NCBI GenBank assembly: GCA_903832295.1
Contig: CAILAZ010000348.1
Location: 17,137-81,136, forward strand
Length of the DNA stretch: 64,000 nucleotides
DNA from: an uncultured Acidobacteriota bacterium
Lineage (GTDB): Bacteria; Acidobacteriota; Terriglobia; Terriglobales; Acidobacteriaceae
Direction: 5' to 3'
Notes under the pieces: model-generated
The model's database searches: none
The model's input: the letters and a program-made list of their open reading frames with translations, nothing else
What the model was told of the DNA's origin: nothing
In this document: positions 1-64,000 of the stretch, one piece after another
Layout: every line of letters begins with the position of its first letter
Numbering within the stretch: position 1 is the stretch's first letter
Position numbers and translations under genes: made by a program

Positions 1-2
1 GA

Positions 3-107
3 CGCCGCCTGCGCACCAGCCTCCGATTCCGTCGCAATCAGCGAATTGCATCGGGGGTGGCACTGATGGGGCTGAGCGCCTTTGTTGCATTCGGGGATGC
101 GAAGTAG
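3..107 (+). CDS. C-terminal fragment of a membrane protein, possibly LysE/RhtB-type exporter (truncated by window start)
   Basis: Open frame ending TAG at 105-107: RRLRTSLRFRRNQRIASGVALMGLSAFVAFGDAK; resembles the last helix of LysE/RhtB proteins. Confidence 0.4.
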   Translation, partial: RRLRTSLRFRRNQRIASGVALMGLSAFVAFGDAK

Positions 108-136
108 GCTGGCAAGCTTCCGGTTACGATTCGGAG

Positions 137-1027
137 TTGTCCGACAATAAGGAGCCGCTCAACATGACACAGCGCATCTCTGCGACCATTTGCAGGTTCG
201 TCTGCCTGGCATCGCTGATGCTGATGGCATTGCCGGCGTGGTCAGAGCAGAACCAGATAGAAAACGAACTTCGCCCACTGCTTCAAAACAAGGTCGTCGT
301 GCTCCAGAACTTCTATGTGGGTTCGAAGTTGAGGTATGGCCCGGACGGCAGCCTGCTGGAGAACTCGGGCAGGGGCTACTGGTCCTCGGATGGCTTGATT
401 GAGATTTCAACTCTCAAGGTGGATAAGAGCCATACGCTGGTGGTGAAAGGGCTCCGGGTTGTAGGCAAGTTTGATAAAGACAGCGGACGTATCGTACATG
501 TCAGAACCAAGGTTCCCGTCACACTGCTGATCTCGCTTGATCCCTCCTGGCAGGATTCGGCGCAAGTGCAAAATCTGCTGGGCAAGGTGATTGCTACGGA
601 CGTCTATGCAACGCTTGCTGGAGTGCTTCCGGAGTATTGGAAGTGCTGGCTGTTTGGAAAGATAAAGGGAGACAAGGAGCACGGGTGGAAGTGCTCGATG
701 CCGGAGTCGCAGACGATCAAGAGCGGGGACCTCGCCAAGGCTTACAAGGTGGGAGGTGGAGTTACGCCACCGCAGATTCTGGTTCGAAGCAATCCGCACT
801 TCACGGAGATTGCGAAGAAAGAGAATATTCAGGGGACTACGGTTCTGTTGTTGCTGGTGGATGAGTTTGGGAGCCCGCACTGCAAGGGAATCGATCGCCC
901 GCTGGGCGCGGGCCTGGACGATCTTGCAATCGAAGGCCTGAAGGACTGGCATTTTTATCCCGCGACGCTTAATGGAAAACCTGTCGCCGTCTATGTGGAC
1001 ATGGAAGTGAACTTCCGGCTGTATTGA
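137..1027 (+). CDS. Secreted protein with TonB C-terminal-like domain
   Basis: Signal peptide-like N-terminus after internal Met (MTQRISATICRFVCLASLMLMALPAWS); C-term '...LLLLVDEFGSPHCKGIDRPLGAGLDDLAIEGLKDWHFYPATLNGKPVAVYVDMEVNFRLY' is TonB_C-like. Actual start may be about 164. Confidence 0.7.
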   Translation: MSDNKEPLNMTQRISATICRFVCLASLMLMALPAWSEQNQIENELRPLLQNKVVVLQNFYVGSKLRYGPDGSLLENSGRGYWSSDGLIEISTLKVDKSHTLVVKGLRVVGKFDKDSGRIVHVRTKVPVTLLISLDPSWQDSAQVQNLLGKVIATDVYATLAGVLPEYWKCWLFGKIKGDKEHGWKCSMPESQTIKSGDLAKAYKVGGGVTPPQILVRSNPHFTEIAKKENIQGTTVLLLLVDEFGSPHCKGIDRPLGAGLDDLAIEGLKDWHFYPATLNGKPVAVYVDMEVNFRLY

Positions 1028-1884
1028 TCCGCTTGAAGAGCGGAAGAAGGATCGTGCAGTCGCCCGTCGAAGTAGATGAGGGTCAGGCCGATGGTGGCAA
1101 CGGGGGCGGCGAGGGCGGTGGCCAGAAACGTTGCGATGGCGGTGGAGAGTTGGAATGCGGCTGGCCGGGTGTGGAGCAGCAGCGAGGGAGCGGCGAAAAC
1201 GAAGGCGAGAAGGCCGCAGAGGATGAGGAAGACAGCGTAGAGGGCAGCGATGCGGGCTCGGGCCGGCGCGGCGAAGAGTGCACTGCGGCGAAGAGCAGAG
1301 TTTGTGGGAAGGTCTTCCACGATGCACGCCTGAACCGCCACGGCATAACGAATGTAGATGGCGATAAAGACGAGGACGGCGGCGAAGAAGGAGATTCCTC
1401 CGCAGGCATAGCCGATTGCACCCGCTTCCATGCGGGAGTTGTAGCCAAGAGCGGCGGCCAGAGCCAGCGCGACGATGCCAAGGATCATGAAGAGAATTCC
1501 GCTGAAAAATGCGCGGAAGAAGACGGAGAGGACGATGCGCACGATTCTCCAGGGGCGGACGCGAAAAACGCGGCAGGGAGAGAGCGGCAGAGCTTCTTGG
1601 CGGAGGATGGATGCGATTGGGTTTACGGTGGCGACCGAGGAGATGGCGATTCCGGCGAAGAGCATGAGGGCGGTGGCAATGGCTATGGCTGATTCGATGG
1701 CGTGGATGGGGGAGGCGGATGGCACGCGGGCAGGGGAGAACGTGAGGCCGAGGTAGAGCAAGCGAACAGCAAAGGCGAAGGCGGGGCCGAGGATGGAGAG
1801 CCGCAAAAACAGCTTGAAGTGGCCCCGGTAGATACGAAAGGTTCTGCGGAAGAGATCGAGAGAAGAGAGCAGAGGCTCGGACAT
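991..1884 (-). CDS. Multi-pass membrane protein of unknown function
   Basis: Minus-strand ORF trimmed to MSEPLLSSLDLFRRTFRIYRGHFKLFLRL; several hydrophobic segments. Confidence 0.7.
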   Translation of the reverse strand: MSEPLLSSLDLFRRTFRIYRGHFKLFLRLSILGPAFAFAVRLLYLGLTFSPARVPSASPIHAIESAIAIATALMLFAGIAISSVATVNPIASILRQEALPLSPCRVFRVRPWRIVRIVLSVFFRAFFSGILFMILGIVALALAAALGYNSRMEAGAIGYACGGISFFAAVLVFIAIYIRYAVAVQACIVEDLPTNSALRRSALFAAPARARIAALYAVFLILCGLLAFVFAAPSLLLHTRPAAFQLSTAIATFLATALAAPVATIGLTLIYFDGRLHDPSSALQADQYSRKFTSMST

Positions 1885-2112
1885 AGGAGCCTCTATCTTT
1901 TTGCAGAGCGGGGGCAAAGGCAAGGGGAAAGTCGAGCAGGGTATCCGCGAGAGACGTATTTCGGTGGCACCTGGCGGGTTCGGTGTGCTTGTCGCGGCAA
2001 GGCAGGCTGGAACGGTTCTCCCACGGGAAATCTCCCACGGGAAAGTGAGTAGCTGGAGGCAACTCAGCCGGGCAGCGTGAGCTCTCACGTCCTGCACCAC
2101 AAAGGGGGTTTC

Positions 2113-2442
2113 ATGCGTTGTCTGCTCAAAGTCTCGATGCCCACGGAGGTCACCAACCAGCATGTGATCGACGGCAGCTTAGGAGAGACCATCGAATCGA
2201 TCCTCAGCGAGATCAAGCCGGAAGCCGCCTACTTTGCGGAAGAACACGGCATCCGCACCGGTTACATCTTCTGCGACCTCAAGGAGGAGTCTGACATTCC
2301 GGCGATCGCCGAGCCGTGGTTCCTCGCTTTTCACGCCCAGGTGGAATTTCGCCCAGCGATGAACGTGGCCGACCTGAAGAAAGCAGCACCCTCCTTCGAA
2401 AAGGTGGCCAAGAAATACAGCCGGATGAAGAAGGCGGCCTGA
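2113..2442 (+). CDS. Conserved hypothetical protein (DUF3303-like)
   Basis: MRCLLKVSMPTEVTNQHVIDGSLGETIESILSEIKPEAAYFAEEHGIRTGYIFCDLKEESD... Confidence 0.7.
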   Translation: MRCLLKVSMPTEVTNQHVIDGSLGETIESILSEIKPEAAYFAEEHGIRTGYIFCDLKEESDIPAIAEPWFLAFHAQVEFRPAMNVADLKKAAPSFEKVAKKYSRMKKAA

Positions 2443-2558
2443 AGAGCGTACGCAGGAATCCGCTCCGGAAGTGCAGGCGAGAACCGGCCGGGGCGGGGAC
2501 GATCACTTCGTGTGGGATGACCCATAACAAGAAGAGGAAAGCGGGCAGGAGATCGAAC

Positions 2559-3227
2559 TCACGCGCGCGTGAGTTCGGCGATGAGGGCTGCCTGGGCGGG
2601 GTAGGCGCGGGAGAGCAGGGCGCGTGAGCCGCTCTCGTAGTCGGCGTACTCGAAGCCGGGGCTGACGGTGCATCCGAGGAGGGCGAAGCTGCCTCCGGGA
2701 GCGAGGCGGGAGCCTTGCCAGATGCCTTGTGGGACGACGAGTTGAGGCGTCATGCCGCCGGCGATGTCTGTGCCGATGAGGCACTGGCGGGAGGAACCGT
2801 CGGGGAGAAGCTGGAGCATTTCGACGGGATCGCCGAGGTAGAAGTGAAAGATTTCGTCGGAGGCGACGCGATGGAGTTCGGAGAAGGTTCCGGGCTCGAG
2901 CAGGTAGTAGATGGCGGTGCAGGCGTGGCGTGGTCCGACGTATCCGGCGGGGAGCGCGCTGGGGGCGAGCACGGTGGGGGAGCGATAGGTTTCCGAATAG
3001 AAGCCGCCCTCAAAGGAGAGCGGGACGAGGTGGAGGAGGGCTTTGAGGTTTTCGGCGGTGAGGGCAGGCGAGTTCAAGGGCGGGCTCCGAAGCAGCTTGC
3101 GGTGCTTTGTGGATGGTGAAGGGAGCGGCGGGGCGATGTCAACCACACCGACGGGTGGACGGCAGCGAGGTGCATACGTCACAGCCGGGCGGGGGAGGGC
3201 GGGAGTAGTCTGCGAAGAGGAGGGCAA
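2559..3227 (-). CDS. Cupin domain protein (DUF985/Cupin_5 family)
   Basis: FEGGFYSETYRS...AIYYLLEPGTFSELHRVASDEIFHFYLGDPVEMLQLLPDG; actual start may be internal. Confidence 0.8.
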   Translation of the reverse strand: MPSSSQTTPALPRPAVTYAPRCRPPVGVVDIAPPLPSPSTKHRKLLRSPPLNSPALTAENLKALLHLVPLSFEGGFYSETYRSPTVLAPSALPAGYVGPRHACTAIYYLLEPGTFSELHRVASDEIFHFYLGDPVEMLQLLPDGSSRQCLIGTDIAGGMTPQLVVPQGIWQGSRLAPGGSFALLGCTVSPGFEYADYESGSRALLSRAYPAQAALIAELTRA

Positions 3228-3229
3228 TC

Positions 3230-3790
3230 ATGAGCACTGCTGCTGCACCATCATCCCAGACTTTGAAGAACCTGTTGGCGGCCTATGAAGGCGAGAGCAA
3301 CGCGAGCGTGAAATACACGGCATTTGCAATTCGGGCAGAGGTGGAAGGGTACTTCCGCGCCGCGGGACTTTTTCGTGCGGCAGCGCGGGCGGAGCAGATT
3401 CACGCGGCGCACCATGCGCGGGTAATTGCGAAGCTGGGAGGCGTTGCGACGGCGGTGATCCATGCGCCGGAGGTGAAGAGCACGAGTGAGAACCTGGCAG
3501 CGGCCAAGGCGGGAGAGGAATACGAGCGCGACGTGATGTATCCGGAGTTCCTGAAGGAGGCCGAGGCGAGCGGACAGAAGGAAGCAGTGCGCAGCTTCAG
3601 CTTCGCGATGGCGGCCGAGGCGTGCCATGCCGAGCTATACGGCGGAGCGCTGGCCAACCTGGAGGCACAGAAGGTGAAGACCACGTTCTATGTGTGCCTG
3701 ATCTGCGGCGAGGTTACGGACAAGCTGGAAGAGACGGAGAAGTGCAGGATCTGCAACGCTCCGCGAGAGAAGTTCGATACGATCCGGTAG
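3230..3790 (+). CDS. Rubrerythrin family protein
   Basis: Ferritin-like helices plus C-terminal rubredoxin-like YVCLICGEVTDKLEETEKCRICNAPREKF. Confidence 0.9.
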   Translation: MSTAAAPSSQTLKNLLAAYEGESNASVKYTAFAIRAEVEGYFRAAGLFRAAARAEQIHAAHHARVIAKLGGVATAVIHAPEVKSTSENLAAAKAGEEYERDVMYPEFLKEAEASGQKEAVRSFSFAMAAEACHAELYGGALANLEAQKVKTTFYVCLICGEVTDKLEETEKCRICNAPREKFDTIR

Positions 3791-3805
3791 TTGGTGAGTG
3801 GTTGG

Positions 3806-3837
3806 CTGCCGCATCTCTGACGGGATGCGGCAGTTTT
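3806..3837 (+). terminator. Intrinsic terminator after rubrerythrin gene
   Basis: CTGCCGCATC-tctgacgg-GATGCGGCAG followed by TTTT. Confidence 0.8.
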
Positions 3838-3999
3838 GCGTCTGGCTGCGAGGACAATCCGAGGGGCGGGGCAACCCGGGAGTAGGGGCGGTGCTCTGAT
3901 TAGGCGGCAACGGGGTTGCAGGGCTGGCTGCGAGTGACTCCGCCAAACGTCTTTTCAGAGCGCGACCGGTATCAAACCTCAACCAAAGCGGAGAGTCCT

Positions 4000-4473
4000 A
4001 TGAAAGCAGTTACCGCAACCCTGGCGGCAGTTGTGCTGATGGCAGGCATGAGCCTGGCACAGCAGTCGGCAATGGCGTCAAAACCCGAGATGCGCACGGG
4101 CTCAGCCAACGTGGAGCAGAGCCTGAAGGACATGGAAAACCAGTGGGCACAGGCATCGCTGAGGAGCGACGGCGATGCGCTGGGTCCGATGCTGGCGGAC
4201 GATTTTGTAAACATCAACTCAGATGGAACAGTTTCCACCAAGAGCGAGACGATGGAGCGGACGAAGAAGTCCAAGTGGGAGACGAGCGCGCTGAGCGAGT
4301 TGCAGGTAAACGCGCACGGCGACTCGGCGGTGGTGACAGGGATATGGACCGGCAAGGGCACAGACAGCACGGGGAAGGCCGTGGATGCCCGTGAGCGCTG
4401 GGCGGATACCTGGGTGAAGAAGGACGGCAAGTGGCAGTGCGTGGCATCCGCCGCGGCACCGCTGGCGAAGTAA
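4000..4473 (+). CDS. Secreted SnoaL/NTF2-like (DUF4440) protein
   Basis: Signal peptide MKAVTATLAAVVLMAGMSLAQQ; WAQASLRSDGDALGPMLADDFVNINSDGTVSTKSE... Confidence 0.8.
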   Translation: MKAVTATLAAVVLMAGMSLAQQSAMASKPEMRTGSANVEQSLKDMENQWAQASLRSDGDALGPMLADDFVNINSDGTVSTKSETMERTKKSKWETSALSELQVNAHGDSAVVTGIWTGKGTDSTGKAVDARERWADTWVKKDGKWQCVASAAAPLAK

Positions 4474-4489
4474 CTCGAATCGAGCGAGG

Positions 4490-4531
4490 AAAGGAGTCCC
4501 ACATCCGGATGAATGTGGGACTCCTTTCTTT
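4490..4531. terminator. Bidirectional intrinsic terminator
   Basis: Perfect 15-bp stem AAAGGAGTCCCACAT-ccggatga-ATGTGGGACTCCTTT between convergent genes. Confidence 0.85.
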
Positions 4532-4543
4532 GCCTGCGTGGGG

Positions 4544-5686
4544 TTACTCGAGGACGCGGATGTTGTGCTTTTCGCAGATTTCCTTGAGGACCTTCGGCCA
4601 GACGCTGACGGTGACTTCTCCGAGGTGTGCCTTGCGGAGAAGGAGCATGAGGGTGCGGCCCTGGCCGATGCCTCCACCGATGGAGAGAGGGATTTTCCCG
4701 TCGATGATTCCCTGGTGATAGGGGAACTTGAGGAAATCCATCTGGTTGGAGATGGTGAGTTGCTGCTTCAAGGTTTCCGCGTTGACGCGAATTCCCATGG
4801 AGGAGAGCTCGTGCCGGCGCCGGGTGACGGGATTCCAGACGAGGATGTCGCCATTGAGGCCATGGGCTTGCCCGCCGCTGGGCATGGTGGTGGGAGTGAC
4901 CCAGTCGTCATAGTCGGCAGCGCGCATCTCGTGAGGATATCCGTCCTTGAGAGGCCAGCCGATTCCGATGATAAAGACGGCGGGGTGCTTTTGAAGGATG
5001 AGAGTCTCGCGGCGCTTGCGCGGTTCGTCGGGGTAGATGTCCAGCAATTCCTCGGCGTGGAGGAATTTGATCTCCTCGGGGAGGTTCGGATATCCGGTGC
5101 GGGCGAGTTCAGGGAAAAGATGCTGAGCGAATCGCTCGGCGCCGACGATGACCTTCCAGATGCCGCGGACGACAGCCTTGAGGAAATCGAGGTTGCGATC
5201 TTCGGGACGGATTACGCGCTCCCAATCCCATTGATCGACATAGCAGCTATGGTCGTGGTCGAGGAAGTAGTCCTTGCGAACGGCGCGCATGTCCGTGCAG
5301 ATGCCCTCGCCGACGCGGCAATCAAACTGCTTGAGCGCCATCCTCTTCCATTTGGTTGCGGCTTGCACGATCTGGGCGTTGATGGGATGTTGATCGCGAT
5401 CATTGGAGATGTGGAACTGGATGGGAGTGCGGGAGCCATCGCGATCAAGAAAATCATTGACGCCACTCTCGCGATCGACGACGAGCGGCACGGTTGCCAT
5501 GATGAGATTGAGTTCGCGGCAGAGGTTGTCCTCGATGTAGTTCTTGACGGCGAAGATGGCCTTCTGGGTGTCGCGAGGAGAGAGAGAGGAAATGTAGTCG
5601 GTGGGCAGTATGCGCTCGATGTCGGTGTAATTACCGATGCCGGGTCCGGCAAGGTCCGCACGCTTGTCCGCTAATGTGGTTGCCAT
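4544..5686 (-). CDS. asnA: Aspartate--ammonia ligase
   Basis: MATTLADKRADLAG...LNLIMATVPLVVDRESGVNDFLDRDGSRTPIQFHI...QWDWE; whole-length AsnA signature. Confidence 0.93.
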   Translation of the reverse strand: MATTLADKRADLAGPGIGNYTDIERILPTDYISSLSPRDTQKAIFAVKNYIEDNLCRELNLIMATVPLVVDRESGVNDFLDRDGSRTPIQFHISNDRDQHPINAQIVQAATKWKRMALKQFDCRVGEGICTDMRAVRKDYFLDHDHSCYVDQWDWERVIRPEDRNLDFLKAVVRGIWKVIVGAERFAQHLFPELARTGYPNLPEEIKFLHAEELLDIYPDEPRKRRETLILQKHPAVFIIGIGWPLKDGYPHEMRAADYDDWVTPTTMPSGGQAHGLNGDILVWNPVTRRRHELSSMGIRVNAETLKQQLTISNQMDFLKFPYHQGIIDGKIPLSIGGGIGQGRTLMLLLRKAHLGEVTVSVWPKVLKEICEKHNIRVLE

Positions 5687-5864
5687 AGACAGTCTCCTTG
5701 GTTGAACTGAGCCCGCGGGACGTTGGAACAACAATCGACGGAACAGCACGAATTGTTGGCAACAAGAGAGCACGGAGAATAGGGGCTCGTCTGTAACGGC
5801 GGTCACGGGGGCGTGTGTCAGGGAGAGATGCCCCGCGCCGGGCAGGCGCGGGGGTTGCGGGAGG

Positions 5865-7331
5865 CTATTTCAACTTTTCGGCGAGCAGTTCATTGAGGAC
5901 GGCGGGGTTGGCCTTGCCCTTGGAGGCCTTCATGATTTGGCCGACGAAGAAGCCGATCATGGTGGTTTTTCCGGCGCGGTACTGCTCGACCTGTTTGGGG
6001 CTGGCGGCCAGGACTTCGTCGATCATCTTTTCGATTTCGGCGGTGTCGGTGATCTGCTGCGGCTTTTCGCGCTCGTAGATAACGGGGAAGTCCACGTTCT
6101 GGGCGAAGGCGTGGTCGTAGAGTTCCTTGAGAATCTTGGAGCTGATGGTGCCGTCTTCGAGGAGGTCGGCGGAGAGACGGGCTCCGGCGATGGTGATGGG
6201 TGAGTCTTCGAGTTCGAGGTTGGCGGCTTTGAGGCGTCCCTGGAGTTCGCTGATAACGAGGTTGGCGAGGCGCTTGGGAGACTTGGCCTTTTTGGCCTCG
6301 GTCTCAAAGAGGTCGGCGCGGGCCTGGGTGGCGGTGAGGGTGGCGGCATCGCCTTCGCTGAGTCCGTACTCGGCGATGAGGCGGCGGCGCTTGGCCTCGG
6401 GGAGTTCGGGCAGGGTGGCGCGGATGGCCGCCTGCGTGGGCTGATCGACGATGAGGGGGAGCAGGTCAGGCTCGGGGAAGTAGCGGTAGTCGTGCGCCTT
6501 TTCCTTGGAGCGCATGGTGTAGGTGCGGCCCTCTCCGGGGTTGTAGAGGCGGGTCTCCTGGACGATGGCGCCGCCGGATTCGGCGAGCTCGATCTGGCGC
6601 TCGATCTCGTATTCGAGAGCCTGCTTGACGAAGCGGAAGGAGTTCACGTTTTTGACCTCGACCTTGGTGCCGAGGGTCTTCTGTCCGCGGGGACGGATGG
6701 AGACGTTGGCATCGCAGCGGAGGGAGCCCTCTTCCATGTTGCAGTCACTGACGCCGGTGTAGAGGATGATCTCCTTGAGGCGGGTGAGGTACTGGTAGGC
6801 CTCGTCGGGAGTGCTGATTTCGGGCTCGGAGACGATTTCGGCGAGGGGCGTGCCGGTACGGTTGAGGTCCACGTAGGTTTTTGTGGCGGAGTCAGCAAAG
6901 CCCTCATGCATGGACTTGCCGGCGTCTTCTTCCATGTGGAGGCGGGTGATGCCGATGCGCTTGGTTGCGCCGTCTGCGGTAGTGACCTCGATGTATCCGC
7001 GCTCGGCCAGGGGCTTGTCAAACTGGCTGATCTGGTAGCCCTTGGGAAGGTCGGGGTAGAAGTAATTCTTGCGGGCGAAGATGGAGGTTTCGTTGACCTC
7101 GAGGTTCAAGGCCTGCGAGGCCTTGACGGCGAATTCGACGGCCTGACGGTTGAGCACGGGGAGCGCGCCGGGCATGCCGAGACAGACAGGGCAGACGTTG
7201 GTGTTGGGCTCAGAGCCGAAGACGTTGGGGCAGCCGCAGAAGATCTTGGTGCGGGTGAGCAACTGCACGTGAACTTCGAGACCGATGACAGCCTCGTACT
7301 TTGTCTGAACGTCTGATGCAGCGGTGGCCAT
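5865..7331 (-). CDS. gatB: Asp-tRNA(Asn)/Glu-tRNA(Gln) amidotransferase subunit B
   Basis: YEAVIGLEVHVQLLTRTKIFCGCPN...FGSEPNTNVCPVCLGMPGALPVLN. Confidence 0.97.
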   Translation of the reverse strand: MATAASDVQTKYEAVIGLEVHVQLLTRTKIFCGCPNVFGSEPNTNVCPVCLGMPGALPVLNRQAVEFAVKASQALNLEVNETSIFARKNYFYPDLPKGYQISQFDKPLAERGYIEVTTADGATKRIGITRLHMEEDAGKSMHEGFADSATKTYVDLNRTGTPLAEIVSEPEISTPDEAYQYLTRLKEIILYTGVSDCNMEEGSLRCDANVSIRPRGQKTLGTKVEVKNVNSFRFVKQALEYEIERQIELAESGGAIVQETRLYNPGEGRTYTMRSKEKAHDYRYFPEPDLLPLIVDQPTQAAIRATLPELPEAKRRRLIAEYGLSEGDAATLTATQARADLFETEAKKAKSPKRLANLVISELQGRLKAANLELEDSPITIAGARLSADLLEDGTISSKILKELYDHAFAQNVDFPVIYEREKPQQITDTAEIEKMIDEVLAASPKQVEQYRAGKTTMIGFFVGQIMKASKGKANPAVLNELLAEKLK

Positions 7332-7413
7332 GGGAAATTATAACGTCGGCTGCGGCCGGGGGGAAACGCGGGCGGAGCGTAGGATGAGAACAGGCAGGAC
7401 AGGAGAGCCAAAG

Positions 7414-7785
7414 ATGAAGGTTGCAGTTGCCACGGTGGACGGCGAGACGGTTTCGCAGCATTTTGGACAGAGCACGGGATTCCTCGTGTTCGAGGTGGAA
7501 GACAAGAAGATCGTCAGCCGGAAATTGCAGACCCCGAGCGACACTCCACACAATGAAGGCGTGTGCCACGGGCATGGCGCGAGCCTGGTTGCAATGCTGG
7601 GCGGCTGCGAAGTCCTGATCTGCGGCGGAATGGGCGGCGGGGCAGCGGCGGCGATGAAGAGCGCGGGAATTGCAGCAGTGCTGCTTCCGGGCATTCTTCC
7701 GGCAGAGGAGGCGGTAAGGAGCTTTCTGGCAGGGAAGGGCGAAAAGTCAGAGGCCGGCTTTTGCCAGTGCGGCCATAATCACTAG
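7414..7785 (+). CDS. Dinitrogenase iron-molybdenum cofactor biosynthesis (NifX/NifB-like) family protein
   Basis: MKVAVATVDGETVSQHFGQSTGFLVFEVEDKKI...; C-terminal CQCGHNH tail. Confidence 0.85.
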   Translation: MKVAVATVDGETVSQHFGQSTGFLVFEVEDKKIVSRKLQTPSDTPHNEGVCHGHGASLVAMLGGCEVLICGGMGGGAAAAMKSAGIAAVLLPGILPAEEAVRSFLAGKGEKSEAGFCQCGHNH

Positions 7786-7808
7786 AGAGATTTTGAAGGT
7801 TTCATCGC

Positions 7809-7834
7809 GGCGCGACCCAACACTGGGTTGCGCC
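7809..7834. terminator. Bidirectional hairpin terminator
   Basis: GGCGCGACCCA-acac-TGGGTTGCGCC between convergent genes. Confidence 0.65.
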
Positions 7835-7842
7835 GTTTCCGT

Positions 7843-9396
7843 TCAGGGAGTTGTGGTGGTTGTGGTGACAGGAACGACGGGCGGCAGGGTGGCGGTAACG
7901 CGCTGCGCGACCATGGTGTAGGTGCTTCCCTTGAGGAAGAGCAGGCCGCGAACCTTGACGTAGGGGAGCGATCCGGCGGGGGCTCCGGTGATGGTGCTGG
8001 TGAGGCTGCCATCGACGGTGACGGACGCGGGGACGACCACGGAGATGGTGGGAACGAAACCGGTGGGCTCGACGGGGAGCAGGGTGTACTGGGCGAAGAC
8101 GGTGGCGGGGTCAAGGGTGAGCAGGAAGCGGGTAACGCCATTGACGTCGGTGACGACCTTGCTGACGGTGCCCTCTTCGTTCTGCTTGCGCAGGGTGACC
8201 TGGGCGGCATTCATGGCGGCGACGGTGATGAGGCTGCCGGGGATGGCTCCGATGTCATTGCCGGTGGTGAGGAGCGGGATGCTGGCAGAGGCTTCCACGT
8301 ATTGCGCGGGGAAGAAAGTGGAAGCGGAGAAGGCGGGGGTGAAGCCGAGATTAAGCTGATCCATGCCGTCCCAATCGATGGCGAAAGTTGCGGCGGGGAA
8401 GTCGAAATTGACGTTGATCCCGGTGCCGATGAAGGTGGGCGAGACGCCAGCGCCGGTTCCCTCCTGCATGGCGAGGGTGAACTGGTAGGGCTGAATGCCG
8501 CCGCGGAACGAATTGATGGTTCCGGCCATGGCGTAGGCGACGTTGGAGGTGTTGATGGCCTCGATGCGGGTGCAAGTGACGGAGGAGTCGCGCTGGGCGG
8601 CCATATCAACGCGGACGAGCGAGCCCTTGGCGAGTCCGGAGGAGGCAGCGTAGTTGACGGTGGTGGTGGCGCCGGTGATGTTGCAGCTCTGGGCGGATTG
8701 GGAGACGTTGGTGCTGAGCGCGAGGACGCTGCTGCTGTAGGAGCTGACGGTGCCAAGCACGCCTTCGATGGTTCCGGTGCCGAGGGTGGGTGAGGAGGCG
8801 GCGATGGGGAGCGCGGTGGCAGTGAAGGTGGGAGTGAGGGTGAGGGTTCCGGCGACGGGATCGAGGACGACGGATTTTTCAAGGTTGAAGTCGAGATTGA
8901 TGACCAGGGGGGTGGTGTCCACGGTAAGGAGCGAGGCGAAGTCGATCGAGGCGGAGCCGGTGATGGCGGGGAACTCCTTGGTGACGGTGGCCCCGGTGGA
9001 GTCGATGTAGGTGATGAGGGGATCGGTGACGGAGACGGTGATGCTCTTGTAGGAATTCTGCGAGAGGCCAGTGGCGGCTAGGAAGGCGGAGCTTCCGGCG
9101 AGGTGGGTGAGCTCGATAGTGGAGGTGGAGGAGTAGAGAGTTGAGTCGCTTCCCGAGCGGGGCGTGATCTGCACCTGGGCGATATTGGCGTAGAAGCTGA
9201 CCAGACTGTTGGCGGATGTGTCATCGGTGAGGGTGAGCAGGATGGGTGTGGTGGTGGGTGAGCCGGGGGAGGTGGGCGGCTGCTCGATGGGGGTGCCGCT
9301 GGAGGTGCTCTTCACGCCGCAACCGGTCCACGGAAGCAAGCAAAGCAACACTGCCATGGCAGAAAACACACGCACACAGACGCGGACTGAAAACAC
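7843..9396 (-). CDS. Lipoprotein with DUF4382/DUF5666-like regions
   Basis: Lipobox-like N-term (VLLCLLPWTGCGVKSTSS); LTDDTSANSLVSFYANIAQVQITP; repeated beta-rich segments. Confidence 0.75.
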   Translation of the reverse strand: MFSVRVCVRVFSAMAVLLCLLPWTGCGVKSTSSGTPIEQPPTSPGSPTTTPILLTLTDDTSANSLVSFYANIAQVQITPRSGSDSTLYSSTSTIELTHLAGSSAFLAATGLSQNSYKSITVSVTDPLITYIDSTGATVTKEFPAITGSASIDFASLLTVDTTPLVINLDFNLEKSVVLDPVAGTLTLTPTFTATALPIAASSPTLGTGTIEGVLGTVSSYSSSVLALSTNVSQSAQSCNITGATTTVNYAASSGLAKGSLVRVDMAAQRDSSVTCTRIEAINTSNVAYAMAGTINSFRGGIQPYQFTLAMQEGTGAGVSPTFIGTGINVNFDFPAATFAIDWDGMDQLNLGFTPAFSASTFFPAQYVEASASIPLLTTGNDIGAIPGSLITVAAMNAAQVTLRKQNEEGTVSKVVTDVNGVTRFLLTLDPATVFAQYTLLPVEPTGFVPTISVVVPASVTVDGSLTSTITGAPAGSLPYVKVRGLLFLKGSTYTMVAQRVTATLPPVVPVTTTTTTP

Positions 9397-9464
9397 TTAC
9401 GCCTCCAAACTCAACACACTTCCTGACTGTGCAGCTATTGTATCGAGCATTCCATGGCATCGAT

Positions 9465-10094
9465 CTAAGGCTTTCCCAGTAGGACCTCGAAGTACATCAA
9501 CTCATGCCCGCGGGAATCGGTGACGCCGGTGACGTAAAGGCGTGCTCCCTGGGCGGGATTTTCGAGATCGCCCACGTCGAAAAAGAGAAATCCCTGCTGG
9601 GAGCCGTGGGGCTCCACGGCACGAGCGGCGAAGGAAGAGTGCTCAAGGTCATCGCGGTCACGCTGGGAGAGGCCTCCGTGGGCCTTGTTGCGGCCGGGCA
9701 GAGGGATGGGGAGCTTGTCCTGGGCGCGGGAGCCAGGGGCGCGGACGGCGGTGAAGGCCCGGCGGAGATCGTCGAGGGAATAGGGATCGGACTTGGCGCG
9801 GTCGCGGGTGACGAGCTGAAAGCGGACGTTGTTGAGGACGATGGGCTGATCTCCGTCATTGGTGAAGACAACGAGAACGGGAAGGACGGAGTGCGCGAGC
9901 ATGTCGGGATGGAAGAGCGCGGCCTTTTCGGCGGTGTCATAGGCGTCAGCGCCGAGAGTGAGCTTCTCCTGGGGATGCGTGTCATGCGCGGCCATGGTGG
10001 AGGCGGGGATAAGGCGGGGCATGACGAAGTCCCTGGCAAAGGCGGCTAGGACGAGGGCGGCGAGGACGACAGCGATGGGGATCGTGCGCTTCAT
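9465..10094 (-). CDS. Conserved exported hypothetical protein
   Basis: MKRTIPIAVVLAALVLAAFARDF signal/anchor; DTHPQEKLTLGADAYDTAEKAALFHPDMLAHSVLPVLVVFTNDGDQPIVL. Confidence 0.7.
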   Translation of the reverse strand: MKRTIPIAVVLAALVLAAFARDFVMPRLIPASTMAAHDTHPQEKLTLGADAYDTAEKAALFHPDMLAHSVLPVLVVFTNDGDQPIVLNNVRFQLVTRDRAKSDPYSLDDLRRAFTAVRAPGSRAQDKLPIPLPGRNKAHGGLSQRDRDDLEHSSFAARAVEPHGSQQGFLFFDVGDLENPAQGARLYVTGVTDSRGHELMYFEVLLGKP

Positions 10095-10195
10095 GGCCGG
10101 AATTATAGGCGGGAATTGCGGGCCGGGAAGCAGGAAAGACAGAAAAGAGAGCATGGAAGATGGGGAGTGGGTCTTTTCCGCTCCGCTCCTCTACA

Positions 10196-11485
10196 ATGGC
10201 TGGCGTGTACTTCCTCTATAGCGTCATTCTCGGGTTGCTGCTTACCCTGACATTGCCCTGGTGGCTGATGCAGATGCTGCGCCTGGGAAAATATCGCGCG
10301 GGACTGATGGAGCGGCTGGGACGGGTTCCGGCGCGGCTGGGGGCCGCGGGAGAGCTGCCGGTGGCGTGGATTCACGCGGTGAGCGTGGGCGAAGTGCTGG
10401 CGGTTGTCCCGATGGTGGAGGCGATGCGCGGGCAGGGATTCCGGGTGGTGGTTTCCACGACGACGCATACGGGGCAGAAGCTGGCGCGCGGGAAATTCGG
10501 CGAGGGAGAGGTCTTTTACTTTCCGCTGGATTTCGGAGTTTGTATCAGGCCGTATCTGCGGGCGCTGAAGCCGAAGCTGGTGGTGCTGGCGGAGACCGAG
10601 TTCTGGCCAAATTTTCTGCGGCTGGCAGCAAAGAGCGGAGCGCGGCTGGCGGTGGTGAATGCAAGGATCAGCGACCGGTCGTTTCCCAGGTATCTGCGAT
10701 TCCGCGGGCTGCTGACAAAAGTGCTGGCGCCGGTCGAACTCTTCCTGGCGCAGAGCGAGCGGGACGCGGAGCGTTTGCGGGCAGTGGGGGCAGCGGCAGA
10801 TCGGGTGGAGGTGGCGGGGAATCTGAAGTTTGACGCCGCGCCTCCGGTGGAGAGCGCGGCGGTGACGAAGCTGGGCGAGCAGTTGTGGTCGTCGGGAGCC
10901 CCGGTATTGGTGGCGGGAAGCACGGTGGAGGGGGAAGAGGAGTACGTCCTGCAAGCCTTCCGCATGGTGCTGCGTGAGTATCCGTCGGCGTCGCTGGTGC
11001 TGGCGCCGCGGCACAAAGAGCGCTTTGAGGAAGTGGCCAGGGAGCTGAAGGCGAAACGATTCCGCTTTGTGCGGCGCTCGGCGGAGGACATGGCAGCGCA
11101 GGACCTGCGCGGAGCAGTGCTGCTGCTGGATACGCTGGGCGAACTGGCGTCGATCTACCGCTACTCCAATATTGCGTTTGTGGGCGGGTCGCTGGTGCCG
11201 CGCGGGGGACATAACATCCTGGAGCCGGCGTTTTTCGCGAGGGCGATTCTGACGGGGCCGTTCACGGAGAACTTCCGCGACATTCTGAACTGCTTTGAGA
11301 ATAACCGGGCAGTGGTGCGCTGCACGACGAAAGACCTGGGGATCACTTTTCTGCTGCTGCTGCGCGAGGGACAGGAGCGCGAGGCTCTGGGAGCGCGGGC
11401 GCAGCAGGTGCTGGCACAGCAACGCGGGGCAACGGCGCGGAGCGTGGCGCGAATCCTCGAACTGGCAGGGCGGGGGAGCGCATGA
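10196..11485 (+). CDS. waaA: 3-deoxy-D-manno-octulosonic acid (Kdo) transferase
   Basis: WIHAVSVGEVLAVVPMVEAM...VVSTTTHTGQKLA...FVGGSLVPRGGHNILEPAFF. Confidence 0.95.
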   Translation: MAGVYFLYSVILGLLLTLTLPWWLMQMLRLGKYRAGLMERLGRVPARLGAAGELPVAWIHAVSVGEVLAVVPMVEAMRGQGFRVVVSTTTHTGQKLARGKFGEGEVFYFPLDFGVCIRPYLRALKPKLVVLAETEFWPNFLRLAAKSGARLAVVNARISDRSFPRYLRFRGLLTKVLAPVELFLAQSERDAERLRAVGAAADRVEVAGNLKFDAAPPVESAAVTKLGEQLWSSGAPVLVAGSTVEGEEEYVLQAFRMVLREYPSASLVLAPRHKERFEEVARELKAKRFRFVRRSAEDMAAQDLRGAVLLLDTLGELASIYRYSNIAFVGGSLVPRGGHNILEPAFFARAILTGPFTENFRDILNCFENNRAVVRCTTKDLGITFLLLLREGQEREALGARAQQVLAQQRGATARSVARILELAGRGSA

Positions 11486-12423
11486 TCGACGATCCGTTCA
11501 CATGGCTGTTCGGGCAGATTGTGCGGGTACGCAACGCGCGCTATGACTCGGGGCGGGCAGAGATCCGCAGGCTGCGGCTGCCGGTGATTTCGGTGGGAAA
11601 CCTGAGCATGGGAGGGACCGGAAAGACTCCGTTTGTGCAGACGCTGGGGCGCTGGCTGAACGCGCAGGAGATTCCCTTCGACATTCTGACGCGCGGATAT
11701 GGGCGCAACACGCGCGGCGTATTGCAGGTGGATACGGCGGGCGAGGCGGCGAAGTACGGCGATGAACCTCTGCTGCTGGCAAGGACCCTGGGGGCTCCGG
11801 TGTTTGTGGGCGAGGAGCGCTACGAGGCAGGAGTAGCGGCGGAGGAATTTGCAAAAACGAGCGCACGGCCGGCGCGCGTGCACATTCTGGACGACGGATT
11901 CCAGCACCGGCGGCTGCACAGGGATTTTGACATTGTGCTGCTGGCGCACGGGGATTTGCGCGGAAGCCTGCTGCCGTTTGGAAGGCTGCGCGAGCCACTG
12001 AGATCGCTGGGAAGAGCGCACGCGGTAGTAGCTCCCGAGGATCTGGCTGAACTGCTGGCGGAGCCCAATGTGTGGCACATCCGGCGGCGGCTGGTGCTGC
12101 CCGAACCGGCGCCGACGCGACCACTGGCGTTTTGCGGCCTGGCGCATCCCAAGCAGTTCTGGGAGTCGCTGGCCGATATCGGCATCTATCCGGTAGGGAC
12201 CTTTGCATTCGGGGACCATCACAAGTACAAGTCGCTGGACATTGCGCTGGTGCAGAGGCTGGCGAAGCAATATGAGGCGAATGGGTATCTGACGACGGAG
12301 AAGGACCTGGTGAAGTTGCAGGGGATGGGGCTGGGGCCAATCATGGCTCCGTCACTGATGATTGAGCTTGAGAATGCCAACGCCCGCTTCAAAGGGATGC
12401 TGGAAGCGGCGGGGGTGAAGTAG
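11482..12423 (+). CDS. lpxK: Tetraacyldisaccharide 4'-kinase
   Basis: LPVISVGNLSMGGTGKTPFVQTLGRWL...ILDDGFQHRRLHRDFDIVLL; overlaps waaA stop by ATGA. Confidence 0.95.
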   Translation: MIDDPFTWLFGQIVRVRNARYDSGRAEIRRLRLPVISVGNLSMGGTGKTPFVQTLGRWLNAQEIPFDILTRGYGRNTRGVLQVDTAGEAAKYGDEPLLLARTLGAPVFVGEERYEAGVAAEEFAKTSARPARVHILDDGFQHRRLHRDFDIVLLAHGDLRGSLLPFGRLREPLRSLGRAHAVVAPEDLAELLAEPNVWHIRRRLVLPEPAPTRPLAFCGLAHPKQFWESLADIGIYPVGTFAFGDHHKYKSLDIALVQRLAKQYEANGYLTTEKDLVKLQGMGLGPIMAPSLMIELENANARFKGMLEAAGVK

Positions 12424-12448
12424 CTGCGTTGTACTATCATGGACGGCT

Positions 12449-13246
12449 ATGCTGCTGGTGATTGATGTAGGCAACACGGAGACCGAACTGGGGTTGTTTC
12501 CCATGCGGGAGGATGGTACGGCAGCGCCGGAGCTGACGGCGCAGTGGCGCATCTCGACCTCGCAGAAGCAGACGGCGGACGAACATGGCGTGCTGATCGC
12601 GCAGTTGTTTGCCATGCGGGGGCTGGAGATGAAGGCGGTCACGGGGATTATCGTTGCCTCGGTGGTGCCGCCGCAGGAGTCCCTGGTGAGGCAGATGTGC
12701 GAGCGCTTCTTTGGAGTGAAGGCGCTGTTTATCGAGCCCGGGATCAGGACCGGAATGCCGGTGCACTATGACAATCCGGCGGAGGTGGGGGCTGACCGGA
12801 TTGTGAATGCGGTAGCGGCCTATGAGAAATACAAGCAGAGCTGCGTGGTTGTGGATTTCGGCACGGCGACGACCTTCGACGCGGTATCCGCGAAGGGCGA
12901 ATACATGGGCGGGGTTATTGCGCCGGGGATTGGGATCTCCGCAGAGGCATTGTTTGACCGTACGGCCCGGCTGCCGAGAGTAGATATCAAGCGGCCTCCC
13001 CATGTAATTGGCAGCAACACGGTGCACTCGCTACAGTCAGGACTCTTCCATGGATACGTGGGGCTGGTGGATGGAATCCTGGAGCGGATACTGGGCGAGA
13101 TGGAAGCGGCGCGGGTGATCGCCACGGGCGGCATGGCACAGTTTATCGCCGGGGGATCGAAGTTTGCACCGGAGATCGACGAGTCGCTGACGCTGATGGG
13201 GCTGCGGATCATCTGGGAGCGGAATCTTCACAACCGCAGGAAATAA
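12449..13246 (+). CDS. coaX: Type III pantothenate kinase
   Basis: MLLVIDVGNTETELGLF...GADRIVNAVAAYEKY...VVDFGTATTFDAV. Confidence 0.95.
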   Translation: MLLVIDVGNTETELGLFPMREDGTAAPELTAQWRISTSQKQTADEHGVLIAQLFAMRGLEMKAVTGIIVASVVPPQESLVRQMCERFFGVKALFIEPGIRTGMPVHYDNPAEVGADRIVNAVAAYEKYKQSCVVVDFGTATTFDAVSAKGEYMGGVIAPGIGISAEALFDRTARLPRVDIKRPPHVIGSNTVHSLQSGLFHGYVGLVDGILERILGEMEAARVIATGGMAQFIAGGSKFAPEIDESLTLMGLRIIWERNLHNRRK

Positions 13247-13303
13247 CTATCTCCAGGGGCGGGCTTCCGCGCCCTGCGTGTAACGAGAAGTTGGCGTTTA
13301 TCC

Positions 13304-13990
13304 GTGGAACACTTCAGCTATTTTTCCGAGATTGAAGAGCACTTCCAGCGCAGGCGGGGAAGCATTCTGATCTGCTCGCCGCTGGACTGGGCGCTGATGG
13401 AAGTGTGGAAGGAAGCAGGGATTCCGCTGGAAGCAGTGTTGCGCGGAATTGATGCGGCGTTTGATAAATATGACCGCCGGGTAAAGAAGTCGCGAAAGGT
13501 AAATTCACTCGCCTACTGCCAGCAGGAGGTGCTGGCGGCCATGGAGGATGTGAACGAGGCGGCAATGGGCTCCAAACGCGATCCGGGTGCGACCAGCATT
13601 CCGAACGCGGATGTTGCGGCCTACTTTGAGCGCAACGCGCTGCAGATGGAGGCGTGCAGGGATGGAGCGACTCCGCTGCTGGCGCTGATTGCGGAGCAGG
13701 CGGCAACCCTTCGGGAGCTGGCAGGACAGTGCAAGGCGAGCGAAACTCCGGCAGACCTGGAAGAGCTGGAGCGCAGGATGACGGTGATGGAAGAAAAGCT
13801 GTTTGCCGGACTATGGAGCCATGCGAGCGACGCGGAACTGATGGATGCGCGGACACAAGCGGAGCGTGAACTGGCTCCATACCGGGGCAAAATGTCTGGC
13901 GCTCAGATTGACCAGTTGCTGCGGCAATATGGCAATAAACGGCTGCTGGAGGCGCACAATCTGCCTCGGTTGAGTTTGTTCTACCTGTAA
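13304..13990 (+). CDS. Hypothetical protein
   Basis: 229-codon ORF with GTG start; HFSYFSEIEEHFQRRRGSILICSPLDWALMEVWKEAGIPLEAVLRGIDAAFDKYD. Confidence 0.7.
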   Translation: MEHFSYFSEIEEHFQRRRGSILICSPLDWALMEVWKEAGIPLEAVLRGIDAAFDKYDRRVKKSRKVNSLAYCQQEVLAAMEDVNEAAMGSKRDPGATSIPNADVAAYFERNALQMEACRDGATPLLALIAEQAATLRELAGQCKASETPADLEELERRMTVMEEKLFAGLWSHASDAELMDARTQAERELAPYRGKMSGAQIDQLLRQYGNKRLLEAHNLPRLSLFYL

Positions 13991-14051
13991 GCTGCGCAGG
14001 ATTTCCGAATGTTACCTTTCACTTGCGGTCACAACCCGTTATCCTCATAGA

Positions 14052-15380
14052 GTGCAGTTCACTATAGAAAAACTCATCTACGGCGGAGACGGGCTTGCCC
14101 GCATCCCTGCCATTGGCGACGAGCGGCGCGGTAAGACCGTTTTTGTGCCCTATGTACTTCCCGGCGAAGTGGTGGAAGCCACGGTGGTGGAGGAGCGCAA
14201 AGGGTTCATGCGCGCCTCGCTGGTGGAGGTGCTGTCGCCTTCGACGGCGCGGATTGCGCCGCCCTGTCCGCACTTTGGGATCTGCGGAGGCTGCCACTAT
14301 CAGCACTCCGACTACACCGCGCAACTGGAAGACAAGCGGCAGATTCTGCAGGAGACGATCTTGCGCGGCGCCAAGCTGGCGCTGCCGCATATCGAGGTTC
14401 ACTCCGGCGAGGCCTACGGATTCCGCAACCGCACGCGGCTGAAGATTGCAGTGGAGCCGGAGTTTGCACTGGGATATTACCGCCATGGCTCGCATGAGCT
14501 GGAGGCGGTACACCAGTGCCCGATCAGTTCTCCGCTGATTAATCGCGCGATTGCAAAGTTCTGGGAGCTGGCGCCGGAGACGGCAAGCTATCCCTCGCTG
14601 CGCGAGGTGCAGTTCTTTGCCAATCACGATGACACCGAACTGCTGGTGGAACTGTTCATTCATCATGCGACCACACCGGTGCTGCTGGCGAAGTTTGCCA
14701 AGCTGATGCGCGAACAGATGCCGGAGATTGCGGGTGTTGCGGTGTTTGCCAGCGGGGCGACGGACAGTGACCTGGAAGATGGAAATCTGGAAGTTTCACG
14801 GCGTTTGACCCGCGCCGGGGTGCCGCACATTGAAGGCGCGGCGAGCATGGTCTATAAAGTGGGCAACTTCAGCTACCGGGTTTCAGCAGGATCGTTCTTC
14901 CAGACCAGCCGATTCCTGATTCCGAAGCTGGTGGAACTGGTGACGAAGAATCGCACCGGGCGTGCGGCACTAGACCTGTATGCCGGGGTGGGATTGTTTA
15001 CGCTGCCGATGTCGCGCCATTTCGAGCGCATCACGTCAGTAGAAATTGCGCAGAACTCCTACGACGATCTGGCGGCGAACGCGGCGGTGCCGCACATCCA
15101 AGCAGTGCACAGCACGACGGAAGATTACGTGAACGCGGCACGCGGGCGCTGGGATTATGCGATTGTCGATCCTCCGCGCGCGGGGCTGGGAGAGCGGACA
15201 TCCAAGGCGCTGGCGGGGCTTTCGATTCCGCAGCTAACCTACGTCTCCTGTGATCCGGCAACGCTCTCCCGAGACCTGGTGACGCTGCTGGCGGCGGGAT
15301 ACAAGGTGCAGGAAGCGCACCTGGTGGACCTGTTCCCGCAGACGTACCACATGGAAACCGTTCTTCACCTGGCCCGCTAG
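14052..15380 (+). CDS. 23S rRNA/tRNA uracil-5-methyltransferase (RumA/RlmD/TrmA family)
   Basis: Fe-S motif CPHFGICGGCHYQH; LDLYAGVGLFTLPM; VDPPRAGLGERT; YVSCDPATLSRDL. Confidence 0.92.
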   Translation: MQFTIEKLIYGGDGLARIPAIGDERRGKTVFVPYVLPGEVVEATVVEERKGFMRASLVEVLSPSTARIAPPCPHFGICGGCHYQHSDYTAQLEDKRQILQETILRGAKLALPHIEVHSGEAYGFRNRTRLKIAVEPEFALGYYRHGSHELEAVHQCPISSPLINRAIAKFWELAPETASYPSLREVQFFANHDDTELLVELFIHHATTPVLLAKFAKLMREQMPEIAGVAVFASGATDSDLEDGNLEVSRRLTRAGVPHIEGAASMVYKVGNFSYRVSAGSFFQTSRFLIPKLVELVTKNRTGRAALDLYAGVGLFTLPMSRHFERITSVEIAQNSYDDLAANAAVPHIQAVHSTTEDYVNAARGRWDYAIVDPPRAGLGERTSKALAGLSIPQLTYVSCDPATLSRDLVTLLAAGYKVQEAHLVDLFPQTYHMETVLHLAR

Positions 15381-15407
15381 AGGCCGGGACGTCAAGGAGT
15401 AGAAGTT

Positions 15408-15701
15408 ATGTACGCACTGGTGTTGATTCGCTACCGGCTTCCGCTGGAGGAAATTGCCAAGGTCACAGAGGAGCACCGCGCCTACCTGCGCGAGTTGAAG
15501 GCGGCGGGAACGCTGCTGGCCTCAGGACCGATGGACCCGCGCTCGGGCGGCGCATTGCTGCTGCGGGTTCCCGATGGAGACGTGCAGAAGAGCCTTACGG
15601 CGGTGCGTGATGGCGATCCGTTCTTCAAGCAGAACCTGGCGAACTACGAGTTGATTGCGTGGAACGTGATGGCCGGCAAAGAAGATCTGGACAAGCTGTA
15701 A
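15408..15701 (+). CDS. YciI family protein
   Basis: MYALVLIRYRLPLEEIAKVTEEHRAYLRELKAAGTLLASGPMDP... Confidence 0.85.
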   Translation: MYALVLIRYRLPLEEIAKVTEEHRAYLRELKAAGTLLASGPMDPRSGGALLLRVPDGDVQKSLTAVRDGDPFFKQNLANYELIAWNVMAGKEDLDKL

Positions 15702-15793
15702 GTGTAGTTTCAGTTGGTAGTGAGCAGCGTATCGCGCCCTGACGGGCGGTGCGCTGTGGCAGTCGTCTGTCAGATGTGGTGAAAGCTGCCTCT

Positions 15794-18445
15794 ATGCCTG
15801 ACGTGCCCGCCAACCCGAACCGCCGTCCTCCCGCTGCCCCGCTGTTTGCTGCCGTGATCTTCTTCGCGGGTGGCATTGTTCTGCAAAACTCCACGTATAA
15901 ACCTGCTTCACTCTACTTCCTGTGCATGATGGCGCTGGTTGTGTGCGCGCTGCTCTCGCTTCGCTTCGGGAAGAGGCGGCGCGTGCTGCTGGCGTATGTC
16001 GCGGCGGCCATGGCGTTTTTCCCGGCGGGGGCACTGCTGGCGTCGGCGCAAGGCTCCCAGCCTGCGCCAGCGGCAACGGTGCTGCGCTATGCGAGCGGCG
16101 ACGAGGTGGTGCTCACCGGGTACGTGGTGCGCGAGGGTTCACTGCGCAGCGGACGGGACCTGCATGAGTCACTGGATTTTGCGGTGGAGCGTGCGCAACT
16201 CGACGGCGAAGTGCCGCAAGCAGCGGAAGGACGAGTGCGGCTGAACGTGTATGTGCCTGAGAGCAGGAAGAGCTCCGCATGGGAGACGGAGGAGGATGGC
16301 TTAGAGGAGGCGAATGCCGCAGCCTTGCCAGTGTACGGATATGGGCAGCGTTTGCGGATTCGGGCGAAGCTGCGGCCACCGGGAAACTTCCGCAATCCGG
16401 GAAACATGGATTACACGGGGTGGCTGCGCGGGCAGGGCGTGGCGGCGCTGGGTTCAGCTAAATTGACAAACATCGATGTATTACCCGGGTTGGAAGGGAG
16501 CCGGGTGGAGCGCATGCGCTGGAAGGCCAGGCGCAGCGTTCTGGAGCAGATGGAACGGTTGTGGCCAGCGCCCTACGCGGGGCTCTTCCAGGCGATGGTG
16601 CTGGGCGAGCGCGGGCTGGTGGCCCGGGAGCAGAAGCTGGAGTTCCAGCGCAGCGGGACTTTTCACCTGCTGGTGGTGAGCGGCATGAACGTCGCTATCT
16701 TCGCGGTGTTTCTGCTGTGGCTGATGCGGCGGCTGCGGCTGCCCATGGAGTACGCCGCGCTGGCGACGATTCTGCTGACCTGCGGATATGCGTGGATGAC
16801 GGAGCTGGGTACGCCGATTCTGCGCTCGGTGCTGATGATTGCCGCCTACCAGGTGGCGGCGGTGATGAACCGCGACCGGGCTCCGCTGAACACAGTGTCG
16901 CTGGCCGCGCTGGTGCTGATGGCGGCGAATCCGCAGGTGCTGTTTGATGCCAGCTTCCAGTTGACCTTTCTCGCGGTGTTGACGATTGCGGGCGTGGCGG
17001 TGCCGCTGTTCGGGCGGACGACGACGCCGCTGCACGAGGCGCTGGAAGACATCGGCGACCTGGGGCGCGACCTGACGTTGAGGCCAAAACAGGCGCAGTT
17101 CCGGCTGGACGTGCGGGGAATCTCGAAGAGCCTTGGAGTGTTGATCGGGCGCCGTCCGGCGAACTGGCTGGTACAGAAGACGACCTTGGGGCTGGTTACG
17201 CTGGCAGAGCTGGCAATGCTCTCCGGCTTGATGCAGGTGGCGATTACGCTGCCAACGGTGTGGTATTTTCACCGGGTAAATGCGCACGCGCTGTGGGCAA
17301 ACATGGCAGTGATTCCGCTGACGAGCCTGCTGATGCCAGCCTCAATCCTGGCGGTGGTGGCCGGATACGTGGCGGGATGGATGGCGTGGCCGTTTGCGCT
17401 GGCGGCGAAGTGGGCGCTGCGTGGAATCCTGTTGACGGTGCACTGGTCTGGCGGCGCGCAATTGAGCGACCTGAGGGTGGCAATGCCTGCGGTGGCCGCA
17501 GTGGTCTCCGTGGGGGTGAGTTACGCGCTGGCGCTGCTGCTGGCGCGGCGGCACCGGATCCTGATGGGCGCCTCGCTGGGGTTGCTGGCGGCTTCGGCAT
17601 GGTTCGTCTATCTGCACCCGCGGGCGTTTGAATACAATGCGCACGCCCTGGAGATCACAGCCATCGACATTGGGCAGGGGGATTCATTCCTGGTGGTAAC
17701 TCCGGGAGGACACACGCTGCTGCTGGATTCGGGCGGCCTGCTGGGAATGAGTCACAGCGAGCTTGATATCGGCGAGGATGTGGTCTCACCCTACCTGTGG
17801 GAGCGCGGCTTGAGCCGGCTGGATGCGGTAGCTTTCAGCCACAGCCACTCCGACCACATGGGCGGAATGAGGGCGATTCTGCGAAACTTCAGGCCGCGTG
17901 AAATCTGGTACGCGCGCAACTATCCCACGCACGAGGTGGAAGTGGTGATGGCGAGCGCCGACAGCTTGCAGGTGCGGCGCACGGAGCGTCACCGGGGCGA
18001 ACGCTTCAACTTCGACGGAGTTGGCTTCGAGGTACTCTCGCCGCCAGAAGACTGGGAGTTGAAGGCGCGCGGGCAGGACGACGCTTCGATGGTGCTGCGG
18101 CTGACCTACGCGGGACACACAGCCCTGCTGGTGGGCGACATTCACAAGCGGGTGGAGAAGCGGCTGGTTGAAGAGGCGGCGAGGAGCCAGATTCCGCTGC
18201 GCGCTGACTTGCTGAAGGTGGCGCATCACGGATCCAACACGTCTTCAAGCGATGAGTTTCTGGATGCGGTGCGGCCAGCATACGCAATCATTTCGGCGGG
18301 CGTGCGCAATCCATTCCGGCATCCGCGGCCAGAGGTGATCGGGAGGCTGGCGCAGCACGGAGCCAAAACTTACAGGACTGACTTATTTGGTCCGGTGACG
18401 TTTTACATGGACGCGGGCGGAGTACATCCGTGGGTGGCGCGGTAA
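15794..18445 (+). CDS. comEC: ComEC/Rec2-type DNA internalization protein
   Basis: Competence domain (HLLVVSGMNVAIFA) plus C-terminal metallo-beta-lactamase (SHSHSDHMGG, LLKVAHHGSNTSSS). Confidence 0.93.
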   Translation: MPDVPANPNRRPPAAPLFAAVIFFAGGIVLQNSTYKPASLYFLCMMALVVCALLSLRFGKRRRVLLAYVAAAMAFFPAGALLASAQGSQPAPAATVLRYASGDEVVLTGYVVREGSLRSGRDLHESLDFAVERAQLDGEVPQAAEGRVRLNVYVPESRKSSAWETEEDGLEEANAAALPVYGYGQRLRIRAKLRPPGNFRNPGNMDYTGWLRGQGVAALGSAKLTNIDVLPGLEGSRVERMRWKARRSVLEQMERLWPAPYAGLFQAMVLGERGLVAREQKLEFQRSGTFHLLVVSGMNVAIFAVFLLWLMRRLRLPMEYAALATILLTCGYAWMTELGTPILRSVLMIAAYQVAAVMNRDRAPLNTVSLAALVLMAANPQVLFDASFQLTFLAVLTIAGVAVPLFGRTTTPLHEALEDIGDLGRDLTLRPKQAQFRLDVRGISKSLGVLIGRRPANWLVQKTTLGLVTLAELAMLSGLMQVAITLPTVWYFHRVNAHALWANMAVIPLTSLLMPASILAVVAGYVAGWMAWPFALAAKWALRGILLTVHWSGGAQLSDLRVAMPAVAAVVSVGVSYALALLLARRHRILMGASLGLLAASAWFVYLHPRAFEYNAHALEITAIDIGQGDSFLVVTPGGHTLLLDSGGLLGMSHSELDIGEDVVSPYLWERGLSRLDAVAFSHSHSDHMGGMRAILRNFRPREIWYARNYPTHEVEVVMASADSLQVRRTERHRGERFNFDGVGFEVLSPPEDWELKARGQDDASMVLRLTYAGHTALLVGDIHKRVEKRLVEEAARSQIPLRADLLKVAHHGSNTSSSDEFLDAVRPAYAIISAGVRNPFRHPRPEVIGRLAQHGAKTYRTDLFGPVTFYMDAGGVHPWVAR

Positions 18446-18490
18446 AAAGACGCACCCCGCAGGGTGCGCCCTGGTGAGTTTGCGGAGATA

Positions 18491-18757
18491 CTATCCTTCC
18501 GCCTCAGCGTCGGTGAGTCCCTTGCCCTGGTAGGTGGCGAGGACCGCGCGGGCGTCTTCAGCCTGGTCTTCTCGGACCTGGAGCTTGACACCTCCCACGC
18601 CGGGCAGGACATCCTGCGGGGCGTCAAAGTTGGTCAGCAGCACCTCGATTCCGGCGGACTCAAGCAGGCTCTGCACGACCATGGCTTCGGACTCCTGCTC
18701 GGTTTCGAATACGATCACCAGCGCCTCGTTCGGTTCTTCTCTCAATGTCTCCGGCAT
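18491..18757 (-). CDS. DUF2007-type putative signal-transducing protein
   Basis: LVIVFETEQESEAMVVQSLLESAGIEVLLTNFDA...LQVREDQAEDARAVL. Confidence 0.8.
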   Translation of the reverse strand: MPETLREEPNEALVIVFETEQESEAMVVQSLLESAGIEVLLTNFDAPQDVLPGVGGVKLQVREDQAEDARAVLATYQGKGLTDAEAEG

Positions 18758-18917
18758 AATGGCTCCTTCTGCACTTGGATGCGGACTGATGAGCGTAGTA
18801 CCGTCCGGGCGCGCGGTCAATGGGAGAGAATCAGGGCGAAGCGCGGAAGCGGGAATAATTCAGGGCTCCGCGGGTTGAATTTGTCATCGAATCACCATGC
18901 AAGCAGGGGAGACTGGC

Positions 18918-19178
18918 ATGAGCGATGAGAGAGGCGATTGCGCACCGCAAGTGGAATGGGACGAAGGGCAACGTATTCGCCGCCTGCAACTGATGATGAA
19001 CCTTGTGATGCAGGTGATTGCGCAGGATTCCAAGTTGAGCTATGAAGAGGCGTCACAGATGGTTGCAGACTCGCGGACGGCCGCGCTGGCCATGTTTCCG
19101 GGAAAGGAACTGGCCTACGACCTTCTGTGGCGTCCGCGCTTCCAGAGACTGATGCGGGAGCGCTACAGATTGCAGTGA
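18918..19178 (+). CDS. Hypothetical protein
   Basis: MSDERGDCAPQVEWDEGQRIRRLQLMMNLVMQVIAQDSKLSYEEASQMVADSRTAALAMFPGKE. Confidence 0.65.
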   Translation: MSDERGDCAPQVEWDEGQRIRRLQLMMNLVMQVIAQDSKLSYEEASQMVADSRTAALAMFPGKELAYDLLWRPRFQRLMRERYRLQ

Positions 19179-19180
19179 GG

Positions 19181-19966
19181 CTATTTGTCGATGCGGATGA
19201 GGCGAAGGGTCATGGTTCCCCAGAAGAGGCGTGAGCGCATCTGCACCGGCAAGTGAGCGGCATCGTCGGTGTACCAGATCCAGACCTTCCCGCGTCCCTT
19301 GAGCGGCCCTGAGTCCGATGAGACGGCGACTCGGAAGGTATGGAAGAGTCCGGCGTCGGTTTTCACCTCTTCGCGGCCCTCCACGTATGCTTTTACGTCC
19401 ACGGTTTTTCCACCATCATTGAGCGGGAAAAGGTAGCTTGTGCCGGGCTCCAGGGGATGGGCGGCCAAGTAGTAAAGGCCGGAAAGGACATCGGTGACAC
19501 AGGCGGGGGAGTCAGTTTCCTGATGCTTGACTTCGCCATTGCGCAGGTTGCGCTCGTCGAGCAGGCTCTTGCCGCGCTGGTCGAAGACAATCGTAGTTTC
19601 ACGCTTGTGCAGGCCTTCCTCGGAGTGCTTGAGGATGCGTTGCGAGCAGAAACTCCTGCGGTCAAAGTAGGACTCCAGACGATCCTGCACACGGTAGAGG
19701 ACGGCGACGGCACCGGAGGCTTCGGCGGTTCCAATGACGTGCTGGGATTCCCCTGCCTGCTCGATTCTGAGGGTGGCTGCGCCAGCCTTCCAGAGGCGCC
19801 ACTCGGCGTCATAGTGCAGAGTCTGGTTGTTGGGGAAGCGATGGGAGTCGCTGGCGGGCAGGATGGAGGCTTTCGGTTCGCTGGAGATGGTCGATTGCTG
19901 GGCGAACAGAACAGGCACGAGCAGGGCGGCCAGGGTGAGGACGAGAGATCGGGTGAGAGTTCGCAT
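19181..19966 (-). CDS. DUF3108-type exported protein
   Basis: FPNNQTLHYDAEWRLWKAGAATLRIEQ...; signal peptide MRTLTRSLVLTLAALLVPVLFA. Confidence 0.8.
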   Translation of the reverse strand: MRTLTRSLVLTLAALLVPVLFAQQSTISSEPKASILPASDSHRFPNNQTLHYDAEWRLWKAGAATLRIEQAGESQHVIGTAEASGAVAVLYRVQDRLESYFDRRSFCSQRILKHSEEGLHKRETTIVFDQRGKSLLDERNLRNGEVKHQETDSPACVTDVLSGLYYLAAHPLEPGTSYLFPLNDGGKTVDVKAYVEGREEVKTDAGLFHTFRVAVSSDSGPLKGRGKVWIWYTDDAAHLPVQMRSRLFWGTMTLRLIRIDK

Positions 19967-19969
19967 CCG

Positions 19970-20515
19970 CTAGCGGGCCTTCCACAATATCAGCCGGATG
20001 GCGAGGGCGGCGATGACCGCCAGGGTGCCGAGCAGGGCGTTGTATTCACGATGCTGGAGGTAAAGCCCGCGGGAGAACTGGGAGCGGCCTTCGCTGCCGG
20101 TGCTGAGCCGCGGCAGCAAGCGGGGGACGCGACGGCAGTAATCCGCGTAACCAGGGAAGCGCACGCTGAGGAACTGCTCCTCGCCGCGAATTACCGGGAT
20201 GTAAATGGCTGCAAACATGATCACGATGGCGATGGCGATCTCCCACCGGAGGGCGGCCAAGGCGAAGCCCATGGCAATTACGATTGATCCGAAGTAGAGG
20301 GGGTTGCGTGTGTAGGCATAGGGGCCAGTCATTGCAAGCTCTTCATTCTTCTTGACATGGCCGCTGGAGATGGCGCGAATCCAGACGCCGGTGAGGGCAA
20401 CGGCGGAACCGGCGGCAAGCGACCACCACTCAGGCCGCGCGCGCCACAGAAAAAACGCAGCGAACAGGAATCCGAGCGGCACACGAATTCTCTTGGCGAT
20501 CCGTCCCCAGTCCAT
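19970..20515 (-). CDS. Isoprenylcysteine carboxyl methyltransferase/PEMT-like integral membrane protein
   Basis: GPYAYTRNPLYFGSIVIAMGFAL...VRFPGYADYCRRVPRLLP. Confidence 0.85.
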   Translation of the reverse strand: MDWGRIAKRIRVPLGFLFAAFFLWRARPEWWSLAAGSAVALTGVWIRAISSGHVKKNEELAMTGPYAYTRNPLYFGSIVIAMGFALAALRWEIAIAIVIMFAAIYIPVIRGEEQFLSVRFPGYADYCRRVPRLLPRLSTGSEGRSQFSRGLYLQHREYNALLGTLAVIAALAIRLILWKAR

Positions 20516-20608
20516 ACCCCAGCCCTTACACAGAGTTGCCTCTGTATTCTACGGCATCGGCAGGGATGGGCAGAACTTGAGGCGATGCGGAGGTTGCTGA
20601 ATTTGCTG

Positions 20609-21712
20609 TCAGTCCAGCAACTCGTTGATCTCGGCGAGTACGGAATCGACGGTGAGCTTATCCAGACCTGCGTCCTCGGTGCGGCTGTGGCTGTAGCTGG
20701 TTACGCTGGCAGGGTCACGCAGGACACGGGTTCCGGCCCAGTAGGGACCGTTCCTGGCGGGATCGGTAGGACCGAAGAGGGCCACCGTGCGGACGCCGAG
20801 CATGGCGGCCAGATGCATGGGGCCGGTATCTCCCCCGACGAAGAGGGCGGAGCGGCGTGCCAGGGCCATCAGTTCGCTGAGCGAGCCGGAGATGGCGACC
20901 GCGCTGCGCGTGCTGGCGTTCACTGCCTGATGGGCAAGCGCCTGCTCGCCGGGACCGTAGTTGATGATGGTACGAAAACCGCGCGCGGCCAACCGGGATG
21001 CGAGTTCTCCGTAGCGTTCGGGCGGCCATTGCTTGGCGGCCCAGCCTGCGCCGGGATTGAGGATGGCAATCGGAGAGCGCCAGATTCCGAGGGATTGCAG
21101 GGTGGAATCAATGCGAGCCTCGCTGGCCTTGTCCCGGGGGAGAAGGGCGGTGCCGGGTTGCAGGGTGTCCGTGGCGCGGGACAGGCCGATTTCCTCCAGC
21201 CAGGTCTGCACGGCTTCCACGTTCTGTTCGATGACGTGATGGGCTCGTCCATCTGCCAGCGAGTCATACAGCAGGCGGGCTACGCGCTCGCGGGGATGGC
21301 GGAAGCCCAGGATGCTGCGGGCTCCTGAGAGCTTTGCGATCACGGCGGACTTGATGGATCCCTGGAGATCGAGAGCTGCGTCGTAGTTGCGGCCGCGCAT
21401 GCTGCGGACGGCAGCGGAGAATCCAAGGCGGGTCTCTGAGCGAAGGATATGCCTGCGCCAGGCGCGGGTGTCCACCAGATGCAACTCGTCCACCAGGGGA
21501 CGTCCGGCGCCGCGTGAGCCGGAGAGTTCGACCTCTGGAGCGCAGAGAAGCTCACGCCAGCGGCGCTCGACAACCCACCCGATGCGCGCCTCCGGAAGTG
21601 CGCGGCGCAGCATGGCAACGGCGGGAAGCGCATGCAGAACATCACCCATGGCGCCGAGGCGCACGATGAGGACGCGGGGATTCAATGCGGAGGTGGTGGT
21701 CTTCAGTCGCAA
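20609..21712 (-). CDS. Glycosyltransferase family 9 (heptosyltransferase I-like)
   Basis: VLIVRLGAMGDVLHALPAVAMLR...LFVGGDTGPMHLAAMLGVRTVALFGPTDP. Confidence 0.9.
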   Translation of the reverse strand: MRLKTTTSALNPRVLIVRLGAMGDVLHALPAVAMLRRALPEARIGWVVERRWRELLCAPEVELSGSRGAGRPLVDELHLVDTRAWRRHILRSETRLGFSAAVRSMRGRNYDAALDLQGSIKSAVIAKLSGARSILGFRHPRERVARLLYDSLADGRAHHVIEQNVEAVQTWLEEIGLSRATDTLQPGTALLPRDKASEARIDSTLQSLGIWRSPIAILNPGAGWAAKQWPPERYGELASRLAARGFRTIINYGPGEQALAHQAVNASTRSAVAISGSLSELMALARRSALFVGGDTGPMHLAAMLGVRTVALFGPTDPARNGPYWAGTRVLRDPASVTSYSHSRTEDAGLDKLTVDSVLAEINELLD

Positions 21713-21719
21713 ACTGGTC

Positions 21720-22187
21720 TCAATTCCCTATTCTTCCCAGTATCTCAGTGGTGGAGTGATCCTTGGGGTCGCCGACGATCTCGACGCGGCCCCCAAAAGA
21801 GATGACCTCGTCACGCTCGGGAACGGTCTCGCGAGTGTAATCAGTTCCCTTGGCCTGGACGTCGGGACGAATCTCCCGGATGAGAGCGCGCACGTCAGGC
21901 TCGCCGAAGACCACGACCGCGTCCACACATTCGAGAGCGGCAATAATTTCGGCGCGCTCGCCCTCCGGCATGGCAGGACGCGCGGGACCCTTCAACCGGC
22001 GTACGCTCTCGTCAGAATTGATGGCAACGATGAGCTTTCCGCCGAGTTCGCGGGCACCCCGCAGGTAGCGGACATGGCCCACGTGCAAGAGGTCAAAGCA
22101 GCCGTTTGCAAGGGTCACACTCTCGCCTGCGGCACGCCATTGGGCGACCAGTTCGGCAAGTTCTCCGCGATTGACGATTCGTCCCAC
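21720..22187 (-). CDS. hldC: D-glycero-beta-D-manno-heptose 1-phosphate adenylyltransferase
   Basis: [44 protein letters not shown]... Confidence 0.9.
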
Positions 22188-22197
22188 GCCGACCCCG

Positions 22198-23250
22198 TCA
22201 GTCTTCCAGAGCCGCGAGCAGTTCGGCGCGGCTGACGGTGGCGGTGCCGCGCTTCATCACGACGATGCCCCCGGCATAGTTTGCCAACTTGGCGGCGCTG
22301 GCGGTGTCTGCTCCGGCGGCAAGTGCGGCGGTAAAGGTAGCGATCACGGTATCGCCCGCTCCAGTGACGTCCACCACCTGATTGTGACCGTGGATGGGAA
22401 TCTCTACCGGCGCGCGCTTCTTTTCGAAGGCCACCATGCCATCGCCACCGCGGGTGATGACCAGCGATTCAAGCTTCATCTGCTTGAGGAGCGATGCGCC
22501 GGCCTGGAAGAGCTTGTCGTGATCGGTGCCGATGCTGACCTGTAGAGCCTGCTCGACCTCGCCCTCATTGGGTGTGGCGGCGGTGACGCCTTCAAACTCC
22601 AGCATGCGGTAGCGGCTGTCCAGGGTCACAGGGGTGTTGCCCAGCAGGCCCTTGGCACGGACAAAGTTGAATAACCGGGGAGAGACTGCACCATAGCCGT
22701 AATCACTGAGCAGAACAGCGTCAGCGGCTGGTACGTATTCGCGGGCGGACTCCACCAGTTCGACGAGGGTGGGATGAGTGTCGCTGAGTTGATTGCATTC
22801 GCGGTCAATGCGAACTACCTGCTGGCGCGAGGAGTGTGCCGTGTAGGCGAGCACGCGGGTCTTGGTGGTGGTGACGTGTCCCTTCAGTTTGGAGATTCCG
22901 CTGACGGAGATCTTGTTCTTGCGGAAGATCTGGATCAGAGCTCTTCCGGCCTCGTCGTCGCCCACCATTCCCACGGGAAGGGCGGTGACCCCAAGGGCGG
23001 CCAGGTTCATCACCGCATTGGCTCCGCCGCCGGGGATGAGGGTGCGCTCGCGATGCTTGAGGATCAGCACCGGGGCCTCACGCGAGACCCGCGCAATCTC
23101 GCCGGAGATGAACTCGTCGGCAATGAGATCGGCCATCACCAGGACGCTGACGTTGGGGAATGACTCGACAATGCGGCGAAGCTTCTGCCGTTCGGTTAAT
23201 CCGTGATTCACGATGTGTTTCCGCGAGGTCTTCTTTTGAATGGGCGCCAT
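22198..23250 (-). CDS. hldA: D-glycero-beta-D-manno-heptose-7-phosphate kinase (PfkB family)
   Basis: [27 protein letters not shown]...[14 protein letters not shown]...[18 protein letters not shown]. Confidence 0.9.
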
Positions 23251-23386
23251 TGCACCAAGATTCTCTCATGACGCTGTGCTGGACGCGCAGAATTAGCGGC
23301 GACCGAATTCCCACTACGGACCCAAAACAGCTCGGGGGCAGGTTGATTTGTTTGTAAACAGGAGTCCCACGCAGTAGCATCCGCGC

Positions 23387-23782
23387 ATGCGATCGATTGT
23401 CTTCCACGGCACGGCAACGCGGCGGATGAGCGAGGAAGAGCTTGCATCGCTGTGGCGGGAGCGTGCGGAGATCGAGAGCCACGTGGAGATCACGGGGATG
23501 CTGTTACACAAAGCGGGCGAGTTCCTGCAGGTGATCGAAGGTCCCAACGCCGTGATCCGCGATATGTATGCGCGCATCCTGGCCGACCCGCGGAACAAGG
23601 AGGTGCGAACCATCAGCGACCGCTTCATCGTCGAGCGGGAGTTTGAAGGCCAGCCGATGGGCTTCCTGAACCTGGACGAGTTGCCCGCCCAAACTCCGCT
23701 GACAGACGGTTTCAGCTACGAGGCATTTTCGGTTGAGCCGGAGTCAGCGCTGCGAACCCTGCGCTATTTCCGTTACCGCTGA
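23387..23782 (+). CDS. BLUF-like domain protein (degenerate photoreceptor fold)
   Basis: ITGMLLHKAGEFLQVIEGPNAVIRDMYARILADPRNKEV...REFEGQPMGFLNLDEL. Confidence 0.85.
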   Translation: MRSIVFHGTATRRMSEEELASLWRERAEIESHVEITGMLLHKAGEFLQVIEGPNAVIRDMYARILADPRNKEVRTISDRFIVEREFEGQPMGFLNLDELPAQTPLTDGFSYEAFSVEPESALRTLRYFRYR

Positions 23783-23798
23783 CGTGGAAGCGCAGAAA

Positions 23799-24044
23799 TC
23801 ACTCGCCTGAGATTTCTACCCGGGGCTTCTTTGCGTTGCCCGCAAAATTTTCCACGCATTTGTCAGAGATATGCACAGGGTTGGAGCACTGTCCGGCAGC
23901 GGCGCGGTTAAAGGCGCGGTAGAGGCGCTTCACGTCCACCTTGCCGTTGCGCAACTCGCGCTCCACCGCGTTATGCATGGCAGAGAGCAACTGGGTGCGT
24001 AATTCGTTGAGAACCTTGTCGATGTAAATGTAAGGCAGATGCAC
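23799..24044 (-). CDS. Hypothetical 81-aa protein
   Basis: GTG start after GGGGGAGG; (M)HLPYIYIDKVLNELRTQLLSAMHNAVERELRNGKVDVKRLYRAFNRAAAGQCSNPVHISDKCVENFAGNAKKPRVEISGE; strong GC3 bias. Confidence 0.5.
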   Translation of the reverse strand: MHLPYIYIDKVLNELRTQLLSAMHNAVERELRNGKVDVKRLYRAFNRAAAGQCSNPVHISDKCVENFAGNAKKPRVEISGE

Positions 24045-24100
24045 CCTCCCCCGGTGGGTCTCCGGTATATGAACGATACACGCTGGAGAGCCTTTGCGCC

Positions 24101-25024
24101 TTATGGAGCGAGCAGGCGGCCAACCATCTCCGTCGCTGGGGGCACGGCGTGAGGGCCAAATTGCGTGACCCACTGCATCGCCGCCTCAGCGCGGAACCAG
24201 GTCAACTGGCGCTTGGCATAGTTGCGGTGGCCCTGCTGGGCGCGCCCCACAGCTTCCTCAAGCGCGCACTCGCCGCGGAGGTATTCAGCCGCCTGACGGT
24301 AGCCCAGCGAGCGCATGGCGAAGACCTCTGGGCCGTAACGCTGGAGCAGGCCGCGAGTCTCCTCCACCAGCCCGTGCTCGAACATCTCAGCACAGCGCCG
24401 GTTGATGTGCGCGTAGAGCGCGCTGCGCTCCGGGCTCAGGCCGATCTGCAGGATGCGGTAACCCTGGATAGGATCGCGGCCCTCGCGCAACAGCGCGCTC
24501 ATGGGACGGGCGGCACTCACGCAGACCTCGATGGCGCGAATGAGTTTAGGCTCATCGTTGGCGTGAATGCGCTCGGCGACCTCGGGATCAAGGCGGCGCA
24601 GCAGGCGCCAGAGCGACCCGGCACCTCGGCGGCGGCGGAGACGGGCGCGCAGTTCTTCGTTGCGTTCGGGCCCGGCAAACAAGCCATCGAGCATGGCGCG
24701 GAGGTAGAGCCCAGTGCCTCCGCAGACGATGGGCAGATGACCACGGCTGGTAATTGCCGCTGCTGCTGCGCGTGCCTGCCGGGCGTATTCTCCGGCGGTA
24801 AAGTTCTCCTCCGGGGCGGCCACGTCGATGAGGTGGTGGGGGACGAGCGCGCGCTCGTTCCGGCTTGGTTTGGCGGTGCCTATCTCAAAGTCACGATAGA
24901 CGGCCACTGAGTCACAGCTTATGATCTCGCCGCCGAACTGCCGCGCCAGCGCCAGGGCCAGCGAAGATTTTCCACTGGCAGTAGGTCCGGCGATGACCAC
25001 AAGCGGTGAGAGGGTAGGGCTCAT
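24101..25024 (-). CDS. miaA: tRNA dimethylallyltransferase
   Basis: LVVIAGPTASGKSSLALALARQFGGEIISCDSVAVYRDFEIGTAKPS...GGTGLYLRAMLDGL. Confidence 0.96.
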   Translation of the reverse strand: MSPTLSPLVVIAGPTASGKSSLALALARQFGGEIISCDSVAVYRDFEIGTAKPSRNERALVPHHLIDVAAPEENFTAGEYARQARAAAAAITSRGHLPIVCGGTGLYLRAMLDGLFAGPERNEELRARLRRRRGAGSLWRLLRRLDPEVAERIHANDEPKLIRAIEVCVSAARPMSALLREGRDPIQGYRILQIGLSPERSALYAHINRRCAEMFEHGLVEETRGLLQRYGPEVFAMRSLGYRQAAEYLRGECALEEAVGRAQQGHRNYAKRQLTWFRAEAAMQWVTQFGPHAVPPATEMVGRLLAP

Positions 25025-25029
25025 GGCAG

Positions 25030-25170
25030 TTATCGAACACCGAAAACTTCATGCAGGAAGAACGGGAAGTAGCGCACCACCGCGATGGCGACGATCAGTC
25101 CGAGGACGATCAGCAGGCCCAGTGTGTAGGGAGTCTCCGGCTCGCGGTTGAGAATTGGCATCGCGGCCAT
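25030..25170 (-). CDS. Small single-TM membrane protein (46 aa), absent from the ORF track
   Basis: Translated by eye: MAAMPILNREPETPYTLGLLIVLGLIVAIAVVRYFPFFLHEVFGVR*; one hydrophobic helix, 5 bp between its stop and the miaA start. Confidence 0.7.
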   Translation of the reverse strand: MAAMPILNREPETPYTLGLLIVLGLIVAIAVVRYFPFFLHEVFGVR

Positions 25171-25200
25171 TCTACGCGAACGGAAGCCGGGGGATGGCGG

Positions 25201-26202
25201 CTACTGCACCATCTCTCCCTCTTTGGGGTTGTAGAAGAAGGTGATGCGCAGCGCGAGGTAGGGGCCGTGAAAGTCGTGCGGCAGAGGCGAGAAGGGGTCG
25301 GATGCGGTAATGCCGCCGTAGGCGGCGCGATCCAGGGGGATGTCTCCGGAGGGTGCTTCGATGAACATGCCCGCGACTTTTCCGTTGGGTGTGATCAGGA
25401 ACCGGATTGCCACCTTGCCATGCTTCATCAGGGGCGAACGAGCTTCCTCAGGGATCAGGTTGTACCAGTTCACCTTGATCGATTGCAGCACGCGCGAGAG
25501 ATAAGGGCCGAAATCGACGCCCTCGGTGTCGCTCAGCACGTCAAAGGGACCCATGCGGGCGTTGCGGTCCACTGAACCCATGCCATAGCCTCCGCCGCCT
25601 CCGCCAATGGAACCCACGCGGGGAGCGTTGCGAGTGGCCTCGGCGATGGCAGCTCCGGCGGATCCGGGCAACCGGAAGGGATTCTCGGCAGGCTCCGGCC
25701 GCTCAGGTTGCACCCTGGGCTGGGAGAAGTTGTTCATGGGCCGCTCGGATCCCTGGGGCGCCTGCTGCGGTGCGCCCTGCGGTTGAGGCGCCGGTCCCGG
25801 TGCCCCGGGAGGCATCATGTTCCCGCGCATGCGGGCCTCGCGGAGAACGTCCAGTGCCTTCTGGTCGAGCTGTGGGCGCGTGCTCTGGGCAATGCGGTTT
25901 TTGTCACTTACCTTGTCTGACTGAACCTTCTGCGGCGGCTTCTGCAGATCATTCGGCAGGGCGAGAAACGTTGGCTGTTTGGCGCGCGCAAGGTCCTCAG
26001 CGCGTATGAAGTGAACCGGGCTCCAGTCGGGCATCCACTTGGGCGAGGTAAACAGCCCCACCACCAGCACGATGTGGACGATCACCGAAATCCAGAAAGC
26101 CTCGCGCATGCGCGAGCGCGCCAGATCGCTTTCGAGCTCTGCCAGCAGATGCGGCATGAACTCGGGAGCGTCGTCGTCTTCGATCTCGATAAAGCGCCGC
26201 AC
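25201..26202 (-). CDS. TonB-like energy transducer (start uncertain)
   Basis: TM FWISVIVHIVLVVGLF, Pro/Gly-rich linker, C-term VLQSIKVNWYNLIPEEARSPLMKHGKVAIRFLITPNGKVAGMFIEAPSGD. Confidence 0.8.
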   Translation of the reverse strand: MRRFIEIEDDDAPEFMPHLLAELESDLARSRMREAFWISVIVHIVLVVGLFTSPKWMPDWSPVHFIRAEDLARAKQPTFLALPNDLQKPPQKVQSDKVSDKNRIAQSTRPQLDQKALDVLREARMRGNMMPPGAPGPAPQPQGAPQQAPQGSERPMNNFSQPRVQPERPEPAENPFRLPGSAGAAIAEATRNAPRVGSIGGGGGGYGMGSVDRNARMGPFDVLSDTEGVDFGPYLSRVLQSIKVNWYNLIPEEARSPLMKHGKVAIRFLITPNGKVAGMFIEAPSGDIPLDRAAYGGITASDPFSPLPHDFHGPYLALRITFFYNPKEGEMVQ

Positions 26203-26466
26203 CGGACGCCGCGAGGGCGTTGGCCTGGGTGGCGGAGGCGCTATCTGGTTTTTGCCCTCGGGTTCGATCTTGGGACTCCTCTAGAAGCTTGGATGAGCGG
26301 ACCGGCCCTCCCGGAGGAGTGTCCGCTCCGGCCCCTGGCGTTGCGCTCTCTCTGCACACGCAGCAACTCCGGTGGAGGAGCGCTACTATGATTTTCGCAT
26401 CGAACAGCGCATTACATCTGGCTAATCGCTTGTACCCCGCCGCGAGCCCTGAGCGCTTTACGATTC

Positions 26467-27474
26467 TTAACTTATCGCTCCGCGCATGGCGGCTGCCACC
26501 TCGTCCAGGTGGGCACGTTTCTGGTGCTCGGCCATCTGCTGCTGAATATCGATGGCCAGGGCGAGGGCGGCGCGTCCATCGTCCAGTGTCACCTCAGGCG
26601 TGGAGCGCTGGCGCACGGCATTCAGGAAGCTGCCCAGCTCGGCGCGCAGTGGCTCCTCGGTGGTTACAGAGGGCTTGAAAGGTACGACCTCGGGCAATCC
26701 GCCGGCGGTGGGTTTTACGGTGAGCGAGAATACATCCCGCCGCGAGTAATCCAGCGAGACATATTGCGCGGGCTGGAAGAAGCGCAGCTTGCGTACTCGC
26801 TCGGTGCTGATGCGGCTGGCGGTGAAGTTGGCGATGCAGCCGCTCTCAAACTCCAGGCGCACGCTGGCAATATCCACCTTGCCGGTAAGCACGGGCAGGC
26901 CAACGGCACGCAGCTCGCGTACCGGAGAGTTCGCCATCTTCAGGACAATATCCAGGTCGTGAATCATCAGGTCGAGCACTACGTCCACGTCCAGCGAGCG
27001 CGGGGTGAAGACGCTGAGGCGATGAACTTCAAAGAACATGGGGCGGGTGAGCAGCGCCCATGTGGCGCGCACGGCTGGGTTAAAGCGCTCAAGGTGGCCA
27101 ACCTGCGCGATGCGGCCATGCTGCCTTGCCAGCGCAATCAGGGTATCTGCCTCGGCCAGCGAAAAGGCGAGCGGCTTTTCAATCAACACATCCACGCCGC
27201 GCTCCATCAACTCGCGGGCGGTGGCAAGGTGAGCCACGGTGGGCACGGCAACGCTCATGGCTTTCACGCCGGGGCAGGCGGCGAGCATCTCTCCCACCGA
27301 GCCAAAGGCCTGGCCGCCGAACTCGGCCGCCACGGCCTGGGCGCGAGCCACATCGGCGTCCACCACGGCTGCGAGTTCCACGCCCTCACCGGATAGCTCT
27401 CTATAAACACGAGCGTGATTGCGCCCGAACGAGCCCACGCCCACCACTGCAACCTTGAGATTTTCGTTGTTCAC
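26467..27474 (-). CDS. Gfo/Idh/MocA family oxidoreductase
   Basis: [34 protein letters not shown]...[19 protein letters not shown]. Confidence 0.93.
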
Positions 27475-27598
27475 CCTTCAATTCTCGCAGATTCAGGCCG
27501 CCGGGGAGAAGTGGCCAGAGTGCCGGCGCTTATGCTTTGCAGAGAAATCCTCTACAATCCCGGTGACTGGCCGAATGTCCAGCCCAGGAGCTTATCCG

Positions 27599-28132
27599 AT
27601 GGCCATGCGCTCCAAACCCGTCAGGAAATCCGCGAGCGGACTCTCCCACTACGACGCCAGTGGCCGCGCCACCATGGTGGACGTCTCTGCCAAACTGCCC
27701 TCTGCGCGTACGGCGGAGGCGAGCGCGCGCATTGTGATGAGCGCGAAGGTAATGGCCGCTCTGCCGCATAATCCCAAGGGCGATCCATTCGAGGTGGCTC
27801 GTGTAGCCGGAATCCAGGCGGCCAAGCGCACGGCGGAGCTGATACCGATGTGTCATCCGGTGGCGCTGAGCTTCGTGGATATCTCCTATGCGCTGTGCGA
27901 AGATGGCGTTACCCTGCGCTCCGAGGCTCGTACCACTGCCGGGACCGGGGTGGAGATGGAGGCGCTGACGGCGGTTTCTGTGGCGGCTCTCACGGTTTAC
28001 GATATGTGCAAAGCTCTGGACAAGGGCATTGAAATTCGCTCTATCCAATTGGAACGCAAGAGCGGCGGCAAGAGTGGAGACTACAGGCGCAGGGGCCATC
28101 CAGGCGCTGAGAGTAGTGGAAGAGAAGGCTGA
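27599..28132 (+). CDS. moaC: Cyclic pyranopterin monophosphate synthase
   Basis: [33 protein letters not shown]...[14 protein letters not shown]...[25 protein letters not shown]. Confidence 0.95.
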
Positions 28133-28136
28133 GGTC

Positions 28137-28883
28137 ATGGGCCAGGCTGTTCGCGTCCTGCTTGTGGACGATAATCCGCAGATCCGCCAATTGCTGCTGG
28201 AGTCGCTCGCGCCGCTGGCGACAGTGGAGTCGTTTGGCCGAGCCGAAGATGCGTTGCGCAGCGCGGAGAAGCAGGCTCCCGACCTGATCATCTCCGACTA
28301 CCGCATGCCCGGCCTGAGCGGATTGGAACTATTGGCCAGGCTGCGCATAGCGCTTCCGCGGGTTCCGGTAATCATCATGGCGGCGCGCGCCGATATCAGC
28401 GGCCCGTTGGCGGGTTCCAGCCCGCTGGTGGAAGAGTTCATCCAGAAACCATTCTTTGTGGAAGATGCGATGACGCGGGTTCAACGCGTGCTGGAGCGCA
28501 TCAGCATCAGCAAGGCGACACGCGAGGCCACAAACTCCACCAGCGTGCGGGGAACGCTGGCGCAGATGTCGGTGGTGGATCTTCTGCAGACGCTCGACAT
28601 TGGGCGCAAGACCTGCCGCCTCGCGCTTCAGTATGGCGGCCGGGAGTGCGAGATGCATTTCCTCGACGGGCAACTGATTCACGCCACGCTGGGTGCGGTA
28701 AGCGGAGAGCCTGCAATCTACGCGGTGGTTGCATGGATGGAAGGCACGTTCCGAATCGATTTTGAACGCCGGGAATGCCCCGCCACCATTACCCACAGCA
28801 CGCAGTCGGTCCTGCTGGAGGCGCTGAGACTGCTGGATGAATCTCAGCGGGATGGCGAGGCGCCGGAGATCAAGGGAGCCTGA
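28137..28883 (+). CDS. Response regulator with C-terminal DUF4388 (PATAN) domain
   Basis: Receiver VRVLLVDDNPQ...PDLIISDYRMPGLSG...EFIQKPF; PATAN GTLAQMSVVDLLQTLDIGRKTCRLAL. Confidence 0.9.
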   Translation: MGQAVRVLLVDDNPQIRQLLLESLAPLATVESFGRAEDALRSAEKQAPDLIISDYRMPGLSGLELLARLRIALPRVPVIIMAARADISGPLAGSSPLVEEFIQKPFFVEDAMTRVQRVLERISISKATREATNSTSVRGTLAQMSVVDLLQTLDIGRKTCRLALQYGGRECEMHFLDGQLIHATLGAVSGEPAIYAVVAWMEGTFRIDFERRECPATITHSTQSVLLEALRLLDESQRDGEAPEIKGA

Positions 28884-28962
28884 GCGCCCTGCAACGGCTG
28901 TAACCTCAATGTAAAAGCGGTGCGCTATACTCCCCTTGCGAGAGGCTGCCCTGACCCATCCG

Positions 28963-29937
28963 ATGCCTGCTTTCCATAAAGCTCTTCTCCTGTTCAATCC
29001 CGTTGCCGGGGCTCATCTGGAGGCGCGAACCGCGACCATGCGCCGCATTGCGGAGCTGTTCCGCCGCGCTGGAGTTGAGGTGCTGGTGCAATCCACGCGG
29101 GCGCGCGGCTCTGCGGGAGAGCAGGCACGCGAGGCCATCGGCTCAGGCTGCGACGCGGTGTTTGCCTGCGGCGGGGACGGCACGGTCTTTGAGGTTCTTC
29201 AGGGCGTGGCCGAGAGCACGGCAATGATGGGAGTCATCCCCCTGGGAACGGGAAATGTGCTGGCCCACGATCTTGGGATGGCTGGACGTCCGGAGCGCGC
29301 CGCCGAGCAGGCGCTCAACTTTACCCCGCACACCATCTCGCTGGGACGCATTGAAGCCGCCGGCCGAACGCGATTCTTCACCGTGGCAGCCGGCGTCGGA
29401 GTTCATGCCGAGCTCATCTACCGTGCCAATGCCCGTGCCAAGCAGCGCGGCGGCTACCTGGCCTACTATGCACACGGCGCGCGCCTGCTTTTCCGCCACG
29501 CCTTCGTTCCCTTTCCGGTGGAAATCACTACTGCCGACGACAAGGTCATCCACACCACCTCGCTGGAACTGGTGGCCATGCGGGTGCGCTCCTTTGGCGG
29601 GCCGTTGCGCAACTGGCGGCCAGGCAGTTCCCTGCTCTCCACTGAATTGCGATTGGTGCTGCTGCGCAACGCCAGCCGCGCCCACATGTTGCGCTATACG
29701 CTGCAGGCGCTTACCGGAATCGCTCCCTTTGACGAGTTGAATACGCCGGATGCCGACTTGTCCTTTGTCTTTGCGAAGTCAGTCAACTGTCTTGCGCCAG
29801 AGCTTCGCGCCTCCGAGCTAAGGGTACAGGCCGATGGCGAAATGCTGGGGCCTTCGCCGACGAAGATTTCGATCATTCCGCGCGCGCTTACCCTGCTGAT
29901 GCCCGCCGCCGCCGAGGGCGAGTCCGCGGGCACATAA
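28963..29937 (+). CDS. Diacylglycerol/lipid kinase family protein (YegS-like)
   Basis: LLFNPVAGAHLEARTATMRRIAELF...VFACGGDGTVFEVLQGV...GVIPLGTGNVLAHDLGM. Confidence 0.9.
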   Translation: MPAFHKALLLFNPVAGAHLEARTATMRRIAELFRRAGVEVLVQSTRARGSAGEQAREAIGSGCDAVFACGGDGTVFEVLQGVAESTAMMGVIPLGTGNVLAHDLGMAGRPERAAEQALNFTPHTISLGRIEAAGRTRFFTVAAGVGVHAELIYRANARAKQRGGYLAYYAHGARLLFRHAFVPFPVEITTADDKVIHTTSLELVAMRVRSFGGPLRNWRPGSSLLSTELRLVLLRNASRAHMLRYTLQALTGIAPFDELNTPDADLSFVFAKSVNCLAPELRASELRVQADGEMLGPSPTKISIIPRALTLLMPAAAEGESAGT

Positions 29938-29989
29938 AGCCCTTGCCCTTTGACATTCCGGGCAAACCTTGCCAACCTGAAATCCACGC

Positions 29990-31033
29990 ATGGAGCCTGT
30001 CACTCACTTTCTTACCGGAGCCACTCTTGCCCGCGCGGGCTTCAACCGCAAAACCGCGCTGGCCACCCTGACCATGACGCTGGCCGCCGAGGCTGCCGAC
30101 ATTGATGTGCTGGCATACGTAAAGGGCTCAGCCGTGGGATTCATCCAGCACCGCGGCATCACTCACACTTTTCTCGGCATTCCGGTAATCGCGGCGCTGG
30201 TGGTGGCACTGGTCTGGCTGCTGGACAAGCTCTGGCAGCGTTTGCCCCGTAAGCGCCAGCGCCCGGCTCCGCCAAACAGACGCTGGGGGTTGCTCTACCT
30301 GTTTGCGTGCATTGCGGGTCTCTCGCACATACTGCTTGATTTCACCAACAACTACGGCGTGCGTCCCTTTTACCCCTTCACCCGCCAGTGGTATGCCTGG
30401 GACATCGTTTTCATCGTTGAGCCGGTAATTCTGGCGGCGTTGCTGGCCGCGCTGCTGCTGCCCGCGCTCTTCGGGCTGATTGGTCAGGAGATTGGCGCGC
30501 GGCAAAAAGGTCCTGGTGGGCGCGGGGCGGCGATCGCTGCCCTGCTGTTTATCGTCGCCGTGTGGGGAGTGCGCGACTTCCAGCACCGGCGCGCGCTGGC
30601 GGCGCTCAATGCCTTTGAGATTCACGGCCAGCCGTCGATCCGCGTTGCCGCCTTTCCGTACATGCTGAATCCCTTTAAGTGGGCCGGTGTAGCGGAGAGC
30701 TCCAACGCCTATGTCTCCATGCAGGTGGATTCGCTGCGCCCCGAGGTGGACCCCGGCAACAGCTCCCGGAGCTACTTTCTTCCCGAACCCAGTGACGCCA
30801 CGAGAGCAGCGCGCAACACCGAGCTGGGTCGTGCCTACGTGGAATGGGCTCGCTTCCCCCTCCTGGAAGCCGAGCACACCAGCGATCCCATTCCGGCAGA
30901 GTTGGTTCACTTCAGCGACGTGAGATTTTTCTACCCCGATGAGCGCCGGCGTCCACTGCAGGCTCATGTGCTGCTGGATTCCCATCTGCACGCCGTCGCA
31001 CAGGGATTCGGGTCTGTCAGCGGACAGCGCTGA
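29990..31033 (+). CDS. YdjM/LexA-binding-type membrane-bound metal-dependent hydrolase
   Basis: MEPVTHFLTGATLARAGFNRKTALATLTMTLAAEAADIDVLAY...HRGITHTFLG...GLSHILLDFTNNYG. Confidence 0.85.
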   Translation: MEPVTHFLTGATLARAGFNRKTALATLTMTLAAEAADIDVLAYVKGSAVGFIQHRGITHTFLGIPVIAALVVALVWLLDKLWQRLPRKRQRPAPPNRRWGLLYLFACIAGLSHILLDFTNNYGVRPFYPFTRQWYAWDIVFIVEPVILAALLAALLLPALFGLIGQEIGARQKGPGGRGAAIAALLFIVAVWGVRDFQHRRALAALNAFEIHGQPSIRVAAFPYMLNPFKWAGVAESSNAYVSMQVDSLRPEVDPGNSSRSYFLPEPSDATRAARNTELGRAYVEWARFPLLEAEHTSDPIPAELVHFSDVRFFYPDERRRPLQAHVLLDSHLHAVAQGFGSVSGQR

Positions 31034-31042
31034 CCGAATGAG

Positions 31043-31531
31043 CTACTGCAGTTTGCTCTTGGCTGCCAGTATCGTGAGCGCTTCGCCTTCCACGCGCATT
31101 GGCAACCACTGCTTCATTCGCTTCGCGCCCAGAGCTTCGTAGAATTCGATGGCCGGGGTATTCCAGTCCAGCACCTGCCACTCGTAGCGGCCGCAGTTTT
31201 CTGCCTCGGCGATGCGCGCCAGGTGCAGCAGCAGGGCTTTGCCGATTCCCTTTCCGCGATGCGAGGGCCACACGAAGAGGTCTTCCAGGTAGATTCCGGG
31301 GCGGCCCTTCCATGTGGAGTAGTTGTAGAAGTAGAGTGCGAACCCGACCGGCTCCCCATCCCACTCGCCGAGCACGCAGCGGAATTTCGGCTCCGCGCCA
31401 AAGCCATCACGCAACAGGTCTTCCTCTGTCGCGACGGCCGCCTGCGGCTCGCGCTCATACTCGGCAAGGCCCTTAATCAGTTTCAGAATGGTTGCAGCAT
31501 CTTCCGGCCGTGCCGCGCGAATCGCGAGCAT
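31043..31531 (-). CDS. GNAT family N-acetyltransferase
   Basis: IRAARPEDAATILKLIKGLAEYE...YLEDLFVWPSHRGKGIGKALLLHLARIAE. Confidence 0.92.
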   Translation of the reverse strand: MLAIRAARPEDAATILKLIKGLAEYEREPQAAVATEEDLLRDGFGAEPKFRCVLGEWDGEPVGFALYFYNYSTWKGRPGIYLEDLFVWPSHRGKGIGKALLLHLARIAEAENCGRYEWQVLDWNTPAIEFYEALGAKRMKQWLPMRVEGEALTILAAKSKLQ

Positions 31532-31573
31532 TCATCACCTCCAGATTGGTTTTGAGTTTGCAGTTTAGCGCAG

Positions 31574-33151
31574 TTACTTCTTCCACTGCTCCGCTTCGCG
31601 GACAATCTCGTCGAGCACCTCGGCGGCCTTCCTGCCCGGCATGGTGTGATTGTTGCTCATGATGGAAAGCACCAGGCGATCTCCGTGCGACGTGGTCAGG
31701 TATCCGGAGAGAGTGTTGACGTGATCGAGCGAGCCGGTCTTGGCGCGCAGCACGGCCCCTGCGGGCAGCGCTCCTAGGCGGGAGATCAGGGTGCCATCCA
31801 CTCCTGAAACCGGAAGGCTCTCCATGTATTCGCCCCCCCAGGGCTGGGTCATTGCATAAGTCAGCAGCTTTACGATGGCGTGCGGGGAGACCAGGTTCTG
31901 GCGTGACAGACCGGAGCCATCATAGAAGGCATATTCTTCTGGAAGAATCTCGGCCTGGGAGAGGAAGGTACGCAGCACCTCCAGACCTCCGGCGACGGAG
32001 CCGCTGGTTCCCTTTTCGCGTCCCAGCAGGCGGAGCAGCATTTCGGAGTGAAGATTCTGGCTGACCTTGTTGATTACCCGGATGTCGAGGCTGAGTGGCA
32101 GCGAGTCATGCTGGGCCAGCACAACGGGCGCCGGCAGGTAAGGCTGCGGTGCGACGCCTCCACCGAGGGGAGCCACGGCGTTGACGGTAATGGTGCCCAG
32201 GCTCGACATGAGGGTGTGATGAGCGCGGGTCTTACCATAGATTGTGATTCCGCGCCGGGTCAGCATCTCCCACAGAAGCCGGGCACAGAACTCGGCAGGC
32301 TCCTCGATGGCAACGGCTTCGCCCACGCCCGGATCGTCGAGCGGAATGTTGCCCCAGATCTCAAGATGGGTAGAGCCCGGCTGGCGCTGTACGAAGACCT
32401 TGCGCGGCCCGGTGCCAGCGGGCGAGGTGAGCACGTGGTTTTCCACATGGTAATAGTCTGCGAAGGGAGCCATGCTGACGAATGCGCGCTCACCTACGCG
32501 CTCGGCAGGCATCAGGTTTACATACACTACGTTGTCATTGATGGCCAGGGCTGAGACGGGTGCGCCCCACTCCCATACAAGATCGTCCTGCGACCAACCT
32601 TCGCCGTAACGCTCATAAACGAAGAAGCTGTCATCCGCGACAATGTCGCCGTCAATCACCTTCACGCCGCGCGCCACGAGCTGGTCCGCCATCTCTTCCA
32701 GCACATGTGCCGGGGGTAGCGGGCGCTGGGTCTTCATCTCATAGTGCAGCGCGCGTCCGCTGAGATTGGCATCGCCGCGCCCTACGAGCACCAGGTCGCC
32801 CGGGAGGCGCCCGTACTTGTCAGGAAAGCTGGTGGATTCGATGGTGGTGCGGAAGCGGTAATTGGGACCGATCAGGGCCAGCGCCGCAGCAGTGGTAAAA
32901 AGCTTGGTGTTCGATGCTGGAGCATAGAGACGATCCGCATCATGCGAATAGACAACTTTTCCGGTGTCGAGCTCCTCGATCTCCACGCCCCAGAAGCCTC
33001 GCGCGATATCAGCCCGCTCCAGAATCGCGTCAATGTGCTTGGCGAGGTCTTTGTGCGCAGGGGGTGCAGCCACGGCAGAAGCCGCGAGCCATGGCACCAG
33101 CGCCAGAAGCGCGACGGCCCTGAGAGAGTTGGAAAAATGCGTGTGCCGCAT
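31574..33151 (-). CDS. dacB: D-alanyl-D-alanine carboxypeptidase/endopeptidase (PBP4)
   Basis: LYAPASNTKLFTTAAALALIGPNYRFRTT...FYDGSGLSRQNLVSP...LRAKTGSLDHVNTLSGYL. Confidence 0.93.
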   Translation of the reverse strand: MRHTHFSNSLRAVALLALVPWLAASAVAAPPAHKDLAKHIDAILERADIARGFWGVEIEELDTGKVVYSHDADRLYAPASNTKLFTTAAALALIGPNYRFRTTIESTSFPDKYGRLPGDLVLVGRGDANLSGRALHYEMKTQRPLPPAHVLEEMADQLVARGVKVIDGDIVADDSFFVYERYGEGWSQDDLVWEWGAPVSALAINDNVVYVNLMPAERVGERAFVSMAPFADYYHVENHVLTSPAGTGPRKVFVQRQPGSTHLEIWGNIPLDDPGVGEAVAIEEPAEFCARLLWEMLTRRGITIYGKTRAHHTLMSSLGTITVNAVAPLGGGVAPQPYLPAPVVLAQHDSLPLSLDIRVINKVSQNLHSEMLLRLLGREKGTSGSVAGGLEVLRTFLSQAEILPEEYAFYDGSGLSRQNLVSPHAIVKLLTYAMTQPWGGEYMESLPVSGVDGTLISRLGALPAGAVLRAKTGSLDHVNTLSGYLTTSHGDRLVLSIMSNNHTMPGRKAAEVLDEIVREAEQWKK

Positions 33152-33184
33152 ACGCTGCGCATTCTAGCACTGTTGCCGCCGCGC

Positions 33185-34033
33185 CTAGCAGCGGGGCAGC
33201 AGCAGATTGTCGATGAGACGGGTGGTGCCGAAGGTTGCGGCCACCGCCACGAGCGCGCCCGGGGTGGTGGCCGCAACCGGGTCGAGCGTGTCAGGGTCGA
33301 TGATTTCCAGGTAATCAAGCGCCGCTGCGGGCTCCGAGGCCAGGACGGCTAAAGCCGCGGAGCGAAGCTTCTCGGGCGATCTTTCTCCGGAGGCGGCGAG
33401 AGACTCCACTTGCTTCAGCGCACGCTGCAGCACAAGCGCCTGGCGCCGTTGATCTAAGGTCAGGTAGGCGTTGCGGGATGAGAGCGCCAGCCCGTCGGCT
33501 TCGCGCACGATCGGAGCAACAATCATCTCGACGTCCATGTTCAGGTCCCGCACCATGCGGCGAAGCACGGCCACCTGTGCCGCGTCCTTCTGGCCAAACA
33601 GGGCATAGTCAGGCTGCACGATGTGAAAGAGCTTGGCCACCACCGTGCTCACGCCCCTGAAGTGTCCAGGACGCGAGCGGCCATCGAGCTTGTCGCTGAG
33701 TTCGCCGACATGCACCGTGGTGGTCGCTCCGGCTGGATACATCTGTTCAGGCGAGGGGGCAAAGACAATGTGCACGCCCTCCGCTTCCAGAAGCGCGCTG
33801 TCGGCCTCCAGTTTGCGCGGATAGCGTTCGAGGTCTTCCGTGGGGCCGAATTGCAGTGGATTCACAAATATCGATACGACGACCAGGTTGGCCTGGGCGC
33901 GCGCCCGGCGCACCAGGGAGAGATGTCCCTCGTGCAGCGCTCCCATGGTGGGCACAAAGCCCACGGACAGTCCCTGCATGCGGGCGGCGCGACTGGCTAG
34001 CTGCATCTCACGGATGTCGCGGATCATTCTCAT
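33185..34033 (-). CDS. panC: Pantothenate synthetase
   Basis: VGFVPTMGALHEGHLSLVRRARA...VSIFVNPLQFGPTEDLERYPR...LFGQKDAAQVAVLRRMVRDLN. Confidence 0.96.
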   Translation of the reverse strand: MRMIRDIREMQLASRAARMQGLSVGFVPTMGALHEGHLSLVRRARAQANLVVVSIFVNPLQFGPTEDLERYPRKLEADSALLEAEGVHIVFAPSPEQMYPAGATTTVHVGELSDKLDGRSRPGHFRGVSTVVAKLFHIVQPDYALFGQKDAAQVAVLRRMVRDLNMDVEMIVAPIVREADGLALSSRNAYLTLDQRRQALVLQRALKQVESLAASGERSPEKLRSAALAVLASEPAAALDYLEIIDPDTLDPVAATTPGALVAVAATFGTTRLIDNLLLPRC

Positions 34034-34677
34034 TTCTTTTCCGTTTCGGGTTTCGGCTTGGACTGCTGGGCGGGCGCGTCATCCTTGATAGACCAGCTAT
34101 GGATGGCACGCTGGAAGATAGGATCGAGGCGGGCGAAATCCTGCGGCGGGCAGCGCAGGGCGATGGAATAGACCAGCCCTTCCTCACCCGCGATGAGCGC
34201 CACCTGCTCGATGGAGTCCGCGCCAGTGGCGTTGTCATGAAGTTTCACACGCAGAACCTCGGCGTCGGCGCCGTTCAGCAGAAGGCGGCTGCGCTGCTGT
34301 GTTTCCGCCGATGTAAAAGTACCGTCTGGCGTGAGCACGATATCGACCAGCGCATCCAGCGAGGGTGCGCCGCCGCCAATCCTGGGAGGTACATCAATGG
34401 CGGCGACGCTGAGTTGCGGCCATGTGGAAGCGTCGCCGGCGCGGGGTTCTGCCACCACAAAGCCGAGGTCGTCAAAGATGTTGCCCAACCGCTGCCACCC
34501 GGCGGGAATCAGGACGCACAGGCCAACGGCCTCTGCGCACTCGCTACGCACGCCGAGCGGCGGCGTCACCCGATGAGGTGCGGCCTTAGGCGTGGTGGAG
34601 GGCTTGGCGGCTGGAGCCTGGGCATACGCGACGCCCAGAGCGGCAGACAGAACGATGGCGACGATCGGAACTTTCAT
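34030..34677 (-). CDS. Secreted hypothetical protein within pantothenate operon
   Basis: Signal peptide MKVPIVAIVLSAALGVAYAQAPAAK; ATGA overlap with panC start. Confidence 0.75.
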   Translation of the reverse strand: MKVPIVAIVLSAALGVAYAQAPAAKPSTTPKAAPHRVTPPLGVRSECAEAVGLCVLIPAGWQRLGNIFDDLGFVVAEPRAGDASTWPQLSVAAIDVPPRIGGGAPSLDALVDIVLTPDGTFTSAETQQRSRLLLNGADAEVLRVKLHDNATGADSIEQVALIAGEEGLVYSIALRCPPQDFARLDPIFQRAIHSWSIKDDAPAQQSKPKPETEKK

Positions 34678-34683
34678 GATTGC

Positions 34684-35571
34684 TTACTTCTTCCGTTGAA
34701 CCACACTCGCGCCGGGCTCAGCCAATGCGCGCTGAGCTTCGCGTGGAAGGTGGTAGCTCTCGGCGTCGGCGGGAAAGGCTCCGCCGCGAACGTCATCACG
34801 ATAGGCCTGAATGGCTCCGGAGATCAACTCCCCGGCATTGCAGTAGCGCCGCACAAACTTGGCCGGAGGGTTGAAGGTGAGGCCAGCAAGATCGTGGAAG
34901 ACCAGGATCTGTCCGTCGCAGTCTGGCCCGGCGCCAATGCCGATGGTGGGCGTAGCAACCTCGGCGGTGATGCGGACGGCGACCTCGCGCGGAATGCCTT
35001 CGAGGACAAGCGCGGCAACGCCCGCGTGATCGAGCGCAACCGCATCGCGCAACAGCGCGTCAATCGCGGCTGTGGTCTTGCCCTGCACCTTGTAGCCTCC
35101 CATGCGATGCACCGATTGCGGCGTGAGGCCGATGTGTCCGACGACGGGAATTTCCGCGTCGATGATGCGCTGGATGAGTGCGACGCGGGAGAGGCCTCCC
35201 TCAATTTTCACAGACTCGGCGCCTGCGTCCTTGACGAATCGCACAGCATTCTCAAGGGCCGCGTCGTCGCTGGTGTGATAGGAACCGAAGGGCATATCAG
35301 CCACGAGAAATGCGTGCTTCACGGCGCGGCGCACGGCTCGGGTGTGGTGCAGCATCTCCTCCATGGTGACGGGCAGGGTGCTGTCATAGCCGAGCACGAC
35401 CTGGGCGAGCGAATCTCCGACGAGAATGAGGTCGACGCCAGCCTCGTCGGCGATGCGCGCAGTGGCGTAATCATAGGCTGTAAGTGAGACGATGGGCTCG
35501 TGCTTGAGTTTCTTCTCTGCGAGAGTTTGCACGGTGATGCGTTGACGGAAATCGCCGGTGGTGATGCTCAT
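34684..35571 (-). CDS. panB: 3-methyl-2-oxobutanoate hydroxymethyltransferase
   Basis: IVSLTAYDYATARIADEAGVDLILVGDSLAQVVLGYDSTLPVTMEEMLHHTRAV...FGSYH. Confidence 0.96.
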   Translation of the reverse strand: MSITTGDFRQRITVQTLAEKKLKHEPIVSLTAYDYATARIADEAGVDLILVGDSLAQVVLGYDSTLPVTMEEMLHHTRAVRRAVKHAFLVADMPFGSYHTSDDAALENAVRFVKDAGAESVKIEGGLSRVALIQRIIDAEIPVVGHIGLTPQSVHRMGGYKVQGKTTAAIDALLRDAVALDHAGVAALVLEGIPREVAVRITAEVATPTIGIGAGPDCDGQILVFHDLAGLTFNPPAKFVRRYCNAGELISGAIQAYRDDVRGGAFPADAESYHLPREAQRALAEPGASVVQRKK

Positions 35572-35897
35572 GACTCCTCCAGTGTGGCTCCGCGAAGCGG
35601 ATGCCGCCTGTGCGCACGGGGCGCGAGTGGCCGATGGGACCGACCGCAGTGATTGTAGCCCTCCGGGAGACGGGAGGCAACAACGGACCAACGATTGGCA
35701 AAGCAGGCAATGGTTGAAAAGGCTGTATGTACTCTCTGGTCAATCGTTGAGGGTGGGTCTGAACGATTGGCAGGAGAGACAGCAAACTGAGGGCAATTGA
35801 TTGCCCGGATGGTAAATGCTTTGGCGGAGTGCAGGAGGGCCGATTGCAGGGGCGAAGGATGAGGTTCATACTTCGGCGGTGGAAAGAGGTGAGCGCG

Positions 35898-36419
35898 ATG
35901 CGTGAGGCGGAAGAAAATTCAGAGGTGGGCGGACGGTGGATGACGACAGTCGCCTCGTTGATGGTGGGCGCCGCGTTCTTCTCACTCTGGTTCTGGTTAC
36001 TGCCGCGCTGGCTGGGCTTTGAGGTTCACGAGGTGGGCTGGCGATGGATTGCCGTTGTGCCTTCGGTGCTGGGCTTTGGGCTGGCGCTGCGCTGCGTGTG
36101 GGATTTTGGATGGACCGGACGTGGGACACCGATGCCGCTGGTGCCTCCGAAGAAGCTGGTGGTGGTCGGCTTCTACCGCTACGTTCGCAATCCGATGTAC
36201 GTGGGATTCATTGCGGGATGGGGAGGTCTGTGGGTGGTGTTCGGACGCGCGAGCGCGGCGGCCTTACTGGCAGCATGCGCTGTGGTGGTGGGCATTCATG
36301 TATTTGTGGCTCTGTACGAGGAGCCGACGCTGCGCAGGATGTTTGGCGCAGAGTACGAGGAGTATTGCAGGAACGTGCACCGCTGGCTGCCGAGACTGGA
36401 TGCGTGGAGGGGGCGCTGA
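35898..36419 (+). CDS. Isoprenylcysteine carboxyl methyltransferase/PEMT-like membrane protein
   Basis: GFYRYVRNPMYVGFIAGWGG...EEPTLRRMFGAEYEEYCRNVHRWLP. Confidence 0.85.
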   Translation: MREAEENSEVGGRWMTTVASLMVGAAFFSLWFWLLPRWLGFEVHEVGWRWIAVVPSVLGFGLALRCVWDFGWTGRGTPMPLVPPKKLVVVGFYRYVRNPMYVGFIAGWGGLWVVFGRASAAALLAACAVVVGIHVFVALYEEPTLRRMFGAEYEEYCRNVHRWLPRLDAWRGR

Positions 36420-36426
36420 GTGTGGC

Positions 36427-36924
36427 TCAGCGCTGCGGGTGGCGGGCTGCCTCCAGCATGACGGTGGCTGCCTCTTCGGTGAGATTGTCCAGGGCCATGG
36501 CGGTTTCCCGCACCATGTACACGCAGGCATAGACGAGGCTGCCGACGGAGAGGAAGCCGATGGCGAGCGCGCCGAGAGCGGCGGCGTGGGCAAGCAGCGG
36601 AAATTCGTAGTGCACAAGGACGCCGCCCAGGACGGCGATGAGAGCTTCTCCGGCAAAGCCTCCGACGGCGGCGTAGCCGAGACGGAGCGCCTTGCCGAGC
36701 ATCTGGGCGCGCTGGCGGAGCAGGTCAGCCTGGTACTCAAGACGCTGATACAGGTCTGAGTCTTCACTGCTGCTGGCCATTACTGTGGCGACGGCGCGGG
36801 TGCGGTCCACGACGCGGGCAATGCGATTGCCCATTCCCATGACGAGCACGGTGGAGGAGTTGGTCAGCAGCGCCGGGGCCACTACGGCGGTGAGGACAGC
36901 AAACGGACTTTCAGCGATGGGCAT
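36427..36924 (-). CDS. DUF2721-type membrane protein
   Basis: MPIAESPFAVLTAVVAPALLTNSSTVLVMGMGNRIARVVDRTRAV... Confidence 0.8.
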   Translation of the reverse strand: MPIAESPFAVLTAVVAPALLTNSSTVLVMGMGNRIARVVDRTRAVATVMASSSEDSDLYQRLEYQADLLRQRAQMLGKALRLGYAAVGGFAGEALIAVLGGVLVHYEFPLLAHAAALGALAIGFLSVGSLVYACVYMVRETAMALDNLTEEAATVMLEAARHPQR

Positions 36925-36955
36925 AACAGGATTCTACAAGGAATGAGAGCGAGGC

Positions 36956-37621
36956 CTACTCGCGGTTGCCGCTCTGCTGGCCGAGTGGGAGGAAGTACTG
37001 CGTACCCTTGATGGGCTCGCTGACGCGGCGCAGGAGGGTTTGAAGGTCTTCACTGCGCTCGACGAAGTCGATCTCCGAGGTGTTGACGACGAGCAGGTCA
37101 CTGGCGGAGTAGTGGAAGAAGAAATGTTCGTAAGCTTTGACGATCTCTTCCATGTACTCGTCACTGATGGCGCGCTCGCTGGCGACGTTCTTGCGGCGGA
37201 GGCGTTTGCGCAAAACGTCGATGGGCGCCTGAAGGTAAATGACGAGGTCGGGCGTGGGGAGCTCGGCGCGGAGGAGCTTGTAGTAGCGGTCGTAAATGTT
37301 CAGCTCCGCGTCACTGAGGTTGAGGTTGGCGAAGAGCTTGTCTTTCTCGAAGATGTAGTCGGTGACGATGATCTTTTGCGCGCTGCGCGCGGCGGCGAGC
37401 GGGCGGAGCTGCTCAAAGCGGCTGATGAGGAAGGCGAACTGCGCCTGGAAGGCTGCTCCGGAGTCGCCATCGTAGAAGGCGGAGAGGAAGGGGTTTTCCT
37501 CGGGCTCCTGGATGAGCTGGCCGTGAAGCTGCTCGGCGAGGAAGCGGGACAGGGTACTTTTGCCGACGCGGATCGGACCTTCAACGGCGATATAACGGGA
37601 TGGTTCGAAGAAATTGGCCAT
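36956..37621 (-). CDS. Deoxynucleoside kinase family protein
   Basis: YIAVEGPIRVGKSTLSRFLAEQLHGQLIQEPEENPFLSAFYDG...PDLVIYLQAPIDVLRKRLRRKNV. Confidence 0.92.
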   Translation of the reverse strand: MANFFEPSRYIAVEGPIRVGKSTLSRFLAEQLHGQLIQEPEENPFLSAFYDGDSGAAFQAQFAFLISRFEQLRPLAAARSAQKIIVTDYIFEKDKLFANLNLSDAELNIYDRYYKLLRAELPTPDLVIYLQAPIDVLRKRLRRKNVASERAISDEYMEEIVKAYEHFFFHYSASDLLVVNTSEIDFVERSEDLQTLLRRVSEPIKGTQYFLPLGQQSGNRE

Positions 37622-37751
37622 GAGGAAGGTGCTGGTTCCGCGAATCAGACTCAGGGGAAGAATAGCGCGGGGTGAGCGGCGGGAGCAACAGGCTTGCAAG
37701 GGAATTCCGGACGGCGGGTTGAAAAGTGCGGAAGAGGATAGAATCATTGCG

Positions 37752-38489
37752 ATGATTGGCTATGTAGCAGGAGCGCTGGCGGCAGCAGCCGCCACCTTTG
37801 CCGGAGTGCACACCATGGTTCCGTGGTCGCAACTCTATGGCGAAAACTTTAGCGGAGTTAAAGAAGGCTTGAAGGTGCTGGCCCTGACCTATGATGACGG
37901 GCCGAACGATCCGTGGACGATGAAGCTGCTGGAGGTGCTGGACAAGCACCAGGTGCCGGCGACGTTCTTCATGCTGGGGAAGTACGTGCGGGAGCGTCCG
38001 GAGATTGCGAGGGCGGTGGCTGAGGCAGGGCACGCGATTGGCAACCACAGCTACTCGCATCCCAACCTGATCTTTGCGAGCGAGGCGAAGCTGCGGCAGG
38101 AGATGGAAGAGACCTCGGTGGCGATTGCGGAAGCTACGGGGGAGCGGCCCTTCCTGTTTCGTCCACCGTTTGGCGGGCGCAGGCCGGGGACGTTCAAAGT
38201 GGTGGAAGAAGTGAAGATGTTTCCGGTGATGTGGCGGGTGACCTGCTTTGACTGGGCGGCGAAGTCGCACACCCAGATTGTGAAGCACGCACGGCGGCAG
38301 ATTGCAGGCGGCGAAGTGGTGCTGATGCACGACGGCGGGCATTTGCGGATGGGAGAGGATCGCGGTTTTACGGTGCACGCCACCGATGAGCTGATCCGCG
38401 AATACAAGGACAAGGGGTATGTGTTTGCGACCGTGACCGAGATGATGCAGATGCGCCCGGGCGTGCAGATGCCGTTTGGAGCGAGGTAG
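37752..38489 (+). CDS. Polysaccharide deacetylase family protein
   Basis: KVLALTYDDGPNDPWTMKLLEVLDKHQVPATFFMLGKYV...AIGNHSYSHPNL...RPPFGGRRP. Confidence 0.94.
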   Translation: MIGYVAGALAAAAATFAGVHTMVPWSQLYGENFSGVKEGLKVLALTYDDGPNDPWTMKLLEVLDKHQVPATFFMLGKYVRERPEIARAVAEAGHAIGNHSYSHPNLIFASEAKLRQEMEETSVAIAEATGERPFLFRPPFGGRRPGTFKVVEEVKMFPVMWRVTCFDWAAKSHTQIVKHARRQIAGGEVVLMHDGGHLRMGEDRGFTVHATDELIREYKDKGYVFATVTEMMQMRPGVQMPFGAR

Positions 38490-38504
38490 GAGAGGGAGGT
38501 CATC

Positions 38505-38915
38505 ATGCTGGAAGTGACAGTGGAACACCTGGGTGCAGTGCAGTTTGAGGTGAAGACCCGTGGGCACTCGGTGGTGAGCGATCAACCGGAGGAGAACGGC
38601 GGCTTTGATGAAGGGATGACACCGCCGGAGCTGATGCTGGCCTCGCTGGGTACATGCGCGGGATTCTATGCGGTGGATTACCTGAAGCGGCAGAAGCTGG
38701 CGGCGGAGGGAACGCGGGTGCGGGTAACAGCCGGGAAGGCTAAGAATCCGGCGCGGCTGGATGACTTCAAGATCGAGGTGGACGTGCCGGCGGGGCTGAG
38801 CGAGGAGCACACGAAGGGTGTGGAGGAGGCAGTGCACCGCTGCCTGATTCACAACACGCTGCTGACTCCGCCGAAGATTACGCTGGAGATCAGGAGCGCG
38901 GTGGCGGCGAAGTAG
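38505..38915 (+). CDS. OsmC family protein
   Basis: GMTPPELMLASLGTCAGFYAVDYLKRQKL...HRCLIHNTLLTPPKITLEI. Confidence 0.9.
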   Translation: MLEVTVEHLGAVQFEVKTRGHSVVSDQPEENGGFDEGMTPPELMLASLGTCAGFYAVDYLKRQKLAAEGTRVRVTAGKAKNPARLDDFKIEVDVPAGLSEEHTKGVEEAVHRCLIHNTLLTPPKITLEIRSAVAAK

Positions 38916-38949
38916 TTTGGAAGGGCGAAGTAGTTGCAAGATGGATGCG

Positions 38950-38975
38950 GGGCCAGCCAGAGGGCTGGCCCTTTT
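38950..38975. terminator. Intrinsic terminator between osmC-like and purE (convergent)
   Basis: GGGCCAGCC-agag-GGCTGGCCC followed by TTTT. Confidence 0.85.
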
Positions 38976-38984
38976 GCATGGAAA

Positions 38985-39494
38985 CTACTTGGCGCGGCCC
39001 TCCTGGAGGCGGCGTGATTTCTCCTCTACGCCGTGGGCGAGCTTCTGCTTGTAGGCGAGGAGCTTCTTCGTCAGTTCGTGGTCCGAGGTGGCGAGAATCT
39101 GGGTGGCGAGGATTCCGGCGTTGGTGGCGCCGGGCTTGCCGATGGCGACGGTGGCGACGGGAATTCCGGCGGGCATCTGGACCATGGCGAGCAGGGCGTC
39201 GAGTCCGCCGAGGGTAGTGGCGGCGATGGGGACGGCGATGACGGGGAGGATGGTTTCGGCGGCGATGACTCCGGCGAGATGGGCGGCGCCTCCAGCTCCG
39301 GCGATGATGACGCGGATGCCGCGCGAGGCAGCGTTGCGGCTGAACTCGGAGGTGCGGGCAGGAGAGCGGTGGGCGGAGCTGACGTCGATCTCATAGGGTA
39401 CGCCGAAGAGTTCGAGCGCGCGGGCGGCTTCGTTCATGACGTCTAGATCCGTGTCACTGCCCATGATGATGGCGACAAGCGGCTTACTGTCCAT
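38985..39494 (-). CDS. purE: N5-carboxyaminoimidazole ribonucleotide mutase
   Basis: VAIIMGSDTDLDVMNEAARALELFGVPYEIDVSSAHRSPART...IIAGAGGAAHLAGVIA. Confidence 0.96.
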   Translation of the reverse strand: MDSKPLVAIIMGSDTDLDVMNEAARALELFGVPYEIDVSSAHRSPARTSEFSRNAASRGIRVIIAGAGGAAHLAGVIAAETILPVIAVPIAATTLGGLDALLAMVQMPAGIPVATVAIGKPGATNAGILATQILATSDHELTKKLLAYKQKLAHGVEEKSRRLQEGRAK

Positions 39495-39559
39495 AATCTA
39501 TCTTCCCGTTCGAGGTGCAATTCCTTGTACGAAAGATGCACGAGCCGGAGCTTCGGATG

Positions 39560-40834
39560 CTATCGCGGCTTCAGGCGGCGATGAGCGATGTCACTGCGGT
39601 ACTGCATGCCGTCAAAGCTGATGCAGCGCACGGCCTCATAGGCGCGGGCGACGGCGGACTCCAGGGTGGTGGCGCGGGCGGTGACGCCGAGGACGCGGCC
39701 TCCGGCGCTGACGATCTGGCCGTCGCGGAGGTCAGTTCCGGCATGAAAGACGCGCACGCCATCGAGAGCGTTGGCGCGTTCGAGCCCGGTGATGGGCTTT
39801 CCGGCGAGGTAAGGGCCGGGATAGCCTCCGGTGGCCATGACGACGCAGATGCTGGGGTCAGGGCTCCAGCGGAAGACCCCGTCACTGATGCGGCCCTCGA
39901 TGCTGGCCTCGAAGGCCTCGAGGAGGTCGCTATCAAGACGCATGAGGATGGGCTGGGTTTCGGGGTCTCCGAAGCGGCAGTTGAACTCCAGCACCTGGGG
40001 ACCCTTGGCGGTCATCATGAGACCGCAGTAGAGGATGCCGGTGTAGGGCGCGCCCTCGGCGGCCATTCCATCAATCACAGGGCGGGCGATGTGACGGAGA
40101 AGCCACTCGCGCATATTGTCATCGACCAGGCCATTGATGGAGTAAGCGCCCATGCCTCCGGTGTTGGGGCCAGTGTCGCCGTCGCCGATGCGCTTGTGAT
40201 CCTGGGCGGCAACGAGGGGAGCTACGCGCTCGCCATCACTGATGACGAGGAAACTGATTTCTTCGCCTTCGAGGAACTCCTCGAAAAGAACATGGCGGCC
40301 GGCTTCGCCGAGCGAGCCTCCGAGCAGGGCTTCGGCGGCCTCGGCGGCTTCTTCCCTGGTGTTGGCGATGATGACGCCTTTGCCAGCGGCGAGACCGTCG
40401 GCTTTGACGACGATGGGGGCGCTGAAGTTGGCGAGGGCTGACTTGATCTCCGAGACGGCATGCACCTGCACGTAGAGCGGCGTGGGGATGCGGTGGCGGG
40501 TCATGAAGGCCTTGGAGAAGCTCTTGCTGGATTCCAGTTGCGCGGCGGCCTGGGTGGGTCCGAAGACGGGGATGCCTCGGCGGCGGAGTTCATCGACGGT
40601 GCCGAGCATGAGGGGGACTTCCGGGCCGACGACGACGAGATCAGGCGCGGCTTTCACGGCGGCCTCGATGATGGAGTCGAGGCGATTGAGGTCGCAGGGG
40701 ATGCAGGTGGCCCCCTCGTGGGCGATGCCGGCATTGCCGGGAGCACAGAAGAGCTGCGTAACCCGAGGCGACTGCTTGAGCTTCCAAATGAGCGCGTGTT
40801 CGCGGCCACCGCCGCCCAGCACAAGAACTTTCAT
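39560..40834 (-). CDS. purD: Phosphoribosylamine--glycine ligase
   Basis: MKVLVLGGGGREHALIWKLKQSP...LVVVGPEVPLMLGTVDELR...EFNCRFGDPETQPILMRL. Confidence 0.97.
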   Translation of the reverse strand: MKVLVLGGGGREHALIWKLKQSPRVTQLFCAPGNAGIAHEGATCIPCDLNRLDSIIEAAVKAAPDLVVVGPEVPLMLGTVDELRRRGIPVFGPTQAAAQLESSKSFSKAFMTRHRIPTPLYVQVHAVSEIKSALANFSAPIVVKADGLAAGKGVIIANTREEAAEAAEALLGGSLGEAGRHVLFEEFLEGEEISFLVISDGERVAPLVAAQDHKRIGDGDTGPNTGGMGAYSINGLVDDNMREWLLRHIARPVIDGMAAEGAPYTGILYCGLMMTAKGPQVLEFNCRFGDPETQPILMRLDSDLLEAFEASIEGRISDGVFRWSPDPSICVVMATGGYPGPYLAGKPITGLERANALDGVRVFHAGTDLRDGQIVSAGGRVLGVTARATTLESAVARAYEAVRCISFDGMQYRSDIAHRRLKPR

Positions 40835-41021
40835 GACCTCTCCAACGGAAAAGGGTATGAGGTTACGGCGGGATAAGTCAATCGGGACGGGAGTGATTTG
40901 CGGGATTGCGGAGGAAGCGGGTTGCATGGGCGGGGGCGGGTTCTGGTAGCCTTGGTCCAAGGTGGAAGGCCCGGCATCGAAGTTAGAGGCGGGCTGGATT
41001 GCCGGTTTGGAAGACAGGCCA

Positions 41022-42347
41022 ATGGGGATTGAGGGACAGGAGTGGCGCGCGGACGTGGTGGCCCCGGTGTTGCCGGAGGTGCGGTCGCGTATTCCGCTGC
41101 CGGTTCATGGCGGGGTACTACGCAAGCTGCTGGCGTTTGCCGGGCCGGGATTCCTGATTGCCGTGGGCTATATGGACCCGGGCAACTGGGCCACGGACCT
41201 GGCGGCGGGCTCGCGCTATAACTACAGCCTGCTGTATGTGATTGTGCTCTCAAACCTGATGGCGATTCTGCTGCAAAGCCTTTCGATCAAACTGGGAGTG
41301 GTGACCGGGCGGGACCTGGCACAGGCCTGCCGGGAGCGCTTTGGTCCACGGACGGCGTTTGTGCTGTGGCTGCTGGCGGAGGTGGCGATTGCGGCGTGCG
41401 ACCTGGCGGAGGTGATTGGCTCGGCAATTGCGTTGCAGTTGCTGTTCCATATCCCGCTGCTGATCGGGGTGGTGATTACGGGTTTCGACGTGCTGCTGCT
41501 GTTGCTGCTGGAGAACAAGGGCTTCCGGTATATCGAGGCGATTGTGGTGACGCTGACGGCGACGATCGGCGTCTGCTTCGGGCTGGAGATCCTGTTTTCC
41601 AAGCCGGAGTTTGGGCTGGCGCTGCGTTCGATGTTTGTGCCGGATGCGGTGATTCTGCACGACCCGATGATGCTCTACATTGCGATTGGGATCCTGGGCG
41701 CGACGGTGATGCCGCACAATTTGTACCTGCACTCGGCAATTGTGCAGACCAGGGATTATGCGCGGACTCCGGAGGGACGGCGGGAGGCGCTGCGGTACTG
41801 CAATATCGACTCGGCAGTGGCGCTGACGATTGCGCTGCTGGTGAACGCGGCGATCCTGGTGGTGGCAGCGGCGACCTTCTACCGCGCGGGGAAACACGAG
41901 GTGGCTGAAATTCAGGACGCCTACAAGCTGATGTCAGGCTTGCTGGGGGTGACGGGGGCGAGCGGAATTTTCGCGCTGGCATTGTTGGCGAGCGGGCAGA
42001 ACTCAACGCTGACGGGAACGCTGGCAGGGCAGATTGTGATGGAAGGGTTTATCCACCTGCGGGCGAAGCCGTGGATACGCAGGCTGATCACGCGGCTGGT
42101 GGCGATTGTTCCGGCGGTGGCGGTGACGGCGGTGGCGGGCGAGAGCGGGACGGCCCGGCTGCTGATTTTGAGCCAGGTGGTGCTGAGCATGCAGTTGAGC
42201 TTTGCGGTGGTGCCGCTGGTGATGTTTACCAGCGACCGGAAGCTGATGGGCGAGTTTGTGAATCCGGCGTGGCTGAAGGGGCTCTCCTGGGGGACGGCGG
42301 CGCTGATTGCGGTGCTGAACCTGTGGCTGCTGGTGCAGATTCTCTGA
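41022..42347 (+). CDS. Nramp family divalent metal (Mn2+/Fe2+) transporter
   Basis: FLIAVGYMDPGNWATDLAAGSRYNYSLLYVIVLSNLMAILLQSLSIKLGVVTGRDLAQACR...VMPHNLYLHSAIVQTR. Confidence 0.95.
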   Translation: MGIEGQEWRADVVAPVLPEVRSRIPLPVHGGVLRKLLAFAGPGFLIAVGYMDPGNWATDLAAGSRYNYSLLYVIVLSNLMAILLQSLSIKLGVVTGRDLAQACRERFGPRTAFVLWLLAEVAIAACDLAEVIGSAIALQLLFHIPLLIGVVITGFDVLLLLLLENKGFRYIEAIVVTLTATIGVCFGLEILFSKPEFGLALRSMFVPDAVILHDPMMLYIAIGILGATVMPHNLYLHSAIVQTRDYARTPEGRREALRYCNIDSAVALTIALLVNAAILVVAAATFYRAGKHEVAEIQDAYKLMSGLLGVTGASGIFALALLASGQNSTLTGTLAGQIVMEGFIHLRAKPWIRRLITRLVAIVPAVAVTAVAGESGTARLLILSQVVLSMQLSFAVVPLVMFTSDRKLMGEFVNPAWLKGLSWGTAALIAVLNLWLLVQIL

Positions 42348-42422
42348 ATCAAAATGGCGGAACCGGGAGGGGCTGATTTTCGTACCTTGATTGAATGCGG
42401 GCCCACAACACGAGAGGAAGCT

Positions 42423-43082
42423 ATGACAAACACAATGTGGAAGACATTGAGCGTGGCCGCGATGTGCGGCGTGTTGACGATTGCGGGCTGCAAGGTAACC
42501 CATGACAACAGCAACGGCGACAAGAGGGTGAGCATTGAAGCGCCGGGCGCCAGCATCCATGTGGATAAGAACGGCGGCGAGAAGAAGGTGAGCGTGGAGA
42601 CTCCGGGCGCGAGCGTGCACGTAGATACCTCGACCACCGCGAGCGAGACGGGGATTCCGCTTTATCCGGGAGCGCAGGCAAAACAGGGTTCGGGCGACGA
42701 CAAGCACCGGGCGCATGTGAACGTGGATACGCCATTCCTGAAGGTGAAGGTGGTGGCGCTGAGGTTCACCTCGGAGGACACTCCGGAGAAGGTGCTGGCC
42801 TATTACCGCAAGAAACTGGAGAACTACGGTCCGGTGATTGAGTGCCAGGGCGGCAGCAGCCAGGATGTGGAGTTGGGGAGCGGGCGCGGCTTTGACAGTC
42901 CGGTGACGTGCGGCAAGAAGAGTCCGATGATTGCTGGGCAGATCAGCCTGAAGGTTGGAACCGAGGGAAACCAGCACGTGGTTGCGGTGAAGCCGAGCGG
43001 CAGCGGGGCGGAGTTCTCACTGGTGTATGTGCACCTGGGCAACAACAAAGGCGACCCGTCGGGCGGGAAGCAGCCCTCCTAG
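42423..43082 (+). CDS. Lipoprotein with duplicated VSxExPGASxHVD motif
   Basis: Lipobox VLTIAGCKVTHD; RVSIEAPGASIHVD...KVSVETPGASVHVD. Confidence 0.7.
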   Translation: MTNTMWKTLSVAAMCGVLTIAGCKVTHDNSNGDKRVSIEAPGASIHVDKNGGEKKVSVETPGASVHVDTSTTASETGIPLYPGAQAKQGSGDDKHRAHVNVDTPFLKVKVVALRFTSEDTPEKVLAYYRKKLENYGPVIECQGGSSQDVELGSGRGFDSPVTCGKKSPMIAGQISLKVGTEGNQHVVAVKPSGSGAEFSLVYVHLGNNKGDPSGGKQPS

Positions 43083-43153
43083 GGAGTGCGGACGGAGGGG
43101 AGTGCATGAGAGGCGCATTTGCGTCTGCGGCACCCGGCTGATAACTTTCCAAT

Positions 43154-43888
43154 GTGGAACACAGTTGCGTTCAATGCGGAGTCGTGGTGGAGGACGGGCA
43201 TCCCTTTTGTCCTAACTGCCACGCGCCGCAGATAAGGGTTCCGGTGCGCCCTCCCACGGCGCCGGTTACGGAGCCGATGCCTCCGGGCACGCCTGAGGAC
43301 TTACAGCCCCCGGCCGAGCCGATGCTTCACGAGCGCAATGTGTATGTAGCACGGCAGGAGCCGGAGCTTCCATTACAGGCAGGAAACAAGCTGATCTGGC
43401 GCAAGGCGATCAGCGTGTGCCTGATGGCAGGCCTGGTTGCGGCGGTGGGGAGTTCGGTGCCGATGATCCCGCTGGTGATGCTGTGCATGTTTGCCTCCGG
43501 CGGGCTGGCGGTAACCTTGTACCGGCGGAGGGTTGCGCAGCGCACGGTGACGCCGTGGATGGGCGCCAAGCTGGGATTGCTGGCCGGTGGAATGGGATTT
43601 GGCGTGCGCGCGCTGCTGATGGTGCTGGCACTGTTTGGAGCAGAGCAAAGGGCGGAAGTGCGCAAGCTCCTGATGGAGAAGATCCAGGAGGCTGCTGCGT
43701 CGGCAGCCGATCCGGAATCACGGCAGATCATGGATCAACTGCGCGGATACATTGGAAGCGACCATGGATTGGTCGTGCTGACCCTGGCGGGAGTGGCGCT
43801 GCTGGGGTTGTTTCTGCTGGCCTTCAGCGGGCTGGGAGGAGCGCTAGGGGCGGCAGTGTTTGGGCGCGCGAGCGAGCGGAAAGAATAA
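43154..43888 (+). CDS. Zinc-ribbon membrane protein
   Basis: MEHSCVQCGVVVEDGHPFCPNCHAPQIRVPVRP followed by about 4 TM helices. Confidence 0.75.
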   Translation: MEHSCVQCGVVVEDGHPFCPNCHAPQIRVPVRPPTAPVTEPMPPGTPEDLQPPAEPMLHERNVYVARQEPELPLQAGNKLIWRKAISVCLMAGLVAAVGSSVPMIPLVMLCMFASGGLAVTLYRRRVAQRTVTPWMGAKLGLLAGGMGFGVRALLMVLALFGAEQRAEVRKLLMEKIQEAAASAADPESRQIMDQLRGYIGSDHGLVVLTLAGVALLGLFLLAFSGLGGALGAAVFGRASERKE

Positions 43889-43906
43889 GAAGCGCACAGC
43901 CAATGC

Positions 43907-43936
43907 TTGCCGGGCACTTGCAAGGTCGCGTATTAT
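43907..43936 (+). promoter_or_regulatory. Putative sigma70-type promoter of pyrR-pyrB-pyrC
   Basis: TTGCCG - 18 nt - TATTAT, ending 9 nt before the pyrR ATG. Confidence 0.5.
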
Positions 43937-43945
43937 CGGGCAGTT

Positions 43946-44527
43946 ATGAACGTTATCTCCCGGCCTCCAAATCTACGCGAAAAAGGGCAGATCATGTCTG
44001 CCTCCGAGATTGAGCGCACCTTAGTCCGACTGGCGCACGAGATCGTTGAAAAGAACAATGGGATCGGAACACTCGGCCTGATTGGTATTCGCCGACGCGG
44101 GATTCCGATTGCGGAGCGCCTGGCGCGCCACATCGAGCGCATCGAGAAGTCTCCGGTGCCGGTGGGTACGCTGGACATCACGCTGTACCGGGACGACCTT
44201 TCCACGGTTGGTCCGAAGCCGGTGGTGGAGCCTCGCCCGATCGGTTTCAACATCACCGACAAGGACGTGGTGCTGTGCGACGACGTGCTGTACACGGGGC
44301 GCACGGTGCGCGCAGCGCTGGATGCGTTGTTTGACCAGGGCCGCCCGCGCAGCGTGAAACTGCTGACGCTGATTGACCGCGGACACCGCGAGTTGCCGAT
44401 TGAGGCGAGCTTTGTGGGACGCCGGGTGCAGACCACCGATCTGGAAATTATTGAAGTGAAGCTCACCGAGACGGACCAGATGGAAAAGGTTCTGCTGGTT
44501 GAGCGAGTACCGGATTCGGAAGGCTAA
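43946..44527 (+). CDS. pyrR: Bifunctional pyr operon regulator / uracil phosphoribosyltransferase
   Basis: IGIRRRGIPIAERLARHIE...VVLCDDVLYTGRTVRAALDALFDQGRPRSVKLLTLIDRGHRELPI. Confidence 0.95.
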   Translation: MNVISRPPNLREKGQIMSASEIERTLVRLAHEIVEKNNGIGTLGLIGIRRRGIPIAERLARHIERIEKSPVPVGTLDITLYRDDLSTVGPKPVVEPRPIGFNITDKDVVLCDDVLYTGRTVRAALDALFDQGRPRSVKLLTLIDRGHRELPIEASFVGRRVQTTDLEIIEVKLTETDQMEKVLLVERVPDSEG

Positions 44528-44539
44528 GCGAAGGACGTC

Positions 44540-45448
44540 ATGAAAGCCAAGCCCCGGTCGCTGCTCGGGATCGAGCCGCTGGATTCGCGGCAGATTCTCG
44601 AGATTCTCTCCCTGGCGAAACGCATGAACCCGGCGAGGCCGCGCACCACACTTCGCGGCCGCCGGATCGCCCTGCTCTTCTACGAAAATTCGACACGAAC
44701 ACGCACCAGCTTTGAGATTGCGGCGAAGTCCCTGGGGGCTTCGACCGTGGTGATCCACGCGACCACGGCGAGCATTGAAAAAGGCGAGTCGCTGAAGGAC
44801 ACGGGCAAGACGCTGCAATCGATTGTGGATGCGATTGTGATGCGGCATCCGAGTTCAGGCGCGCCGGTGTTGTTGTCGAAGCTGATCGACATCCCGATTA
44901 TCAATGCCGGCGACGGGATGCACGCGCATCCTTCGCAGGCGCTGCTGGATGCGTTCACGATTCTGAATCACAAGAAAAATCTGAAGGGACTGAAGATCGT
45001 CACGATTGGCGACATCTTCCACAGCCGGGTGGCGCGCAGTGACGCGCACCTGTTCAGCAAGCTGGGGGCGCGCGTGGTGTTCTGCGGTCCGGACGTGCTG
45101 CTGCCGGAGGTGGCCCGCGAACTTGCGCCCGGAGTGGAGATTGTGCGCGAGATGGACGAGGCAATTCGCGGGGCTGATGTGGTGATGATGCTGCGGGTGC
45201 AACAGGAGCGGCTCTCCGGAATGCAGATCAACGTGGATGAGTATATCCGCCGCTACCAGTTGACTCCGGCGAAGCTGAAACTGGCCAAGCGCGATGCGAT
45301 TGTGATGCATCCGGGGCCGATGATTCGCGGGATGGAGATGACGGACGAGGTCGCCGACTGCGAGCAATCGGTGGTGCTGGAACAGGTATTGAACGGCGTA
45401 AAGGTGCGCATGGCAATCCTGGCTACGGTGTTGGGAGGAAAGCGATGA
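44540..45448 (+). CDS. pyrB: Aspartate carbamoyltransferase catalytic subunit
   Basis: LFYENSTRTRTSFEIAAKSLGA...IINAGDGMHAHPSQALLDAFTI. Confidence 0.97.
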   Translation: MKAKPRSLLGIEPLDSRQILEILSLAKRMNPARPRTTLRGRRIALLFYENSTRTRTSFEIAAKSLGASTVVIHATTASIEKGESLKDTGKTLQSIVDAIVMRHPSSGAPVLLSKLIDIPIINAGDGMHAHPSQALLDAFTILNHKKNLKGLKIVTIGDIFHSRVARSDAHLFSKLGARVVFCGPDVLLPEVARELAPGVEIVREMDEAIRGADVVMMLRVQQERLSGMQINVDEYIRRYQLTPAKLKLAKRDAIVMHPGPMIRGMEMTDEVADCEQSVVLEQVLNGVKVRMAILATVLGGKR

Positions 45449-46731
45449 GCACGATTCTGCTGAAGGGCGGACACCTGATCGACCCTGCACGCGGGTTTGA
45501 CGCACCGGCCGACGTGGTGCTGCGCGACGGGTGGGTGGAGGAGATTGCCGAGCCGGGCAAGGCCAAGGCCGCGGCGGATGAGACGCTGAATTTAAAGGGG
45601 CTGATCGTTGCTCCGGGCTTTGTTGATCTGCACGTACACCTGCGCGAGCCGGGACAGACCCACAAGGAAAGCATTGCGACCGGAACGGCAGCGGCAGCGG
45701 CGGGGGGATTTACCTCGGTGTGCGCGATGCCAAACACGCGGCCGATCAACGATTCTCCGGCGGTGACGCGCTGGATGCAGGACGAAGAGCGCGGCGCGGT
45801 GGTGAACGTGTTTCCGATTGCGGCGGCGACGCTGGGCAGCCTGGGAGAAAAGCTGAGCGATTATCGCGGGCTGAAGCGGGCAGGCGCTGTAGCGGTGAGC
45901 GATGATGGCAGGCCGATTCTGGATGACCACATCATGCGCGAGGCGCTGGCGCTGGCGGCAAAGGTCGGGCTGGTGGTGATTCAACACGCCGAGGACACGA
46001 AGATCTCGCACGGCAATCCGATGAACGAGGGCGCAACGTCCTTCAAGCTGGGATTGCGCGGGCAGCCTGCGGCCAGCGAGTGGCAGATGGTGGAGAGAGA
46101 CATCCGGCTGGCGAGCCAGGAGGGCGGGCGGCTGCACGTGGCGCACGTTTCCACGGCGAAGTCGCTGGCGATGATCAAGCTGGGACGGGCGTCGAAGGTG
46201 CAGGTGACGGCCGAGGTGACGCCGCATCACTTCCTGTTCACGGAAGAGAGCTGCACGACGTATGACACGCGCTACAAGATGAACCCGCCACTGCGCTCGG
46301 CTGCGGACCGCGATGCGATGCTGGCGGCGCTGGTGGATGGCACGATTGACGCGATTGCGACGGACCACGCACCGCATGCCCTGTTTGAGAAGGAAGTGGA
46401 GTTTGACAAGGCGGCGTTTGGGATTACGGGGCTGGAGATTGCGCTGGCGGCAACCATCACGGCGCTTTATCACACGAAGAAGATTTCGCTGACGCGGGTG
46501 GTGGAACTGCTGGCGACGAACCCGGCGAAAATTGTGGGACTAGCCGGAAGAGGTACGCTGGCGGAGGGCTCGGTGGGCGACGTGGTGATCTTCGATCCGA
46601 AGAAGCGGTGGACGTATGAAGTGGAGAAGACGCGGTCGCGCTCGCGGAATTGTCCGTATGGCGGGATGCAGTTCTACGGAAAAGTGCGGGCGACGATTGT
46701 GGGTGGGAAAGTTGTGTTCAGCGAATTGTAA
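45445..46731 (+). CDS. pyrC: Dihydroorotase
   Basis: APGFVDLHVHLREPGQTHKESIATGTAAAAAGGFTSVCAMPNTRP...IATDHAPH. Confidence 0.97.
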   Translation: MSTILLKGGHLIDPARGFDAPADVVLRDGWVEEIAEPGKAKAAADETLNLKGLIVAPGFVDLHVHLREPGQTHKESIATGTAAAAAGGFTSVCAMPNTRPINDSPAVTRWMQDEERGAVVNVFPIAAATLGSLGEKLSDYRGLKRAGAVAVSDDGRPILDDHIMREALALAAKVGLVVIQHAEDTKISHGNPMNEGATSFKLGLRGQPAASEWQMVERDIRLASQEGGRLHVAHVSTAKSLAMIKLGRASKVQVTAEVTPHHFLFTEESCTTYDTRYKMNPPLRSAADRDAMLAALVDGTIDAIATDHAPHALFEKEVEFDKAAFGITGLEIALAATITALYHTKKISLTRVVELLATNPAKIVGLAGRGTLAEGSVGDVVIFDPKKRWTYEVEKTRSRSRNCPYGGMQFYGKVRATIVGGKVVFSEL

Positions 46732-46752
46732 TGGCGGTCAACCGCCTGACAG

Positions 46753-46778
46753 AAGACCCGCATGAGGCGGGTCTTTTG
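46753..46778 (+). terminator. Intrinsic terminator of pyrRBC
   Basis: AAGACCCGC-atgag-GCGGGTCTT followed by TTGC. Confidence 0.8.
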
Positions 46779-46801
46779 CTGTTAGAGTGAAGTTTCCAGC
46801 C

Positions 46802-48748
46802 ATGCGCGACGTCGATACCATCCTGACCACGATCTTCGGACTTGAACACTTCCGCCTGCAGCAGCGCGAGATTGTAAATGACGTGCTTGCGGGACGCGAC
46901 GCGCTGGTGGTGATGCCGACGGGAGCGGGCAAGAGCCTGTGTTTCCAGTTGCCGGCGGTGGCGCTGCGCGGGCTGACGCTGATTATTTCTCCGCTGATTT
47001 CGCTGATGACCGACCAGGTGCGCCAACTGCGGACGCTGCGGATTCCGGCGATGATGCTGAGCAGCGGGCAGACGTGGGACGAGCAGCGCGAGGTGATGGG
47101 ACGGTTGCGGGACGGCTTCCGCGGACTGATGTACGTTGCGCCGGAGCGCTTCAATGCGCCGGGATTTCTGTCGATCATCACGAGCCGGGAGTTGTCACTG
47201 CTGGCGATTGACGAGGCGCACTGCATCAGCCAGTGGGGACATGACTTCCGTCCGGAGTATCTGCGGCTGGGCGAGGTGAGGAAGCAGTTGGGGAATCCGC
47301 TGACGATTGCGCTGACGGCGACGGCGACTCCGGAGGTGCGCAAGGACATTGTGCGCAACCTGGAACTGAAGGATCCGGCGATCCACGTGACAGGGTTTGA
47401 CAGGCCGAACCTGAGCTACCAGTCGATTGTGTTTGCCAAGGCGAAGAACAAGCAGGCAGAGCTGATCGACTATTTGTCGCACCAGAAGTCGGGCGGGATT
47501 GTTTATTGCTCGACGCGCAAGCAGGTGGACGAAGTGACCTCGCTGCTGGGGAGCCAGTTGCGCGGGCGGGCGGTGGTGGCCTACCACGCAGGGATGGACC
47601 AGGAGGCGCGGGGAAGCAACCAGCGCAGGTTCATCGACCATGAGGATGCGATTGTGGTGGCGACCAATGCGTTTGGCATGGGCATCAACAAGCCGAACCT
47701 ACGGTGGGTGATCCACTACAACCTGCCGGGGAGCCTGGAGGCGTATTACCAGGAGGCCGGGCGCGCGGGGCGCGATGGACAGCCGGCGGAGTGCATCCTG
47801 TACTTTGCGGTGGCCGACGTGCTGACGCAGAAGTTCTTCATCGAAAAGATTGGCGAGACCAACGGCACGCTGAGCGACAAGCAGATTGCGACCTTGCAGC
47901 GGCGGGCGACGAAGCAGTTGGACGCGATGCAGAACTATGCGCGCTGGGAGCGATGCCGGCGACGGCAGATACTGGAGTACTTTGGCGAGAACAAGCTTCC
48001 TGAGAATTGCGATTGCGATGTGTGCCGGGCCAAGAATCCGAAGCTGAAGGTGACGGGACGGGCGGCGCAGGTTGAGGGCGTGAGGACTGCACTGCCGAAG
48101 CCTCGCGAGAAGGCGATGCAGCAGGCGCTGGGAGTGCCGACGCTGGCGGGCGACGATGCGAGGCTGGCGCGGATGAAGGAACTTCGGCGGGACGTGGTGC
48201 GGGCGCTGGGGACAATGTTCTTCCAGTATCTGCCGGACGAGTTGCTGCGCAGGCTGGTGGCAAATCCACCGAGACGGGTGGAGGAGTTGCGCGACGACTT
48301 TGAACTGCACAACAAGATTGTGGACGCTTTCGGGACGCAGATTGTGCAGGTGCTGAACGGCTCCGGGAAGGTGGAGAGGCAGCCGCAGACGCAGGCGGTG
48401 CGGCAGAGCCCGCCGCCACAGGCGAGCCCGAGAATTGCGATAGCGGAGCCGGAAAAGCGGAGCCCGCGGGGGAAGGCGGCAGGGACGAAGAAGGTGGCGG
48501 GCGGCAAGGTGGCTGCGCTGCACGGAGGCGCGGTGGCCGAGCGCTTTGAGAGACTGCGGACGCTGCGGCTGGAATTGGCGCGGAAGAATCACTTTCCGCC
48601 CTACTGCGTGCTGCAGGATGAGGCGCTGCTGGAGATTGCGCGGGTACAGCCACGGACGATGCGCGAGCTGCTGGAGATCAAGGGCATGGGACCGAAGCGG
48701 GCGGAGAGATATGGCAAGGAGTTGCTGGCGGAGGTAGCGAAGGACTGA
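46802..48748 (+). CDS. recQ: ATP-dependent DNA helicase RecQ
   Basis: VVMPTGAGKSLCFQLPAVAL...IDEAHCISQWGHDFRPEY...GRAGRDGQPAECILYF; C-terminal HRDC. Confidence 0.95.
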   Translation: MRDVDTILTTIFGLEHFRLQQREIVNDVLAGRDALVVMPTGAGKSLCFQLPAVALRGLTLIISPLISLMTDQVRQLRTLRIPAMMLSSGQTWDEQREVMGRLRDGFRGLMYVAPERFNAPGFLSIITSRELSLLAIDEAHCISQWGHDFRPEYLRLGEVRKQLGNPLTIALTATATPEVRKDIVRNLELKDPAIHVTGFDRPNLSYQSIVFAKAKNKQAELIDYLSHQKSGGIVYCSTRKQVDEVTSLLGSQLRGRAVVAYHAGMDQEARGSNQRRFIDHEDAIVVATNAFGMGINKPNLRWVIHYNLPGSLEAYYQEAGRAGRDGQPAECILYFAVADVLTQKFFIEKIGETNGTLSDKQIATLQRRATKQLDAMQNYARWERCRRRQILEYFGENKLPENCDCDVCRAKNPKLKVTGRAAQVEGVRTALPKPREKAMQQALGVPTLAGDDARLARMKELRRDVVRALGTMFFQYLPDELLRRLVANPPRRVEELRDDFELHNKIVDAFGTQIVQVLNGSGKVERQPQTQAVRQSPPPQASPRIAIAEPEKRSPRGKAAGTKKVAGGKVAALHGGAVAERFERLRTLRLELARKNHFPPYCVLQDEALLEIARVQPRTMRELLEIKGMGPKRAERYGKELLAEVAKD

Positions 48749-48772
48749 GTTTCCGCAGAACGAGAGCAAGCA

Positions 48773-48798
48773 AGAAGGGCAGCCGCGGCTGCCCTTCT
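48773..48798. terminator. Bidirectional terminator-like 26-bp perfect palindrome
   Basis: AGAAGGGCAGCCG/CGGCTGCCCTTCT between convergent recQ and kbl. Confidence 0.7.
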
Positions 48799-48814
48799 GC
48801 GTGGTGCGGAAATG

Positions 48815-50026
48815 CTAGGCGATGAGGCCCATCTGCTTGCCGACCTTGCCGAGAACCTCGAGTGCCTGGGTGAGTTCGGATTCCGTGTGGGTGGCGGTGA
48901 CGATGGTGCGGACGCGGGCCTTGCCTTCGGGCACGGTGGGGAATGCGATTCCGGTGCCCATGACGCCCTGCTCGAAGATGGCCTTGCTGAAGTCCATGGT
49001 GGCGCGACCGTCTCCGATGATGATGGGGGTGATGGGGGTTTCACTGGCGGGAGTGGTGACGCCGCCGACGTTGAAGCCGAGCAGGCCGAGTTCCTTCTTG
49101 AAGAAATGAGTGTTGGTCCAGAGGCGCTCGATCAACTCGGGCTCGTCCTCCAGCACGTCAAAGGCGGCGATGCAGGTGGCGGCCACCGAGGGCGGATGCG
49201 AGGTGGAGAACAGGAACGGGCGGGCGCGATGGTAGAGATACTCGATGAAGTCGCGGGTTCCGCAGACGTAGCCGCCGAGCGCGCCGATGGCCTTGGAGAG
49301 AGTGCCAACCTGGATGTCCACGCGGCCGTGCACGCCGAAGTGGTCGATGGTGCCGCGGCCGTTGCGCCCGAGAACGCCGGAGGAGTGCGCGTCATCGACC
49401 ATCATGATGGCGCCGTACTTTTCGGCGGCGGCGCAGAGTCCGGGGAGCGGTCCGATATCGCCATCCATGGAGAAGACGCCGTCGGTGATGAGCAGCTTTT
49501 TGCCAGGCAGATTGGCGACGCTGGCGAGACGCTCCTCAGCGTGGGTAACGTCCTTGTGGCGGAAGACAAGAATCTTGGCACGCGAGAGGCGGCAGCCGTC
49601 GATGATGGAGGCGTGGTTGAGTTCGTCGCTGATGATGTAGTCATCGGGGCCAAGGAACGAGGAGACGGTTCCGGCATTGGCGGTGAAGCCGGACTGGAAG
49701 ACGACGCAGGCCTCGACGCCCTTGAAGCGCGCAATCTTCTCTTCGAGCTCCATGTGAATCTTCATGGTTCCGGCGATGGTGCGGACGGCACCGGAGCCGA
49801 CACCGTACTTGCGGGTGGCGGCGAGGGCGGCTTCGCGGAGCTTGGGATGAGTGGTGAGTCCGAGGTAGTTGTTGGAGGCGAGGTTGATGACCTTGCGTCC
49901 GTCGAAGTGGCAGACCGGCGCCTGCTCATCGTCAAGCACGCGGAGCTTGAAGTAGGTCCCCTTCTGCTTCAGCGCGGCCAGTTCATCGGAGAGAAAAGAG
50001 AGCGGGTCAATGCGGGTGGTAGTCAT
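48815..50026 (-). CDS. kbl: Glycine C-acetyltransferase (2-amino-3-ketobutyrate CoA ligase)
   Basis: INLASNNYLGLTTHPKLREAALAATRKYGVGSGAVRTIAGTMKIHMELEEKIARFKGVEACVVFQSGFTAN. Confidence 0.93.
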   Translation of the reverse strand: MTTTRIDPLSFLSDELAALKQKGTYFKLRVLDDEQAPVCHFDGRKVINLASNNYLGLTTHPKLREAALAATRKYGVGSGAVRTIAGTMKIHMELEEKIARFKGVEACVVFQSGFTANAGTVSSFLGPDDYIISDELNHASIIDGCRLSRAKILVFRHKDVTHAEERLASVANLPGKKLLITDGVFSMDGDIGPLPGLCAAAEKYGAIMMVDDAHSSGVLGRNGRGTIDHFGVHGRVDIQVGTLSKAIGALGGYVCGTRDFIEYLYHRARPFLFSTSHPPSVAATCIAAFDVLEDEPELIERLWTNTHFFKKELGLLGFNVGGVTTPASETPITPIIIGDGRATMDFSKAIFEQGVMGTGIAFPTVPEGKARVRTIVTATHTESELTQALEVLGKVGKQMGLIA

Positions 50027-50142
50027 AAGACCCAATTCTAGTACCGGGAGCGGGGCGAAGGAAGCTCGATGAAAGCCCGCTGGCGGGGAGGCATCTCAAT
50101 CTCCTCCTTTTGATTCTGCTGGAGATGCGCGGGGAGGCGGGG

Positions 50143-50877
50143 ATGAGCAGAATATGTTTGGGGACGTCGGGCTGGGCGTATGCCTCTTGGAAGCCGGAGT
50201 TCTATCCGAAAAAGCTGGCGGCAAGTAAGTTTCTGAATTTCTATGCGACGCAGCTGAACTGCGTCGAGGTGAATTACACATTCCGCAAGCGTCCGGCGGC
50301 GAAGACCCTGGAGAGCTGGTGCGCGGCGACGCCGGAAGGCTTCAGTTTTGCGGTGAAGGCGCACCAGCGAATCACGCACATCAAGCGGTTGAAGGATGTG
50401 GCGGAGGATGTCTCGGGCTTCTACGAATCGCTGGAGCCTTTGCGTGCGGCGGGGAAGCTCGGGCCGGTGCTCTTTCAGCTACCGCCGTTTCTGAAGGTGG
50501 ACGAGGAACGGCTGCGTGGGTTTCTGGAGTGCCTGCCTGCGGAGGCACGGGCGGCAATCGAGTTCCGGAACGAGAGCTGGTTTAGGGATGGCGTTTTCGA
50601 GTTAATGCGCGAGCACGATGTTGCGCTCTGCATTGCGGAGAGTGACGAGTTGCAGGTGCCGGAGGAGATCACGGCGAGCTTTGCGTACTTCCGGTTCAGG
50701 AAGTCAGAGTATTCGCAGATTGAGTTGGGGCAGATCAAGGGGAGGCTGGGGAAGGCGACGGAGCACGGCGACGTGTATGCGTTCCTGAAGCACGAGGAGA
50801 CGCCGGAAGGGGCTCTGAACGCAAGGCGATTGCTGGAGGAGTTGGAGCAACCGCCTGTGCTGCGCCGCGCTTCGTGA
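50143..50877 (+). CDS. DUF72 family protein
   Basis: ICLGTSGWAYASWKPEFYPKKLAASKFLNFYATQLNCVEVNYTF...ESWFRDGVFELMREHDVALCIAES. Confidence 0.93.
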   Translation: MSRICLGTSGWAYASWKPEFYPKKLAASKFLNFYATQLNCVEVNYTFRKRPAAKTLESWCAATPEGFSFAVKAHQRITHIKRLKDVAEDVSGFYESLEPLRAAGKLGPVLFQLPPFLKVDEERLRGFLECLPAEARAAIEFRNESWFRDGVFELMREHDVALCIAESDELQVPEEITASFAYFRFRKSEYSQIELGQIKGRLGKATEHGDVYAFLKHEETPEGALNARRLLEELEQPPVLRRAS

Positions 50878-51939
50878 TTAGAAGGTGCCGTCCACGCCAT
50901 CGGTATAGAGCAGGATCTTCGAGGCTTTGCCGGAGTTGAGCAGTTCCATGCCCTTGCTGAAATCCGAGATGGGAAGCCGGTCGGTGATGACGGGGTGGAG
51001 TTCGAGCTTGCCTGCTTTCAGGAGGGCGGTCATCTGGTACCAGGTCTCGAACATCCGGCGGCCGTTGATGCCGTGAATGGTTGCGCCCTTGAAGATGATG
51101 TCGCGGGCGAGGTCGATTTCCATGGGGCGCGCGGGGATGCCGAGCAGGCTGACGCGGCCACCGGTGCGGAGAATGTCGAAGCCGAGTTTGACGGCGTCCT
51201 TGTGCCCGGCCATTTCGAGGAGCACGTCCACGCCGTAGCCTCCGGTGTGCTCGCGGACGATGGAGCGCACGTCCTGGGTGGCGGGGTCGAGGACGAGGTC
51301 GGCCTTCATCTGGCGGGCGATGTTGCGGCGGTATTCGTTGACCTCGATGGCGAAGACCTGGGCGGCTCCGCAGGCGCGGGCGATGGCGATGGCGAAGAGG
51401 CCGATGGGGCCGCATCCGGTGATGGCAACGGTTTTGGCGGCGAGGTCTCCGGAGAGCGCGGTGTGGACGGCGTTGCCGAGAGGGTCGAGGATGGAAGCGT
51501 ATTCGTGGGGGATGGCGGGATCGAGCTTCCAGATGTTGGACTCGGGGATGACGACAAAGTCGGCGAATGCGCCGTTCTGATCGATGCCGATGATCTTGAC
51601 GAATTGGCAGATGTGTCCCTGGCCGGTGCGGCACTGCAGACATTTGTCGCAGGCAACGTGCATCTCGGCGGAGACAAAGTCGCCTTCCTTGACGCTGGTG
51701 ACTTCAGCACCGACGGCGGCGACGTGGCCGCAGAACTCGTGTCCGGGAATGAGCGGCGGAACGATGCGTCCCTGCGCCCACGGGTCCCAGTTGTAAATGT
51801 GGAGATCGGTACCGCAGATGGAGGCGACCTTTACCTTTACGAGAACGTCGGCGGGGCCAATGGAAGGGACGGGAACTTCGCGGATCTCAACGCCCGCTTT
51901 CGGCTCGCTCTTTACCACGGCCGACATCATTTTCGACAT
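50878..51939 (-). CDS. tdh: L-threonine 3-dehydrogenase
   Basis: GTDLHIYNWDPWAQGRIVPPLIPGHEFCGHVAAVG...CDKCLQCRTGQGHICQ. Confidence 0.93.
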   Translation of the reverse strand: MSKMMSAVVKSEPKAGVEIREVPVPSIGPADVLVKVKVASICGTDLHIYNWDPWAQGRIVPPLIPGHEFCGHVAAVGAEVTSVKEGDFVSAEMHVACDKCLQCRTGQGHICQFVKIIGIDQNGAFADFVVIPESNIWKLDPAIPHEYASILDPLGNAVHTALSGDLAAKTVAITGCGPIGLFAIAIARACGAAQVFAIEVNEYRRNIARQMKADLVLDPATQDVRSIVREHTGGYGVDVLLEMAGHKDAVKLGFDILRTGGRVSLLGIPARPMEIDLARDIIFKGATIHGINGRRMFETWYQMTALLKAGKLELHPVITDRLPISDFSKGMELLNSGKASKILLYTDGVDGTF

Positions 51940-52125
51940 AACAGACTGCCTCTCAGAGGGCTGGGCAAGTGACGCCCAGACACGGGAACACGAGCATACG
52001 GGACCTCACATTTTAGCACTGCGTGATGAGTGCGCGATGAAACGGAAGACAGTCCACGGCGGAAAGGAAGAGAGAAGGACTACGCGCAGGATGGGATTCG
52101 TCAAGCAAATAATCGATGAAAAGTA

Positions 52126-52154
52126 TTGACAACTAGAGTTACACACCACAAAAT
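52126..52154 (+). promoter_or_regulatory. Strong sigma70-type promoter candidate
   Basis: TTGACA (52126-52131) - 17 nt - CAAAAT (52149-52154). Confidence 0.6.
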
Positions 52155-52160
52155 GTTGGA

Positions 52161-52337
52161 CTAGCACTGGATTGCATCCAAGATTCAGGCATGGATTACA
52201 TATCTCTGCGGATTACCTTCAAGGGAGAAGGTTCCAATCACGTGCTGCGGTACTGGGAAACAGATCCAGACCTGCGAGGTGGCTAGACCTCGATTTCTCC
52301 ATTGCTCAGTCTCCGCGCTGCTCGCGGAGACTTTTTC
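52161..52337 (+). ncRNA. Candidate structured small RNA (6S-like or MerR-leader RNA; family unassigned)
   Basis: Predicted TSS about 52161; complementary arms GGaCTAGC/GCTAGaCC and CTGGAT/ATCCAG; inner hairpins ACCTTC-aaggga-GAAGGT and CGAGGT-ggctag-ACCTCG; ends at an intrinsic terminator; little coding signal. Confidence 0.45.
52308..52337 (+). terminator. Intrinsic terminator upstream of MerR gene
   Basis: Perfect 10-bp stem AGTCTCCGCG-ctgct-CGCGGAGACT with TTTTT. Confidence 0.85.
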
Positions 52338-52404
52338 ATTTGCGGCCAGGCGTTGAAGCAGCTCTGCCTGCGTGTTACAAGAACAAGTAGCGGACTAGGT
52401 TCCC

Positions 52405-52890
52405 ATGCCAACAGCCAAACGCAAACTCGCCAGGACACAAGCGGAAGTGGTGATTCCGGAGAAGATCTATTTCCGGATAGGCGAGGTGAGCGAACTGTCG
52501 CAACTGCCCACGTACGTATTGCGCTTCTGGGAGACGGAGTTTGCGCAACTGAAGCCGACGAAGAGCAGTACGGGACAGCGGATGTACCGGCGCAAGGACG
52601 TGGAATACGTGATGCAAATCCGGCGCCTGTTGTATGAGGATGGATTCACCATCGCGGGGGCGCGGGAGAAGTTGCGCGAAGAGCGCGCGAGCCGCATCCA
52701 CGGGCAAGCCGAAATTGCGGCTCCGGTTGAAGTTGCCAGCCCTGCGGCGGAAAGCAGCCATGCTTCGCAGACGGGCCATGAATCCCAGGCGGCGCTGCCA
52801 TTTTTTGCGGTGGCGAGCGGTCGCAGCAGCAAAGACCGATTGCGCAAGTTGCGACAGGAACTCCGCGCCGTTCTCGATCTCCTCTCCTGA
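52405..52890 (+). CDS. MerR family transcriptional regulator
   Basis: YFRIGEVSELSQLPTYVLRFWETEFAQLKPTKSSTGQRMYRRKDVEYVMQIRRLLYEDGFTIAGAREKL. Confidence 0.92.
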   Translation: MPTAKRKLARTQAEVVIPEKIYFRIGEVSELSQLPTYVLRFWETEFAQLKPTKSSTGQRMYRRKDVEYVMQIRRLLYEDGFTIAGAREKLREERASRIHGQAEIAAPVEVASPAAESSHASQTGHESQAALPFFAVASGRSSKDRLRKLRQELRAVLDLLS

Positions 52891-52935
52891 AGCACCGCAG
52901 CGCACCCGCGCAAAGGGCGGCGCATCCCACGAAAA

Positions 52936-54036
52936 ATGAAAAGGCGGGAATTTATCAGTGGGGTGGCGATTGCCGGTATGTCTGGTGCTGTCAGGTTGCA
53001 GGGACAGGAAGCGAACGCGGACACAGGTGCAAGTGACATTTCCAGAATACCGCTTGGGCAGTCGGCGGGAACGTTGCGCGGGGAAATGCTCTATCGCAAG
53101 CTGGGCAACACCGGGGTAGAAGTCTCGGCGATTGGGTTGGGTGGCTCGCATTTTGCCGATCCGCAAGTACCGGAGCAGGAGTCAGTCCGGCTGCTGCATG
53201 AGGCCGTGGATCGCGGCATTACATTCATGGACAACTGCTGGGACTACCACGACGGCCAGAGCGAAGTGCGCATGGGAAAAGCGCTGGGGCAGGGCGCGTA
53301 CAGGAAGAAGGTGTTCCTGATGACGAAGATCGACGGGCGCACGAAGGAACTGGCGGCCGCACAGATCGATGAGTCGCTCAAGCGATTGCAAACCGATCAC
53401 CTGGACCTGCTGCAGCATCACGAGGTTCTGCGCTTCGATGATCCGGATCGCATCTTTGCCGAAGGCGGTGCGATGGAAGCGGTGCTGGAGGCAAAGAAGG
53501 CGGGCAAGGTACGCTTCATCGGCTTCACCGGGCACAAGGACCCGAGAGTACACCTCTACATGCTGGAGGTGGCGCGCAGGCACGGCTTCCATTTCGATAC
53601 CGTGCAGATGCCGCTGAACGTGCTGGACGCGCACTTCCGCAGCTTTGCGCAGATGGTGGTGCCGGAGGCGGTCAAGCAAGGGATCGGTGTGCTGGGGATG
53701 AAGTCCCTGTGCGCGGGAGTCTTGTTGAAGAGCGCTGCGGCAGTGAAGCCGATTGAGTGCATCCACTATGCGCTGAACCTGCCCACCTCGGTAGTCATCG
53801 CGGGAATTGACAAGCAGCCCATCCTGGACCAGGCATTTGAGGCGGCGAAGAGCTTTAAGCCAATGAACCGCGAGCAGGTGGCGGCGCTGCTAAACAAGAC
53901 ACGCGAGGCCGCAATGAACGGGACGTACGAACTGTTCAAGACGACCGCGCATTTTGACGGCACGGCACGGCATCCCGACTGGCTGGGGGCCGATGCGGGA
54001 CCGGTGCAGAAACTGGCCCCGAAGCCGGCGGCCTAG
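52936..54036 (+). CDS. Aldo/keto reductase with Tat-like signal
   Basis: MKRREFISGVAIAGMSG; RKLGNTGVEVSAIGLGGSHF...DLLQHHEV... Confidence 0.9.
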   Translation: MKRREFISGVAIAGMSGAVRLQGQEANADTGASDISRIPLGQSAGTLRGEMLYRKLGNTGVEVSAIGLGGSHFADPQVPEQESVRLLHEAVDRGITFMDNCWDYHDGQSEVRMGKALGQGAYRKKVFLMTKIDGRTKELAAAQIDESLKRLQTDHLDLLQHHEVLRFDDPDRIFAEGGAMEAVLEAKKAGKVRFIGFTGHKDPRVHLYMLEVARRHGFHFDTVQMPLNVLDAHFRSFAQMVVPEAVKQGIGVLGMKSLCAGVLLKSAAAVKPIECIHYALNLPTSVVIAGIDKQPILDQAFEAAKSFKPMNREQVAALLNKTREAAMNGTYELFKTTAHFDGTARHPDWLGADAGPVQKLAPKPAA

Positions 54037-54051
54037 CGACCGGCGCAAACC

Positions 54052-54498
54052 TTATGTGGGCGTTCCGGTGATGTAGGCCTGAAGGTGACGAATGGTCTCC
54101 TGCTGTTCGGAGAGGATCCAGTTCACCAGGTCTCCGATGGAGATGAGGCCGACGAGGCGGTCGCGTTCCAGAACCGGCAGGTGACGGATGCGATGCGCGG
54201 TGATGATGGACATGCATTCGCCGACGCTGTGATCGGGCGAGACGAAGATGACTGGCGAACTCATGATTTCATGCACGGTGGTGTCTCGCGAGGAACGGCC
54301 CTTGACGATCACTTTACGCGCGTAATCACGCTCGGAGATGATGCCCACGATCTTGTCATCGGCGGTGACAAGCAGTGCGCCAACCTGCTTCTCTGCCATG
54401 AGGACCACAGCCTCAAAGACAGAGCTGGACGGGGAGACGGAGAGAACAACTCCACCCTTCTGTTTCAGGATGGGGCGGATTGACTCTGAAAGATGCAT
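54052..54498 (-). CDS. CBS-domain pair protein
   Basis: VFEAVVLMAEKQVGALLVTADDKIVGIISERDYARKVIVKG...SVGECMSIITAHRIRHLPVLERDRLVGLISIGDLV. Confidence 0.93.
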   Translation of the reverse strand: MHLSESIRPILKQKGGVVLSVSPSSSVFEAVVLMAEKQVGALLVTADDKIVGIISERDYARKVIVKGRSSRDTTVHEIMSSPVIFVSPDHSVGECMSIITAHRIRHLPVLERDRLVGLISIGDLVNWILSEQQETIRHLQAYITGTPT

Positions 54499-54570
54499 GG
54501 GTGCCACCTCACGGTGCAAGATGATACCGCGAATTGAGAATAACCAGCCACGGGATTTTGCGGGAGCCAT

Positions 54571-54601
54571 AGAAAAGGCCCCGGCCGAAGCCGGAGCCTT
54601 T
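54571..54601 (-). terminator. Terminator of S53 protease gene
   Basis: Minus strand: AAAGGCtCCGGC-ttcg-GCCGGgGCCTTTTCT. Confidence 0.75.
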
Positions 54602-54614
54602 CCGCTTTGTGGCC

Positions 54615-57600
54615 CTACTTGACGACAATAATCGTCAGCGAAGCGGTTTTGCCAGTGGAAGCAGTGCCCTGGGCCTGCGCCGTGGCGGAATAGCTGCCCG
54701 GCAAGGTCCAGTTCTTGTTCCAACTGTTGCTGCCGCATCCGATGCCGAACGCAACCAGGGTGATCACGGTAAGCAACATCGCCAGACCCCAGCGGCGCTT
54801 ACGAATGCCGAAGGGGAGAGCCAGAAGTACTCCGGCGAAGGTGATGGCCGAGGCTCCGAGCCAGCGGTTGTGCTTGAGCTGAGTAGCTACGGAGAGACTG
54901 CTGGTATAGACCGTCAAGGTGGAAGAGACCGGCTTGTTAGAGCCGTCAGGCGTAACCGAGGACGGGTTGAATACGCAGGAAGCGTTGGCCGGAAGACCGC
55001 TGCAACTGAAGCTGATCTTCAGGTTGTAGCCGTTGACCGGAAGCACGTTGAAGTACGCCGTGCCGGACTGTCCCGCGATGATGGTGAGAGTGGATGGCAC
55101 TACCTGGATGGTGTAATCGCTGACCAGGGTGGCGGCAGGAGTAGTGGAAGCAGAGGCGTTGAAGTACGTGTCTCCGCCGTAAGCCGCCGAGATGCTGTGC
55201 GAAACAGCCGTGATCAGCGCAGTTGTAGTGAAGGTCGCCTTACCGGTGGAATCCAGCGTAGCGGTTCCAAGGGTGGTGGCGCCGTCTGTGAATGTGACGG
55301 TTCCGGTAGCGATGCGTCCGGTGACAGCCGATGTGACGGTTGCGGTGTAGCTGGCGGTTGTGCCAGAGACCACAGTCGGCGTGGAGGTTGCAATGGCGGT
55401 TGTGGTGGCGGCCGTGGCAGAGACGGGCACCGCGATCAGGTAAGTGCTGGGGCTGAGCGAGGCGTTGCCGACGAACTGCGCCTGAACGCGGTAGCTTCCA
55501 GCGGCGGCGAACTGAACCAAGCCACTGAACGAGCCGTCTGCACCGACGGTAAGTGGCGCGGCGTTGAGGGTGACGGGAGCGACCGGGTTGGTGACGTTCA
55601 CCAGGTTGAGGGTTCCACCCAGGGAGGCCGATCCGGTGTTGTTAAGGCCCACATAGCCGCTGAGTTTGAGCGGGGTAGCGGGGATGGCGGTGCCGGTCTG
55701 GGCGAAGCTGTAGATGTAAGTGTCAGCCTTGCCCACGGTCAGCGAGTAGGTGTTGGATGCACTGGAGTTGAAGCTGGCGTCACCGGGATAAGCTGCAGCC
55801 AAGGTGTGGGGGCCAACAGAGAGGCCGTTGAGGGTGAAGAAGGTGCTCGACTGCTGCGAGAGACCTGCCTCACCGTATTGCAGGGTGGTGCTGCCAATGG
55901 TTGTGCCATCCACAACGATGTTGACGGAGCCGCTGGGATATCCGGTACCGGAATTTCCGTAAATGTAGATCGCCGTGGGAAGTGATTCACCGTACTGAAG
56001 CTGAACCGGATTGGCTACCTGCCATCCGCCGGTGAGAGGACCGATGAAGGTGTTGGAATTCTCCTTGGTGATGTTGACGGTGAAGGAGGGAGACTTCGAG
56101 CCCGAGTAGTTGCCGTCGCCGGAATACTGCGAGTAAACCTTCCAGGTTCCGCCGGGGAGGGTGTAGAAGTAGTTGTCAGCGCTCCCGTTGAACAGGGGGT
56201 AATTGCCACCCGAGATTACGTTGGCACCTCCAGGCTGCGGAACGGCTCCGTTGGCGATTACATACCTGGTTGTTTTGGATGCAGGGCCGGAGCCTGACGC
56301 AACGCTGCTGGAGTTGCCTTGGGCAACCGCGATCATCACGGTCTCGCCCGTGGGAGTGGGTCCTGAACCGGTGGACGACGCGACCCGAGTCTGGAAGTGA
56401 ACTCCCAAATAGCCGCTCTGGTTGCCTTGATAGCCGTGTGGGAAGGTGAAGCAATCCATGCTGGCTTTGGAACACTCGATGGTGAGGCTGTTCTGCGAGG
56501 ATGCTGCCAGCGAGATGTCAGCCCAGTGGTTGACGAGCTGGGCGACATCCACGGTGCCGATGCCGGTTGCCATGTCATAGCCGGGACCCGCGCTGTAGCC
56601 GACGGTGAATGCGCCGGTGCTGCCGGGGACCTTGTTGTCGCCATTCACGATGTCATGGAAGATGACATTGGAGTTGGGGCCGCTGGCGAGTTGATAGAGG
56701 ATGTAGTTGGCTTGACCCTGGACTGAGTTTGTCTTCTGGTTGACCAGTGCCATGACTCCGGCAAAAGACGGCGAAGCTGCCGAAGTGCCGCCGACGGAGT
56801 AGAGATAGCCGTTATAGACGATCATGTAGCCGTCATGGCCTGCCGCGGAGAGCGAGATGTCGGGAAGCATGCGCCCGATGTTGTTGGGAACGCCGTCTCC
56901 TGTCTGCCAATCCGGTTTGTACCACCACGTGCTTTCGCCGCCGCTGCCGGCCCACAGACTTACGCTGTTGGGGTCGTTGCTGCTCTCATTCCATACCTTT
57001 TCCGGGATGTAGCTGAGTACAGACTGTTTTGTGGAGGCGTTGCTGAATAGTCCCCAGTACTGGGCAGGATTGGCAGTGTCATCGAACTGGGTGCCGCCGA
57101 CGGCGACGTTGTAAGGCGTGGAAGCAATTCCATTGACGGCCACGCCGTAGCTGTCCAGAGACCCGCTGCCGGGTGCGGTGCAACCGGCGCCGCCGTTGTC
57201 TCCCGTAGAGACGTTGGCGGTAATGCCTTCGGCGGCAGCCTGCTGCCAGAGGGAGAACCAGAAGTAATTGTTACCGGCCTCGTAGTCCTCACAGAGTCCA
57301 TAGCTGGTGCTCATGACACCGGCTAGGTTGTGATCCACGATGTAGGTGGCGGATACGGCGACGCCATCGTCGAAGTTACTGGCCGATGCGACATAGGTGA
57401 CATTGGCGAGGGGAGCCACGGCTCCGGACCATTCGACATCGAGCATGGCTTCGACGATGTCGCCGGTAACTCCGGGGTCGTCGCCATTGATGATGATGGT
57501 CGGCGGATTTGCCGGCAGGCCGTAGTAGGAGCGGAAGGAGTTGACGTCGGCGACGCTGATGTTGGTGCGTCCGACGATGGCAATGGACTGTCCGGCACCG

Positions 57601-58346
57601 TTGATTCCCGCCTGGTAGAGGGGTTTCACGTCATAGATGGTGGCGAAGTCGGCCGGTGTCATGAAGTGCGCGCCGTCGCTGAAGGTCTGCATGCCCTTGA
57701 CGCCCGAGTTGGGATCAAAAAGACCCTGCTTGACGATCTTGAGATTCGCCTGCTTGGGGTGATCGGCGAGGTTGACGCCCTTGATCACCGATTGCAGGGC
57801 TGCAGGGACCTGCACGCTGGTGGAGTTGGCGATGAAGGTTTTGCCGCCGCTGGCGTAGCTGTGGAGCTGTGTGCTGAAGGCCTTTTCAACCTGGCCGACG
57901 CTGCCGCTGAAGGTGATGAAGCGGCGGCTCTGGGAAACTTCATGCACGGTGAGGCCCTGGCTGATGAGCCAGTTCTTGACCTGGGTCGCATCGGATACGG
58001 AGACGCCAAACTGGTCTCCGAACTGGGCCGGGGTCAACCACTTGTGGAACTGCGCGGACTTGGGATCATGCTGCGCCTGGATGAGGGCGGCGGCTGCCTG
58101 GTCCTGTGCGTCGGTAGGCGCAAGGGTAAGCATGATGCGTCCGAGATTCTGGCTTGCGTTCAACCGGCCAGTGTCAACACTCCTGACGGCGGCGGAGGAA
58201 GCAGAGTGATCGATCGCTACCTTCTGGGTGAGGTCTGGGCTTGCTGGAACGCGGTTCTGGACGGCAAAAGCAGAAACTGCAAATACCGCGAACAGCAGAA
58301 CGATGATGCCCAAAGTGCGGACAAACGGTGTGTGGCATTTCTTCAT
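54615..58346 (-). CDS. Secreted S53 family (sedolisin/kumamolisin-type) peptidase with Ig-like repeats
   Basis: Pro-kumamolisin propeptide; EAMLD (Glu/Asp) and GGTSAASPSFAG catalytic Ser motifs; C-terminal Ig-like 3 repeats and TM. Confidence 0.92.
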   Translation of the reverse strand: MKKCHTPFVRTLGIIVLLFAVFAVSAFAVQNRVPASPDLTQKVAIDHSASSAAVRSVDTGRLNASQNLGRIMLTLAPTDAQDQAAAALIQAQHDPKSAQFHKWLTPAQFGDQFGVSVSDATQVKNWLISQGLTVHEVSQSRRFITFSGSVGQVEKAFSTQLHSYASGGKTFIANSTSVQVPAALQSVIKGVNLADHPKQANLKIVKQGLFDPNSGVKGMQTFSDGAHFMTPADFATIYDVKPLYQAGINGAGQSIAIVGRTNISVADVNSFRSYYGLPANPPTIIINGDDPGVTGDIVEAMLDVEWSGAVAPLANVTYVASASNFDDGVAVSATYIVDHNLAGVMSTSYGLCEDYEAGNNYFWFSLWQQAAAEGITANVSTGDNGGAGCTAPGSGSLDSYGVAVNGIASTPYNVAVGGTQFDDTANPAQYWGLFSNASTKQSVLSYIPEKVWNESSNDPNSVSLWAGSGGESTWWYKPDWQTGDGVPNNIGRMLPDISLSAAGHDGYMIVYNGYLYSVGGTSAASPSFAGVMALVNQKTNSVQGQANYILYQLASGPNSNVIFHDIVNGDNKVPGSTGAFTVGYSAGPGYDMATGIGTVDVAQLVNHWADISLAASSQNSLTIECSKASMDCFTFPHGYQGNQSGYLGVHFQTRVASSTGSGPTPTGETVMIAVAQGNSSSVASGSGPASKTTRYVIANGAVPQPGGANVISGGNYPLFNGSADNYFYTLPGGTWKVYSQYSGDGNYSGSKSPSFTVNITKENSNTFIGPLTGGWQVANPVQLQYGESLPTAIYIYGNSGTGYPSGSVNIVVDGTTIGSTTLQYGEAGLSQQSSTFFTLNGLSVGPHTLAAAYPGDASFNSSASNTYSLTVGKADTYIYSFAQTGTAIPATPLKLSGYVGLNNTGSASLGGTLNLVNVTNPVAPVTLNAAPLTVGADGSFSGLVQFAAAGSYRVQAQFVGNASLSPSTYLIAVPVSATAATTTAIATSTPTVVSGTTASYTATVTSAVTGRIATGTVTFTDGATTLGTATLDSTGKATFTTTALITAVSHSISAAYGGDTYFNASASTTPAATLVSDYTIQVVPSTLTIIAGQSGTAYFNVLPVNGYNLKISFSCSGLPANASCVFNPSSVTPDGSNKPVSSTLTVYTSSLSVATQLKHNRWLGASAITFAGVLLALPFGIRKRRWGLAMLLTVITLVAFGIGCGSNSWNKNWTLPGSYSATAQAQGTASTGKTASLTIIVVK

Positions 58347-58693
58347 AGGTGAGTCTCCCTCGAGATTCTCCAAAACGGCAACGGTCCCCATGCAAGCGGA
58401 CGACGATCTGGATCAGCACGGAACACGCATCTGAATATGCTCGAGTCTTCTCTTCACAAAAGGGAAGTTGAGACATTTTCAGTCAAGGCCCGGCGACTGA
58501 TTGAACGCAGTGGGACTTCAAAAACGCAGGACAGAGTAGCTGGTAGTTCATTGTAGATGACGAAAGGGAATGGTCAATAGAAAAGTAGCAGGATTCGACC
58601 ACCGATTGGCTGGTTTGGCGACGATTCAAGGTGCCCGGTGTGGAGCACTCTCCATGTCAACGACAAAAGTTGCGTTGGGTACAATGGAGCGCG

Positions 58694-60463
58694 ATGCGAG
58701 TGAGTTTTGTGGTAGCTCCGGTGCTGTCAGTTGCGCGGCCCGCCCTGGGCGTATCCCTGCTGAAGGCATGCCTCGCAAGGGCGGGCGTCGAATCGCGCAT
58801 ACACTACGCAAACCTCTCTTTTGCAGCGCAGGAGGGGCTGGAGTGGAATGAGTTTCTGGCCGAGCGAATTCCGGCGGACCTGCTGGCTGGAGAATGGATA
58901 TTCTCGCGCACCAACAGCGTAAGGAAGTATGCGGAAAAGCTGAGGCAAACAGTTGATGCAGAGATCGTGGATCGCCTCATGGAGACACGTCGACGGGCCG
59001 GGGAGTTTCTCGCCAGGGAAGTGGAGAAGATCGCCGCCTACGGCGCAGACATCGTAGGCTTCTCCTCGAGCTTTCAGCAGAGCTGCGCATCACTGGCAAT
59101 GGCTTCCATGCTGAAGAGGATGCGTCCGGCGGTGGTCACCTGCTTTGGCGGCGCGAATTGCGAGTCGCCGATGGGAGAGGCTTTGCGGCGTTGTTATCCG
59201 CAGATTGATCATGTGTTTTCCGGCGAAGCGGAAGAGACATTTGTAGCGTTTGTGACGAGCTATGCGCGCGGCGCTGTGCGGCCAACGCTGAACGTGATGG
59301 ACTCGACGCAGAGAGCAAACCACTTTGTCGATTTGGATCAACAGCCGGTTCCTGATTTCTCTGACTATTTTGAGGGGTTGCGGCAAGCGGAAGCGCTTGC
59401 GCCGGTAGAGGTGTCTCTGCCGTTTGAGGCCTCGCGCGGTTGCTGGTGGGGGGCAAAACATCACTGCACCTTTTGCGGACTCAATGGCGGGGCGCTGACG
59501 TACCGATCAAAATCAGCGGGCAAGGTGCTGGAGGAACTGCGGATACTCCGGGAGAGATGGGGAATCGACCGCTTTTCCGCCTCCGACAACATCCTGAACC
59601 CAGGGCATATTCCAGACGTGCTTGCGGAGCTGGACGCGCAAGGCTCGAGCCTGGAATTGTTCTTTGAAATCAAGGCAAACACGACGCTCGAACAGTTAAG
59701 GACCATGGCGCGCGCAGGAGTGAGCTGGGTGCAGCCGGGCATTGAGAGCCTGGACGATGAATTGCTGCAGAAGCTGGAAAAGGGCGTGTCTCTGCTGCTG
59801 AATCTGCGGCTGCTGCGCTCGTGTGCGGAGGTGGGGATGCGCGCGGGATGGAACCTTCTGACAGGAATTCCAGGAGAGAGCGATGAGCAGTACGAGAACA
59901 TTGTGGCGCTGATTCCGAAGATCGAACACCTTGAGCCTCCCGACCTCTGCGTACCCATTCGCATTGATCGATATAGTCCGTACTTCGAGAGGCCGGAAGA
60001 GTTCGGATTTCGCGGGATGAAGCCAGCCTGGGCGTACGAGCATATCTTCGATGTAGCGGAGGCGGAGCGCGTGAAACTGGCGTACTTCTTCCACGCGGAA
60101 TGCGGTGCCACGGCGGGCGCGGAGGTGCTTGCGCGACTGAAGGCCGGAGTGGACGAGTGGCGCGGGCGCTTTCACCAGGCGTCTGCTCCGACGCTGTTTG
60201 CGGCAAAGGTTCAACAGGGAACGCTGGTGGTGGACACGAGAAGCTGTGCAAAGCAGCGGATGCGAATGCTGTCTGCATGTGAAGCAGACCTGCTGGCAAC
60301 CCTGCGTGATCCGGTGCGATATGAGTTCGCGGAAAAGCAGCTTGGCGCAAAGTACGACGCCGGCTCGCTACGCGCCGCATACGCAGAGCTGCTGGGCGCA
60401 GCGTACGTGGTGGCCAGTGGAGGCAAGGCGCTGAGCGTGGTGACGGAGAAGATTGCGAGCTGA
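58694..60463 (+). CDS. B12-binding radical SAM protein, RiPP-maturation (rSAM C-methyltransferase, TIGR03975-like) family
   Basis: N-term B12-binding-like region; ASRGCWWGAKHHCTFCGLNGGALTYRSKS (CX7CX2C); GIESLDDELLQKLEKGVSLLLNLRLLRSCAEVGMRAGWNLLTGIPGESDEQY. Confidence 0.88.
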   Translation: MRVSFVVAPVLSVARPALGVSLLKACLARAGVESRIHYANLSFAAQEGLEWNEFLAERIPADLLAGEWIFSRTNSVRKYAEKLRQTVDAEIVDRLMETRRRAGEFLAREVEKIAAYGADIVGFSSSFQQSCASLAMASMLKRMRPAVVTCFGGANCESPMGEALRRCYPQIDHVFSGEAEETFVAFVTSYARGAVRPTLNVMDSTQRANHFVDLDQQPVPDFSDYFEGLRQAEALAPVEVSLPFEASRGCWWGAKHHCTFCGLNGGALTYRSKSAGKVLEELRILRERWGIDRFSASDNILNPGHIPDVLAELDAQGSSLELFFEIKANTTLEQLRTMARAGVSWVQPGIESLDDELLQKLEKGVSLLLNLRLLRSCAEVGMRAGWNLLTGIPGESDEQYENIVALIPKIEHLEPPDLCVPIRIDRYSPYFERPEEFGFRGMKPAWAYEHIFDVAEAERVKLAYFFHAECGATAGAEVLARLKAGVDEWRGRFHQASAPTLFAAKVQQGTLVVDTRSCAKQRMRMLSACEADLLATLRDPVRYEFAEKQLGAKYDAGSLRAAYAELLGAAYVVASGGKALSVVTEKIAS

Positions 60464-60469
60464 GAAAAA

Positions 60470-60546
60470 TGGTCGGGATGGGCAGATTTGAACTGCCGAC
60501 CCCTCGCACCCCAAGCGAGTGCTCTACCAGGCTGAGCCACATCCCG
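60470..60546 (-). tRNA. tRNA-Pro (anticodon GGG), CCA encoded
   Basis: CGGGATGTGGCTCAGCCTGGTAGAGCACTCGCTTGGGGTGCGAGGGGTCGGCAGTTCAAATCTGCCCATCCCGACCA; 7-bp acceptor stem, loop TTGGGGT. Confidence 0.95.
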
Positions 60547-60615
60547 ACGGTTTACGGCGCGGGTGCGCCGAAGGGGTGAATTGATTTTAGCACTGCGCGG
60601 AGAAGAGCGGAGTGG

Positions 60616-60641
60616 AAAACGCGGGCACGGCGGCCCGCGTT
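60616..60641 (-). terminator. Terminator downstream of Fe(2+)-trafficking protein gene
   Basis: AAACGCGGGC-acggcg-GCCCGCGTTT with T-run on minus strand. Confidence 0.7.
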
Positions 60642-60674
60642 TCACTTTTTGCGAAAAAGCCGCATGGATAGCGA

Positions 60675-60947
60675 CTACGGCGCGGGTGGCTTGTAGCCCT
60701 CGGGAGCCTGGCCTCCGGTGCCGAAGAAATATTGCTCCATCTGCTGGACGATGAAGTCCTGATGCTCTTTCTTCCAGGGCTGGAGGCGGTATTCGTTGAG
60801 GAGCATCTTCATGTGGTTCTGCCACTCTGCCCAGGCTTGTTTGCTGATGTTCTCGTAGATTCGCTGCCCGAGAGGGCTGTCAAAGGGCGCTTCTTCAAGG
60901 CCTTCGGCCTCGCGTCCCAGCTTTGCGCATTGCACCATGTGTGCCAT
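60675..60947 (-). CDS. Probable Fe(2+)-trafficking protein / oxidative damage protection (YggX family)
   Basis: MVQCAKLGREAEGLEEAPFDSPLGQRIYENISKQAWAEWQNHMKMLLNEYRL. Confidence 0.93.
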   Translation of the reverse strand: MAHMVQCAKLGREAEGLEEAPFDSPLGQRIYENISKQAWAEWQNHMKMLLNEYRLQPWKKEHQDFIVQQMEQYFFGTGGQAPEGYKPPAP

Positions 60948-61149
60948 AAGAAAGGTCCTCGTACTGGATGTCTTGGATGATTGTACTAGCGAGGGGCGTG
61001 GATTCGGCAAGAGGGAGGGGTGGCAAAGGATTGACCGGCGGGGTAATGGTTGGAGGTGGGGGGAGTGACGGGGTGGGCAATGGTTGAGGCAGGTCCGGAA
61101 GGATTAACTCTTGGTGTATCCGGTTTTGGGCTTATGGTTTACTGCCTCG

Positions 61150-63672
61150 CTAATATTTCTTGCGTATGCGTCCACGCTTGGCGGGAGTGGGGCGTTCGTC
61201 GATGAGAGCGAACTGGAGTTTGCGTTCGACACGGTCGATGCGGTCGAGTACGACGCGGATGCGATCTCCGAGGGAGAAGGTTTTGCGGGAGCGCTGGCCG
61301 ATGATCTGGCGGGTGGTGTCGTGAAAGACGTAGCGGTCGTCGTACATGGAGTTGAGGGGGATGAGTCCTTCGACGAAGAGGTCGGTGAGTTCGACGAAGA
61401 TTCCGTACTTTGTGATGCTGACGATGAGGCCGTCGAAATCTTCGCCGACACGGTCAGACATGAACTTCATCTTCTTCCACTCGACGAGTTCGCGCTCGGC
61501 GGCGTCGGCGCGGCGCTCGGCGAAGCTCGCGTCCTCGGCCTGTTGGCGGAGTTCGTCCTCGGGGATGGGGCCGGGGAGAGCGGGGCGATGGGAGTCGGAT
61601 TTCGCGGACTCTTTCGCGGGGCGCTTCTTCGCGGGGTGCGCGGCAGAGGCCGCCGCTCCGGCGCCGGCGGCAGGCCAGAGGGCGTCGGCATTTTGCTGGA
61701 CGTGTTTGCCGGAGCCGATGGCGAGGGTGCCTTCGTGACGCTCGGCGCTCTTGGCGAGGACTCCTTTGAGGATGCGGTGGATGAGGAGATCGGGGAAGCG
61801 GCGGATGGGAGAGGTGAAGTGGGTGTAGCAGGTGGCGGCGAGGGCGAAGTGTCCGTCGTTGACCTCAGAGTAGCGCGCCTGTTTGAGGGAGCGCAGCATG
61901 AGGTAGCTGACGATGCGCTCCTCGGGCTTGCCGGCGATTTTGGCGGCGAGCTTTTGGTACATGTTGGGAGTGATGGCGACTTCCTGCGGGACTTCGACCT
62001 CACGGGGCTTGTTGCGGTGGGCGGTGGAGCGGGAGTTGGCGGCGCGGTGGTCTGGCTTGATGCGGAAGCGCGAGATGGGGAGGGCTCCGATGCCGAGGGA
62101 GTAGCCGAAGGCAGCGGCGAGATTCTCAAAGTCGTGGACGCGCTTGGGGTCGGGCGGTTCGTGAACGCGGTAGATGGAGGCGACGCCTTTGTGTTCGAGG
62201 TAGGTGGCGACGGTCTCATTGGCGGCGAGCATGAACTCCTCGATGAGGCGATGGGCGAAGAGGCGCTCGGAGCGGGTGACGCTCTGCATGAGGCCATTGG
62301 CGTCGAATTCGATGAGAGGCTCGGGGAGATCGAAGTCGATGGAGCCGCGGCGCTGGCGCTTGTCATTGAGGACTTCGGCGAGCTCCTGCATGAGGAGGAA
62401 ATTCTCGACGAGGGGAGCGTAGCGGGCGCGGGCTTCCGGCTCGCCGTCCAGCACCTGCTGGACGGCGGTGTAGGTCATACGTTCGGCGGAGCGAATGACG
62501 CCGGGCATGATTTCATAGGAGACGACTTCGCCGCGGGCGTCGATCTGCATGACGCAGGACATGACGAGGCGCTCCACCTGGGGACGCAGGGAGCAGATAT
62601 CGGTGGAGAGTTCGAGGGGGAGCATGGGGATGGCGCGGTCAGGGAAGTAGACGCTGGTGCCGCGGATTTCGGCCTCGCGGTCGATGTCCATGCCGGGGCG
62701 GATGTAGTGGGCGACGTCGGCGATGTGAACCTGGAGTTCGTAGTGGCCGCCGGGGAATTTGCGGACGAGCACGGCATCGTCGAAGTCGCGGGCGGTTTCG
62801 CCGTCAATGGTGACGATGGGGAGCGCGCGGAAGTCGCGGCGTGCGGCAAGTTCGGCGGGCGGGATCTGGGCGGAGATGGCGCGAGCCTCGGCGATGACCG
62901 AGGAGGGAAAGTGGTGGGGCAGGTGGTGCTTGCGGATGATGATCTCGACATCGACGCCGAAGTCGTCTTCATAGCCGATGACTTCGACGAGGCGTCCGCG
63001 AGGGTTCTTGGTGGCGGTGGGCCAGTTGGTGATTTCGCAATCGACGACGACGCCTTCGAGGTCTTCCCATGGACGGCGGCTGGCCTCGTTGCCGATGACG
63101 CGGTCCTGGGCGAGGCGGGCGGCAGCCTCGGAGGGGGCGGGGAGGATCTCGTCGCCTTCGGCGATGATGATGTCCATCTTGATGCGGTCATCGATGGGGC
63201 GGACGTAGTTCTGGCGGTGGCCGTAGTGGAAGGTGCCGACGACGGTGGGGTGGGCGCGCTCCATGACGCGGACGATGCGGCCTTCGGCGCGGCCCTGGCG
63301 GGAGTGGGGAGAGAGTTCGACGAGAACCTGGTCGCCGTGCATGGCCTCGGCGGTGTCAAAGGGCGGGATGAAGACGTCTCCCTGGAGGCGCTCGCGGGCT
63401 TCGCGGTCAGCAGGACGGACGAAGCCGAAACCGTCGCGATGCATGGAGAGAGTGCCGACGACGAGGTTGCGATTGACGGCCGCGGCGGCGATGGCATAGC
63501 GGTCCCGGGCGACGAGGACGAGTTTGCCGCGGACGACGAGGTCGGCGAGGAGGGATTCGAGCTCCTGGCGCTCGCGTCCACGGAGAGAGAGTTCGCGGAT
63601 GAGCTGCTTGTATCCGGCAGCCTTGTGGGGCTGGTCGTCGATGTAATGGAGGAGATCGCTTTCAGAGATCAT
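61150..63672 (-). CDS. rnr: Ribonuclease R
   Basis: VTIDGETARDFDDAVLVRKFPGGHYELQVHIADVAHYIRPG; RNB domain plus C-terminal S1 (FDGLIVSITKYGIFVELTDLFVEGLIPL). Confidence 0.94.
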   Translation of the reverse strand: MISESDLLHYIDDQPHKAAGYKQLIRELSLRGRERQELESLLADLVVRGKLVLVARDRYAIAAAAVNRNLVVGTLSMHRDGFGFVRPADREARERLQGDVFIPPFDTAEAMHGDQVLVELSPHSRQGRAEGRIVRVMERAHPTVVGTFHYGHRQNYVRPIDDRIKMDIIIAEGDEILPAPSEAAARLAQDRVIGNEASRRPWEDLEGVVVDCEITNWPTATKNPRGRLVEVIGYEDDFGVDVEIIIRKHHLPHHFPSSVIAEARAISAQIPPAELAARRDFRALPIVTIDGETARDFDDAVLVRKFPGGHYELQVHIADVAHYIRPGMDIDREAEIRGTSVYFPDRAIPMLPLELSTDICSLRPQVERLVMSCVMQIDARGEVVSYEIMPGVIRSAERMTYTAVQQVLDGEPEARARYAPLVENFLLMQELAEVLNDKRQRRGSIDFDLPEPLIEFDANGLMQSVTRSERLFAHRLIEEFMLAANETVATYLEHKGVASIYRVHEPPDPKRVHDFENLAAAFGYSLGIGALPISRFRIKPDHRAANSRSTAHRNKPREVEVPQEVAITPNMYQKLAAKIAGKPEERIVSYLMLRSLKQARYSEVNDGHFALAATCYTHFTSPIRRFPDLLIHRILKGVLAKSAERHEGTLAIGSGKHVQQNADALWPAAGAGAAASAAHPAKKRPAKESAKSDSHRPALPGPIPEDELRQQAEDASFAERRADAAERELVEWKKMKFMSDRVGEDFDGLIVSITKYGIFVELTDLFVEGLIPLNSMYDDRYVFHDTTRQIIGQRSRKTFSLGDRIRVVLDRIDRVERKLQFALIDERPTPAKRGRIRKKY

Positions 63673-63742
63673 TCGTCGATGGTGTGATGGTATCGCGTTA
63701 TGGGGAAGATGCGCGAGAGGCGCTTCGATTCTGCGGGGGAAG

Positions 63743-63860
63743 ATCGATTGGTGGTTGGAAAGGTTGGAGCGGGGGGCGGGAGGGGAATCGATTGGTGGTT
63801 GGAAAGCTTGGAGCGGTGGGCGGGAGGAATCGATTGGTGGTTGGAAAGCTTGGAGCGGAA
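63743..63860. repeat. Three-copy direct repeat, about 42-44 bp period
   Basis: ATCGATTGGTGGTTGGAAAG(G/C)TTGGAGCGG at 63743, 63787 and 63829. Confidence 0.95.
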
Positions 63861-63882
63861 TTGGAGGGATGAGCGGCGCTGG

Positions 63883-63908
63883 GGTCCTTCGCTGCGCTCA
63901 GGATGACA
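63883..63908. repeat. Dispersed bacterial intergenic repeat of the 'HPERSEG'-encoding type
   Basis: GGTCCTTCGCTGCGCTCAGGATGACA; reverse frame reads CHPERSEGPQRR. Confidence 0.6.
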
Positions 63909-63938
63909 CTTCAACCAAGAACCAAAAAGCAAGAGCAA

Positions 63939-64000
63939 GAGCAAGGGCAGGGGCAAAGCAAGGGCAGGGGCAGAGCAAGGGCAGGGGCAGAGCAAGGGCA
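63939..64000. repeat. 17-bp tandem repeat array truncated by window end
   Basis: (G/A)AGCAAGGGCAGGGGCA repeated from 63939, 956, 973, 990. Confidence 0.95.

What the first reader, a model, noticed from the sequence alone, without database searches (positions are those of the whole stretch)
58694..60463. Orphan RiPP-type B12 radical SAM maturase with CX7CX2C cluster motif
The sequence shows 'GCWWGAKHHCTFCGLNG', a long-spaced CX7CX2C motif instead of the canonical CX3CX2C. An N-terminal region resembling a B12-binding domain precedes it. This matches the 'RiPP maturation radical SAM C-methyltransferase' family (TIGR03975). No other recognisable RiPP gene (precursor, transporter, LanM/YcaO) lies within several kb on either side. 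The substrate is therefore unknown and may be encoded elsewhere or by a very small local ORF.
Basis: partly seen in the sequence, partly recalled or inferred. Interest (0 to 1): 0.75.

Follow-up and report, generated by a model that had tools for sequence, protein, structure and literature searches.

The report
Lone B12 radical peptide-methylating enzyme gene
This is an intact, ordinary member of a known family of vitamin-B12-dependent enzymes that add methyl groups to small peptides, unusual only because it sits alone beside a tRNA gene, in a genome where no partner peptide for it could be found.

Summary
58694-60463 (+) encodes a 589-aa B12-binding radical SAM protein that scores 562.7 bits against TIGR03975 (cut-off 281.85), far from the BchE and hopanoid families. 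The CX7CX2C motif is not an oddity: 103 of 104 sequences compared carry it (the exception is a 211-aa fragment), and it is the published signature of PoyB/PoyC. The window protein keeps 62 of 64 near-invariant family positions, so it looks functional. AlphaFold gives a B12-radical-SAM methylase fold (closest OxsB, CysS, TokK, TsrM) plus a C-terminal winged helix resembling RiPP leader-binding (RRE) domains.

In many relatives a short precursor gene lies directly upstream, and precursor type follows the enzyme tree. The window gene is sister to gammaproteobacterial enzymes that have one. Here there is none: the neighbours are a divergent S53 peptidase and, 6 bp downstream, tRNA-Pro. Nearby small ORFs look non-coding, and six precursor or YcaO searches of the 94.6%-complete genome found nothing. 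Congeners lack the gene; the same tRNA-Pro is an integration site in one of them. Best reading: a laterally acquired peptide C-methyltransferase stranded from, or working in trans on, an unidentified peptide. New member of a known kind.

The parts
58694..60463 (+). TIGR03975 B12-dependent radical SAM peptide C-methyltransferase, 589 aa
   Evidence: TIGR03975 562.7 bits; 62 of 64 near-invariant family columns kept; AlphaFold pLDDT 92.4, PDB fold matches OxsB/CysS/TokK/TsrM
59021..59251 (+). B12-binding domain (residues 110-186)
   Evidence: Pfam PF02310, 36.6 bits
59432..59911 (+). Radical SAM domain (residues 247-406)
   Evidence: Pfam PF04055, 64.6 bits
59441..59476 (+). CX7CX2C [4Fe-4S]-binding motif (C250, C258, C261)
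   Evidence: sequence; same motif in 103 of 104 sequences compared
60170..60460 (+). C-terminal winged-helix domain, RRE/PqqD-like (residues 493-589)
   Evidence: AlphaFold pLDDT 93.7, strand-strand-strand-helix-helix-helix-strand-strand; PDB matches include RREs 5wgg, 6jx3, 5v1u but at weak E-values
58392..58693 (.). intergenic stretch to the divergent S53 gene; no credible precursor ORF
   Evidence: small ORFs have negative codon log-odds; no family match
54615..58391 (-). divergent S53 (pro-kumamolisin) peptidase with Ig-like repeats; context, probably unrelated
   Evidence: Pfam Pro-kuma_activ 108.5 bits, Big_3_5; one of 8 in the genome; not near any homologue examined
60470..60546 (-). 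tRNA-Pro(GGG), 3' end 6 bp from the stop codon; end of conserved synteny with congeners
   Evidence: ARAGORN; congener comparison

Best explanation
The gene encodes an intact PoyC-type peptide C-methyltransferase of the TIGR03975 family. Shown here: family membership, B12 and radical SAM domains, intact motif, RRE-like C-terminal fold, solitary position, no ortholog in the congeners searched. Inferred mechanism: the CX7CX2C [4Fe-4S] cluster cleaves SAM to a 5'-deoxyadenosyl radical, which takes a hydrogen from an sp3 carbon (in PoyC a Cbeta) of a residue in a leader-bearing peptide; methyl-cobalamin delivers the methyl group and is recharged by a second SAM; the C-terminal winged helix holds the leader. 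Inferred history: the gene was acquired laterally, apart from its cluster, at a variable site beside tRNA-Pro, and its substrate is an unlinked peptide not recognised by current leader models.
For: TIGR03975 562.7 bits over the whole length. All full-length homologues share CX7CX2C and the window keeps 62 of 64 near-invariant columns. Fold matches are B12-radical SAM enzymes, mostly methylases. Many relatives carry precursors directly upstream and precursor type tracks the tree with 5 changes, the minimum; the sister pair L034/L035 (SH-aLRT 99) has a 79-aa precursor with two further radical SAM genes. C-terminal RRE-like fold, with C-terminal RREs reported for proteusins (PMC7470986). PoyC biochemistry and motif: PMC5682303, PMC11285071. 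No ortholog in the congeners and family members searched; synteny ends at the tRNA, which is an integration site in a congener. Solo members with 81-89% DNA identity recur in Alphaproteobacteria.
Against: No substrate was found. RRE fold matches are weak (best RRE E 0.017) and mixed with ordinary winged helices, and Pfam PqqD appears only at E 0.024 in one homologue. B12-radical SAM enzymes in RiPP pathways can also cross-link rather than methylate (PbsB, PMC12257519). No second attachment repeat or integrase was found for the window gene, and lateral transfer rests on a quick tree with a long end branch (0.82).
Confidence: 0.62

Rival explanations
1. Relic: the gene is what remains of a laterally acquired RiPP cluster after the precursor and partner genes were lost; the enzyme is still intact but has no substrate in this cell.
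For: No NHLP leader, no Nif11 leader above cut-off, none of three precursor families of relatives and no YcaO in the genome; sister genes sit in a cluster with a precursor and two more radical SAM genes; slightly low codon score, 0.123 per codon.
Against: The reading frame is intact and 62 of 64 near-invariant family residues are kept, which argues against long loss of function. Solo members are maintained elsewhere.
Confidence: 0.25
2. The precursor is a local, unrecognised small ORF in the 302-bp gap upstream, or overlaps the enzyme start (58570-58851).
For: In many relatives the precursor lies directly upstream on the same strand. An ORF of 93 aa and one of 39 aa exist there.
Against: Codon log-odds are -0.25 and -0.27 per codon, against +0.12 for the enzyme; the sequences resemble no leader and match no NCBIfam model.
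Confidence: 0.05
3. The enzyme modifies the divergent S53 peptidase, for example its propeptide, as part of a peptidase-maturation pair.
For: A related module elsewhere has an S8 peptidase, a TIGR03975 enzyme and a small protein that aligns with the S53 prodomain, apparently fused to the enzyme in L052. The genome has only 8 S53 prodomains, so adjacency by chance is below about 1%, though judged after the fact.
Against: No S53 gene lies near any of the roughly 100 homologues examined. The window enzyme does not belong to the S8-linked clade. Transcription is divergent, and the S53 protein has a signal-like N-terminus and is probably exported.
Confidence: 0.03
4. It is a radical SAM peptide enzyme of another chemistry (for example C-C cross-linking, as PbsB) rather than a methyltransferase.
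For: A B12-radical SAM enzyme of a RiPP pathway cross-links ortho-tyrosines (PMC12257519). Methylation was not tested here.
Against: TIGR03975 is the C-methyltransferase family and PoyB/PoyC share the motif. Whether PbsB belongs to TIGR03975 was not checked.
Confidence: 0.05

Closest known systems
PoyC / PoyB (polytheonamide, proteusin B12-radical SAM C-methyltransferases)
   Same: CX7CX2C motif and B12-radical SAM architecture as described in PMC5682303 and PMC11285071
   Different: Poy enzymes sit in a proteusin cluster with precursor and epimerase; the window gene has no cluster.
TIGR03975 enzymes of Marinicella sediminis (L035) and an Alcanivoracaceae MAG (L034)
   Same: closest relatives found, 40-41% identical, sister in the tree with SH-aLRT 99
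   Different: they stand behind a 79-aa precursor gene, an epimerase-like radical SAM gene and a SPASM-type radical SAM gene; none of these lies at the window locus, and the precursor type was not found in the genome
Solo TIGR03975 genes of Sphingomonas and Rhizomicrobium (L096, L104, L112)
   Same: stand-alone gene with unrelated flanks
   Different: a separate branch of the tree
DUF5825-partnered B12-radical SAM enzymes (clavusporin type; L066, L101)
   Same: same family, peptide C-methylation reported for a homologous pair (PMC12257519)
   Different: they carry a DUF5825 partner gene, absent beside the window gene

Membership tests
TIGR03975 (RiPP maturation radical SAM C-methyltransferase) | full-length match above the curated cut-off | tested here: met
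   562.7 bits against 281.85, profile positions 1-604 of 606
TIGR03975 (RiPP maturation radical SAM C-methyltransferase) | CX7CX2C motif within CWWGAKHHCTFCGLN | tested here: met
TIGR03975 (RiPP maturation radical SAM C-methyltransferase) | B12-binding domain ahead of the radical SAM domain | tested here: met
   fold matches
TIGR03975 (RiPP maturation radical SAM C-methyltransferase) | methylates carbon of a peptide | not testable with these tools
   needs an in vitro assay
RiPP biosynthetic gene cluster | precursor peptide gene near the enzyme | tested here: not met
   known precursor families absent from the genome
RRE (PqqD-like leader-binding) domain | three strands then three helices, winged helix, similar to solved RREs | tested here: inconclusive
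   right order of elements; RRE hits 5wgg 0.017, 6jx3 0.047, 5v1u 0.21 among other winged helices; no PqqD Pfam match in the window protein
BchE / hopanoid B12-radical SAM families | match above HpnJ, HpnR or BchE cut-off | tested here: not met
   53.8, 50.2 and 35.8 bits against 577.6, 650 and 481.35
tRNA-integrated mobile island | integrase and duplicated tRNA 3' end | tested here: not met
   no second copy of the tRNA end in the genome at up to 3 mismatches and no integrase among the window genes scanned, but the same tRNA carries such an island in congener G001

The most novel reading that the evidence does not exclude
Some TIGR03975 enzymes, this one among them, are stand-alone peptide or protein C-methyltransferases that act in trans on an ordinary cellular protein or an entirely new class of precursor, not on a RiPP cluster peptide.
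Probability: 0.12. Interest if true: 0.65.

Novelty: new member of a known kind. Interest (0 to 1): 0.3.

Why it matters
It is a clean, confidently modelled test case for orphan B12-radical SAM peptide enzymes: it shows that the family can occur without its cluster and that a motif which looks odd is the family standard. If a trans substrate exists, finding it would reveal a precursor class that leader-based genome mining misses.

Tried and rejected
Motif as anomaly: rejected, it is present in 103 of 104 sequences compared, the exception being a fragment. BchE or hopanoid type: rejected. Precursor by NHLP, Nif11 or the three precursor families of relatives: none in the genome; of the three relatives' models only the L034/L035 one (A3) had a positive control, E about 1e-50 in the source genomes, while the A1 and A2 searches were run without one. 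YcaO partner: none. S53 peptidase as conserved partner: not near other homologues. Island with attachment repeats: no repeat found for the window. PDB sequence search: nothing at E 0.01. The mechanical count of isolated homologues, 21 of 86, was set aside because several of the 21 do have precursors that the simple gene caller missed.

Full report
What is there. The ORF 58694-60463 on the + strand codes for 589 aa without a stop. It carries a B12-binding domain (110-186) and a radical SAM domain (247-406) and matches NCBIfam TIGR03975, 'RiPP maturation radical SAM C-methyltransferase', end to end with 562.7 bits against a cut-off of 281.85; the next families (HpnJ, HpnR, BchE and others) are at 54 bits or less and far below their cut-offs. 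It is the only member over the cut-off in its genome.

The motif. CX7CX2C is unusual for radical SAM proteins at large but normal for this family. Of 104 sequences compared (the window and 103 homologues), 103 have it and the exception is a 211-aa fragment. Of 64 columns that are at least 93% invariant in the homologues, the window protein keeps 62, the two departures being L for M at 268 and Y for F at 427. Reviews describe the same motif for PoyB, PoyC and the bottromycin methyltransferases (PMC5682303; PMC11285071). The protein is therefore very probably a working enzyme of known type.

Structure. AlphaFold on an alignment of 47 family members gives mean pLDDT 92.4. The closest solved folds are OxsB, CysS, TokK and TsrM, all cobalamin-dependent radical SAM enzymes. 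The last 97 residues, folded alone at pLDDT 93.7, form strand-strand-strand-helix-helix-helix-strand-strand. Among the best PDB matches are the sactipeptide enzyme entry 5wgg (E 0.017; from my own knowledge this is CteB and the match would be its RRE), a lasso-peptide B1 protein with bound leader (6jx3, E 0.047) and TbiB1 (5v1u, E 0.21), mixed with other winged helices. I read this as an RRE-like leader-binding domain, not proven. The RRE-Finder paper notes C-terminal RRE fusions in proteusins (PMC7470986).

Relatives and their substrates. A scan of one genome per species gave 79 loci at 32-42% identity. Their neighbourhoods hold several unrelated precursor types directly upstream on the same strand: a Cys-rich type with a GGGGF tail, found with YcaO, ThiF-like and nitroreductase genes (10 loci), an NHLP-like type mostly ending in DGVIRPRC (8 loci), and others. 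Precursor type follows the enzyme tree perfectly (5 changes, the minimum possible). The window enzyme is sister, with SH-aLRT 99, to those of Marinicella sediminis (L035) and an Alcanivoracaceae MAG (L034), although its end branch is long (0.82). These two have a 79-aa precursor, a YydG-epimerase-like radical SAM protein (104 bits, below the 300 cut-off) and a SPASM-type radical SAM protein. This is epimerase plus C-methyltransferase logic, as in polytheonamide.

The orphan state. At the window locus the gene has a divergent S53 peptidase upstream (54615-58391, -) and tRNA-Pro(GGG) 6 bp downstream (60470-60546, -), then the Fe(2+)-trafficking gene and RNase R. Small ORFs in the upstream gap have negative codon scores and match no family. 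In the genome (94.6% complete) there is no NHLP leader, no Nif11 leader above cut-off, none of the Cys-rich or DGVIRPRC types (run without a positive control), no L034/L035-type precursor although the same model finds its controls at 1e-50, and no YcaO.

How it got there. None of 60 relatives, including three congeners, has an ortholog (best 64 bits). In 399 genomes of the class 17 have a member over the cut-off, scattered, and those homologues are no closer than about 30-37%. Synteny of RNase R, the trafficking gene and tRNA-Pro is kept in the congeners and stops at the tRNA 3' end, beyond which each genome differs. In congener G001 the same tRNA carries an integrated element of about 5 kb between 57-bp exact repeats (L158 4302-4358 and 9391-9447) with a phage-type integrase, a C5-cytosine methylase and a NotI-like endonuclease. 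The window itself shows no second repeat. Lateral acquisition at a variable tRNA site is the simplest account, but the vehicle is not visible.

Function. Following PoyC (PMC5682303), the expected reaction is radical C-methylation at an sp3 carbon of a peptide residue using SAM and methyl-cobalamin. Chemistry was not tested, and B12-radical SAM enzymes of RiPP pathways can do other things: PbsB cross-links ortho-tyrosines (PMC12257519). Whether the enzyme works on an unlinked peptide or has lost its substrate cannot be decided here. The intact residues and the recurrence of solo genes elsewhere (L096, L104, L112: 81-89% DNA identity over the gene only, flanks unrelated) make me lean to a working enzyme.

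Verdict. It is a new member of a known kind, in an orphan setting that is real but not unique. One sponge-microbiome study left out its antiSMASH TIGR03975 clusters as likely false positives after manual inspection (PMC9426513), which fits the view that isolated members are not rare.

Noticed in passing
L171 1482-5876, L165 7068-11299, L046 883-4950, L047 8163-12189, L052 8385-12004: A recurring module of S8 peptidase, TIGR03975 enzyme and a small protein of about 110-150 aa that aligns with the S53 propeptide domain (hhalign P 2.5e-4, probability 43%). In L052 a similar segment appears fused to the C-terminus of the enzyme. It has no Pfam name and no ordinary precursor was seen.
   Followed up: partly
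L158 4302-9447 (congener G001): Integrated element at the tRNA-Pro beside which the window gene lies: 57-bp direct repeats, phage integrase, C5-cytosine methylase, NotI-like endonuclease.
   Followed up: yes
L096, L104, L112 (match about 9912-11740 in each): Solo TIGR03975 genes in Alphaproteobacteria with 81-89% DNA identity limited to the gene and unrelated flanks.
   Followed up: partly
L044 3351-8970, L043 9577-14257 and eight similar loci: Cys-rich precursors with a GGGGF tail followed by a TIGR03975 enzyme, with ThiF-like, YcaO and nitroreductase genes (confirmed in L044; YcaO also in L043), across Paracoccus, Acidobacteriota and Solirubrobacter; the L044 precursor has no NCBIfam model.
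   Followed up: partly
L181 4700-12556; L174 4576-14704: Several TIGR03975 copies in one genome neighbourhood: four in a row in G242, three in G417.
   Followed up: no
L034 1949-7956, L035 5905-11881: Cluster of SPASM-type radical SAM, 79-aa precursor, epimerase-like radical SAM and C-methyltransferase in Gammaproteobacteria.
   Followed up: partly
window 54615-58391: S53 peptidase of 1258 aa with Ig-like repeats, one of 8 S53 prodomain genes in the genome.
   Followed up: partly
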